Below, one piece after another: positions 1-39,083 of a stretch of 39,083 nt of DNA. Source of the stretch: a virus. The DNA lies in the IMG/VR virus record IMGVR_UViG_3300035661_000159, positions 1 to 39,083 of that record; one strand, given 5' to 3'. The notes below the pieces were generated by a model. The model searched no databases and was not told where the DNA came from. It saw only the letters and a program-made list of their open reading frames with translations. The stretch's first letter is position 1. Each line of letters begins with the position of its first letter. Both the position numbers and the translations under genes were made by a program.

Positions 1-75
1 ATTATTCAGGGCATTAAGGGAGAGCTATACCCATGCAAACCTGATATTTTTGAGGCTACATACGATGTTGCATAA
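1..75 (+). CDS. C-terminal end of a phage YRKKP-type small protein (partial)
   Basis: The window opens inside a gene whose last 24 codons are open in frame 1 and stop at 73-75. The residues GIKGELYPCKPDIF followed by EATY match the characteristic end of a widespread small phage protein that begins with a YRKKPV motif. Its function is not known. The 5' part lies outside the window. The stop codon falls inside the first hairpin repeat (70-128), so gene and repeat abut with no spacer. Identification rests on recall of the family's C-terminal signature, not on a search. Confidence 0.6.
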   Translation: MIQGIKGELYPCKPDIFEATYDVA

Positions 76-128
76 CGTAGAGTTAGCCGTCTCGCTTTAG
101 CGAGTTCGAGTTGAGCGATGGGTTAGAC
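70..128. repeat. attC-like hairpin repeat, copy 1
   Basis: This 59-bp imperfect inverted repeat is bounded by GCATAAC (70-76) and GTTAGAC (122-128). The centre is a perfect CTCGC-TTTA-GCGAG hairpin (91-104). Alternatively TTAGCC (83-88) pairs with GGTTAG (121-126) and CTCG (91-94) with CGAG (107-110). Read on the - strand it has the order of an integron attC site: RYYYAAC core, then TCGCTCAAC, central stem, CGGCTAACTC, and a CGTTATGC core. It is about three quarters identical to the copy at 38891-38948. It lies exactly between two small genes. The repeat and structure are seen; the attC identity is inference. Confidence 0.7.
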
Positions 129-144
129 AACGAAAGGATAAAAG

Positions 145-288
145 ATGAAAATTATTTACCGATTTATTTGTGGGATATTGGGGCATCATGGCGCAGATAG
201 TAGAGTCGCAAAAGCGTACAACTTGCGGGATAGAACTTGCATGTGGCAATGCCCTAGATGCGGTGGAGTTGTATACGGTAAATGGTGA
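145..288 (+). CDS. Small zinc-ribbon-like phage protein (47 aa)
   Basis: This ORF of 47 residues starts at ATG 145 behind GAAAGGA. It opens with MKIIYRFICGILGHH and ends with CPRCGGVVYGKW. The layout of a hydrophobic and basic start, an LGHH segment, then one CxxC pair near the C-terminus resembles the small prophage protein family DUF1660. A single CxxC plus C14 or C40 could bind a metal, but this is not shown. It follows hairpin repeat copy 1 by 16 bases, in the position of a cassette gene. Function unknown. Confidence 0.6.
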   Translation: MKIIYRFICGILGHHGADSRVAKAYNLRDRTCMWQCPRCGGVVYGKW

Positions 289-310
289 AGCCTAATGTAA
301 AGGTAAATTG

Positions 311-344
311 GTAGAGTTAACTTTAATTAAAGAGTTGAATGATG
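311..344. repeat. Deleted copy 3 of the hairpin repeat plus duplicated leader
   Basis: GTAGAGTTA (311-319) matches copy 1 (77-85). From 316 to 344 the sequence matches 26 of 29 bases of the leader at 38943-38971, which follows copy 2. The central hairpin is absent. This is what a deletion between the two GTTAAC-like arms of one repeat would leave. It ends on the start codon of the next small gene. Confidence 0.6.
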
Positions 345-431
345 AGTAAAATAAAAGCAACATGGAATATCGAACTGCTAACTTCATGCCCTGATTGTGA
401 GCACGAATTTAAAGTTTATTTTGAATACTAG
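339..431 (+). CDS. Very small CPDC-motif phage protein (30 aa)
   Basis: ATGATG at 339-344 opens a 30-codon frame ending at 429-431. It follows an AAGAGTTG ribosome site duplicated at 38956. The protein MMSKIKATWNIEL ends in TSCPDCEHEFKVYFEY. The single CPDC pair and the opening resemble short phage zinc-knuckle peptides of unknown function. The length is short, but the duplicated leader and the tidy spacing to the neighbours support translation. The second ATG (342) is an equally good start. Confidence 0.5.
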   Translation: MMSKIKATWNIELLTSCPDCEHEFKVYFEY

Positions 432-442
432 AGGAGAATAAA

Positions 443-478
443 ATGGACATTAAGAAATTAGCAGAAGAGTGTTGGTGA
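443..478 (+). pseudogene. 11-codon remnant of a phage gene cut off at the junction with the late operon
   Basis: A good ribosome site (GAGGAG, 431-436) precedes ATG 443, but the frame MDIKKLAEECW ends at 476-478, eight bases before the convergent lysozyme gene. Many small phage proteins open with an MxIxxLAxEAG-type stretch. This looks like the surviving start of such a gene, broken where the accessory region meets the lysis module. It could instead be a real micropeptide. The remnant reading is inference from the strong ribosome site and the abrupt end. Confidence 0.4.
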
Positions 479-485
479 TATTTAT

Positions 486-938
486 TCAGCCTATTAACAG
501 AATTTCATCTTCACGGCGAAGCTGCAACCCACGAAGCACCTTCCCGCCACCCTTCACCCACTTGCGCAATTCAAACGGAACATCACTCCACTGTCCGGCA
601 TTAATGCGCCTGCGCAAGTTACTCATTCTCAGGTTTGTTGTACCAAGGTTATAAGCAAAATCAATAATAGCAGCCAGCTTTTCTTCGTCATCTATCTCTG
701 GACATAGAGCGATAACTTGCGGTAGGTATATGGAAGTTATCTGCCCGACAAGTAACTCTATTGCACGTTCGCGGGTAATAGATGCGTCTGTCAGCTTTAC
801 CCGCCTTCCATCTTCGTAATATGTAGTTCCGTAGCCAATGGTAGGGACACCAGCAGGGCAGAGATAAGGATTTAAGTAAAGTCCTTCCCAATGCTGCGCG
901 ACCCTTGCAGCAATTTCTACGGCAAGCTGTAGATTCAC
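486..938 (-). CDS. Endolysin, GH24 (T4/P21-type) lysozyme
   Basis: This 150-residue muramidase cleaves the MurNAc-GlcNAc bond of peptidoglycan at the end of infection. The catalytic block is visible: E18 in HWEGLY, C27 in the position often held by Asp, and T33 in GVPTIGYGT, giving the E-x8-C-x5-T pattern found in many phage lysozymes. DFAYNLG in the second half is also typical. There is no signal-arrest-release segment at the N-terminus, so release probably depends on the upstream holin candidate. It is the last gene of the late operon, and its ATG overlaps the holin stop by 4 bases (ATGA). Confidence 0.92.
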   Translation of the reverse strand: MNLQLAVEIAARVAQHWEGLYLNPYLCPAGVPTIGYGTTYYEDGRRVKLTDASITRERAIELLVGQITSIYLPQVIALCPEIDDEEKLAAIIDFAYNLGTTNLRMSNLRRRINAGQWSDVPFELRKWVKGGGKVLRGLQLRREDEILLIG

Positions 939-1399
939 TTGCCGCGCTTCCCAAGCTGGCGGTCTGCAATATAAATTCCGATAACGGCATAAATTACCTC
1001 AGAAAGAGCCGCACTCAAAATCCAATCATTACTAGCAAACTCTATCCCAAGCATGATTACAGCCATTGTTGCTAGTAATGGGCGAATGCTGCCGTTCCAA
1101 GCATCCAAAAATTTAATACCTGTAGAGCGACCAATAGAGCTAACTGCTTCTGCCCATGCGCCAGCATCAATGCGCGACAGGTCTGCTTCCGCTTGAGCAT
1201 GGATTATTTCCTTGCCCATTGTATGTTGTAATTGCATCGCGGCCATATTACGGTCATGTGCTTGCATATCGACTTTTTCCTGAAACTCTAGTCGTGCCAG
1301 TTCGTATTTATGGTCTTGTGCTTTTGTGATATATGCTGAAACTTCGCCAAAAATCAATCTAAATGCTGAACCGCCAAGAAAGCTAAATAGTGCGCCCAT
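935..1399 (-). CDS. Holin-like membrane protein (GTA-holin 3TM type)
   Basis: This 154-residue protein has a hydrophobic N-terminus (ALFSFLGGSAFRLIFG), a charged helical middle (about residues 30-90) and two C-terminal membrane segments (RPLLATMAVIMLGIEF; ALSEVIYAVIGIYIADR). The pattern and the WNGSIRP entry to the membrane region match the 3TM holins described for gene transfer agents and proteobacterial phages. Its position just before the lysozyme fits pore formation. I chose ATG at 1399. An in-frame TTG four codons upstream overlaps the preceding micro-ORF. Naming as holin is inference from topology and position. Confidence 0.75.
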   Translation of the reverse strand: MGALFSFLGGSAFRLIFGEVSAYITKAQDHKYELARLEFQEKVDMQAHDRNMAAMQLQHTMGKEIIHAQAEADLSRIDAGAWAEAVSSIGRSTGIKFLDAWNGSIRPLLATMAVIMLGIEFASNDWILSAALSEVIYAVIGIYIADRQLGKRGK

Positions 1400-1401
1400 T
1401 T

Positions 1402-1506
1402 TTATTTCCAATTATATAAATAAATCAAAACTGTGATTGCTACATATGCAGCAACGACTACGCAATCAGAGATTACATCTGGGTCAAAAGAGATAGCCGA
1501 GCACAT
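1402..1506 (-). CDS. 34-aa single-span membrane peptide in the lysis group
   Basis: This small ORF starts at ATG 1506-1504, overlapping the upstream gene's TAA by one base (TAATG), and stops just before the holin start. The product MCSAISFDPDVISDC is followed by a clear membrane span (VVVAAYVAITVLIYLYNW). It fills what would otherwise be a gap between two lysis genes, and coupling on both sides supports translation. It may be a lysis accessory or antiholin peptide. There is no recognised family and the function is inferred only from context. Confidence 0.6.
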   Translation of the reverse strand: MCSAISFDPDVISDCVVVAAYVAITVLIYLYNWK

Positions 1507-1880
1507 TAGTTTTTTCCTATTCCCTTTAGGAAAATTGCAATTGCCTCATGGTATATCGCAATGCTTATCCATGCGAAAATCCCAACCGCACCCCATTTTG
1601 CAACAGAAGAAGAAACGTCTTGCCATAATTTTGATCTCGCCTCCATCTTGCGGATAACGGCCTCATGGTAGCGCCTATGCCCATCATAGTCGCCATCTGG
1701 GACTGTCGCGATCAATCTATCCTGACATGCCGCAAATAATTCTGTATGCGACCTTAGACCAGAAAGAAGTTCATCCATAGAATGCTTCATTTCTATAATT
1801 GCCTCGTTATGCTGCACTATTAAGTCATAAACAGCACCGTCTGATAACTTTAATCTCTTGTAATCTTCGTTACTGTCCAT
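1506..1880 (-). CDS. C-tail-anchored membrane protein of the lysis region (124 aa)
   Basis: The first 90 residues are soluble and mostly helical (VQHNEAIIEMKHSMDELL), with a DGDYDGHRRYHEAVIRKMEARSKL segment that resembles small phage proteins with an HRRHHE-type motif ahead of one membrane helix. The C-terminus is one strong span (WGAVGIFAWISIAIYHEAIAIF) ending GIGKN. Such proteins commonly sit beside holin and endolysin genes and are sometimes called holins or antiholins. It begins ATG 1880 and is coupled to the micropeptide downstream. A role in lysis timing is inference. Confidence 0.6.
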   Translation of the reverse strand: MDSNEDYKRLKLSDGAVYDLIVQHNEAIIEMKHSMDELLSGLRSHTELFAACQDRLIATVPDGDYDGHRRYHEAVIRKMEARSKLWQDVSSSVAKWGAVGIFAWISIAIYHEAIAIFLKGIGKN

Positions 1881-1912
1881 GAAAGCTCCAAATTTTATAA
1901 AAAGGCATTATA

Positions 1913-2479
1913 TCAAATTAGTGTTAGAAGCTTGTATTCATCTAGTAAGCTAGATAATGTAGGCATTCCGGTTGCACCAAGCGATACGGCATCCATTCTG
2001 TCATAAAAAATTTGCCATACCTTACTACGAAGCTTTACAAATTCTATTGATTGTTTTTGGTATGGATTATCAACGGAAGCATATGAGCAAGCAGATATTA
2101 TGCTGTCATACCCGGCACTTTTTGCCAAGTTTTCCAGAAACGTTTTAGTTCCCATTTCAAGAGACAACTGACCTTCTGACAGAGGGCTTTTTAAATCATC
2201 CTCAATTGTTGCCAGAGTTATTATATAGCCGACTCTTGAAGAGAAGAAATTTGCGTAATTCGCATCCCCTAGAATCGCATCTTTTTTATCTTGCTGGTCG
2301 GCTATGCCTTGTCCTGATATTTGCAGATACTCAATTGCCTCTGCCTCTGTTAGCGCATCTGCATACATTGATACGGCTGGGTAGTCGTCAATATTGCGTG
2401 CCGATGTGCTATTCCTAAATTTCACAACAGCCATTCCAGAATCAGGAATAAATTTTATTACCTTCGCCTCTAAACTCAT
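1913..2479 (-). CDS. Tail-fibre module protein with DUF4376/chaperone-like C-terminal part
   Basis: I chose the start at ATG 2479 because it has a strong GGGGAGA ribosome site and an ATGA overlap with the upstream cupin-like gene. This gives 188 residues. The C-terminal segment, around GYDSIISACSYAS and FVKLRSKVWQIFYDRMD, resembles the small WR-rich end domain of phage tail fibre assembly proteins (DUF4376-like). The N-terminus (AKVIKFIPDSGMAVVKF) is beta-rich. As the last gene of the fibre cluster it may help assemble the distal fibre or be part of it. The family match is from memory and moderate. Confidence 0.55.
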   Translation of the reverse strand: MSLEAKVIKFIPDSGMAVVKFRNSTSARNIDDYPAVSMYADALTEAEAIEYLQISGQGIADQQDKKDAILGDANYANFFSSRVGYIITLATIEDDLKSPLSEGQLSLEMGTKTFLENLAKSAGYDSIISACSYASVDNPYQKQSIEFVKLRSKVWQIFYDRMDAVSLGATGMPTLSSLLDEYKLLTLI

Positions 2480-2976
2480 TTTTCTCCCCTTATTCGATAT
2501 ACAGCCATACATGCGGCACCGTCTGGGACGATTACCGCATTTAACTTTTCACGGCTTATTCTAGCATATGTTCCGGCTTTAATTCCCTTTCCATTCACTG
2601 CTGAATACCCTTCTAGCGGAATGAAAAAACAAATGTCTTTGCCAGATGCAAAATTATGGCTCCCGCTCTTGAATAAAGCGCCGTACCAATTTGTCCGATA
2701 CTCAAGCGGGTTGAACGCAATCCATGAAACGCCGTTAGTTCCAGCGCGATATGTTATTGTCTTGTTTATAAATTCAGACATATCATATATTTCACCTGCG
2801 ACTAAATTCTTTTGCATTCCTGTGCCATCTACCCAAACCTCTGCAGAGCCATTTAAAATAAAAATTATTCTTGATGCCTTGTACTCTCCGCGCATTGGAT
2901 GAATATGGGTGCTATTTGGCTCAAATGTACCCAAGCATAGGTCAAACTCATCTGCGGCATTCGTGCTTTGACTCAT
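2476..2976 (-). CDS. Cupin-like beta-barrel protein in the tail-fibre cluster
   Basis: This 166-residue protein looks like a beta-sandwich. It contains THIHPMRGE (H24, H26, E31), which fits the first cupin motif HxH-x4-E, followed by RIIFILNGSAEVWVDG, typical of cupin strands. The second cupin motif is not clear. It is coupled by ATGA overlaps to the genes on both sides and lies between two fibre genes and a small DUF4376-like protein. A sugar-binding or sugar-modifying role at the fibre tip is possible. The gene is well supported; the function is uncertain. Confidence 0.6.
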   Translation of the reverse strand: MSQSTNAADEFDLCLGTFEPNSTHIHPMRGEYKASRIIFILNGSAEVWVDGTGMQKNLVAGEIYDMSEFINKTITYRAGTNGVSWIAFNPLEYRTNWYGALFKSGSHNFASGKDICFFIPLEGYSAVNGKGIKAGTYARISREKLNAVIVPDGAACMAVYRIRGEK

Positions 2977-3182
2977 AAATCAATCCTCTTCAAGATAGCA
3001 GGAAGCCCACCCCCATTTATAGATATAAGTTCTTCCGCTTTTATTCGATCACTAATCAAGGAATGTAAAACTATCCTTGGGTCACTGCTTATCAAATATG
3101 CGTAATGTCGATGCTCTGCTTCGTCATTCTCGTGACGATATAGCAACTCGCCCGTTGTTGTATCATATCCAGTAATTATCAC
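2973..3182 (-). CDS. Small hypothetical tail-fibre cluster protein (69 aa), GTG start
   Basis: The frame is open much further upstream, but that part is an Arg/Trp-rich shadow of the Gly-rich fibre gene. The real start is most likely GTG at 3182-3180. It forms a GTGA overlap with the fibre stop, and GGGG lies eight bases upstream. The product MIITGYDTTTGELLYR, then HYAYLISSDPRIVLHSLISDR, is a small alpha/beta protein of unknown family. It is coupled by ATGA to the cupin-like gene downstream. Confidence 0.6.
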   Translation of the reverse strand: MIITGYDTTTGELLYRHENDEAEHRHYAYLISSDPRIVLHSLISDRIKAEELISINGGGLPAILKRIDL

Positions 3183-4045
3183 GTTATAGCCCCGTATATT
3201 GTGCCTACTGCAACCCAAGTTATGTTTGCATTGCCATTTATTGCATTCCCCCCAGCCGCACCGGATGAGGCAGCATTTGTTCTGGAAACTCCGCTTGCGC
3301 CAGATGCGCCAAGGTTTCCTCCTGCACCGCCAGCGCCACCACCACCCGCGCTTCCAGTGCCTCCAACGCCTCCTGCGGTAAGAGTGCCAGCCGAACCCCA
3401 ATATACCGTGCTGTAATTTGTAGCCCCGCTGCTTGTCCCGCCTGCTCCTGCATTAAATCCTGCGCCTCCTCCGCCGCCAGCACCGGCAAGCCATGTTTTT
3501 GAATAATACGCTCCGCCAGCGCCGCCGCCGCCGCCGCCTCCACCGATAATATTATTATTTGTCAATTTTACGGGAAACCTAACGATAAACGCAGTGCCGC
3601 CAGCACCGGCATTTCCAGCGACCCCAGAGGTTCCTGCCGCTCCAATTCCGCCAGCCCCAACTATGTACCCATTATTTATAATTGAAATTGTGTCCCCAGC
3701 AGTCCATCCAGTTCCGGTATCGAGTCCTATTTCGCCTGTAGATGAAGCTCCTATTGCAGAGCCGGAATTAATAGTCACCGTTACATCAGTTATGCCAGCA
3801 ATATATTGAGCACCACGGTTGTTGAAAATATTGAAATTTAACGTCCCATTTGGGATAGTGATATTAACAATAACCCTATTTGACTTCCCATGCCCAGAGT
3901 CCATATCAATCTGGCTCTGTGGTGTTGGCTTAACAAATAAATTGCGCAAGTTTTGCTGGTCAAGTTGTATCGTTGTTCCAGACGCAACAAATAATTCCGC
4001 GTTCACATTGTCTAGCGTTATAGCGCCAGATGCAGGCAGCGCCAT
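3179..4045 (-). CDS. Glycine-rich tail fibre / receptor-binding protein
   Basis: The start at 4045 gives MALPASGAITLDNVN, a common opening of distal tail fibre proteins, and follows the S74 fibre stop by one base with GCGAGG as ribosome site. A longer reading to 4126 would overlap that gene by 80 bases and is unlikely. The 288-residue protein has a repeated short N-terminal unit (ITLDNVNAELF; IQLDQQNLRNLF). Its C-terminal half is a Gly-rich domain with runs of up to eight glycines around 3521-3550. Gly-rich tips of this kind carry host receptor specificity in other phages. The gene is sure; the receptor role is inference. Confidence 0.8.
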   Translation of the reverse strand: MALPASGAITLDNVNAELFVASGTTIQLDQQNLRNLFVKPTPQSQIDMDSGHGKSNRVIVNITIPNGTLNFNIFNNRGAQYIAGITDVTVTINSGSAIGASSTGEIGLDTGTGWTAGDTISIINNGYIVGAGGIGAAGTSGVAGNAGAGGTAFIVRFPVKLTNNNIIGGGGGGGGAGGAYYSKTWLAGAGGGGGAGFNAGAGGTSSGATNYSTVYWGSAGTLTAGGVGGTGSAGGGGAGGAGGNLGASGASGVSRTNAASSGAAGGNAINGNANITWVAVGTIYGAIT

Positions 4046-4046
4046 A

Positions 4047-4787
4047 TCAGCCTCGCTTTTCCAGAGCCGAAACTTTATTGCTAAGTTCTTTAATAGCTTC
4101 CACAAGTAAAGGAATAATTCTTTCATATCTCACCGTCATGTAATTTTCTCCAGAAAGACTAAATTCGCTACCGTCTTCGTACTGTCCTATGTCAAAAGGA
4201 GCTGGGGTAACAACTTGCGGAAGAATTTTCTGAACTTCCTGAGCAAGAAGACCGACCTGAGACTCTTTTGAATCATACCCATATTTTTCGGCAACATCAT
4301 TACTTGTATAGATAACACCATTTAATGAGAGCACCTTTTCAAGTGCATCCTTAATGGTTCCTTCGACATTCTTTAGTCTTGCATCTGAATAATATGCCGT
4401 TATGTTGTTTGTTGCCCGTATCTCGCCAGCGATCGCAGAGGCGGGAGTCCCAACGCCAAGGCCGTTAATTCGGAAGGTATTAGCCGAATTCAACGCATTT
4501 GCCGATGTTGCCGTTGTTGCCGTTACTGAATTACCAGTGCAAGCATCAGCAGATTCCGCAACAACAGCTTTCCCGCTAGATAATCTTGCAACAGGGAGCC
4601 ATGTTAGATTTGCAGAGTCACGCATAAACAACACGCCAGTTCCGGTATCAGCCCAAAGCTGATTGGAATAAGTTACTGTTGGCTCAGTCGCACCTGCGCT
4701 CAATGTTGCAAGCGACAGAAGTGCATTGTTCAGGTCAATCCTGAATGCGGGGAAAGATTGGTTATCAAGTACAAAGTCATGCTGCAT
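4047..4787 (-). CDS. Tail fibre with self-cleaving peptidase S74 chaperone domain
   Basis: This 246-residue fibre has a C-terminal intramolecular chaperone of the S74 family. The block YYSDARLKNVEGTI places the expected cleavage serine at S134 with K139, followed by VGLLAQEVQKILPQVV and YERIIPLLVEAIKEL, all typical. The chaperone drives trimer folding and is then cut off. The N-terminal half includes short-repeat fibre sequence (SANALNSANTFRINGLG). It sits directly downstream of the tail tip protein, as expected. Domain identity is sure; the receptor is unknown. Confidence 0.88.
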   Translation of the reverse strand: MQHDFVLDNQSFPAFRIDLNNALLSLATLSAGATEPTVTYSNQLWADTGTGVLFMRDSANLTWLPVARLSSGKAVVAESADACTGNSVTATTATSANALNSANTFRINGLGVGTPASAIAGEIRATNNITAYYSDARLKNVEGTIKDALEKVLSLNGVIYTSNDVAEKYGYDSKESQVGLLAQEVQKILPQVVTPAPFDIGQYEDGSEFSLSGENYMTVRYERIIPLLVEAIKELSNKVSALEKRG

Positions 4788-4798
4788 TATTTTTCTCC

Positions 4799-7700
4799 TT
4801 AAACCTTAGCTGTCACTGTCAATTCGCTTATATCAATATTGATATTGGGGTCTGTTGAGCTTAATCTTAGCTGATATTGTGCGTATCTGCATTTAATGTC
4901 AGTTATCATAAACGGGAACCATCCTGACCAAGCTATATTATTGTCAGAAATTCTAGCATATAAAATAGCCTTTGCTCCGTTTGCTGGCTCCCCATCAAAT
5001 GCACCAGCAGCATCATCAAACAATCCAGTTTTTGCATCAAATAGCGATGACGTATTATATGAGATTGAGCTAATTGTTGCCCTGATTCTCCGTGTCAAAA
5101 CGGAACCATAATCAACAGTCGCATTAAAGTCATAAGTAGCTTCTGCCGCATAGCTGGTTATTCTCAAGTTATTTGTGAATACTCCGCAATTAACTTTATC
5201 CCCAGCAAAAGTTGGGTGCTGGCTTACTGTTGAGACAGTAGTAAATCCAGTAATCAGTGCCTCTGTAACATCAAAATATGCAGGGGACGGACTGTACTGC
5301 CCTGACGAGTCAATAAACTTAGCAAAGTATCTTCCGGTAACGAGTGACACATTGGCGCTTGTTGCATCACCGTTAAACTTTGCGTCTGGAATAATTGTTG
5401 CCTTTTCCCAACTTGGGTCTGCATTCTGACATACTCGAATTTCAACATCGCCACCGATTTTAACGTCAAGGCTTGTCGTTCTATCCCAGTTGCATACTGC
5501 ATAATTATTGAATGGCTTTACAGTAAATCCAGTTATCACTTCTGGTGGGAGTGCCAGCCCTGAAATCTTATACGTTAGCTTTGAGCTTGGGGCGCTTCTT
5601 ATTCTCAGGTTACTTCTTGCATACACCCTGAAATCATAACTTCCACTTGGGAAGTCAAAAATATCTAATGATTTTGAAAACGAGTTTAAGGAATTTGTGT
5701 AATGCGCATCCTCATATTTTTTGTACTCCACGATGTAATCGTAGATATTACTTTCAGCAGGGATAGACCACTCAAGATGAAGCTTTACCTTGACCCCAGA
5801 GCTATTAGTTGTCTCATATAGTGACTCGGAAGCAATTAACCCTATTGGCGGTTCCGTAAAGTAAAGGTTTGGAAGCCCTGTAGATGGTATTACATCAGCC
5901 ACTACAGCATCGGCCAAATCCCATATTGATGCACTATCCTCTTTCAGAGTTAACGAAATGGCAGATGATGAACCGAAGCTTTTACCAGCCACTCTATAAA
6001 CCTTATTTACTTGATTAAGAAATGATGATGTAAAGCTAACTCTATCCCCAATTCGTAGTGCCCAAGTTTTATATGAAAAGTCTGCCTGAATGATAAATGA
6101 ACTTCTTTGGTCTTCAAGTTGAATGCGGCATAGGTTGTGTACCCGTTGCTTCTCATTCGTAAAGTCAAATGATATATCATTCCATACCTCTGCACCATCC
6201 ACGGCTAGATATGCTGCATTCTGATATGGTGCAAAATCTGTACTGACATATTGGTTTTCTGCTGACCTGAACTTTCCTTTTATACCATTGAATAGCTCGC
6301 TATCCTTTATCCCTGCGGTAAAACTTAGATCGCCAACAATATCGCTCTGAGACAGAGCCATTATTGGAGCGACATACTTTCCAGCAGTAAGACCCCAAGT
6401 TGTCGCAACAACCTCACCAGCCATGCACTTTGCAATTTCATCTATCACGCCAGATTGTGATTGGTCAGCAGAGATAACACCGTTTATTGTGTACCGATTC
6501 CCAGACCATGCCCCGCTAGTTACTACTTCATCGCATACATTAGCGGCGGTGATGTAATCCGACAATGGGAAATCGCTATTTTCACCAAATACATCAAATA
6601 CTGATGTTGCGTCAGGCCGAACAGCCCAAGATTTATCAATAATCGCACCAACTCTTCCAGCAGCATTGTCAGTCTGAATATACCCGCTAACGTATGAAGA
6701 TTTTTCAATTTGCTTTCCAAAAAGTGCCACGTCAGCAGATATTCCGCCAAATGTCATATTTAGGTCGGTGCAATCTATAGTTAATACTTGAACCTTCTCA
6801 ATTCTGTACCAGCCATTCCCATAAGAAACAATTTTAACGTCTGTGCTAGATGACGATATAACTCCACCAACAGCAGAAAAATCAATGCTGCCACCTCCCT
6901 GATAGTTTGATTTCCCAAAGTATATGGAAAAACTTGAATCATCAATAGCTAGATGCTTAATGAAAATTGAAAACGCATATGTTTCATTTGTCAGTGCAGA
7001 TACAGTCTCACTAATAAAATTATAGGACGATGAAGCACTTGGAACTACCCTATCCGCTAAAGTTCCTCCAAATGGGTCTGCAATAGTGTTTGCATAAAGA
7101 ACTACTGCGTTTGGGTTGTCACTCAAAGTGATTACCTCTGAATTTTTCCAGATATTCTTTGCGCTTTGAATTACATCCCGTATTTGGCCTGCGCCAGTTC
7201 CGCTAATGATGCGTACCTTCATTCCCTTATAGTCATTTTGAATACTTGATGCACCAGCAGGTAATGAGATTGATTTGTCAGAGCCACCCACAGCCGTTCC
7301 GCTGTAATGAACAACAACTGGCATTGGGACGCCGCATATATCTGATGTAAGGTAATCAGCCAACGCCAATGCTGGATTTTCAGACCAAACTGGCGTGTCA
7401 TTTGGGTATTGGATGCTTCTTACATCGTGGAGCTTCTTGCCTTTGATTATCGCCTCAACCTCGGGCATCCCGCTTTTGAATCTGTCGTCAGTTAAATCCA
7501 CTCTGATTATTGAGTAAGTCATCCCAGACAACATATGGTTAAATGTCCATTTTGCGTTTGGAATTTCTGCAATCATTGTTGGGTTTCCTGCCTGACCTGT
7601 AGCTCCAAGCTGCTTTAATATTCTTACTGGGGATGTTGCTTTGTTGTACTCGTAATTTACTGTGTATGCTGCCCGATTTGGCAGGCCGGTTATAGTTTTC

Positions 7701-8212
7701 CCAACCCTTGTATATGACAACTCTTCTTTTTTTACATTACCATTATTCCAGAATATTCTTACGGTTCCGTCAATCGGGGTATTATTTAGCAGGCCGCCAG
7801 TGCCGGAGATACCATCTGCTGCAGTTGTTTTTACAATGTTTGCATAATCCCCTGACTGAGGAATGCCATATATATCAATTTCAGAAACAGCTACACCATT
7901 CAGGTAAATTGTTTCAATGTCCTCGCATTCATGGTTCGCGTGTACGCAAACGATATGCTTGTACTGGTCAAAATCTCCGCTTGTAAGCACGGCAACAATA
8001 GAGCCTCCAACTCTAGCCCTACCGTAAACTATTCTATGTGGGGATTCCTCGGCAATAATAGACGCAAATACATCCTGCTTTACTTCTGCCGCAACAGCAC
8101 CAGCAGGCGGGTTATTTTTTTTGTTTAAACCAAATATCGTTTCAACAAATTTTACAGCGCCACCGACGGCTATTCCGACCAAGACTGATGCGCCACTAAG
8201 TGCCTCTGCCAT
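4799..8212 (-). CDS. Tail tip / central fibre protein (lambda J-like host specificity protein)
   Basis: This 1137-residue protein is the largest gene in the window, in the J position after an NlpC/P60-like gene. The N-terminus has a hydrophobic stretch (ASVLVGIAVGGAV), then the tail-hub part (HRIVYGRARVGG; HIVCVHANHECEDIETIYLNG). Residues about 375-511 look like an inserted carbohydrate-binding beta-sandwich (FSIFIKHLAI, GNGWYRIEKV, SYVSGYIQTD). The hub resumes with FSYKTWALRIGDRVSF. A fibronectin III-like domain follows near residues 800-900 (VEYKKYEDAHY), then a beta-rich C-terminus. It probably contacts the host surface. Confidence 0.85.
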   Translation of the reverse strand: MAEALSGASVLVGIAVGGAVKFVETIFGLNKKNNPPAGAVAAEVKQDVFASIIAEESPHRIVYGRARVGGSIVAVLTSGDFDQYKHIVCVHANHECEDIETIYLNGVAVSEIDIYGIPQSGDYANIVKTTAADGISGTGGLLNNTPIDGTVRIFWNNGNVKKEELSYTRVGKTITGLPNRAAYTVNYEYNKATSPVRILKQLGATGQAGNPTMIAEIPNAKWTFNHMLSGMTYSIIRVDLTDDRFKSGMPEVEAIIKGKKLHDVRSIQYPNDTPVWSENPALALADYLTSDICGVPMPVVVHYSGTAVGGSDKSISLPAGASSIQNDYKGMKVRIISGTGAGQIRDVIQSAKNIWKNSEVITLSDNPNAVVLYANTIADPFGGTLADRVVPSASSSYNFISETVSALTNETYAFSIFIKHLAIDDSSFSIYFGKSNYQGGGSIDFSAVGGVISSSSTDVKIVSYGNGWYRIEKVQVLTIDCTDLNMTFGGISADVALFGKQIEKSSYVSGYIQTDNAAGRVGAIIDKSWAVRPDATSVFDVFGENSDFPLSDYITAANVCDEVVTSGAWSGNRYTINGVISADQSQSGVIDEIAKCMAGEVVATTWGLTAGKYVAPIMALSQSDIVGDLSFTAGIKDSELFNGIKGKFRSAENQYVSTDFAPYQNAAYLAVDGAEVWNDISFDFTNEKQRVHNLCRIQLEDQRSSFIIQADFSYKTWALRIGDRVSFTSSFLNQVNKVYRVAGKSFGSSSAISLTLKEDSASIWDLADAVVADVIPSTGLPNLYFTEPPIGLIASESLYETTNSSGVKVKLHLEWSIPAESNIYDYIVEYKKYEDAHYTNSLNSFSKSLDIFDFPSGSYDFRVYARSNLRIRSAPSSKLTYKISGLALPPEVITGFTVKPFNNYAVCNWDRTTSLDVKIGGDVEIRVCQNADPSWEKATIIPDAKFNGDATSANVSLVTGRYFAKFIDSSGQYSPSPAYFDVTEALITGFTTVSTVSQHPTFAGDKVNCGVFTNNLRITSYAAEATYDFNATVDYGSVLTRRIRATISSISYNTSSLFDAKTGLFDDAAGAFDGEPANGAKAILYARISDNNIAWSGWFPFMITDIKCRYAQYQLRLSSTDPNINIDISELTVTAKV

Positions 8213-8573
8213 TTTTAGCTCCTGTCCATGCTATTTCAGCAAGCTTTCTATCGAAAAAAATTATTCCATCCTTGCTCGCTGCAACAATTTTTGAGCCAAC
8301 AAAAATATGCAGCAGCCCGTTTCTCATTCCTATATCGCCATCCATTGCCGTATTAATGTCTATTCTATCAAATTCTCTATCAACAGCAGCTAAAATGCTG
8401 CCATTTTTTAATATTTCTACTTTGGCTGATTGCTCACTGTCCCACAATTTTTCAGGAAGATATTTCTTCCCATTCAATATTTCAAGCCAACCAATTGCAA
8501 ATATTACGCAATCATTTTTACCATACTCGAAAGGAGTTGAAAGCTTTGAAATAATATACTGGTCAAGCATCAT
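8196..8573 (-). CDS. NlpC/P60-like tail assembly protein (lambda K-type, DUF6950-like)
   Basis: This 125-residue protein has FEYGKNDCVIFAIGWLE, where C22 follows the NDC signature of compact phage papain-fold peptidases, and GDIGMRNGLLHIFVG with H89 as the likely catalytic partner. The family is usually annotated as DUF6950 or tail assembly protein and lies just before the J-like gene, as here. It probably trims peptidoglycan during entry or acts in tip assembly. The start ATGATG at 8573 overlaps the stop of the minor tail gene, and its 3' end overlaps the J-like gene by 17 bases. Confidence 0.78.
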   Translation of the reverse strand: MMLDQYIISKLSTPFEYGKNDCVIFAIGWLEILNGKKYLPEKLWDSEQSAKVEILKNGSILAAVDREFDRIDINTAMDGDIGMRNGLLHIFVGSKIVAASKDGIIFFDRKLAEIAWTGAKNGRGT

Positions 8574-9166
8574 TGCCTAGATTGAAATTTGGATGATAGC
8601 CATATGCTTGAGTCTGGGTTAGAAATCAAGTCTGTCAGGTACTCAAGACCTTTATCTGTTGGGTATTTCTGCGATTGCTGGGCGTGATTAATTCTCAATG
8701 ACGAGCCTTTTTTCAGGCCATAAGCCGATGTTTCGCAATTTATTGTAACCGAGCCAGCAGCCTCGCCACCCGAGCCTGACATTGAAACCGTAGCTACATC
8801 CATTGTCCCACGCCAACATATGACAGGCTCACCAACAAGCCTATAATTCTCATCTAATGGGCAGAAATATATCTTCGCAGTTCTTCCCCTATACTCATAA
8901 ACATTACCAATGGAAAGCGCCAAAAACGATGTAACAACTACATTTAAGACAAGCTGCATCCCGCTTGATGCTGAACCGCTCTCTTCGCTAATGTCAGATA
9001 TTTCTCCAAGATTACCGACACCCATCCATGTTTGATTATTGAATATCAAATCTTGTCCGGCTGAACATAGTCGAACCGGTGCAGATGAAAAATCAAGCTC
9101 GACAAAATATGCGACTCTAATTGATGGCCGCTCAAGTTCTGTTTGCTGGGAAACTGTTACGGTCAC
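8570..9166 (-). CDS. Minor tail protein of the tail tip hub
   Basis: This 198-residue beta-rich protein has VAYFVELDFSSAPVRLCSAG followed by TWMGVGNLGEISDISE. That pattern is typical of the hub proteins that connect the distal tail ring to the J-like protein in Gram-negative siphophages (lambda L position). GRTAKIYFCPLDENYRLVG fits the same family. It overlaps its neighbours by 4 bases on both sides. The role in tip assembly is inferred from family resemblance and gene order. Confidence 0.7.
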   Translation of the reverse strand: MTVTVSQQTELERPSIRVAYFVELDFSSAPVRLCSAGQDLIFNNQTWMGVGNLGEISDISEESGSASSGMQLVLNVVVTSFLALSIGNVYEYRGRTAKIYFCPLDENYRLVGEPVICWRGTMDVATVSMSGSGGEAAGSVTINCETSAYGLKKGSSLRINHAQQSQKYPTDKGLEYLTDLISNPDSSIWLSSKFQSRQ

Positions 9167-9777
9167 GGCCTGAAATCCTCAATTAAGCTAATGCTCATTT
9201 TGGAGGCCATTGTCAAATTGTAACTAATCTCTAGCACGCTTCCTTTTTCGCTTCTAAATAGCGCTGTAGGCGCATCCCATATGACAGCCTCATTAACTAC
9301 TCTAGCAACACGAAGAGGCGGAGAGAATGACACTGTGACCGCGCCAAAGGCATTCGCAATCGCATTATCAGTAATCATAAGTAGCTGCCTTGTATCGCCA
9401 CTTCCAACGCCTATCATATCCCCAGCAATAAAATACTTATCTGCCTGAGTCGCATCCGTAAATGTGAGCGATGTACTTCCCTGCGCGGCATTAGCTGAAA
9501 TCAACGGTGAGCCGCGATAATCACCAATTGGAACAGGGCGACCCATATTATGCAGAGCTAATTGGTTTATCTGCCCATTGAGCTTTAAAATCATCCCTTG
9601 CCATATGCCAGTTTTTGATGCACTCATTTTGTCTGTTGATAAGCTTACCGTCCATAAAGGAACGGACACCTCAACAGCTTGTGAGCCAAATACAGATGAA
9701 AACGCAGCATCATTCCTTCTTTGGCCGAAGGTAAACTCCTCAACCAGAATATCGCTTGGGAAACTAATAACACTCAT
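9163..9777 (-). CDS. Distal tail protein (tail tip ring component)
   Basis: This 204-residue protein sits directly after the tape measure gene, the usual place of the distal tail protein. It has FTFGQRRNDAAFSSVFG, then VEVSVPLWTVSLSTDKM and a long beta-rich part. This resembles the 200-residue tail proteins found between tape measure and hub genes in similar phages. It probably forms the ring that closes the tail tube. It is coupled at both ends by 4-base overlaps. No catalytic motif is visible. Confidence 0.65.
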   Translation of the reverse strand: MSVISFPSDILVEEFTFGQRRNDAAFSSVFGSQAVEVSVPLWTVSLSTDKMSASKTGIWQGMILKLNGQINQLALHNMGRPVPIGDYRGSPLISANAAQGSTSLTFTDATQADKYFIAGDMIGVGSGDTRQLLMITDNAIANAFGAVTVSFSPPLRVARVVNEAVIWDAPTALFRSEKGSVLEISYNLTMASKMSISLIEDFRP

Positions 9778-11999
9778 GCCAATCGTCCTTGTCTGGTTAA
9801 TCTATCAACAAGCCTTGCATGACCGTTTTCTATCATGCTTTGAACGTCTTTCATTACGGATGCTCTATCGGCTCTTGAGTCAATGTTTATCGTTGTTTGG
9901 TCAATAATTGTAACGCCATTCGTAGCAGAATCTCCACCAGCAAGATTACGGATTACCTCGGCTTGAGCCTTTGGTAAAACCATTTCTTTCTCATGTAGCT
10001 GAGTTATTGGATTAATACCAGCCGGAATGTCATATCCGCCCTCGGCAGATGCGATTGTTCCATTTGCTGCCGCAATCATAGGTACAGCAAAAGTCTCCGC
10101 CGCTGCCATTGCACTTACTGCTGCTGCAGGAGCGAGTCCAAGACCAACAATAGGTATTGCAGCCGTTGATGTAAAGGCGTTTAATCCTGCCTGCGCTACA
10201 GATGATTGAGCCTCTAATGTCATTGTTGCAGCATATGCAGCCTGAGCCGTTTTCCCAACCAGCATTCTTGATATTTGCATTTCAATAAAGCTTGTCAGGA
10301 ACGCATCAGCAATATTCAGTGCAACACTCTTTAGCGAATCCTCAAGGTTTTTACCCTGCAAAATAGACTGTGATATGCTGGATGCTATACCATGAGCCAT
10401 GCCCTCATATGCCCTTTTGGTCATATCAGCCCACTTTTTTGCATCCTCTGCTTCTGGCTTTAAGGTTACGCGCTTTTTATCAGCAGCGATTTTCCTATCT
10501 ATCATCGTAATTTGTCGTTCAATTGCAGAAGTTTCTTCTTTCGTAGCATCGGAAGATTTCAAAGTTGCAAGAACTTCTACTCTTTCAGATTTTGCAAGCT
10601 CATCTTTTGCAGTAGCTAAAGCATCAATTTCTTCTTTTGTCTTTCCAAGAATTTCATTCTCATGCTCCGAGGCAAGAGCTTTTTTCTCAAATTCATCAGC
10701 CTCCTTGCGCATATTTGCAAGGCTTTTTTCGTAATCAGCTTCAATTTCTTTTTGAGCCTCTTTTCTGCTTTTTTCTCCCGCTGCCCATCTTTCCTGCCTC
10801 TCACTTTCAATGCGAGCAAGCTTTCCGGCTGCCATCCTTTCTTCTTCCGACATTGTTTTCTTTTTTGCCGAAACAACTTCAACAGCACTTGCCCCCTCAA
10901 GAATCCTCTTATTAAATGCGTTTAATGCTGCCTCGGCAATGGCATTATCAGCCTTCATGCTTGCCCTAATATTTGCTATTTGGTCGAATGTTGTCTTATC
11001 CAAATTTAACGCACCATTCACAAGAGCGGCACCCTGAGCGGCCATTCCTCCCATTTCCCTACCAATTCCAGAGAATAAATCTGCTACCGTTGCCCCAACA
11101 ACGGCGACGGTCTGATAAACATACTTAAATGTGGTTGCAAGACCCTCACCAATATCCTTTAACCCTCCTGAGCCACCCATTTCATCAGCCGCTTTGTTTG
11201 CTTCTTTTAGTGCGTCAGTCAGGTCAAATACAGCCTCAGATAAAGCTGGCAAGAATGCCTCTCCCATCTTTACCTTCAAGTCTTCCCAATATCGAGTTAA
11301 TGAGGTCATCGCTTTACCAGCGGTAGTCATTGACTCTTCGTAAATCCCGTTATATCTGGATGCTTCTTCAAGTGTTGAATTTGTACGAGCTAATACCTTG
11401 TCCTTTTCTGTTAATTGGTCAACTGTCTTACCCATTTCTGCGGCAAGTTTCTTATATGACTGTTCAAAGCTAACATTTAGTCCTAATGTTTTTAATACTT
11501 CTGTTTGACCAGACTTGATGCCATAAATAAGCCTCTGCATCGCCTCGCTTGAGTTTACATTGCCAACTACAGCAACGTCCTGAGCAGCACGGCCAAGCTT
11601 TGTTGCCATAGATAAATCAATTTGTGCAGTAGCAAGCTGAGTTAGTGCGTCCCTAGATTGAAGCATTGAAATTCCAGATTTTTGAAGGGCTTTTGAATAT
11701 TCCTCCATTTCTTTTCTGGTATATCCAGCATTATTCCCAGCGATACCCATAACTATGCCCATCGTCTCGAAACGAGAGGCGAGCATTGCAGATTCTTTAA
11801 TTAGGTCAGCAAGCTTGAATGCGGCGAATGCCGATGCTGCCGTTTTTGCCGCAAAGCCTAAAACATCCTGAGCGGCAGATAGTGTTTTTGCTGATTCTTC
11901 GGCAACATTGCTTGCCTTCGACAATTCAAGAAGTTTATCAACCCCCTCTTTTATTTGTCTTGTGTCAACTTCGATTTGTAGCGTAGCAACGTCAGCCAT
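9774..11999 (-). CDS. Tail tape measure protein
   Basis: This 741-residue, Ala- and Lys-rich, mostly helical protein has the tape measure layout. An N-terminal coiled region precedes a conserved block (LIYGIKSGQTEVLKTLGLNVSF read in pieces around residues 158-180) and YWEDLKVKMGEAF. A long coiled coil with RQERWAAGEKSRKEAQKE follows near residues 390-500, then a hydrophobic Ala-rich stretch, and a C-terminus with GINPITQLHEKEMVLP. By the usual rule of about 0.15 nm per residue the tail should be near 110 nm. Its start overlaps the GT chaperone stop by 8 bases. Confidence 0.93.
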   Translation of the reverse strand: MADVATLQIEVDTRQIKEGVDKLLELSKASNVAEESAKTLSAAQDVLGFAAKTAASAFAAFKLADLIKESAMLASRFETMGIVMGIAGNNAGYTRKEMEEYSKALQKSGISMLQSRDALTQLATAQIDLSMATKLGRAAQDVAVVGNVNSSEAMQRLIYGIKSGQTEVLKTLGLNVSFEQSYKKLAAEMGKTVDQLTEKDKVLARTNSTLEEASRYNGIYEESMTTAGKAMTSLTRYWEDLKVKMGEAFLPALSEAVFDLTDALKEANKAADEMGGSGGLKDIGEGLATTFKYVYQTVAVVGATVADLFSGIGREMGGMAAQGAALVNGALNLDKTTFDQIANIRASMKADNAIAEAALNAFNKRILEGASAVEVVSAKKKTMSEEERMAAGKLARIESERQERWAAGEKSRKEAQKEIEADYEKSLANMRKEADEFEKKALASEHENEILGKTKEEIDALATAKDELAKSERVEVLATLKSSDATKEETSAIERQITMIDRKIAADKKRVTLKPEAEDAKKWADMTKRAYEGMAHGIASSISQSILQGKNLEDSLKSVALNIADAFLTSFIEMQISRMLVGKTAQAAYAATMTLEAQSSVAQAGLNAFTSTAAIPIVGLGLAPAAAVSAMAAAETFAVPMIAAANGTIASAEGGYDIPAGINPITQLHEKEMVLPKAQAEVIRNLAGGDSATNGVTIIDQTTINIDSRADRASVMKDVQSMIENGHARLVDRLTRQGRLA

Positions 12000-12656
12000 T
12001 TATAAACTCCCTATCCATAGCTCTAATTGTAGCAACTTCCCACGGAGTCGGGGTTCTATTTGTCATTTCAGCCCACGCCTTTATTTCGCCCCAAGCAATA
12101 GGAAGCGCAGATTTGTTGGCATACCCCCTGCACTCAGATAACTCACAAAACCATCGCCACAAATACGCGACACTACGCGGGAAATTTGATTGGTCTAGCT
12201 CAATTGGGCGGCGCTTTGTTATGCGCTCAACATTTTTAAGATGCTCCCTTAAAGTTGAGCCGTCCTCCTGCCTTGCAGATAGCTTTTTTTCAGACCGGAC
12301 AAAATCGCAAAGCCTATTTGTCAGCCCCGAATAAAATTTTTCACATCCAGCGCGGCCTTGAACACCTGACCACGAATTAACGGGTAGGCACTATAGATGC
12401 GTTCTGCCTCTTTCGCGCTGAACTCAATAGACTTTCCATCAACCTCTAAGTTTTCCCATCCAATAGTGTACTTGGCTAAAACTGCGCAAGTCTTCGGAAT
12501 ATCATCTGCTGCATCACTTGCCTCTTGGAAGCCTTCGGCATAAACACCCTTGATAACGATTACAAGGTTTGTGTCCTTGTCTGTTTTCGGGTTTCTTATT
12601 ACACATCGGTATCCTTCGTTTGAAATTGCTACAACATCCAGTATTGAAATATCCAT
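11992..12656 (-). CDS. Tail assembly chaperone GT, made by -1 ribosomal frameshift
   Basis: No start codon explains the open frame from about 12335 to 11992, yet it encodes a well-formed helical domain (YLWRWFCELSECRGY; WGEIKAWAEMTNRTPTPWEV) typical of the T extension of tail chaperones. It is reached from the G gene by a -1 shift at A AAT TTT (12339-12333). The fusion is about 221 residues: 108 codons of G plus 113 in the new frame. The stop lies inside the first codons of the tape measure gene. G and GT load the tape measure protein and tail tube, as gpG and gpGT do in lambda. Confidence 0.85.
12321..12656 (-). CDS. Tail assembly chaperone G
   Basis: This 111-residue protein is encoded between the tail tube gene and the tape measure gene, the invariant place of the G chaperone. 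It begins MDISILDVVAISNEGYR and ends NFIRG at TGA 12323-12321. Most ribosomes should make this form; a minority shift near its end to make GT. It has no catalytic motif. It binds unassembled tape measure and tube protein in related phages. Family identity comes from position, size and the frameshift. Confidence 0.85.
   Translation of the reverse strand: MDISILDVVAISNEGYRCVIRNPKTDKDTNLVIVIKGVYAEGFQEASDAADDIPKTCAVLAKYTIGWENLEVDGKSIEFSAKEAERIYSAYPLIRGQVFKAALDVKNFIRG
12333..12339 (-). other. -1 frameshift slippery heptamer A AAT TTT
   Basis: Read on the - strand the zero-frame codons are AAA AAT TTT ATT. The heptamer A_AAT_TTT fits the X_XXY_YYZ rule and allows both tRNAs to re-pair after a one-base backward slip. 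The zero frame ends only ten bases later at TGA. The -1 frame then continues for 113 sense codons. Frame relation and downstream homology agree. Confidence 0.85.
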
Positions 12657-12669
12657 TTTAGCTCCGTAA

Positions 12670-13884
12670 TTAGACTGCTTGTGAGTCTTGAATTGTCAGT
12701 GTTGTTGCATCTGTTGCAGCGGCAGCGCCGCCAGCAGTATTTAGCAAGGCAGTGAATGGCATAGTCATCACAATACCTTTTTCTCCGTCATCCTTGTCAG
12801 CGCCACCAATCTTTACGCGGTTCATAACGAATGTCATAAAGTCGGAGGTTGGTAAGCTTCCAGTGGTAAATGCGCCAATAATTGAAACCTCTGTCTCATT
12901 TGTGAAGTAATCACGCATAACTGCATTTTCAAAGTAAACGGACATTTGGCCGGTTACTTTTACGCGACCTTCCGCAATATCTGCAATTGAGTTGCTGCCA
13001 ACTACTTTTAGCGTACTCATTCCGCCATCAACCTTGATTTCCAATCCTGTCAGCGTTGCAACCTGAACGCCACCAACATAAACCGCACCATTTGCCGCAG
13101 CCAGAATGCCGGTTGATGTTTCTGACGTAGGGGAAGTGAAATATGCTGCTGTAGTATTTGTTACGTCCTTGCCAAGAATATCAAAATCAATCATAGCCAT
13201 GCCGGATGGGGGCAATTTGATTGACATTCCATTCATCTTGCATCCGGTATAAACCTCTGACTGTGCAATGTCTGAGTGCCAATGCTCTATGTTATAAGAG
13301 TCATCAGTGTGCCCGGTCAAAGGAGTGTATGTTTTCTTACCAACCATTGAGCAAGAAACAGAATCGCCAGCAACCTTAGCGGCAACAGCAGTGCCATCCA
13401 AGAAAATTCCGGTAATATTGAGCGCCGTCAATGCTGTAATCAGAAAGTTGCGAGTATTATTGTTCAGGCCAGTTGTTGTCCAACCAGTAAAGCGAATAAC
13501 GTCACCAACCTTATGTCCATCAGTAATCCATGAGCCAGCGGAACGAACAAACTGAGGTGATGCCGCTGCCGCAGTAATTGTAACTTGCGCTGCAGTAGTT
13601 CCACCAACTACAGACAGTTTCCGCAATGTAGATTCAATAAATAACTGATATGTAAGTGGCGATAGTTCACCGTTTATTGTCCCGCCTATATTTTTTGCTC
13701 CATGCCTAAAATCTGACACCTGATAGTTAGCGCTAAGTTCACTGGATGAATACGTTTCTTTTTTCAAGCTAAGAGTAGAGCTAACACGGCGCAGCGATTG
13801 CGCAAGCGTAGCGCCAGCCAGCACGCCGAAAGTTACCTCTTTTTTAATCCGTAGCTGTTTTGCTATTCCGGTTGCGATTGCCAT
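12670..13884 (-). CDS. Major tail tube protein
   Basis: This 404-residue beta-rich protein precedes the chaperones, as tube proteins do. It opens MAIATGIAKQLRIKKE and contains RRVSSTLSLKKETYSSSEL and FRHGAKNIGGTINGELSP, signatures of the phage tube protein family (phage_tube_2 type). GVQVATLTGLEIKVDGG and RVKVTGQMSVYFEN belong to the C-terminal tube domain. Residues about 125-215 may be an added surface domain, since the protein is longer than the smallest tube proteins. It polymerises around the tape measure protein to form the tail. Confidence 0.88.
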   Translation of the reverse strand: MAIATGIAKQLRIKKEVTFGVLAGATLAQSLRRVSSTLSLKKETYSSSELSANYQVSDFRHGAKNIGGTINGELSPLTYQLFIESTLRKLSVVGGTTAAQVTITAAAASPQFVRSAGSWITDGHKVGDVIRFTGWTTTGLNNNTRNFLITALTALNITGIFLDGTAVAAKVAGDSVSCSMVGKKTYTPLTGHTDDSYNIEHWHSDIAQSEVYTGCKMNGMSIKLPPSGMAMIDFDILGKDVTNTTAAYFTSPTSETSTGILAAANGAVYVGGVQVATLTGLEIKVDGGMSTLKVVGSNSIADIAEGRVKVTGQMSVYFENAVMRDYFTNETEVSIIGAFTTGSLPTSDFMTFVMNRVKIGGADKDDGEKGIVMTMPFTALLNTAGGAAAATDATTLTIQDSQAV

Positions 13885-13896
13885 AATTATTCTCCC

Positions 13897-14301
13897 TTAA
13901 TTAATATTTGCAAAAAATGGTACTGAAATTTTTGTAATCCAAAACTTACCGTCTTGTCCGTTGCTATCAACCTCTGGCGTGCCGCTTATTACAACATCCA
14001 CACCACCACTTGAAAATGTTGCCCCGCGCTTAAATACAGAACTTATTAACTCTGCTCTGCTTAGTGAATTTTTAGTCCCATTTAGCAGCGGATAATACAA
14101 TAATATCATCATTACGCCGACTTCACGTTTAAAAGTTCCGCCAAGCACAGGATTTTCTGGCCTGCCCATTACAATTGAAACAGACTGATACTTTTGCCCT
14201 ATTACCGGCTTAAAATCTGTATTCTCATATACCGTATCAATCAATGGAGAAATTAAAGATAAAGCAGTTTCAATCGCGGCGCGAATAGCAATAACACTCA
14301 T
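13897..14301 (-). CDS. Tail terminator (DUF4128-like)
   Basis: This 134-residue protein lies between the HK97 gp10-like gene and the tube gene, where the tail terminator is found. The sequence (AIRAAIETALSLISPLIDTVYENTDF read in pieces, then FKREVGVMMILLYYPL) matches the small alpha/beta terminator family DUF4128. It should cap the finished tail and connect it to the neck. ATG 14301 overlaps the upstream stop by one base. Identification is by position and moderate family resemblance. Confidence 0.75.
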   Translation of the reverse strand: MSVIAIRAAIETALSLISPLIDTVYENTDFKPVIGQKYQSVSIVMGRPENPVLGGTFKREVGVMMILLYYPLLNGTKNSLSRAELISSVFKRGATFSSGGVDVVISGTPEVDSNGQDGKFWITKISVPFFANIN

Positions 14302-14732
14302 TATTTTACCCCTGAGACAGCAATATCCACTACACCCTGAAACTCAGCCTTTGTTATGGCAACAAGACCCGCCGGAGCCTGTCTTGACCAGCCATTCTCT
14401 ATCCTTTTTGCATACGGCACATTATTTGTCAGGTAGTGAATAGCAGGCTTTGGAATAATCTTCCCAGAAATTGTGCCTATTGTTTTGCTCCCTGACTTAT
14501 CTGTTCCGACAACCTCATTCAAAATAGGAGTTTCATACCCATATTGCCAATTAGCCCTGAATCTTCCGCCAACATACCCAGCGGGGGGCTTGCTTTTCCA
14601 ATATTTTGCATCACCAACAGGGCTTCTCATAACAAGGCGCGTGCCAATGTCCAAAAGAACCTTTGTCGTCACAGCCTCAAGATTTGACTTTGACCTGTTT
14701 GCAAAACGACTTATTTCATCAGAAAAACTCAT
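14301..14732 (-). CDS. HK97 gp10-like neck / tail completion protein
   Basis: The start ATG 14732 overlaps the upstream stop as ATGA; a TTG five codons earlier is less likely. The 143-residue protein contains LVMRSPVGDAKYWKSKPPAGYVGGRFRANW in overlapping short motifs, which is typical of HK97 gp10-family proteins (RSPVDTG-like followed by GR-RANW). PYAKRIENGWSRQAPAGLV near the end is also typical. It probably helps to join head and tail. Family identity is fairly sure; the exact step is not shown. Confidence 0.78.
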   Translation of the reverse strand: MSFSDEISRFANRSKSNLEAVTTKVLLDIGTRLVMRSPVGDAKYWKSKPPAGYVGGRFRANWQYGYETPILNEVVGTDKSGSKTIGTISGKIIPKPAIHYLTNNVPYAKRIENGWSRQAPAGLVAITKAEFQGVVDIAVSGVK

Positions 14733-15097
14733 TGTCTTATTTGGCAATCAAAGTAAATTGGAACGTCTGTAGGGCGGGTTTCTCTAATATTTACAATAAC
14801 CCATACTTCCATTCCAATAGCTACTGTGTCACCGATTTTAAACGAAGATAGACCGTAAGCGGGAATCATAATAATTTTATCCCCAGCCAAAACTTGATTT
14901 ACACCAGCAGTTTGCCCTGACCCTTGCAACCCAGACTCGGACAGTAGGCCAAAAGTATTCTGCTCAATAGAATGCAGCTTACTCTCTCCTGTTGCTGGGT
15001 CATACGCGCCAGCCGTTATGCTTGTAATAGTAATAGCAATCCCGATAGGGGGCTTCAATTTATTATAAACAGCAAGCGCGGATTTTGCGTAGTTCAT
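14729..15097 (-). CDS. Head closure-like connector protein
   Basis: This 122-residue beta-rich protein lies between the adaptor candidate and the gp10-like gene, the usual place of the head closure (stopper) protein. It has PPIGIAITITSITAGAYDP and GMEVWVIVNIRETRPTDVPI, the latter resembling the end of several phage stopper proteins. It overlaps its neighbours by 4 bases on both sides. Function is inferred from position and fold-like pattern. Confidence 0.62.
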   Translation of the reverse strand: MNYAKSALAVYNKLKPPIGIAITITSITAGAYDPATGESKLHSIEQNTFGLLSESGLQGSGQTAGVNQVLAGDKIIMIPAYGLSSFKIGDTVAIGMEVWVIVNIRETRPTDVPIYFDCQIRQ

Positions 15098-15603
15098 TTT
15101 CTAACTATCGAAGCATGGCCGCCACCGCATAACAACGGCCTCAGAATAGCGTCAACAGCACGATACCGCTTCCATTGAGGGCTTCCGGTGTCATATGTTG
15201 TAGAAAGCGCGCCAATAGCCTCGCTAGACACCTGCTGAGTCAAGTCTTCCATCAGGTTATCGGTGATTGCTCGGAAGGAAAGCTCTGCACAGGCAGATTT
15301 AACTTCTTTTGGGATTTCGGTGTTTAGGTAGTAGCCATTCCCATACAAGGAGCGTTCTTTTTTTGCATTCTCACGCGGCCAATCAAGACCTTGATTGTCG
15401 CTTGTGCGTGCGCCTATCCATAATCCACGGTAAGCCTGCACCATGTAATCAGTCGCCTTGCGGCAAGCGATTTCTTTTTGCGCTGTAGTCAGTGCAGCCC
15501 AAGCATCATTTCCGCGTGCTGCATTGTAAGCGTCAACCTCTGCCGTGGATGAATAAGACTCGGCATTAGTTAATCCCGCACCACTTTCAACAATTAGCGA
15601 CAT
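15094..15603 (-). CDS. Head-tail adaptor (DnaT-like / gp6-like connector)
   Basis: This 169-residue helical protein has SGAGLTNAESYSSTAEVDAY, then AWAALTTAQKEIACRKATDYM and TSDNQGLDWPREN. This is the common phage connector often labelled 'DnaT-like ssDNA-binding protein'. Despite that label, its position after the coat gene shows a head completion role, forming the ring below the portal. It is coupled to both neighbours. The family signature is clear. Confidence 0.82.
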   Translation of the reverse strand: MSLIVESGAGLTNAESYSSTAEVDAYNAARGNDAWAALTTAQKEIACRKATDYMVQAYRGLWIGARTSDNQGLDWPRENAKKERSLYGNGYYLNTEIPKEVKSACAELSFRAITDNLMEDLTQQVSSEAIGALSTTYDTGSPQWKRYRAVDAILRPLLCGGGHASIVRK

Positions 15604-15839
15604 TACTCAGTCTCAGCAAGAAGTGACTTTAGGTCAGCTTTTTTTGCTCCATCTGGAATTTTGATGTTCAACTCTGCAAGGCGATCACGCATTTGTTGAA
15701 CGGTTAAATCTTCCTCAACTTGCTCGATCTCAACATATTCAGTCATTGTTTCAGAGTCAAAATCACTTTTGTTGATAATTACAAAAGCGCCTTGCTCATC
15801 TGGATTTGTTGCATTTATTCTCATTGTCGGAGTTTGCAT
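15603..15839 (-). CDS. Small head protein with HeH/LEM-like C-terminal domain (78 aa)
   Basis: The start at ATG 15839 (MQTPTMRINATNPDEQG) has the ribosome site AAAGGAATT; an upstream in-frame start at 15893 lies inside a terminator hairpin and is unlikely. The C-terminal part LTVQQMRDRLAELNIKIPDG then KKADLKSLLAE resembles the HeH/LEM or SAP-like helix-extended-loop-helix fold found beside coat genes in many phages. It may bind DNA or another head protein. Function is not established. Confidence 0.65.
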   Translation of the reverse strand: MQTPTMRINATNPDEQGAFVIINKSDFDSETMTEYVEIEQVEEDLTVQQMRDRLAELNIKIPDGAKKADLKSLLAETE

Positions 15840-15875
15840 TTTAATTCCTTTTTGTTGGTTAAAAAGACTATCAAC

Positions 15876-15901
15876 ATCCCACCCTGTTACCAAGGCGGGA
15901 T
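15876..15901 (-). terminator. Hairpin terminator downstream of the coat gene
   Basis: On the - strand ATCCCGCC pairs with GGTGGGAT (eight pairs, one G-U) across a 10-base loop, just after the coat stop. TCTTTTT follows after a few bases. It would end part of the transcription after the coat gene, giving coat more mRNA than the tail genes. Confidence 0.6.
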
Positions 15902-15906
15902 ATTTA

Positions 15907-17049
15907 TTAGCCCTTCAAAACAGCGATGTTAGCAGGCTTCCATGCTTTAACGCCCCAAGCAGCGCCAACTAAAATCATGGCCTTCTTGAAACCTTTATAC
16001 ACGGAAACTTCAAACACCAGACCGCTTACTGGGTCTTGTACTGTCATCACATCAGAAGCAGCATCGCCGCCTATAGGTGATGCTGGTGGACGCATCGCAA
16101 ATTCAGCAGCACCACGCAACAAGGCAAAGTTTGGTGTATATGAGTTTGTAATAGTCATTGCAACAGCGGAGGCCGCCAAAGCTAGACGCAAACCAGTTGC
16201 AGCGATTGTCAAAATACCACCGGTAAAGTTGTCCACAATGTACTGGTTGGTATCGCCTGCGAAAGTAACAACATCACCTTTCAGGATTGTTCCAGAGCCA
16301 GTAATCAGTGTGATTGCAGTTGCACCAATAGCATATCCGGCAGTGTTTGAAGTGTAACCAGTGCCAGTGCCTTTTGTGAAGGCACGGATACCAGCAGACT
16401 CTTTCAACATCAAGCCTTGTAGGTCAAGCAAAGTACCACGGCGGAGCATATCTGTTGAACCAGACTCATTCGCCTTTTGCAGTTGCGCCAAGTTACGGAG
16501 CTTTGTTCCTGCAATAGTGTTAAGAATCATTGACACTTCGCCACCATCAACAGCCGCGCCGTTATCCACCAAAATTTGACGAATCTCGGCAACTTCTGCG
16601 AATGAAGATGCGAATGGAGTAGTACCAGATGTACCAAAAGCGCGAGAAGCGTTTGTAGAAATCTCCAAGCACATATCCACTTCGGCCTCGTTGACCAGTG
16701 TACGCATTGCCTGCTTGATTTGGTCTCCATAAATGGTTTCATAACCAGCGCCAGCATTAACAAACTTAATATCCTCACCAGTCCAAGGAATCTGAATACC
16801 ACGCTGTTTTGTGATAGTCATAGTCTTGTTGTCAACTGTTTGGTCTGTGCCTTCTGGGATTGTCATCGCAGGAGCAATGTTACCAGCCAAAACTTCACGG
16901 GTGAAATGTGAGCGAACAGTCTGGCCGATGGCCGCGCCTTCCGTTCCAGTGTTTACCATGACAGATGGAATTGCACCAACCAATTCACGACCCACTATAT
17001 CTGCAGCCTTATACATATCTGCTGCTAATGCGCTTAATACGTTCGACAT
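15907..17049 (-). CDS. Major capsid protein, P22 coat (gp5) family
   Basis: This 380-residue protein opens MSNVLSALAADMYKAADIVG and has GRELVGAIPSVMVNTG then QTVRSHFTR, typical of the P22-type coat family used by many siphophages. A beta-rich segment (about residues 225-300, GYAIGATAITLITGSGTILKGD in pieces) corresponds to the inserted domain. SYTPNFALLRGAAEFAMRPP and GLVFEVSVYKGFKKAMILVG complete the HK97-fold core. The ribosome site AAGGGAG is strong. A scaffold gene precedes it and a partial terminator follows, as expected for the most abundant protein. Confidence 0.9.
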   Translation of the reverse strand: MSNVLSALAADMYKAADIVGRELVGAIPSVMVNTGTEGAAIGQTVRSHFTREVLAGNIAPAMTIPEGTDQTVDNKTMTITKQRGIQIPWTGEDIKFVNAGAGYETIYGDQIKQAMRTLVNEAEVDMCLEISTNASRAFGTSGTTPFASSFAEVAEIRQILVDNGAAVDGGEVSMILNTIAGTKLRNLAQLQKANESGSTDMLRRGTLLDLQGLMLKESAGIRAFTKGTGTGYTSNTAGYAIGATAITLITGSGTILKGDVVTFAGDTNQYIVDNFTGGILTIAATGLRLALAASAVAMTITNSYTPNFALLRGAAEFAMRPPASPIGGDAASDVMTVQDPVSGLVFEVSVYKGFKKAMILVGAAWGVKAWKPANIAVLKG

Positions 17050-17072
17050 TTTACTGCTCCCTTAAAAAAAGA

Positions 17073-17702
17073 TTATGTTACCGCCCCGCCATCTTTTGCG
17101 AATGCTGCCCGTTCGGACTGATTCATCGCATCAAATTGTGCGCGGGTCGCTGATTTTTGTGATGCACCCTTGCCATTCCCACCATTCGCGCTACCGCCAG
17201 AATTGAAATTTGCCGTAACGAAATGCTTTCCCTCTTCACCGGATGCCCATTCAGATATAGCTACGGACAACTCTTTATCGCCAAACATTGCCTTTCGGTT
17301 TTCACCGTCAGCCAACACTTGAGCATTCCCGCGCAGCATTGCTACGGCAGCCTTTTGATGAACAGGGTTTGTTACTCCATGCTTCGATAACTCAGCCAAA
17401 AGACCATTATCAATTAACAACTTCTGCGTGAAACCGGACTCAGATTTTAATTGCGCGGCAATCGTTTCATTTGACTTAGCCAAATCTTTTACTGCCTTTT
17501 GAGCGGCAACTAAATCAGCGTGCAATTTATCTTTCTCTTCTTCCAAATCTGCTACAACTTGCGGGTCAATTTCTTGCCCCTTCTTAGCCTGTTTCAGACT
17601 TGCAATAAGTTCAGAATTTTTCTTCTGTAATCCCACTACAGCATCACTAATTAATTTCTCTACTGCATCTTTTGTTTCTTGGTCATTAATATCAAACGGC
17701 AT
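17073..17702 (-). CDS. Capsid scaffolding protein
   Basis: This 209-residue, highly charged, mostly helical protein lies directly before the coat gene. It has a long coiled coil (EEEKDKLHADLVAAQKAV in pieces, residues about 50-90). The C-terminal half is Gly/Ser/Asn-rich (GGSANGGNGKGAS) and ends in a small basic segment (KSATRAQFDAMNQSERAAFA) of the type that binds coat protein. Size, composition and position identify a scaffold. No protease gene is visible, so the scaffold probably leaves the procapsid intact, as in P22. Confidence 0.85.
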   Translation of the reverse strand: MPFDINDQETKDAVEKLISDAVVGLQKKNSELIASLKQAKKGQEIDPQVVADLEEEKDKLHADLVAAQKAVKDLAKSNETIAAQLKSESGFTQKLLIDNGLLAELSKHGVTNPVHQKAAVAMLRGNAQVLADGENRKAMFGDKELSVAISEWASGEEGKHFVTANFNSGGSANGGNGKGASQKSATRAQFDAMNQSERAAFAKDGGAVT

Positions 17703-17743
17703 GGTTTTATCCTTTGGATAGTTAGGGCATAACCCGAAAAGCG

Positions 17744-17758
17744 AGGCGCGTAACGCCT
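17744..17758 (-). terminator. Weak hairpin between minor head gene and scaffold gene
   Basis: On the - strand AGGCG-TTACG-CGCCT forms a 5-bp stem followed by CGCTTTT. It lies in an 86-base gap (17703-17788), the largest inside the late operon. It may be a weak terminator or an mRNA end protecting the scaffold and coat message. I see no promoter in the gap. Confidence 0.35.
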
Positions 17759-17788
17759 ACGGTTTAATTATACATAAAATCATCCAAG

Positions 17789-18817
17789 TCAAGCATATAT
17801 TTCTCTAAGTTCCGCTAAAGTTAAAGGTCGTCCATTCCCGCTTATTAAATCAGCAAGCGTTATCTTCCCACTTCTCCACATATCAGCACGGCCAGAGCCT
17901 AGCACTTCATTCTGGAATGCCGTACCCCTGCGCCTAAGAAAATCATCAAAAGTCGTTCCTTCTGGGACTTGTCCAATTTCACTTGCACGACTCCCTCCAC
18001 CAATCTCAGGAATATTTATACCCAACTCAGCCCATGTTTTTGTAACAGGCACTAGCACGCATCGGTCATTAAAATGAATTGGAGGAACACGATAAGCTAT
18101 GTCATGGCCTTTTGGCTCTTTCGTTTTCATATCCCAAACTTTATCTGCTCTTGCTGCACATAACACACACACATGAGAATCAAGCGCAGTTATCCAGCGC
18201 ATTGAGCTTATCAGTTTTGAGTTCTCTTCAAATACCTTGCTGCGTGCGGCATTTGAAATGCTTGATACGGACGTTTGCACAAGTGATGCAGCGTTTGCCC
18301 TGCTAATGCTAATTGCCTGCCTTACTCTGCTAATTATCGCACCATTGTCCTCACCAGAAACCATCCCTTGCTGAACTGCTGTCTTAAATCGCCAAATCGT
18401 GTCTTCGCTCTGCCTTTCCAGCCAATCAGCAATCACAGCACCTTCAAACATGGTTGAGCCTGCTATCCCCTCAACCATAGCAGGAGTAGGAATTGATACT
18501 TCAATTGAAACAGGAACAGTTCCCTGCATAGATGACACTGTTTGGCTTGTCACTATATTGCTAACGCCGTCCAAGGTATCAAAAAGCTTTAGCTGAACCT
18601 GCTCATAATAATTATTTATTACCTCTTCCGCTTGAGATAAAAGCTTATTTACCCTAGCCCTTCCCCATCTTGTAAGGTCTGAGTCTGACAATACTCCAAA
18701 TAGCTCGCGTTCCATTTCTTGAAATATGGCAATAACTTCTGCGCGAGTGTTCGCGTCTAGCCGGTTAAGATGGAGCTGCATTTCGAGAATGCTGTCAAAT
18801 AGCGACAAGTTAGCCAT
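17789..18817 (-). CDS. Minor head / head morphogenesis protein (SPP1 gp7 / Mu F-like)
   Basis: This 342-residue protein has the Mu F/SPP1 gp7 domain in its second half: SMRWITALDSHVCVLCAARADKVWD, read in pieces, and PPIHFNDRCVLVPV. The C-x2-C pair and the later H-x3-R-C are the conserved metal-like cluster of this family. The N-terminal half is helical (EMERELFGVLSDSDLTRW). The protein is a minor head component made with the portal, and in SPP1 it is ejected with DNA. The ribosome site is weak, so it may rely on coupling with the adaptor gene three bases upstream. Confidence 0.85.
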   Translation of the reverse strand: MANLSLFDSILEMQLHLNRLDANTRAEVIAIFQEMERELFGVLSDSDLTRWGRARVNKLLSQAEEVINNYYEQVQLKLFDTLDGVSNIVTSQTVSSMQGTVPVSIEVSIPTPAMVEGIAGSTMFEGAVIADWLERQSEDTIWRFKTAVQQGMVSGEDNGAIISRVRQAISISRANAASLVQTSVSSISNAARSKVFEENSKLISSMRWITALDSHVCVLCAARADKVWDMKTKEPKGHDIAYRVPPIHFNDRCVLVPVTKTWAELGINIPEIGGGSRASEIGQVPEGTTFDDFLRRRGTAFQNEVLGSGRADMWRSGKITLADLISGNGRPLTLAELREIYA

Positions 18818-18819
18818 TT

Positions 18820-19116
18820 TTACTGATCTTTAACAATCAATCTAAATGAGCGCTCATCAATGCGGCCACCTGTTGTTGTTATTCTATTGGTTATCTTATA
18901 AGTTGCTCCCGATGTACCTCCATCTGCGAATGTCGTTGTTACCGCGCCAGATATTGATTCACCACTAAGGTTTATACCTGCATCAGCCGTCCAAGTGCTT
19001 AAAGATATTGTGTCACCTGTAACTAGCCACTCTGACCAGTCATTTGAATAATCCAGCTTCGAGGCGGGGTCTTTGTCAATAAAGTAACCGGAAGAGTCTA
19101 AGCCGTAAGTTTTCAT
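18820..19116 (-). CDS. Phage fibre-tail adaptor-like protein (98 aa)
   Basis: This 98-residue beta-rich protein has DPASKLDYSNDWSEWL, SLSTWTADAGINL and TYKITNRITTTGGRIDERSF. It is a well-conserved small phage family that carries the database label 'fiber-tail adaptor'. The DW-W and NR-TT-GR-D-RS motifs are unmistakable. It overlaps the large repeat protein gene by 4 bases, so the two are probably made together. Direct functional proof for the family is not known to me. Confidence 0.75.
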   Translation of the reverse strand: MKTYGLDSSGYFIDKDPASKLDYSNDWSEWLVTGDTISLSTWTADAGINLSGESISGAVTTTFADGGTSGATYKITNRITTTGGRIDERSFRLIVKDQ

Positions 19117-21941
19117 TTTTTTATCCTATCTTGCGCTTGTATGTAAAAAGTTCGTTCCTGAATTCTGCTTGGCAGAACCCGATTTTGCCGCTGAACAAAA
19201 AACTTTGTGAATAATGTTGCAACAAATGAAATCCCACTATAAGCAGTATTTATTAAGCCAACAAATGCGATACTAGCGCTTATTGATTTTGATGTGTTCT
19301 TTATTATTGAGCCAGCAAGTGCAAGTGTGCCGCCCAAGCTTTTAAATGCTTCCTTTCCTATCACACCAGAAAATGCCAAGCTTCCGCCAATACTCATTAT
19401 TCTGACTTTTGCTGATGCAATAAATCCACTTAATACTATAGAGCCTATTATATTTCTACTAGATTTTTTAGTAATTATTCCTATAGATGAAAGTAATCCG
19501 ACGGAATTTTTCGCTATTTTCTTGCCAATTCCACCACTAAACACAAGCGTTCCACCTACCGACACAAAGCGCGCCTTGATGTTGCTCAAGATTCCAGTGA
19601 ATGATAATCCTCCTTGCATTGATTTTATGTACCGCTTGGCTATCAAGCCAGAGAATGAAACGCTACCCGATACACCACGAGATACTGCCTTGGTGATAGC
19701 ACCAGAAAAACCCAGCACACCTCCGACAGCCTGAGTATAAAGTATTCCACCCACCTGCTTGATAGCACCGAGCACGCCAGACATTGATAGCGCGCCGGTA
19801 ATGGTTTTTTTTGTAGTCTTTATCACCGAACCAGTAAATGACAAGCTGCCTGCAATTGATTTTGCAGCGCGCTTAATTAATCCGCCGGTAAATGACAAGC
19901 TGCCGAATGCAAGCTTGGATGTAGTCTTGGATATACTACCAGCCATTGATAGCGTACCGCCAACGGCACTAACGAATAATCGACTGGCGGCCAAGGAACC
20001 CAAAAATGACAAGCCGCCTGCTACGGAACGTCTGGTAAGTTTTAAGGAGACGCCAATAAAAGATAATCCGCCCGTAATAAATTTCGAGGTGGCACGAGAC
20101 ACAATACCACTGGAAAATGAAAGTGTACCGGCAGTAGCCTTATTATATTGAGTTCCAGTCGCGACCGCTTCAAAGAACCTAGCAGCAATAGTCTGCGATG
20201 CTCCTGCTTCTTTTAATTTAATAAGATTGCTGCTAGTTATTTTTCCGCTTGCCTGAATGCGCCGCCATGGGCTATAGGCAGCATGAATATTTAATCCAGC
20301 TTGCTGAGAGGTCGCTGTGCCATAGGCATTTGTTGTCACACAGCGCCGCTGCGAACCATCATCCCCAAGTGTTAGTGCCCCCGTTGTATAACTAGCCGAG
20401 GTTGCGCCACTTATATCCCCCCATGTCCCACTGAAAAGCTGCCATTGGTAACTGGTCGCATAAGTATCAATAACATTAAATGTTGCAGTGCCGCCTATTT
20501 TAACAACCTGCGATTGTGGCTGCAGGGTAATCAGCGGGGGTGGATTGGCAACATAAGGCCGGAACCCAACCATCGCTCCAGCAAACGTCGGGCTGCTTGC
20601 CTGCAAAGCCCATGGGATTGATTCTGTTGCAACTGAGTATGTTATTTTGCGAGCAGCAGTTCCATTCCCTCCGTTGTCATTGCCATCACAATACCATCCT
20701 GCCGGATATATAGGCTGATCGCCAAAGCCACCGGGTGTTTCCATCGAGCTGATAATAAGTGTACCAGCATAGGTGTCTGCATTGGGAGCGGGTATGGTTA
20801 ATGAGGTTTTTAAATCGCGAGGCGTAGATGCCCAGTCTAGCGGGGCAGCAGCATTGCCCTGCCATTCAAATATGCGCATACCTGCCGATACACCAAGACC
20901 TGTCGCAGCGATCGTGTACGTTCCGGTATATGTCGCCGGAACCACCAAGTAGGCAATAAATGGATGCGCGCCGCCTGCTGGATTACTGACAATAACTGTA
21001 AAATTATTACCCTTATTGTCTGAAATTATAATCGAGCCATTATCTGTCGATGAGCCTCCTTCAACAACAATGAGATTGCCGGACACGGGAAGCACTTCAA
21101 AGCTGGCAGCCAGTGTACCGTCAGATGTTCCACCGTAAGAAACTTTAATCGGAGATTGTCTGACCGCATATCCTGCAGGAACTAAATTCGTATTATCAAG
21201 ACCCGATGAAACCGCGCCAAGTCCAACAGAAAGATTCCTTCCATTTCCTGATCTATCCGATATATCCGCTGCGCCGGATACCCATTCCATCAGGTAATCA
21301 CCCCATGCCGAGGTGTCGACAGAAGTTTGCAGCGCGATTGCATTTATTTCAGCTTCGGTCGGCTTAGTTGACCGGCTAAACACCTTCATGTGGGACATGC
21401 TAAAGACATTGGCATCGCCCGCTTGTATATCACCGCCTATCCCGATGCTACTCAGCGCACCCGGTGTCCATGCTGGCTGGCTAGTCAGCGTTCGATAACT
21501 CGCTACCGTAACAGCCGCTTCGTTATAGACAAACGGTGAGCCAACTCCAAACTTGACCCACTGGCGCATGACAATGCCATTCGTACCGTCGACAATAAAT
21601 TGCCAAGCACTGAACACCCATCCTATATACTGATCTTCGGCAGCCACTTGGGTGATGTAACCCATGTAGTCCCCTATTCCGAGCACAGTTACGTTCTGGT
21701 TGAAATAGGAATCTGTCGGCGAGTTCGTCGCAAACATATTCCCTGTAACGCACCAGATGCCCCAGTTAGTTCCTTTTACGGTGAATGGGTACTTATTAGG
21801 CGCTGAGTAGGGATACCCAGATTGAACAGGATTTTTTGTCCAGCACGTTAGCAGCACGCCAGCAGTTATGTCCGGTACAGCGTTGGATAGCTGAAGTATG
21901 TTGTTATTACCCCCGGCTCCCAGTAAAAGACTGTTGCTCAT
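19113..21941 (-). CDS. Large virion surface protein: LamG-like, Ig-like, then 16 GxLSFxG repeats
   Basis: This 942-residue protein has three parts. Residues 1-230 look like a concanavalin/LamG-type jelly roll (GIWCVTGNMFAT; AEINAIALQTSVD). After a second beta domain comes a probable Ig-like I-set domain near 470-555 (LQPQSQVVKIGGTATFNV; SYQWQLFSGTW). About 300 residues then form 16 units of 18-24 residues with the pattern G-x-LSF-x-G-x-I-x-K-x3-K-S. The C-terminus is basic (RIQERTFYIQAQDRIKK). It lies between portal and minor head genes and is coupled to the adaptor-like gene, so it is probably a head- or neck-attached fibre. Confidence 0.75.
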   Translation of the reverse strand: MSNSLLLGAGGNNNILQLSNAVPDITAGVLLTCWTKNPVQSGYPYSAPNKYPFTVKGTNWGIWCVTGNMFATNSPTDSYFNQNVTVLGIGDYMGYITQVAAEDQYIGWVFSAWQFIVDGTNGIVMRQWVKFGVGSPFVYNEAAVTVASYRTLTSQPAWTPGALSSIGIGGDIQAGDANVFSMSHMKVFSRSTKPTEAEINAIALQTSVDTSAWGDYLMEWVSGAADISDRSGNGRNLSVGLGAVSSGLDNTNLVPAGYAVRQSPIKVSYGGTSDGTLAASFEVLPVSGNLIVVEGGSSTDNGSIIISDNKGNNFTVIVSNPAGGAHPFIAYLVVPATYTGTYTIAATGLGVSAGMRIFEWQGNAAAPLDWASTPRDLKTSLTIPAPNADTYAGTLIISSMETPGGFGDQPIYPAGWYCDGNDNGGNGTAARKITYSVATESIPWALQASSPTFAGAMVGFRPYVANPPPLITLQPQSQVVKIGGTATFNVIDTYATSYQWQLFSGTWGDISGATSASYTTGALTLGDDGSQRRCVTTNAYGTATSQQAGLNIHAAYSPWRRIQASGKITSSNLIKLKEAGASQTIAARFFEAVATGTQYNKATAGTLSFSSGIVSRATSKFITGGLSFIGVSLKLTRRSVAGGLSFLGSLAASRLFVSAVGGTLSMAGSISKTTSKLAFGSLSFTGGLIKRAAKSIAGSLSFTGSVIKTTKKTITGALSMSGVLGAIKQVGGILYTQAVGGVLGFSGAITKAVSRGVSGSVSFSGLIAKRYIKSMQGGLSFTGILSNIKARFVSVGGTLVFSGGIGKKIAKNSVGLLSSIGIITKKSSRNIIGSIVLSGFIASAKVRIMSIGGSLAFSGVIGKEAFKSLGGTLALAGSIIKNTSKSISASIAFVGLINTAYSGISFVATLFTKFFVQRQNRVLPSRIQERTFYIQAQDRIKK

Positions 21942-21942
21942 C

Positions 21943-22737
21943 TTATCCGTTGATTACATCAATAACCAATTCAGGCGTACTAGTTGCCGTGCTATCAGCA
22001 CTCACAATCATAACCAGCGCACTATCCGTGAACACAATCGGCAGGCCGGTCGATAGTGCATCCTGTACGACTCCATCGTTGGCAACACGTATGCGAACTT
22101 CTCCTAATGGCCTCATCACCATCAAGTTAAATGTACCAGCAGAAGCTACCGAACCCGCCACACCAGTAACGCCCTGTATGCCCTTGTCGCCAGCCAATAA
22201 AGGAAGTTGAAACATGCGGCCTGCAATCATAGCGGCAGGGCAGGCAATTATACCTGTGCTGTGAGCCGCACCTGATTCGTTGTTGTAGTTTACGTTGACG
22301 TTCTGCACCAGTGTTCCCGCTGTGACTTGTTCAAGCCATAGCTCAAGTCCAGTATAGTCCGTTCCACCCGGCACTCTACTAGAATAACTGGTCGGACTAT
22401 TACCGGACGTACTAACGTTGAACGCATAAGCGCCAGCCTTCCATAGCATGTCATAAAGCTGAATGCGGCAGGCCACTTGGCTGTTTCCTTCTATGCGCGA
22501 GATGTATCCGGTATTGCTTCCGCCAAAAGCATTGATAACCGGGCATCCGGCTGTTGCATCTGTAGGAACTACACCAGTTGTTGTACTTGTTCCAGCAAGT
22601 ACACCGCCGCCGGGAACACCTGCCAGATCAAATACACTGAATGGTGCGGCTGCAACTGCGGTGCGTGAAGCTGATCTATTTATCAATACTCGCTGTTTTG
22701 CGGCAGCGATGATTCCATCTACTGTCGTAATTGTCAT
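21943..22737 (-). CDS. Virion-associated protein of unknown function (264 aa)
   Basis: This protein starts MTITTVDGIIAAAKQR with AGVPGGGVLAGTSTTTGVVP soon after, then beta-rich Gly/Ser/Thr sequence and LLAGDKGIQGVTGVAGSVAS, ending in ELVIDVING. Proteins of this length with the same opening lie between portal and adaptor genes in related siphophages and are taken as structural. It is separated from its neighbours by one to three bases. It may be a decoration or collar subunit. No enzymatic motif is seen. Confidence 0.6.
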   Translation of the reverse strand: MTITTVDGIIAAAKQRVLINRSASRTAVAAAPFSVFDLAGVPGGGVLAGTSTTTGVVPTDATAGCPVINAFGGSNTGYISRIEGNSQVACRIQLYDMLWKAGAYAFNVSTSGNSPTSYSSRVPGGTDYTGLELWLEQVTAGTLVQNVNVNYNNESGAAHSTGIIACPAAMIAGRMFQLPLLAGDKGIQGVTGVAGSVASAGTFNLMVMRPLGEVRIRVANDGVVQDALSTGLPIVFTDSALVMIVSADSTATSTPELVIDVING

Positions 22738-22740
22738 GGC

Positions 22741-23352
22741 TTAACCACCATCCGCAATTGTCAGCGTGTAGGTAAACTGAATACTGTCTCCCGATGCCGT
22801 ATTAATTGCAGCAAATACAGTACGGTCAAGCAAAATACCAGCCGCAGCAGCATTAAATATCCCATGTTCGGTTACAGCGGCAACACCGTCAAATGTCAAC
22901 GTACCTACAGATTGATACGTTTTCGTAGTAGAGCCAACCTGAGTGCCAACTGAGCGGGTGGAGTCTGGGTTTAAAACGGTAGTGCATTCAGCGCCCAAAG
23001 CGGTATCGCCAATTGCCTCGGCCACGGCACCTGTTCCGCATCCATGATATTTAAACGTGGACACGTCAGCAGCACCAGCGGAATTATTCATATCATCGCG
23101 CAAGTAGTTAACGAATGCAGTTGTAACAACGCGCTTTCCGATACATCCAAGGTCAACATGCTTGGCTTGATACCATTTAGGATTTGCGCGAGTCAGTACC
23201 GCATCCACAGTACCGAATGCGGCTACGCGGCCTTCATAAGCACCAAGGGTGCGAGCAATCGCACCTTCTATTACGATGTAAGAGCCAAGATAGAACGCTC
23301 TCCAATGAGCCTTCCAGTTACGCACTGCATAAAATAATTTATCAAATTTCAT
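22741..23352 (-). CDS. Virion-associated beta-rich protein of unknown function (203 aa)
   Basis: This gene follows the portal gene. The N-terminal half has a basic/aromatic patch (FYAVRNWKAHWRAFYLGSY). The C-terminal half contains VLNPDSTRSVGTQVGSTTK and GIFNAAAAGILLDRTVF, then GDSIQFTYTLTIADGG, a pattern I recall from structural proteins in similar head clusters. An ssRNA or enzyme role is not suggested by anything visible. A head decoration role is possible. Confidence 0.6.
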   Translation of the reverse strand: MKFDKLFYAVRNWKAHWRAFYLGSYIVIEGAIARTLGAYEGRVAAFGTVDAVLTRANPKWYQAKHVDLGCIGKRVVTTAFVNYLRDDMNNSAGAADVSTFKYHGCGTGAVAEAIGDTALGAECTTVLNPDSTRSVGTQVGSTTKTYQSVGTLTFDGVAAVTEHGIFNAAAAGILLDRTVFAAINTASGDSIQFTYTLTIADGG

Positions 23353-23357
23353 TTTGT

Positions 23358-24803
23358 TTATCCCTTTGCTGGTTTCGGTTTCATTGGTGATGCGGCTGAC
23401 ATTTTTGGTGCACTTTCGTTAATTCTACTCTGTTCCTCTTCAAAAGTTACATCATCTTGGATTATTTCACCTGATTTTAGGTTTTCAAATAGAACATTCT
23501 GACTAATTGCACCAGCCTGCCAAGCAGATACTAGCGCGGTAATATCCACGGATGTTAAGGTAGCCGGAACAAAATCACGGTTAATCTCGCATTTAACCTC
23601 GCTTTTATCCCCCGCCCACTCAGACATCCATCCTAAAGAGCGGGAAATCCCCTTGCTAACAGACAATGCGACTTGCGACAAAAGACTTTCTTCACCCTTA
23701 CGATGTTGTGCCACAGCCTCCGCAGTTTCAACACTGGCACGCTGCGACTCAAGCATTCTCGCGCCAAGAATTGCCATTTCAGCCTTTTTGCTGTCCAGAT
23801 TGGTACGTAACGCATTAAACTGACTTGCCACCTCCACATACTGCGCACTTGAACCTTCGCGCGGCAGAATATTAGCAGATGACCCGCCAATATATATTTT
23901 TTCATCCTTTTCTTGGCTTGGGTTGTGTCCAAACACGAATAAAGTTGGCAGGCCAGAGAAATGACAGCCATGCTCATAATCCGCGCTCACCGTATAGTGA
24001 TGTAGGTTCATATTGACCAAATCAATCAAAGGCGGGGTATCTATAGCAGGGAGGTTGCTATCGTCAGAGATAAATACAAATGGGATGTAGCTCAAGGGCT
24101 GACCATTCATCACCGGTACGAAGTCAACCGGCACTCCATTGATTTTAACAATTTCGTCCTTGCCATGCTTGTCGATTCTGAAAAGCCGCTGGCGATAAAT
24201 GCCATTATCAAGACTTAGCACACGGTAGCGCGTTTCATATTCTTTTTCAAATTCGTTTTTCTGTCCGGCCTCGGAAGTTTCAATCAGAACAATCAAACTC
24301 AACACACGGTTGTTGTTTATGGTTGTTTCCATCCAGTTCAAAATTGCCTCAGCCTTATACATCTGAATTGAAGGGCGCACGCCAGCAGCCTCAACCTGCG
24401 CTTTGGTAGCACCCTCCAAGTTCGCGGCCTTCGGATAATCAGTAAGAAGCCCAATTCGGCCAACAGTTAAAACCTCTTCCGCCACGGTCATTGCAAGCTC
24501 GGTCAGGCTAGAACCTGAAAGGTCGATGTTTTCAGTTAGCGGTTCAATTTGTTTGGACACTTCAATAATCGGAGGCTTGCGGAACAACATTCCGCGAAGC
24601 CCAGCGATAGTTCGGTATGTCGCATTGAAAAATGGAGTACGGCCTTTACGTGCCTCGTAATCTTCGTCCAATTCATTACTAAGTTTTGGAAGATATTTAG
24701 CGCCACCTTCATGTATTGCGCATTCTCCAACAGAAACATCCCTGCACTTTTTCCACTTGCCCTGCATTGCAGCATAATCTTTGTGTGCCGTCTTTACTGA
24801 CAT
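23358..24803 (-). CDS. Portal protein (DUF4055 family)
   Basis: This 481-residue protein directly after the terminase has the DUF4055 portal layout: KDYAAMQGKWKKCRDVSVGE, YLPKLSNELDEDYEARKGRTP read in pieces, FFNATYRTIAGLRGMLFRKP, and a helical C-terminal crown region (MAILGARMLESQRASVETAEAV). The portal ring is the DNA channel and motor dock. The C-terminus is Pro/Lys-rich. It shares one base with the terminase stop region, giving tight coupling. Confidence 0.9.
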   Translation of the reverse strand: MSVKTAHKDYAAMQGKWKKCRDVSVGECAIHEGGAKYLPKLSNELDEDYEARKGRTPFFNATYRTIAGLRGMLFRKPPIIEVSKQIEPLTENIDLSGSSLTELAMTVAEEVLTVGRIGLLTDYPKAANLEGATKAQVEAAGVRPSIQMYKAEAILNWMETTINNNRVLSLIVLIETSEAGQKNEFEKEYETRYRVLSLDNGIYRQRLFRIDKHGKDEIVKINGVPVDFVPVMNGQPLSYIPFVFISDDSNLPAIDTPPLIDLVNMNLHHYTVSADYEHGCHFSGLPTLFVFGHNPSQEKDEKIYIGGSSANILPREGSSAQYVEVASQFNALRTNLDSKKAEMAILGARMLESQRASVETAEAVAQHRKGEESLLSQVALSVSKGISRSLGWMSEWAGDKSEVKCEINRDFVPATLTSVDITALVSAWQAGAISQNVLFENLKSGEIIQDDVTFEEEQSRINESAPKMSAASPMKPKPAKG

Positions 24804-26041
24804 TAAACGCCTCCCATTCTTAACCTCTGTATTGCCCCCGTTATAGGGAACGCATACGCAATAAAGTAACCGCTGCCATCAACCCAATCATCCACTGCTG
24901 GGTGGGTGTTCCACTTCTCAGGTTCGCCATTCGCATCATACCCTTGAGTTTCAAGCGCGTTGCATAAATTTGGACACTTATCAGTGTTTATTTTGAACCT
25001 ATCATGCGATATTAACCCATTATAAGCGTTTATCCTATCCCTTACGGGAGGATTTGAAGCCCAGCAATTAACCTGATAATTCGCCTGCTCTATGATTTGA
25101 ACGTCCGACTGACTGGCATTCGTCTTTCCAGATTGACCGCTCGCATCTGGGTATATGATAACTTTCTTCCCCTTGTATCTTGTGAGGTTATTCACGAAAT
25201 CCCTTGTGTCGTAACTCACAAATTCGTCCACAGCTATAGGCTCATTATTCTCAATAATATAAGTTACTGCACAACATCCCCCAATATTGAAGTCTAGGCC
25301 AATATGTAAAACCTTGTCATTCTCAGTAATAACACGGCTTGTATGGTGGCGCTTCCGGTCAAAGAAGTGATAAACCTTGTTTTGGTTAAGCGATACAAAT
25401 TCGCCATTTAAGTATAGCTCCGCCAGTATCGGGTCATAGTTTGCCTTGATATTGTCCGCATAGTCGGCAGGAAGAAACCGATTGCTGTATGTACTAGCCT
25501 TGAATAAAACATATCCGGCCTGCTGCTTCTTTACCCACTTTTCATAAACAAAGCCATTTATCCCTTGGTCTGGGGTAGTAACTAACCCTATAGTGTTCTT
25601 CTTGCCGCGCTTCTGCCGGTTCCGTTCCGTGATTTTACGCCATACAAGCGAAGCCTTATCAGCGCGAAGCGTGTCCAGTTCATCGCAGATAGAATGCGCA
25701 ACCTCATAAGCGATAATGCGCTCCGGTCTATCATACGAGCGAAAAATAATATTTCCATAGCCCTCAATCTTTATTGAATAATCACTTTTGTTTGTCTTGA
25801 ACTTAATCCCTAGCCGCGCCAAGTCAGCCTCAACCCCAACAATAGCGCGCAAGTTAATCAGGTCATAGGTTGGCATGTAATACGCGCCATTGGCGCCCCT
25901 GTCGTCCATTAACAGGTTTATCAATCGGAATGTCCCGCCCTGCGACTTGCCACTACCAAGCCCCCCAACGATAGCTGGGAATTGCTCCTTGCTGAAAATG
26001 AATTGCCTTTGAGGTTTTGATAACGGCAGGCCAATATCCAT
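24803..26041 (-). CDS. terL: Terminase large subunit
   Basis: This 412-residue packaging ATPase and nuclease has the Walker A loop GGLGSGKS at residues 26-33 and the Walker B HSICDELD with D120 and E121. The nuclease half has LHIGLDFNIGG, IYPDASGQ and DDWVDGSGYF, giving the acidic residues of the RNase H-like fold. It is somewhat shorter than many TerL proteins but complete at both ends. Its ATG overlaps the small subunit stop by one base (TAATG). No direct clue to cos or headful packaging is visible. Confidence 0.92.
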   Translation of the reverse strand: MDIGLPLSKPQRQFIFSKEQFPAIVGGLGSGKSQGGTFRLINLLMDDRGANGAYYMPTYDLINLRAIVGVEADLARLGIKFKTNKSDYSIKIEGYGNIIFRSYDRPERIIAYEVAHSICDELDTLRADKASLVWRKITERNRQKRGKKNTIGLVTTPDQGINGFVYEKWVKKQQAGYVLFKASTYSNRFLPADYADNIKANYDPILAELYLNGEFVSLNQNKVYHFFDRKRHHTSRVITENDKVLHIGLDFNIGGCCAVTYIIENNEPIAVDEFVSYDTRDFVNNLTRYKGKKVIIYPDASGQSGKTNASQSDVQIIEQANYQVNCWASNPPVRDRINAYNGLISHDRFKINTDKCPNLCNALETQGYDANGEPEKWNTHPAVDDWVDGSGYFIAYAFPITGAIQRLRMGGV

Positions 26042-26592
26042 TATCTATACGCCGCTACTTCTTCGTCTGTCATATCCTCGGCATTGATAACGCGAATAGT
26101 GGTTACATTTTGCTGTGCGTTATTGTTATTGATAACGGTTTCAGGGCTTTCCTTACCAAGAACGCCAGCACGCGATGTTGCAACAATATCCGAGCAGGCT
26201 TTGAACTCTGTCATGCTGAAATTTGAACGCGGTTTTCCTTGTTCATCTAGCCCTTGTTTTACCTTGGCTACCGCTATACCTGCAAAGTTACGCTGGATGT
26301 TATTGAAAAACGCAACGTCTTTCACCCTTTCTTCGACTAATTTGTTCACCGCGTTCACGGTCATTTCATTTTGCTCCGCAAGCTCTTGTTTTGCAGTAAC
26401 TAATTTGTTCACAACTTGGTGCATGGTAGGAATGCGGCCTTTGACAAGCTTGTTTATCTTTCCTATAGATACATTGTGCTTATTGGATAGGTCTCTCTGG
26501 GTCTTGGTGCCTCCGTGCTCACGGGAATAATTGCCTGTATCCCAATCGGCCAATATCTCTGTATCGGTACTCGGTTTCGTTACTCTAGCCAT
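26041..26592 (-). CDS. terS: Terminase small subunit
   Basis: This 183-residue protein precedes TerL. Its N-terminal half is a helix-turn-helix (TKTQRDLSNKHNVSIGKINKLVKG), which fits the DNA-recognition domain of small terminase subunits. A helical oligomerisation part follows (NKLVEERVKDVAFFNNIQRN) and then a short acidic C-terminus (INAEDMTDEEVAAYR) that would contact TerL. It starts three bases after the lipoprotein gene. The ring-forming role is from the family. Confidence 0.85.
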   Translation of the reverse strand: MARVTKPSTDTEILADWDTGNYSREHGGTKTQRDLSNKHNVSIGKINKLVKGRIPTMHQVVNKLVTAKQELAEQNEMTVNAVNKLVEERVKDVAFFNNIQRNFAGIAVAKVKQGLDEQGKPRSNFSMTEFKACSDIVATSRAGVLGKESPETVINNNNAQQNVTTIRVINAEDMTDEEVAAYR

Positions 26593-26595
26593 TTA

Positions 26596-26760
26596 TCAGT
26601 CCCTTTGAGTGCATACTGAGTAAATGCTTGTCATATATACATTGGTTACTGATTCAGTATATCCGGCAGCCTTGTATGCTTCGCGCATATCTTTATCGGT
26701 GTGTACGCAGGTGGTCTTGCATCCGGCAATCAAAACCATAAAAATCAATAGGTATTTCAT
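26596..26760 (-). CDS. 54-aa predicted lipoprotein beside the terminase genes
   Basis: The reading frame starts at ATG 26760 with a 4-base ATGA overlap to the ParB-like gene and ends three bases before terS. It opens MKYLLIFMVLIAGC, a short signal with the lipobox L-I-A-G-C, so Cys14 should be lipidated after signal peptidase II cleavage. The mature part (KTTCVHTDKDMREAYK) has two more cysteines. Small phage lipoproteins of this kind are often superinfection exclusion factors that block a receptor, or outer-membrane spanins. Here the function is inferred from the signal only. Confidence 0.78.
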   Translation of the reverse strand: MKYLLIFMVLIAGCKTTCVHTDKDMREAYKAAGYTESVTNVYMTSIYSVCTQRD

Positions 26761-27434
26761 TTTAATGCTCCCATTAGTTTTTCAGATGAAATATACCGCT
26801 CATAGGTTGGCACGCGCATTCTCTTTAAAATATCCTCTTTCTCTTGTCCATCACGACAAACGATAATAAAATAATGCTCTGCCTCACCATCTTCTTGCAT
26901 TTTCTCTTTTGATGCCGCTCTTGCAGCTTTAACCTCTTCAAGCCCTTGTTTTACCTCGGATGCAATCGCCGTGTCTGCAAAGCCTTCCTCAAACCGGCTA
27001 TCACCGTCAAACATTAGAACCACATCCAGCTTATCAAATCCCATTCCGTCAAAGCTTACGCCGCTCTCCAAGTTCAATTCAGCCAGCAAGTCGAGATTCC
27101 ATGAGCCGGATGCACTAGCGTTATTCAGGAATACCAGCATTTCAGCTTCGGCCTTTTCGTCCAGTTCAACCATGGCAACATCCAGCAGGTAATCGTTCTT
27201 GCCTTCCTTGTATTTTTCCAGAGAGTCCATTGAAGCAAGCCTTTGATGACCGCCTAGCAACCATCCTGTCGTTTTATTCACGATAAGGGGCTGTAGAAGA
27301 CCGACTTCCGACATTTTTTCTTTGAGTTTTTTCTTCGCTGAGTCAGTAATAACGCGAGGATTTTTTGGATGAAGCCGGATTGAACTGCGCAATACCCGTT
27401 CCATAGAGAATTTTTGATGCTTAGACACTTCCAT
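26757..27434 (-). CDS. ParB-like domain protein (IbrB-like)
   Basis: This 225-residue protein has an N-terminal ParB/Srx fold: IRLHPKNPRVITDSAKKKL, LLQPLIVNKTTGWLLGGHQR with the GGHQR signature at 61-65. The C-terminal part is acidic and helical, without the DNA-binding ParB middle domain. ParB-like proteins paired with a PAPS reductase-like ATP pyrophosphatase form the IbrA/IbrB pair known from E. coli and many phages. The upstream gene here is such a partner and overlaps it by 14 bases. It may bind or modify DNA near packaging. The biochemical role is unknown. Confidence 0.8.
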   Translation of the reverse strand: MEVSKHQKFSMERVLRSSIRLHPKNPRVITDSAKKKLKEKMSEVGLLQPLIVNKTTGWLLGGHQRLASMDSLEKYKEGKNDYLLDVAMVELDEKAEAEMLVFLNNASASGSWNLDLLAELNLESGVSFDGMGFDKLDVVLMFDGDSRFEEGFADTAIASEVKQGLEEVKAARAASKEKMQEDGEAEHYFIIVCRDGQEKEDILKRMRVPTYERYISSEKLMGALK

Positions 27435-28086
27435 GATTAAACTCCATTTTTAATGCTGATGCCTCAACAAAAGGGTACATCCCTTTTATTTTCTCAAAGT
27501 CAGAGGGGTAATGCTTTTTTATGATAGCCATATCTTCGGGCGCAAGGGAGCGGAAACTATGCCCGAGCAATGCGGCCTCCGGTGACACTTTCAGCTTGTG
27601 ATGACCGACATACTTAACAATATCTGCCTTACTCCATTCTGCCACAGGGTAAAACCGTCCCCTGTCCTTGTCGATTGCGCTTGATTTTTTTATCATAGCG
27701 CGGCGGATTATGGAATCGGCAATGCGCTCACCAGCCGCTATCCAGTGAATGCCAGTCTGCTCCCGCACATAATTGTACGTTTCAATTGGCTTGACTATTC
27801 GGACGCGGCTATCGGCCTTTGTGAAGGAGCCATACTTTAAAAAGTCGGCAACCTCAAAATGAGGCATCCGTAATATTTCAATCCCATACTTTTGTTCAGC
27901 GAAGCGAATGGCCGCCTCCTGAAAACTTAAGTCGGGTATCTGGTACATAAAATACGCTTCCACCCGCTTAAAATATTTGTGGCAAAGGTCTAGCGTTACA
28001 CAGCTATCCTTTCCAGCAGAAAAGGCAACAATCACGGAATCACTGACCCGTGATGCTGCTTTTACTGCATCAAACAAGTTCGGCAA
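27421..28086 (-). CDS. PAPS reductase-like PP-loop ATPase (IbrA-like), TTG start
   Basis: This 221-residue adenine nucleotide alpha-hydrolase has the PP-loop SAGKDS at residues 23-28 near the N-terminus, followed by SCVTLDLCHKYF and a KPIETYNYVREQTG segment. There is no ECGLH motif, so it is not a sulfate-assimilating PAPS reductase, and only two close cysteines are seen (C29, C35). The start is TTG at 28086, right after the upstream stop, with AGGGAGG as ribosome site. It pairs with the ParB-like gene downstream. ATP-dependent transfer to an unknown target, possibly DNA or tRNA, is inference. Confidence 0.8.
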   Translation of the reverse strand: MPNLFDAVKAASRVSDSVIVAFSAGKDSCVTLDLCHKYFKRVEAYFMYQIPDLSFQEAAIRFAEQKYGIEILRMPHFEVADFLKYGSFTKADSRVRIVKPIETYNYVREQTGIHWIAAGERIADSIIRRAMIKKSSAIDKDRGRFYPVAEWSKADIVKYVGHHKLKVSPEAALLGHSFRSLAPEDMAIIKKHYPSDFEKIKGMYPFVEASALKMEFNHGSV

Positions 28087-28194
28087 TTAGCCTCCCTTAC
28101 CACCAAAGCCCTTGGAACGAGCTAAGTTTGAAGCCATTTTACGGGTAACAGTGCGAGCACGTTGACCCATAGAGCGCTTTGACATTCCAGCCAT
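28087..28194 (-). CDS. Small basic protein at the head of the late operon (35 aa)
   Basis: ATG 28194 has an excellent GGAGGTG ribosome site, and the 35-residue product is very basic: MAGMSKRSMGQRARTV, then RKMASNLARSKGFGGKGG. Its stop is immediately followed by the TTG of the PP-loop ATPase gene, and its own 3' end supplies that gene's ribosome site. It may bind nucleic acid. It is the first gene after the bidirectional terminator at 28214. No family is recognised. Confidence 0.6.
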   Translation of the reverse strand: MAGMSKRSMGQRARTVTRKMASNLARSKGFGGKGG

Positions 28195-28213
28195 GATACA
28201 CCTCCAAAAAATA

Positions 28214-28233
28214 CACAGGGCAATTCGCCTGTG
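28214..28233. terminator. Bidirectional intrinsic terminator
   Basis: CACAGGGC and GCCTGTG pair around AATTC with a single bulge. On the - strand TATTTTTT follows the stem; on the + strand CTTTTATTTT follows it. It separates the ASCH gene from the late operon, so leftward transcription from 28.75 kb must read through, or a late promoter lies nearby. Confidence 0.7.
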
Positions 28234-28241
28234 CTTTTATT

Positions 28242-28709
28242 TTATACTATTTCGCACGTTTTCGGGTTGTACTTTATGACCCCCTGAGTAGGCGGGAAGT
28301 CGTAATAGCTTTGGCCGGTGCCAAGCCTTACCAGCGCGCTTTCATCAATCTCAAACAGTTTTAGCTTGCCGGTAACTGCATCAGGCCGGTAATTTATCCC
28401 CGTATGCTCAAGCACCCAAACGAATGCGCCCTTTTGATATTCAATAAAAGCGCCTCCCTCATATTCGTCTGCCTTTACCATTGGCCTCACATCCACCACG
28501 TTTACCTGCGCAAGCACACAACCGGCATACAGTTGGCGAATAATTGGCGGCTCAAAATTATCATCTGACCAAAATTCGGTTTTCGGTGCCGCGCTTGCAC
28601 AAATTATCAGCGCGCCCCTGTGCGATGTTTGCCAGCTTCGCACCTCCAGCGTTTTTATACCGTCAGCCACGGCTTGCGCGTATGGTTGTTTAATTGTTAA
28701 CGCCTTCAT
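28242..28709 (-). CDS. ASCH-domain protein (155 aa)
   Basis: It starts MKALTIKQPYAQAVADG with KTLEVRSWQTSHRGALIICAS, the classic ASCH signature (K-IE-R-W-T-RG-I-IHAS type). VLAQVNVVDVRPM and GAFVWVLEH complete the beta barrel. ASCH proteins bind RNA or modified nucleosides, and some are amidohydrolases; in phages they are common early genes of unknown role. It is transcribed leftward, alone, between a promoter that faces the early operon and the bidirectional terminator. Domain call is sure; substrate is not. Confidence 0.85.
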   Translation of the reverse strand: MKALTIKQPYAQAVADGIKTLEVRSWQTSHRGALIICASAAPKTEFWSDDNFEPPIIRQLYAGCVLAQVNVVDVRPMVKADEYEGGAFIEYQKGAFVWVLEHTGINYRPDAVTGKLKLFEIDESALVRLGTGQSYYDFPPTQGVIKYNPKTCEIV

Positions 28710-28741
28710 GCGTGCCCCTTGTTTATTGATAGAGACCGCAT

Positions 28742-28770
28742 TCTATAGCACAAAATATATTCTCGCAAGT
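28742..28770 (-). promoter_or_regulatory. Leftward promoter of the ASCH gene with TTGTGC operator-like site
   Basis: On the - strand ACTTGC (28770-28765) and TATAGA (28747-28742) are 17 bases apart. The -10 is directly preceded by TTGTGC (28753-28748), exactly as at the leftward promoter near 35.63 kb. The downstream TGCGGTCTCTAT also matches TGCGGCCACTAT there. The -35 is weak, so activation or repression by a shared regulator is plausible. Confidence 0.45.
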
Positions 28771-28811
28771 GATTGTTTTTATTACATAATTAAACCCGTT
28801 GCAAATTATTA

Positions 28812-28841
28812 TTGACAGATTAAAAAATAAGCTGCTATAGT
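28812..28841 (+). promoter_or_regulatory. Early rightward sigma-70 promoter 1
   Basis: A perfect TTGACA (28812-28817) lies 18 bases before TATAGT (28836-28841). AACCCGTT (28793-28800) lies upstream and the inverted copy AACGGGTT (28859-28866) just downstream of the expected start, suggesting an operator pair. It drives the + strand early operon from 28884 onward. Confidence 0.8.
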
Positions 28842-28883
28842 CTGATTACGTTAATTTTAACGGGTTAAAAAAGAGGCCACAAA

Positions 28884-29081
28884 ATGACAATGCAAGCACA
28901 CTACAAAACAAAAAAAGAATTAAAGGCCAGCATCGGCCAGCCGTTGCGCTACTCCGAGACTTCATTTTTTGGCGTTGAATATAAAGCTAACGGCCAATTT
29001 TGCGTAGCAGATAGCAGCCCCCGCCGGTCATGGTTCGCGAATGTAACCATGCGCGATGGCCTAATTTTAAAAGTATCTTAA
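28884..29081 (+). CDS. Small early phage protein (65 aa)
   Basis: The first gene behind promoter 1 has the AAGAGGC-type ribosome leader repeated ahead of most + strand genes here. The protein MTMQAHYKTKKELKASIG followed by FFGVEYKANGQF and SWFANVTMRDGLILKVS is basic and beta-rich. The last segment resembles small phage proteins ending VTM-DGLI-KV. Function unknown. A second ATG two codons on is possible. Confidence 0.65.
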   Translation: MTMQAHYKTKKELKASIGQPLRYSETSFFGVEYKANGQFCVADSSPRRSWFANVTMRDGLILKVS

Positions 29082-29127
29082 ACAATAGCCCCCAATGTGG
29101 GCGAATACACGAAAGAGAGGCAAAAAA

Positions 29128-29388
29128 ATGAGTCAAACGATACGCGATTATTTAGAGTCTATTATAAGCATGACAGACCACTTTCATATGCCGGTCGATG
29201 CCGCCGGTCGCCAGCTTATTAAAATCAGACAGACAGCACGCGCAGCGCTGCAACAATTAGACCGTGACAACCCGCCAGAAGATACAGAGCCGCCAATATG
29301 CAGCTCATGTAACGGGTCAGGTGAAGGGCAACATGAGCGCACAACATGCCGCCGGTGCCGTGGCCGTGGCGTTATATACCCCGAATAA
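29128..29388 (+). CDS. Small protein with DnaJ-type zinc finger (86 aa)
   Basis: I chose ATG 29128 because it carries the AAAGAGGCA leader; an in-frame ATG at 29095 lacks one. The N-terminal half is helical (RDYLESIISMTDHFHM; KIRQTARAALQQLDR). The C-terminus has two CxxCxGxG motifs, CSSCNGSG and CRRCRGRG, as in the cysteine-rich region of DnaJ, and should bind one zinc ion. Such phage proteins have unknown partners. It ends shortly before promoter 2. Confidence 0.7.
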   Translation: MSQTIRDYLESIISMTDHFHMPVDAAGRQLIKIRQTARAALQQLDRDNPPEDTEPPICSSCNGSGEGQHERTTCRRCRGRGVIYPE

Positions 29389-29406
29389 TAAAACCCGTTT
29401 AATACG

Positions 29407-29435
29407 TTGACAGCTTAAAATATATGCTTTAATAT
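29407..29435 (+). promoter_or_regulatory. Early rightward sigma-70 promoter 2
   Basis: TTGACA (29407-29412) and TAATAT (29430-29435) are separated by 17 bases. AACCCGTT (29394-29401) lies upstream, as at promoter 1. A downstream palindrome (29445-29464) covers the expected transcription start. It drives the second part of the early operon. Confidence 0.78.
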
Positions 29436-29444
29436 ATTATCACA

Positions 29445-29464
29445 TTGTTAGTAACCACTAACAA
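29445..29464 (+). promoter_or_regulatory. Palindromic operator candidate at promoter 2
   Basis: TTGTTAGT and ACTAACAA are perfect 8-base half-sites with a 4-base centre (AACC). The site begins 10 bases after the -10 box, so a bound dimer would block initiation. It is not followed by a T-run, so a terminator is unlikely. Confidence 0.6.
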
Positions 29465-29489
29465 GTAACTATTAAAAAGAGGCTAAAAA

Positions 29490-29705
29490 ATGAAGGCAGA
29501 AAATATAAAGGCAGGCGCAACAATCAAAACATACAACGTATATACAGGCCGCACAATAGAGCGCGTTATTATGGCTATCAGCAAGACCGCTGCAAAAATA
29601 ACAGTTAAGCGCGAAGACTGGCAGACCGGCGAAATGATTTTTAATTATCGCCCAACAACCGGCCAATATTTCAATGATTACGCTGGCGAAACTTTCACAT
29701 TCTAA
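29490..29705 (+). CDS. Hypothetical early protein (71 aa)
   Basis: This is the first gene behind promoter 2, with an AAAGAGGCTAAAAA leader. The product MKAENIKAGATIKTYNVYTG then RVIMAISKTAAKITVKRED is basic and probably a small beta barrel (alternating hydrophobics, KITVKRED; TGEMIFNYRP). It resembles short SH3-like phage proteins in pattern only. Function unknown. Confidence 0.62.
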   Translation: MKAENIKAGATIKTYNVYTGRTIERVIMAISKTAAKITVKREDWQTGEMIFNYRPTTGQYFNDYAGETFTF

Positions 29706-29719
29706 GAAGAGGCTAAAAA

Positions 29720-29950
29720 ATGACAACTCACAACCCCCAAATATTTCAGGCTGTAGTTATTGCAAGCGCGCTAAAAATGTATGCCAACACCGGCATGATG
29801 GCGAATCGCGCCTACACGCCAAAAAATATGATGTGTAGCGCGGCCATTCTCACCGGCAAAAAATTCAAAGCACGCGATTATTTAGGCGCAGCCGATGCCC
29901 TGTTATTGCTGGCCGATGAAATTAAAGAAAAATTACAAAACGAACAATAA
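29720..29950 (+). CDS. Hypothetical early protein (76 aa)
   Basis: The gene has the same AAGAGGCTAAAAA leader and lies 14 bases after the previous stop. The product is helical: NPQIFQAVVIASALKMYANTGM, read as one long helix, then AYTPKNMMCSAAILTGKKF and YLGAADALLLLADEIKEKL. The middle resembles small phage proteins with a YTP-K---A---TGK motif that lie in early operons. Function unknown. Confidence 0.65.
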   Translation: MTTHNPQIFQAVVIASALKMYANTGMMANRAYTPKNMMCSAAILTGKKFKARDYLGAADALLLLADEIKEKLQNEQ

Positions 29951-29973
29951 ACCACATAAAAGAGGCCGACAAA

Positions 29974-30519
29974 ATGACAACCAAAAACACAACCCCCGCC
30001 CCCATAACAAAACGCGAGGCCGCGAAGTTGGCACGCATTGCCGCTCAGAATGCCGACCTTCGTGATGAAAAGCGTAAACAAATAGAGGCCGCCGGTAAAT
30101 TGCTAGGCTTTTACACAATACAAGACCGCGCAAGCTATGCGCTACCGCGTGCGCAGCTTGCCCTTACTGGCCTCACACATTATGTTGATGACAACACCCT
30201 GCGTGCCTTTAAGTGCCGAATTCTAAATTGTTATATAACTGATGACGGCCTGCATTTAATTTTACGCGAATCGTTACCCGCTGGCAGCTTTAACGCAAAG
30301 CGCGGCCAGCGTGTTGTGCTGTTTGATTTTACCGGCTACGTGATAGATAAGGGCGAATTTTTAAGCCCAAAGGCCAGTGAGAAAGAATATTACGCACAAT
30401 GCAACAAGGCAGAATGCGGCGATTTTAACATGGCACTGCATGACAGGTTAAGAGAAAAAGCCGCATATCAGATAAGCAACGCAACGCAAGCATTAAAAAT
30501 TATAAGGGGCAAAAAATGA
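29974..30519 (+). CDS. Hypothetical early protein (181 aa)
   Basis: It has an AAGAGGCCGACAAA leader. The N-terminus is a charged helix (TKREAAKLARIAAQNADLRD). The rest is beta-rich (LHLILRESLPAGSFNAKRG; QRVVLFDFTGYVIDKGEF), with a short C-terminal helix ending IIRGKK. Three cysteines (near 88, 142 and 147) are spread without a clear metal motif. The stop overlaps the next start as ATGA. Not recognised. Confidence 0.6.
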   Translation: MTTKNTTPAPITKREAAKLARIAAQNADLRDEKRKQIEAAGKLLGFYTIQDRASYALPRAQLALTGLTHYVDDNTLRAFKCRILNCYITDDGLHLILRESLPAGSFNAKRGQRVVLFDFTGYVIDKGEFLSPKASEKEYYAQCNKAECGDFNMALHDRLREKAAYQISNATQALKIIRGKK

Positions 30520-31517
30520 AAACGAAAAAACGCGAAGTAATAGAGATTAACTCTATCTTTAAATTAAGCAATGGCGAATATAAAGCCGCTAAAATTTCGG
30601 CCTATAAAATCAAGCGCGGCCTTGCTATCGGGCACCCCATAAACATGGCCGATATTGACAGCCTAAAATACGCGCCAAAATGGGTTATATATCACGTTGC
30701 AACGGGCGCTATTGCATGGGGTAACAGCCCATTATCACCCGATTATAAAACACCACTCGAAGCTATGCGCAGCCTACGCGCGAAGCATCACGGCAAATTT
30801 TACAAGCTATGCGATGACAGCGCGTCAAAATTTGCACCGGCAACCGATACCGGCGAACCTATCGACATTATAGGCAAGCTTAAGCCATGGCCGAAGGCGA
30901 GAGCACCCGAAGGGCTACCGGCCAGCATCACACTGGCAAAGCATAGCCAGCTTATAAAGCTTATCGGCGAAATTAACACGGCCATCTCTAGCGCTTCAAA
31001 AGACAGTAAATTTTTTTGCGTTTTTTATATCGGCGCCACCTGTTATCGTGTGAGAAATAATTTTAATAATCTAGCGCGCTTTAAGGCAGCCACGATAAAA
31101 AATAGAGCCGCTCTATCAGATGACAATCTGCAACCAATGGCCGCGCAAGCGTGGCATATAGACACTGGCCGCGACACCCCCCCGCCTATTAGTTATAAAG
31201 AAATAAAAGAGGCCGACAATACCCCATACGGTGCAAATTTTGCACGCCTTGCTCGTATCAATTCGGTAATGGCTGCAACCAATACAAAGCGCTCGACCTC
31301 ACCCTTCGCCGTTGTTGTACCAAATGCGGCCATCATACCGACACCCATGGCCGTTGTTGTGGCTGCGCCGGTACAAGTGCAGCCAGCGCATAAAATCGCG
31401 AGGCAGGCCGTTACAGGCGAAATTAAACCCCTTTCTGGTATAGATAAAGTTTTTAACGCATTCGACCTACAAATAGAACGGCAGGCCAAAAAATTATTAA
31501 AGCAGGGGGCAATATGA
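30516..31517 (+). CDS. Hypothetical early protein (333 aa)
   Basis: This is the longest gene of the early operon. Its start overlaps the previous stop (ATGA) and GGGGC is the ribosome site. The N-terminal third is beta-rich (FKLSNGEYKAAKISAYKIKRG; WVIYHVATGAIAWGN). A middle helical region (LIKLIGEINTAISSASK) is followed by an Ala/Val/Pro-rich linker (residues about 265-300) and a short C-terminal helix. No motif or family is recognised. An AAGAGGCCGACAA motif identical to the operon's ribosome leaders lies inside it near 31208. Confidence 0.6.
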   Translation: MKTKKREVIEINSIFKLSNGEYKAAKISAYKIKRGLAIGHPINMADIDSLKYAPKWVIYHVATGAIAWGNSPLSPDYKTPLEAMRSLRAKHHGKFYKLCDDSASKFAPATDTGEPIDIIGKLKPWPKARAPEGLPASITLAKHSQLIKLIGEINTAISSASKDSKFFCVFYIGATCYRVRNNFNNLARFKAATIKNRAALSDDNLQPMAAQAWHIDTGRDTPPPISYKEIKEADNTPYGANFARLARINSVMAATNTKRSTSPFAVVVPNAAIIPTPMAVVVAAPVQVQPAHKIARQAVTGEIKPLSGIDKVFNAFDLQIERQAKKLLKQGAI

Positions 31518-31696
31518 CATTAAGAAAACGAGCAGGCAGGCCGCCATTGACAGGCGACAATTTAACCCGCTATGAGGTTAAATTAACACCGGCAGAGGCC
31601 GATTTTTTCAGGCTATACGACAGACAGACAGCAGGCAAAAAAATAGCTGGTAGTGTAGCAGGCGGTATTAGAGCAGCAGCACGCGCAGCGACTTAA
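31514..31696 (+). CDS. Small basic DNA-binding-like protein (60 aa)
   Basis: This 60-residue protein has RKRAGRPPLTGDNLTRYEVKLT followed by PAEADFFRLYDRQTAGKK and a basic Ala-rich tail. The GRPP element followed by one beta strand (RYEVKLT) and two helices fits the ribbon-helix-helix pattern of small phage regulators. Its start overlaps the preceding stop by ATGA. It may be an Arc/CopG-type regulator of early genes. The fold is inferred. Confidence 0.6.
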   Translation: MTLRKRAGRPPLTGDNLTRYEVKLTPAEADFFRLYDRQTAGKKIAGSVAGGIRAAARAAT

Positions 31697-31707
31697 CAGG
31701 GGGCTAT

Positions 31708-31887
31708 ATGATTTTTAAAATTACATTTACAGGCAAAACACTACACGCAATAGGCGCTTTTTATCAATACTCTGAAATAGTAGAGGCTGGTACGAAAGAG
31801 GCCGCACTATTAAGGCTTTATGATAAATACGAACACATACACAACCCAATTTTCGAAGATGCAAGGGGGCAACATGAGTACATATAA
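31708..31887 (+). CDS. Small hypothetical phage protein (59 aa)
   Basis: ATG 31708 follows CAGGGGGCTAT, a strong ribosome site. The product MIFKITFTGKTLHAIGAFYQ, then TKEAALLRLYDKYEHIHNP, resembles small phage proteins with an ALLKLYDTYEHI-type segment. It overlaps the next gene by 14 bases. The gene is supported by ribosome site, position and this segment. Function unknown. Confidence 0.6.
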   Translation: MIFKITFTGKTLHAIGAFYQYSEIVEAGTKEAALLRLYDKYEHIHNPIFEDARGQHEYI

Positions 31888-32143
31888 TGCACTTTATAAA
31901 CAGTCGTGCGACCAGTGCGGCAAGCCTAATAATGATAAAGATGAGCTACTTTGTAGCAAGTGCCGCGACAGTTTAAAAAATTATTACCCATGCGGCATTG
32001 GTACAGACGGCAAAATTAATAAGCGCCTAACTTATAGCCCAATGACACGCACGAACGCCGAAAATTATTTAAAGCTATATAGGCCGGTAGAATGGCGAAA
32101 GTGTGAGGCGATACCACAACTCGCTAACAACTCGACACCATAA
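31874..32143 (+). CDS. Small zinc-finger-like phage protein (89 aa)
   Basis: ATG 31874 is preferred because AAGGGGGC precedes it; the longer frame from 31820 would lie inside the previous gene. The N-terminus has QSCDQCGKPNNDKDELLCSKCRD, split as CDQC and CSKC, a complete four-cysteine zinc knuckle. The rest is basic (KINKRLTYSPMTRTNAENYL). It is the last gene of the early operon and overlaps the convergent RusA gene by 20 bases. Function unknown. Confidence 0.65.
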   Translation: MSTYNALYKQSCDQCGKPNNDKDELLCSKCRDSLKNYYPCGIGTDGKINKRLTYSPMTRTNAENYLKLYRPVEWRKCEAIPQLANNSTP

Positions 32144-32480
32144 CAGACACCCCACCGCCCTTTATTGGGTGGGCTATGCTTGCATGTATTGCCACTATTT
32201 GCGCATCGTTACCATATGCGACACCCTGCAACCCGTCACAGATAGACTTTAGGCAATTATCAAGGTCTAATCTTACCTTGCTTGCCGCACCCGTGGCCGT
32301 AGTGCGTGGGTGCAACTCTATTTTAACATGCACGCTACCAGACAGCACCGGCAAGCCGTGCATTATGTATATTGCAGACGTTACACGCTTAAATTCACGC
32401 CCCTTCGCTGATAGTACAGTGCGCCCTTTAAAATGCCTGTAATATGTATTATTGCTGGGCGGGTAGGGTAATAAAATCAA
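32124..32480 (-). CDS. rusA: RusA-family Holliday junction resolvase
   Basis: This 118-residue endonuclease resolves four-way DNA junctions in replication and recombination products. It opens with LPYPPSNNTYYRH, and the catalytic region KVRLDLDNCLKSICDGLQ gives D72 and D74 plus K78, with D92 in YGNDAQI. These match the D70, D72, K76 and D91 set of E. coli RusA. It is the last gene of the leftward replication operon, the place of nin-region resolvases in lambdoid phages. Its 3' end overlaps the convergent early gene. Confidence 0.93.
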   Translation of the reverse strand: MILLPYPPSNNTYYRHFKGRTVLSAKGREFKRVTSAIYIMHGLPVLSGSVHVKIELHPRTTATGAASKVRLDLDNCLKSICDGLQGVAYGNDAQIVAIHASIAHPIKGGGVSVMVSSC

Positions 32481-32650
32481 TTGAAACCCCCTTCAATTAC
32501 AACCCCCATTTTTTTACATAGAATAGCCCAAGATTGGTAGGCATCTAAGCGCCTTTTTGCGCATGAGCGAAGCCCTCCGCCAGAACAATACCAAATTTTT
32601 TTATACTTAAAATATTCTGGACTTATTGCTTCCATTGTTTTGGGTTCCAT
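32477..32650 (-). CDS. Small hypothetical nin-region protein (57 aa)
   Basis: I chose ATG 32650 because AAGGAGAAG lies just upstream. The product MEPKTMEAISPEYFKYKK, then IWYCSGGGLRSCAKRRL and YQSWAILCKKMGV, is a small basic helical protein with three cysteines. The start lies inside the end of the upstream gene and the stop overlaps rusA by 4 bases. Function unknown. Confidence 0.55.
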   Translation of the reverse strand: MEPKTMEAISPEYFKYKKIWYCSGGGLRSCAKRRLDAYQSWAILCKKMGVVIEGGFN

Positions 32651-32829
32651 AATTTTCTTCTCCTTATGTTCTGCATTGCTCCCAGCTTCCAATCCGAGCA
32701 ATTTATCAGGGTGATAATATTTTTATCCTCACGATTTTTGTTATTTTTGCTCCAACACTGGCCGATAGAGGCTTTTTTTTCGTCAACAACACAAAACTCG
32801 CACGATATACAAGAAACATTTTTGCTCAT
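32623..32829 (-). CDS. Cysteine-rich small nin-region protein (68 aa)
   Basis: The N-terminal 44 residues hold five cysteines (SCISCEFCVV; GQCWSKN; INCSDWK). This arrangement resembles short phage zinc-binding proteins with a C-x2-C-x2-C start and a later NCxxW. The start overlaps the stop of the YbcO-like gene (ATGA), and its end overlaps the next start by 28 bases. Function unknown, possibly metal-dependent nucleic acid binding. Confidence 0.55.
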   Translation of the reverse strand: MSKNVSCISCEFCVVDEKKASIGQCWSKNNKNREDKNIITLINCSDWKLGAMQNIRRRKLWNPKQWKQ

Positions 32830-33143
32830 AGTAATTTAATCAATCCAATATCCAGCCAATATTGCTGAGTTCTGAAAATTCCTTCCGCGTGAGCTAATTT
32901 TACCTCTTCTGCGTCCATTTTAGTCGTTTTCCTATCCACCTCAAGATGGCAATCCGAGCAGCAAAACGCGGCCATGAAGTCGGATGTTTTATAACTTGTT
33001 CCTCCCCCATTTTTATGCGCCAGAATTGTTGTTTCAGGGTTCCAATTGCATATATTTGGCAGCCTGACATTACATTCCATACCTCTTGCCGACTTTCTAA
33101 GCTTGGAAGACTCATGCCTTGGGCTTTTCATAATAATACTCAT
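32826..33143 (-). CDS. YbcO / DUF1364 HNH-like nuclease
   Basis: This 105-residue protein contains KLRKSARGMECNVRLPNICN followed by PETTILAHKNGGG and FCCSDCHLEVD. It is the DUF1364 pattern, with C24, C32 and the C62-x2-C65-H66 cluster. YbcO of the DLP12 prophage belongs here and has an HNH-like nuclease fold. Such genes lie in the nin region between replication and rusA genes. It may process recombination or packaging DNA. The start overlaps the previous stop; an ATG four codons later is possible. Confidence 0.82.
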   Translation of the reverse strand: MSIIMKSPRHESSKLRKSARGMECNVRLPNICNWNPETTILAHKNGGGTSYKTSDFMAAFCCSDCHLEVDRKTTKMDAEEVKLAHAEGIFRTQQYWLDIGLIKLL

Positions 33144-33352
33144 TCCCCGCTTAAAATCCGAAGTTTAAGGCGCTCAACAAGAACTAATATGCGCCCTATA
33201 TCGCCAGTGGATGATGCTAGGAAAATCTCCCCATCTTGGTCATACCCCATAACTGCAACCTCAGTCAAATTGCTATCCAAAGCATGTTTTAGAACAATTT
33301 CAGGCTCAATATCAAGCTTCGTATTGCAGTTCAATTTTATTACATTCCCCAT
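33140..33352 (-). CDS. Small conserved phage protein (70 aa)
   Basis: The protein has EIVLKHALDSNLTEVAVMGYD then QDGEIFLASSTGDIGRILVL and VERLKLRILSGE. This alpha/beta pattern, with MGYDxDGExxxASS and a C-terminal LVERxKLxLL helix, is a common small phage family found in replication and nin operons. Its function is not known. The start ATG 33352 follows a 21-base gap after the DUF1367-like gene. Confidence 0.68.
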   Translation of the reverse strand: MGNVIKLNCNTKLDIEPEIVLKHALDSNLTEVAVMGYDQDGEIFLASSTGDIGRILVLVERLKLRILSGE

Positions 33353-33373
33353 TTTATCTATCCCCTAAGCAGA

Positions 33374-33835
33374 CTACATTAACTTGGCCATTTCAGCCAC
33401 TCTTTCGGTCGTTTCTTCCGGCCAGTAAAACTTAACTATGTGCGCACACATAAGCTTGTAAACCTCACTAAATTCCTCTTCACTCATGCTTTCAAAACTC
33501 AGGCTTCTTGGAATGTATTGCGTGACCATTCCACACCCCTCAACCTTGAATGCAAATTCATCGCACTCAATCATCCCCTCGCGCTGCAACCGCTTCAAGA
33601 CTTTGTGCGGAAGCATTCCCTCAAAGCCCTCTATATTCTCGGCAACAAGCTGGCCAAGGCCATGCGCCAGTCGCCAAAATTTCGGATTGCGCGGCTTTGT
33701 GATTGTTCCGGCAACAATTTCACCAATGGCATATTTCCTATCCCGCAAGCGCAATTTTGTATATTCGTCAGCAGGCTCAAATCCGCCCTTGACCACGCGA
33801 AACATTAGCTTTTCAGGCTTGGATGGCTTGCTCAT
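33374..33835 (-). CDS. DUF1367-like nin-region protein (153 aa)
   Basis: This 153-residue protein has LRDRKYAIGEIVAGTITKPRN then KFWRLAHGLGQLVAENIEGF. That resembles the DUF1367 family, in which a VG-V-A-I-KPRN-KF block is followed by helices. The later RSLSFESMSEEEFSEVYKLM is also characteristic. These proteins occur in the lambdoid nin region near NinB and DUF1364 genes, and a role in recombination is suspected. It overlaps the P-like gene by 4 bases. Confidence 0.72.
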   Translation of the reverse strand: MSKPSKPEKLMFRVVKGGFEPADEYTKLRLRDRKYAIGEIVAGTITKPRNPKFWRLAHGLGQLVAENIEGFEGMLPHKVLKRLQREGMIECDEFAFKVEGCGMVTQYIPRSLSFESMSEEEFSEVYKLMCAHIVKFYWPEETTERVAEMAKLM

Positions 33836-34467
33836 TTTGAAATTCTCAAAACTTCCGGCACAGTATTGACGCTGGAAAACTCAAGCAGCGCACTACCTTT
33901 TGCACCGTTCTCAAGCACCAACATGGCCGCCCCCTTGTTTCCAATCAGAACAGCAGGGGCAATTTTGCGATTCTGTTCCGTGTTCGTAGCCTCAAAGCGC
34001 CCCAGCAATTTAGCAGGATATTCAACCTCGCGCCCAGCCGCTTTAAGTCCACGATAGCGATTTTCAAACTCTTTTGCGACAAAAGGCCATTCATGGTCAG
34101 TTTTCGATTCAAGCATCAGCCATCCGCCCATATCGTGCAGCACGCGATGAATTAACGGGTCATCAAATACAACCGTGTCATTCGTCCCAATGACGCGCAC
34201 AGTCTTGTCAACTTTAGACCATGCCGCCATTGCCGCATCATGCGCGGAGCCTTCCATCATTTTAACAATATCGGCAATCTTCGGCATAAACTGGCCGTTC
34301 TCGGTATTCCCAAGGTGCCGCCCAATAGCATCACGCACAGCAGGCCAATCGTAATTTTTCAGGCCAATCCAGTACAGAGCTACCAGCGAATCGGATGGTT
34401 TTTTCCCGTACTGTTCCGACACAACTTGCATTATGTCAACAAAATCATCGTAATCTGCTTGTATCAT
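33832..34467 (-). CDS. P-like replication protein (DUF6475-like; helicase loader candidate)
   Basis: This 211-residue protein follows the O-like initiator with an ATGA overlap, the position of lambda P. The N-terminal half (YWIGLKNYDWPAVRDAIGRHL; NGQFMPKIADIVKMMEG) resembles helicase-loader N-terminal domains that count layers and recruit DnaB. The middle has VVFDDPLIHRVLHDMGGW, typical of a phage family labelled DUF6475. Loading the host helicase at the origin is inferred from position and weak similarity. Confidence 0.65.
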   Translation of the reverse strand: MIQADYDDFVDIMQVVSEQYGKKPSDSLVALYWIGLKNYDWPAVRDAIGRHLGNTENGQFMPKIADIVKMMEGSAHDAAMAAWSKVDKTVRVIGTNDTVVFDDPLIHRVLHDMGGWLMLESKTDHEWPFVAKEFENRYRGLKAAGREVEYPAKLLGRFEATNTEQNRKIAPAVLIGNKGAAMLVLENGAKGSALLEFSSVNTVPEVLRISK

Positions 34468-35204
34468 TTTCCACCCCCTTCACCAAAAAGTCGCTTACGC
34501 GCTGCCTCACGAACCTGCAAATTGTCATTCTGACTTCCAATAACCGACAAAGCGGTTGACCCTTTCGGTTCAAACAAGCCCTGCCATCCAGCAGAAGCGG
34601 AATTAAATAACGCCTGAGCATAATCCCTGCCTTCGGCTTTCCACTGCTCAAGCTTTGCAACCTGAGCCATCTTTTGCGCTGCAATCATTTTTTTGCCTTT
34701 ACGGGTTTGCATCCACAAATCCCAATGTGATTTATCAATCCAATCTGGGAGGATGAAGTCCTCGCTTGTTTCTTTCTTAAATGCTTTAGTGTTTAAATGC
34801 TTGTTTAGTGGTCGGTCGCTGGTCGCTAGTTGGTCGCTAGTTGGTCGCTTGCTGGTCGCTTGCTGGTCGATTTGCTGGTCGCTATCGCTTTGGTCATCCT
34901 GATATTCACTATAATTAACAATGGTATAGATGGTAAAATGGTTGGTCGATTCGCTGGTCAATATATTCAATTCATGCAATCTGTCCAAGCAAGTGCGCGC
35001 CTGTCTTTCAGTTACTCCAATTGCCTCTGCCAGCTTGTGACGGCCAGAAATGTACTGGCCACGCTTTAGCTCTGTCATCCCGACACGACAAGACTTGTGC
35101 GAAGCTTTAAGAAGCAAGTACATAAAAAGCGCCAGCGTTGAGTGCATTTGTAGCAATCCACTATCTTCAAGCTTGCGCCAAACTTTTACATAGCCACGGT
35201 TCAT
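34464..35204 (-). CDS. O-like replication initiator with winged helix and internal origin
   Basis: This 246-residue protein opens NRGYVKVWRKLEDSGLLQM, as in phage replication initiators. A winged helix follows at residues about 50-85 (RHKLAEAIGVTERQARTCLD). A Gln/Ser/Asp-rich linker (residues about 100-135) is the translation of the 11-bp iterons. The C-terminal part is basic and helical (DLWMQTRKGKKMIAAQKMAQ). In lambda the origin also lies inside O. ATG 35204 has AAAGGA and overlaps a short upstream ORF by ATGA. The initiator should bind its own iterons. Confidence 0.82.
   Translation of the reverse strand: MNRGYVKVWRKLEDSGLLQMHSTLALFMYLLLKASHKSCRVGMTELKRGQYISGRHKLAEAIGVTERQARTCLDRLHELNILTSESTNHFTIYTIVNYSEYQDDQSDSDQQIDQQATSKRPTSDQLATSDRPLNKHLNTKAFKKETSEDFILPDWIDKSHWDLWMQTRKGKKMIAAQKMAQVAKLEQWKAEGRDYAQALFNSASAGWQGLFEPKGSTALSVIGSQNDNLQVREAARKRLFGEGGGK
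34809..34960. repeat. Replication origin: 11-bp-spaced TGGTCG iterons
   Basis: On the + strand TGGTCG begins at 34809, 34820, 34831, 34842, 34853, 34864, 34876 and 34943, with TGGTCA at 34891 and 34955. The first six are exactly 11 bases apart, two as TGGTCGCTAGT and two as TGGTCGCTTGC. An AT-rich tract separates and follows the outer sites (34903-34940 and 34961-34975). The array lies within the initiator gene, as in lambda. Eleven-base spacing puts each site on one face of the helix. Confidence 0.82.
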
Positions 35205-35308
35205 AAAATAAGTCCTTTAGGAAGCACCCAAATTGGGGTCGAAGTTACCCGTAGGCAGGCCGAAGGCCGCGAAAGGCTCCCAAAGTGAATGCTTCCTGAA
35301 AAACTCAT
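35201..35308 (-). CDS. Possible 35-aa leader peptide ahead of the initiator gene
   Basis: ATG 35308 opens 35 codons (MSFSGSIHFGSLSRPSACLR to VLPKGLIL) whose stop overlaps the initiator start as TTATGA. It covers the structured leader, so ribosomes moving through it would change which hairpins can form. The ribosome site AGGTAATTTAAT is weak, and codon evidence is limited. It may be only an open frame. Confidence 0.35.
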   Translation of the reverse strand: MSFSGSIHFGSLSRPSACLRVTSTPIWVLPKGLIL

Positions 35309-35352
35309 ATTAAATTACCTACGTTTCGGCCTTCGACAGCCTACTTGAATAA
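35220..35352 (-). promoter_or_regulatory. Structured leader with two competing long pairings
   Basis: On the - strand GTAGGC-TGT-CGAAGGCC (35352-35336) can pair with GGCCTTCG-GCCT-GCCTAC (35268-35251 region) over 14 positions. GGAAGCA (35296-35290) can also pair with TGCTTCC (35226-35220), right beside the initiator ribosome site. The second pairing crosses the first, so they compete or form a pseudoknot. CCCAA/TTGGG (35228-35238) and GGCC-GAA-GGCC (35258-35268) are further local hairpins. This explains the 191-base gap 35205-35395. Confidence 0.55.
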
Positions 35353-35376
35353 AAACCCAACATATTTCTATGTTGG
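35351..35376 (-). terminator. Intrinsic terminator after the Cro-like gene
   Basis: On the - strand CCAACATA-GAAA-TATGTTGG forms a perfect 8-bp stem followed by G and TTTTT. It lies 20 bases after the Cro-like stop, in the position of lambda tR1 between cro and the replication genes, so the downstream genes need read-through. Confidence 0.78.
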
Positions 35377-35395
35377 CAAAAACCCGCAAAAGAGG

Positions 35396-35614
35396 CTAAT
35401 CAACGCGGGGTAAAATTGTATCTAGTTCCCATTCTTTCGGAAACTTTATTTTAGGCTTGGCAGCCCTTAGTCTCATTAGGATAGTTCGTTGCTGCTTGCC
35501 GATTATATCCTCCGGCAATCCTTGGATACTCATTCGATGCGAATAGCCAAGACGTTTCGCTGAACTTTCTGCGGTTCCGCCTGTAATTTTTATCAATTCA
35601 AATTTATTTATCAT
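35396..35614 (-). CDS. Cro-like DNA-binding protein (72 aa)
   Basis: This 72-residue basic protein has a helix-turn-helix-like N-terminus: ELIKITGGTAESSAKRLGYS, matching the GG-x4-A-x2-LG pattern of Cro/YdaS-type regulators, then a LPEDIIGKQQRTILMRLRA helix. It is the first gene leftward of a divergent promoter region and precedes a terminator and the replication genes, as cro does in lambda. The start ATG 35614 lies only nine bases after the -10 box and has no ribosome site, so its mRNA is nearly leaderless. Cro identity is inference from size, motif and position. Confidence 0.65.
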   Translation of the reverse strand: MINKFELIKITGGTAESSAKRLGYSHRMSIQGLPEDIIGKQQRTILMRLRAAKPKIKFPKEWELDTILPRVD

Positions 35615-35623
35615 AGTGGCCGC

Positions 35624-35653
35624 ACTTTAGCACAATAAATAAACTTTGTGCAA
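35624..35653 (-). promoter_or_regulatory. Leftward promoter of the Cro-like / replication operon
   Basis: On the - strand TTGCAC (35653-35648) lies 18 bases from TAAAGT (35629-35624). Transcription should begin about 35617, a few bases before ATG 35614. Its sequence from TTGTGC to CTAT is shared with the ASCH promoter at 28.75 kb. Confidence 0.68.
35630..35651. promoter_or_regulatory. Operator candidate GCACAA-N10-TTGTGC
   Basis: A perfect inverted repeat with 6-base half-sites (35630-35635 and 35646-35651) and a 10-base centre lies between the -35 and -10 boxes of the leftward promoter. The GCACAA half-site also abuts the -10 box of the ASCH promoter (28748-28753). The Cro-like product is the obvious candidate ligand. 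Confidence 0.62.
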
Positions 35654-35674
35654 ATTTATTTTTTAATAAACCTA

Positions 35675-35703
35675 TTGCATATTAATTATTCATGTCGTAT
35701 AGT
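35675..35703 (+). promoter_or_regulatory. Rightward promoter of the recombination operon
   Basis: TTGCAT (35675-35680) lies 17 bases before TATAGT (35698-35703). The start of transcription near 35710 excludes the upstream ATG at 35692 and supports ATG 35740. It is back-to-back with the leftward promoter, like lambda PL and PR brought together. Confidence 0.72.
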
Positions 35704-35739
35704 TCAACTCTGTTCAATAATTATACACAAGAGGCCGCC

Positions 35740-36552
35740 ATGACGGACAATCAATTAACAGTAATAGACAGAAACCTACCGGAAATCACTCCAATGGGAA
35801 TGCTGCAGACAGCCATTGAAAGGGGTGCAAGCATTGAAAGTATGACGGCATTAATGGCTCTGCAAGAGCGCTGGGAAGCGAACGAAGCGCGCAAGGCATA
35901 CGCAAAAGCCGTAAGCGCGTTTCGTTCAGAGGGCTTATCAGTATCAAAAGATAATACTGTGCGATACAAGACTGACAAGGGAATAACTGAATATACCCAT
36001 GCAACGCTCGGCGCAATTTGTAGTGCAATTAACCCAGCGCTGGCCGCGCATGAGCTTTCTTTCCGCTGGGAAACTATGCAGGAAGAGGCGAAAATAAAAG
36101 TTACCTGCATTTTAATGCACTCCCTTGGGCATAGTGAAAGAACATCATTGTCATCCGGCGCAGACACTAGCGGCGGGAAAAATAATATTCAGGCCATTGG
36201 CTCTACTGTTGCATATTTGCAACGGTACACACTATTGGCTATTACTGGTACATCAACGAAAGATGCAGACGATGATGGTCAAAGCTCAGAGTCCCAAAAT
36301 GGGATAAGCCAAGAGCAGGTAGCAGCAGAAAGCAAGAAAAGAGAGTTACCACCATGCACGGATGTAAAATTCAATGCGCTAATGGCTGATAAGGTTGACC
36401 CAGAAACAGGTGAAATTCTTACCACTGGCCGCAAAAAACTAATTACATCAGGAGAGCGAACCGCCGATGAAATTATTGCCGCGATAAGCACAAAATATAA
36501 GCTTTCGGCAGAGCAATCTGCTACAATAAAAAAATTGGAGAAAACAGCATGA
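35740..36552 (+). CDS. erf: ERF-family single-strand annealing protein
   Basis: This 270-residue recombinase anneals complementary single strands. The start at 35740 has the AAGAGGCC leader and lies after the promoter start. The ERF domain is clear: ALMALQERWEANEARKAYAKA, SKDNTVRYKTDKGITEYTHATL read in pieces, GAICSAINPALAAHELSF, and DTSGGKNNIQAIGSTVAYLQRY. The C-terminal tail is charged and variable. Its stop overlaps the start of the YqaJ nuclease (ATGA), forming a Red-like annealase and exonuclease pair with SSB downstream. Confidence 0.92.
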   Translation: MTDNQLTVIDRNLPEITPMGMLQTAIERGASIESMTALMALQERWEANEARKAYAKAVSAFRSEGLSVSKDNTVRYKTDKGITEYTHATLGAICSAINPALAAHELSFRWETMQEEAKIKVTCILMHSLGHSERTSLSSGADTSGGKNNIQAIGSTVAYLQRYTLLAITGTSTKDADDDGQSSESQNGISQEQVAAESKKRELPPCTDVKFNALMADKVDPETGEILTTGRKKLITSGERTADEIIAAISTKYKLSAEQSATIKKLEKTA

Positions 36553-38063
36553 AAATTTTAAACCTGATTCAAGGCTCACCCGAATGGCACGAACACCGTT
36601 CTAACCAAAATATTCTGAATGCCAGCGATGCACCAGCGATGATGGATTGCTCTGAATATGTGACATATGACGAACTGCTACATATTTACGCGACAGGTGA
36701 GCGCCCACCAGAAAACCCAGCAATGGAACATATTTTTGCGAAAGGCCATCATTTTGAAGCCCTGTGCCGACCACTGGCAGAGTCAATTTTGGGCGAAGAA
36801 TTGTGGCCGCTTACCGGAGTAAATGGAGAGCTTTCAGCTTCTTTTGACGGCGTTACAGACGCGCTTAAAGATACCTTTGAACACAAGATGCTGAATAAAA
36901 AACTGAGAGCCGTTACCTGCATTGAAGAATTGCCATTGCAGTACAAGGTTCAGATGGAAGTTCAATTTATGGTAAGCGGGGCGAAGAAGTGCCTATTTAT
37001 GGCCTCGGATTGGGATAAAGACGACAATTTTCTTGAGAAAATTCAATTCACTTACCATGCAGACGAAATTCTGCAAGAGCGCATAAAAAAGGCTTGGGAA
37101 TTATTTAAGCTGAATATCAAAAATTATGCGCCGAAAGAAGTAAAAAAAGTCGCCATGGCAGAGGCTATTATTGGCCTACCATCCTTATTTGTTACGGCCA
37201 AGGGTGAGGTAACAACAAGCAATATGCCTCAATTCGGTCAGGCAACATCAGTGTTTTTGGCGAAAATTAATACAAACTTAGTTTCGGATGATGATTTTGC
37301 TACTGCCAAGGCAATCGCGGCCACATGCAGGGATACTTTCGACAAGCTGGCATTGACGCAAGAAGGAATGCTTGCACAGACCGTTACCCTTGGCGATGCG
37401 ATGCGCCAAATTGACGATTGGAAGCAACAATACCGCGCAAAGGCTCTTGAACTCGAAAATATGGTGAAGTTTGAAACTGCACGCCGCCGCGCTGAGATTG
37501 AACAAGAACATAAAAGCCTATTTGCATCCTATAAGTCAGAGCAGCAAAAGAAATTAACTTTGGTAAGGATTCCTGAAATTGATTTAAAGCTCACCCAAGC
37601 GATGAATGGCAAAAAGTCTATCAAGGGCTGGCAAGATGCAGCAAGCGCCGCCCTGAGAGCCGCAAAATCAGAATTAGATGCCATTGTCGAAAGAGTCGGG
37701 AACAACTTAACCGGCTTGCGCCTATTGAATGAACAAGCAGAGATTATGTTTTTATTCTCTGATTTGCAGGTTATCGCTTTTCGGGAGCCGGAAGAGTTTT
37801 CTATGCTTGTTACATCACGAGTAGCCGTGCATGAGGCAAGAAAAGAGGCCGAAAAACTGTCAGAAAAACACATTTCTGAGCCAGCAATAAAATCACAAGA
37901 AGCAGAGGTTTTACCCCCCACTGTTTCAGTAAGTGTTAGCATTCAAGACGTTAAAATCCCAAGCAGGGTTGAGTTAATCAATATTATTGCAGATGCAAAA
38001 GGCGTGAGCATTAGCGTTGCACGCGATTGGCTCCGTCACCATTTCAACAACGACACCGTATAA
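36549..38063 (+). CDS. YqaJ-family recombination exonuclease with long C-terminal coiled coil
   Basis: The N-terminal 200 residues are a YqaJ/lambda-exonuclease fold: QGSPEWHEHRSNQNILNASD, the active-site set D100 with E111 and K113 in FDGVTDALKDTFEHK, and PLQYKVQMEVQFMVSG. It should resect double-strand ends for the ERF annealase. Residues about 260-400 form a coiled coil (AKALELENMVKFETARRR) like DUF1351-type proteins, and the last 40 residues a small helical domain. The fused 504-residue length is about twice a minimal exonuclease. A fusion of nuclease and second domain is seen directly. Confidence 0.88.
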   Translation: MKILNLIQGSPEWHEHRSNQNILNASDAPAMMDCSEYVTYDELLHIYATGERPPENPAMEHIFAKGHHFEALCRPLAESILGEELWPLTGVNGELSASFDGVTDALKDTFEHKMLNKKLRAVTCIEELPLQYKVQMEVQFMVSGAKKCLFMASDWDKDDNFLEKIQFTYHADEILQERIKKAWELFKLNIKNYAPKEVKKVAMAEAIIGLPSLFVTAKGEVTTSNMPQFGQATSVFLAKINTNLVSDDDFATAKAIAATCRDTFDKLALTQEGMLAQTVTLGDAMRQIDDWKQQYRAKALELENMVKFETARRRAEIEQEHKSLFASYKSEQQKKLTLVRIPEIDLKLTQAMNGKKSIKGWQDAASAALRAAKSELDAIVERVGNNLTGLRLLNEQAEIMFLFSDLQVIAFREPEEFSMLVTSRVAVHEARKEAEKLSEKHISEPAIKSQEAEVLPPTVSVSVSIQDVKIPSRVELINIIADAKGVSISVARDWLRHHFNNDTV

Positions 38064-38072
38064 GGAAAAATT

Positions 38073-38510
38073 ATGTCAGTGAATAAAGTAATTATCATAG
38101 GCCGTTTAGGTAAAGACCCAGAAGTGCGCTACATGCCGAATGGGGAGGCTGTAGCAAATTTTAGTTTAGCCACCACGGAAAAATGGAAAGATAATTCGGG
38201 AGAAAAACAGGAAAGAACAGAATGGCATAACCTCGTTGCATACAGAAGAATTGCCGAAGTTATCGGAGAGTACGTAAAAAAAGGTGCAATGCTCTATATT
38301 GAGGGTAAGTTGCAAACGCGCAAATGGGAAAAAGACGGCGTGACCCGCTACACGACAGAAATTATTGTCGGTGAAATGACTATGCTCGGCGGGAAGCGTG
38401 AAGAGTCTGACAAGGCCGCTCCGATTAGTGCTCAGAATACTGCCCTGATTATAAAAGAGGCTAGGCCAGTGCAAAGCTTTGATAACTTTGATGACGATAT
38501 TCCATTCTGA
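38073..38510 (+). CDS. ssb: Single-stranded DNA-binding protein
   Basis: This 145-residue protein has the OB fold of bacterial [24 protein letters not shown] read in pieces, [31 protein letters not shown], and [16 protein letters not shown]. The C-terminus is FDDDIPF, the acidic tip that binds host replication and repair proteins. It is shorter than host SSB (no long linker). It follows the exonuclease by nine bases, completing the recombination module. Confidence 0.95.
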
Positions 38511-38535
38511 GAGTCACCTGAGAAGTAATGAACCC

Positions 38536-38584
38536 GTTAGGTTCTGCTGAGATACCGGCATGGAACCATATCGGTGAGCATAAC
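38536..38584. other. Long imperfect hairpin between ssb and the next gene
   Basis: GTTA/TAAC, TGCT/AGCA, ACCG/CGGT and ATGG-AA-CCAT nest in order over 49 bases, with unpaired bases mainly on the 5' side. The stretch GCATAACGTA at its end also occurs at 70-79 in hairpin repeat copy 1. There is no T-run, so a terminator is unlikely. It fills most of the 107-base gap after ssb. Confidence 0.55.
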
Positions 38585-38617
38585 GTAATATTATGAGCTT
38601 TTAACAGGATAATTGAA

Positions 38618-38890
38618 ATGAGCGAAGATGAACAAATTAACATGAAAAACCCAGTAGTATCCATGTCCGACTTGACCGTAGGGTTGGGGGTGAAACGTGA
38701 GCTTTTTAGCTTCCATTGCGAACAGGATTGGGTCAACAAAGCTCAAAGCCGTTATGCAAACTGCGGAGTTAGGAAAGGGTTTTACATCACTCTTGATGCA
38801 GATGGGCGAGTCATGCACATGGGAAAATGTTTTAAAAATGCCACCTACCCGGTAAAAGTTTATGAATTGGCAACAACGTGGGTTGATTAA
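38618..38890 (+). CDS. Small conserved phage protein (90 aa)
   Basis: The protein MSEDEQINMKNPVVSMSD is followed by ELFSFHCEQDWVNKAQSRYA, then GVRKGFYITLDADGRVMHMG and YPVKVYELATTWVD. The FSFH-x2-QDWVNKA and ITLDADGRV segments recur in small phage proteins of unknown function. It has no strong ribosome site (ACAGGATAATTGAA). Its TAA is directly followed by hairpin repeat copy 2, mirroring the arrangement at 75/70. Confidence 0.68.
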   Translation: MSEDEQINMKNPVVSMSDLTVGLGVKRELFSFHCEQDWVNKAQSRYANCGVRKGFYITLDADGRVMHMGKCFKNATYPVKVYELATTWVD

Positions 38891-38948
38891 CCACAACATA
38901 AAGTTAACCGACTCACTTTAACAAGTCTGAGTTGAACGATGGGTTAAC
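38891..38948. repeat. attC-like hairpin repeat, copy 2
   Basis: This 58-bp element begins at the base after a stop codon. GTTAACC (38903-38909) pairs perfectly with GGTTAAC (38942-38948), and CTCA (38912-38915) with TGAG (38928-38931). The same positions pair in copy 1 with changed bases (CTCG/CGAG; TTAGCC/GGTTAG), so pairing is conserved. Read on the - strand it keeps TAACCCATCGTTCAACTC and GGTTAACT of an attC-like site, though the last core (GTTGTGG) is degenerate. Confidence 0.7.
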
Positions 38949-38968
38949 TTTAATCGAAGAGGTGAATG

Positions 38969-39083
38969 ATGGAAACATTAGCAGATGCTTTACTGAAAGA
39001 AATGGTGCGAGTGCGCGAAGTGCTTAGACACTGCAATGAGATTGGGCCAGCCGCTATGTTCTGCGCAGCCTTCATTGAGCAGG
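38969..39083 (+). CDS. Small conserved phage protein, 5' part (partial)
   Basis: The window ends inside this gene after 38 codons. METLADALLKEMVRVREVL then GPAAMFCAAFIEQ matches the start of a common phage family with RVRELL and GPAGxFGAxxIE motifs. The ribosome site GAAGAGG and the double ATG are duplicated at 331-344. It is the cassette-like gene behind hairpin repeat copy 2. The family's function is unknown. Confidence 0.68.
   Translation, partial: METLADALLKEMVRVREVLRHCNEIGPAAMFCAAFIEQ

Follow-up and report, generated by a model that had tools for sequence, protein, structure and literature searches.

Related systems and the gene order at the locus

Gene pairs that join a PAPS-reductase-like protein to a ParB-like protein are known from E. 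coli, where IbrA and IbrB have been reported to activate gene expression, that of the prophage eib genes, and where IbrA carries an extra C-terminal domain, DUF3440. Comparable partnerships occur in DNA modification. DndC and SspD are PP-loop proteins of the PAPS reductase family, and DndC has a ParB-superfamily partner, DndB. In DpdA/DpdB, which place 7-deazaguanine in DNA, a ParB-like NTPase aids a base-modifying enzyme (PMC12839542), DpdB being a ParB-like ATPase that takes part in the insertion of preQ0 into DNA (PMC12839542, PMC10853773). Phages also carry ParB-partnered modification genes, such as ParB–N6/N4 methyltransferase fusions, ParB with Mom in phiEf11 and ParB with TET/JBP in MementoMori, in which a related ParB domain and a single catalytic partner are encoded ahead of TerS and TerL.

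The locus studied here, in a 39,083-nucleotide window that is a 39-kb IMG/VR virus record, resembles each of these systems and differs from each. It has the related ParB domain and the pre-terminase position of the phage modification genes, but its catalytic partner is a PP-loop ATPase accompanied by an ASCH protein and a basic peptide. The catalyst of DpdA/DpdB is a TGT-type enzyme, whereas that of the window is a PP-loop protein. Unlike DndC/DndB and SspD, it stands in a phage late operon and belongs to a family without conserved cysteines; unlike E. coli IbrA/IbrB, it combines a short PP-loop form with ASCH in that late-operon setting.

On the minus strand, the order of transcription is ASCH, basic peptide, PP-loop, ParB-like, 54-aa open reading frame (ORF), TerS-like and TerL (Table 1). 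The PP-loop gene starts with TTG immediately after the stop codon of the peptide and overlaps the ParB-like gene by 14 bp. The initial annotation had placed a PP-loop, ParB-like and basic-peptide trio directly ahead of the terminase. All three ORFs are found, on this strand and upstream of TerS and TerL; however, the 54-aa ORF and the TerS-like gene intervene before TerL, and the ASCH gene, on the same strand further upstream, had been overlooked although it is part of the set. The 54-aa ORF shows no conservation among relatives, and a Pfam search with the TerS-like protein returned no family above the cut-off.

Table 1. Features of the late-operon locus in the window
Feature	Coordinates	Strand	Description
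ASCH-domain protein	28242..28709	-	155 aa; opens the conserved set; Pfam ASCH 8.4e-9, phrog_3193 4.5e-24
Hairpin with T-run, possible terminator or attenuator	28213..28234	.	Gap between ASCH and basic peptide
Basic peptide, C-terminus GFGGKGG	28087..28194	-	35 aa, pI 12
IbrA-like PP-loop protein, CysH fold	27421..28086	-	221 aa; no ECGLH, no conserved Cys
IbrB-like protein	26757..27434	-	225 aa; ParB/Srx domain ~9-146 and small C-terminal domain ~185-225
54-aa ORF, lipoprotein-like	26596..26760	-	Hydrophobic N-terminal stretch and Cys
Small-terminase-like (TerS-like) gene	26041..26592	-	183 aa; assigned by position and similarity to relatives
TerL (terminase large subunit)	24803..26041	-	412 aa; Pfam Terminase_6N and 6C, PHROG terminase

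The hairpin with a T-run is one of 6 such sites in the region, compared with 3.1 (s.d. 1.8) in shuffled sequences, so the evidence for it is weak. Its position between the ASCH and peptide genes means that ASCH may be transcribed separately or attenuated and that the late transcript may begin either with ASCH or with the peptide gene. A strong plus-strand sigma-70-like site (11/12) at positions 28812–28841 faces a divergent block of small genes on that strand, across from the late operon, and a phage recombination gene set, RusA, YbcO, ERF, YqaJ-like and SSB, occupies positions 32124–38510.

The encoded proteins and their recurrence as a module

The PP-loop protein matches Pfam PAPS_reduct (4e-10), and its predicted model (pLDDT 95) has the fold of CysH, FAD synthase, CysD and TilS. 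The nearest structures, FAD synthase, APS/PAPS reductases, TilS and CysD, are tied at Z 13–14; for CysH/APR the comparison spans 161–179 residues at 3.5–4.1 Å (VIA Z 13–14). As in CysH, the PP-loop and second-half motifs are present: across 90 aligned sequences the PP-loop motif and a second conserved block (G119, D124, R128 and P147) are retained, the invariance of the former being partly imposed by the search pattern and that of the other conserved residues not. What separates the family from CysH is the lack of ECGLH and its catalytic cysteine. The motif is found in 0/103 non-redundant PP-loop relatives, in agreement with the initial description of a PP-loop ATPase lacking it, and no conserved Cys column occurs in the 90 aligned members; Cys29 of the window, beside the PP-loop, is Ile in 87/90, at a position partly fixed by the search pattern. 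With neither ECGLH nor a conserved cysteine, the chemistry would lie nearer to adenylyl transfer, as in FAD synthase, CysD and TilS, than to reduction or sulfur relay. The earlier label of an IbrA/IbrB-like pair fits the adjacency of the PP-loop and ParB-like genes, but this is resemblance only: Pfam gives no match to the extra IbrA-type domain, or to any further domain, in the 221-aa protein at E values up to 0.1, and the real unit includes ASCH. Some phages have two PP-loop genes, the second placed in tandem after ParB (loci L010:5577–6311, L067 and L091).

For the ParB-like protein, the match to Pfam ParB_N is sub-threshold (0.04), that to PHROG ParB families reaches 2e-19, and residues 9–146 of the model align with CDP/CTP-bound ParB structures at Z ~12, so that the N-terminal NTP-binding fold of the ParB CTPases is recognizable. 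The model has no helix–turn–helix (HTH) after residue 146, the remainder being a long helix modelled with low confidence plus a small C-terminal domain, which upholds the earlier view of a ParB/Srx fold without its DNA-binding domain. The family differs from ParB CTPases in this respect and in the ENxQR motif, present in 1/72 members and absent in 71/72, which makes ParB-type NTP hydrolysis uncertain.

Most related loci have the ASCH gene ahead of the PP-loop gene. In YqfB-type ASCH proteins, which are ac4C amidohydrolases, the active-site pattern is GxKTxTxR; it occurs in 0/66 ASCH members here, 59 of which have GxKxx[E/Y]xR, and we therefore rejected a YqfB-like amidohydrolase. ASCH has also been described as a modified-base reader (PMC12839542, PMC10853773). 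The 35-residue basic peptide proposed earlier is a genuine coding sequence: two relatives differ from it mainly at third codon positions, and close relatives are 62–67% identical to it over 24 aa. Elsewhere, the gap between the ASCH and PP-loop genes is filled by ORFs that are again basic (median pI 11.4, antisense ORFs 8.7, p=3e-7). Lactobacillus phage LR1 differs in that its basic ORF, of 141 aa, separates the PP-loop gene from ParB.

When viral and genome contigs were scanned, 139 further loci emerged; a single-sequence scan of the genome contigs had given no matches. Viral contigs being redundant, 90%-identical copies were removed for the non-redundant counts. A succession of ASCH, a small basic ORF, PP-loop, ParB, TerS and TerL recurs across some 100 non-redundant relatives of the locus. 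The module occurs in Bacteroidota, Bacillota, Pseudomonadota, Actinomycetota and Verrucomicrobiota, carried by their phages or prophages, among them the cultured Lactobacillus phage JNU_P7 and Bacteroides phage BS-TP2. One such match, in Shigella phage Henu10 (OQ791282.1, 20892–21545), is identical, coordinates included, to that in Riemerella phage PT15, which makes the host label of Henu10 doubtful.

After the PP-loop gene, the small C-terminal domain is encoded at 101/103 non-redundant loci and ParB at 73/103, and 83 of the 101 PP-loop/partner gene pairs overlap or lie at most 20 bp apart. Among loci with enough flanking sequence, ASCH accompanies 56/65 with ParB but 2/21 without it (p=2e-10). 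Across 35 loci, the pairwise evolutionary distances of PP-loop, ParB and ASCH correlate with one another at 0.73–0.86 (PP-loop/ParB 0.86, PP-loop/ASCH 0.75) and with that of TerL at r 0.32–0.40, and the partial correlations given TerL stay at 0.70–0.83 (permutation p=0.001). Because the mutual correlations far exceed those with TerL, the three genes behave as one module, which travels independently of the terminase. ParB is not obligatory, as a second clade of 28/103 loci (for example, L113, L063 and L014–L016) has the PP-loop protein with the IbrB C-terminal domain only and lacks ParB and, almost always, ASCH; clustering in this clade gave no conserved upstream partner beyond the C-terminal domain and packaging genes. 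A literature search returned no description of the ASCH–PP-loop–ParB set.

Genes occupying the place ahead of the terminase

To relatives selected by terminase, with the window TerL as seed (40 non-redundant sequences with at least 2.5 kb upstream), we applied hidden Markov models (HMMs) built for this analysis, with calls confirmed by Pfam on selected members. ParB is present in the slot ahead of the terminase in 12/40 and missing in 28/40. A methyltransferase, Mom or TET gene occupies the slot in 9/12 loci with ParB versus 0/28 without (p=8e-7), and gene maps of the other three ParB loci show TAGT (L268) or a P-loop/GNAT protein (L288 and L300). Thus, in phages with related terminases (41–68% identity), the place of the window's module is taken by a ParB relative with a DNA methyltransferase, Mom, a TET/JBP oxygenase or a TET-associated glycosyltransferase. 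These occupants comprise ParB–methyltransferase fusions (L247, TerL 68%; L251, 59%), ParB with Mom (L249, L250 and L256, TerL 58–59%) and ParB with TET/JBP (L254, TerL 61%) and, at greater distance, TET (L290 and L293), TAGT (L268) and a PAPS-type PP-loop protein with ParB and Mom (L295). The two P-loop/GNAT genes (L288:3537–4625 and L300:3035–4171) encode a P-loop ATPase with a GNAT domain beside ParB, ahead of the terminase, and the product in L300 is weakly Mom-like.

ParB relatives in annotated phages have similar neighbours. That of phiEf11 lies beside Mom (Pfam Mom 2e-45), that of Javan630 is fused to an N6/N4 methyltransferase, and that of MementoMori lies beside a TET/JBP oxygenase (Pfam Tet_JBP 2e-7) annotated as TGT. 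The annotation of this MementoMori protein, gp2 (L160:642–1595), as a queuine tRNA-ribosyltransferase is likely to be a misannotation. Among 64 non-redundant viral ParB relatives, a sample biased, unlike the terminase-selected one, by seeds that included such proteins, HMMs place 56 in fusion with or adjacent to a methyltransferase, C5-methylase, Mom or PP-loop gene, and Pfam explains several of the other 8. One ParB–Amidoligase_2 fusion (L226:3275–4660, 2.5e-54) may be a further enzyme, borne by ParB, that modifies DNA or peptides. ParB with TET/JBP was reportedly described by Iyer et al. in 2013, and the link between ParB and modification may itself be partly known already.

In other lineages the slot behaves differently. 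The TerL-selected Bacteroidales-type lineage has ASCH, PP-loop and ParB in 44/51 loci, so that the module is nearly fixed; in one Bacteroides-type locus whose TerL is 95% identical to its sisters (L343:2488–4424), a ParB–DUF4417 fusion and a CdiA_C-domain protein replace ASCH, PP-loop and IbrB. In the Lactobacillus lineage, our HMMs recognized no modification gene in the module-less relatives L325–L327, and a Pfam scan of one neighbour gave no match; no swap was found, and this lineage thus gives no support. The swap is clear only in the terminase lineage of the window.

Candidate functions and their consequences

The contents of the slot in sister phages imply that the PP-loop protein is most likely an uncharacterised DNA-modification enzyme with a ParB-type partner. 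Judged from sequence, the ASCH protein, basic peptide, PP-loop protein and ParB-like protein probably form a late-operon cassette with which the phage modifies its DNA. The earlier suggestion that the genes act on DNA to be packaged draws support from the same exchange. These functional statements rest on association, and the shared ParB partner could mean common targeting for another purpose.

One alternative is a role in transcription, with the PP-loop and ParB-like proteins jointly switching on the packaging and structural operon. The location at the head of the late genes, the binding of DNA and NTP by ParB folds and the precedent of E. coli IbrAB all agree with a late-gene regulator; we nevertheless consider it unlikely, given that sister phages replace the slot with a methyltransferase, Mom or TET, that 28/40 same-terminase relatives have none of these genes and that the ParB-like protein has no HTH domain.

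Alternatively, the PP-loop enzyme might act on a protein, activating or conjugating the basic peptide with its Gly end or a different protein of the virion, as has been suggested for PP-loop enzymes of the Cap9 type. The peptide gene adjoins the PP-loop gene, a Cap9 profile matches weakly (0.03), and a crude pick of basic ORFs ends in Gly in 18/41 loci. The same figure shows that this ending is not general, and the basic ORFs differ strongly in length and C-terminal end; the idea that a conserved C-terminal Gly-Gly is the activated tail of a carrier appealed in some loci but was dropped on this count. As the slot swap, moreover, indicates DNA, we regard modification of a protein or peptide as improbable.

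A sulfur modification of DNA, phosphorothioation or another, by a DndC/SspD-like protein would be compatible with the shared superfamily of the PP-loop proteins, with the ParB superfamily membership of DndB (PMC10853773) and with a weak BrxP match (1.8e-5 over 24 residues). C280 of DndC, however, is essential for its Fe–S cluster (PMC11662687), and the 90 aligned members have no conserved cysteine. Dnd-type sulfur insertion, and with it the backbone change that the initial annotation had entertained, is accordingly disfavoured and very unlikely. A true PAPS reductase, an auxiliary metabolic gene for sulfate assimilation as such genes are customarily annotated (PMC10434257), was rejected as barely credible on both motif and gene context, with ECGLH in 0/103, no conserved cysteine and linkage to ASCH and ParB.

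For the DNA-modification reading, which we prefer, a mechanism can be outlined. On the model of DpdB and DndB, the ParB-fold protein would bind NTP, load or clamp onto replicated phage DNA and bring the PP-loop enzyme to it. With ATP, that enzyme would adenylate either a base or a small molecule subsequently attached to the base, and a nucleophile would displace AMP to leave a mark on the DNA before packaging. Recognition of the base, as target or once modified, probably falls to ASCH, which has a PUA-like fold, and the basic peptide is perhaps an accessory, DNA-contacting subunit. The benefit would most likely be the shielding of phage DNA from host restriction, and the protection from host nucleases that the initial annotation had put forward is plausible. 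We propose only tentatively that this amounts to a novel DNA modification, in which ATP-dependent adenylation of a base or joined group by a Cys-free PP-loop enzyme is guided by a ParB-fold NTPase and read by ASCH, and which would differ both from phosphorothioation and from the synthesis of deazaguanine precursors.

Such genes are regularly labelled as auxiliary metabolic genes of the cysH type; should their products modify DNA, claims about phage sulfur metabolism based on them need revision. The exchange also suggests a rule, namely that a ParB gene just ahead of the terminase marks a slot for DNA-modification enzymes and that its unknown neighbours are candidates. Given that one Bacteroidales phage lineage has almost fixed the module and that it extends over five phyla, gut phages could commonly bear a new DNA mark.
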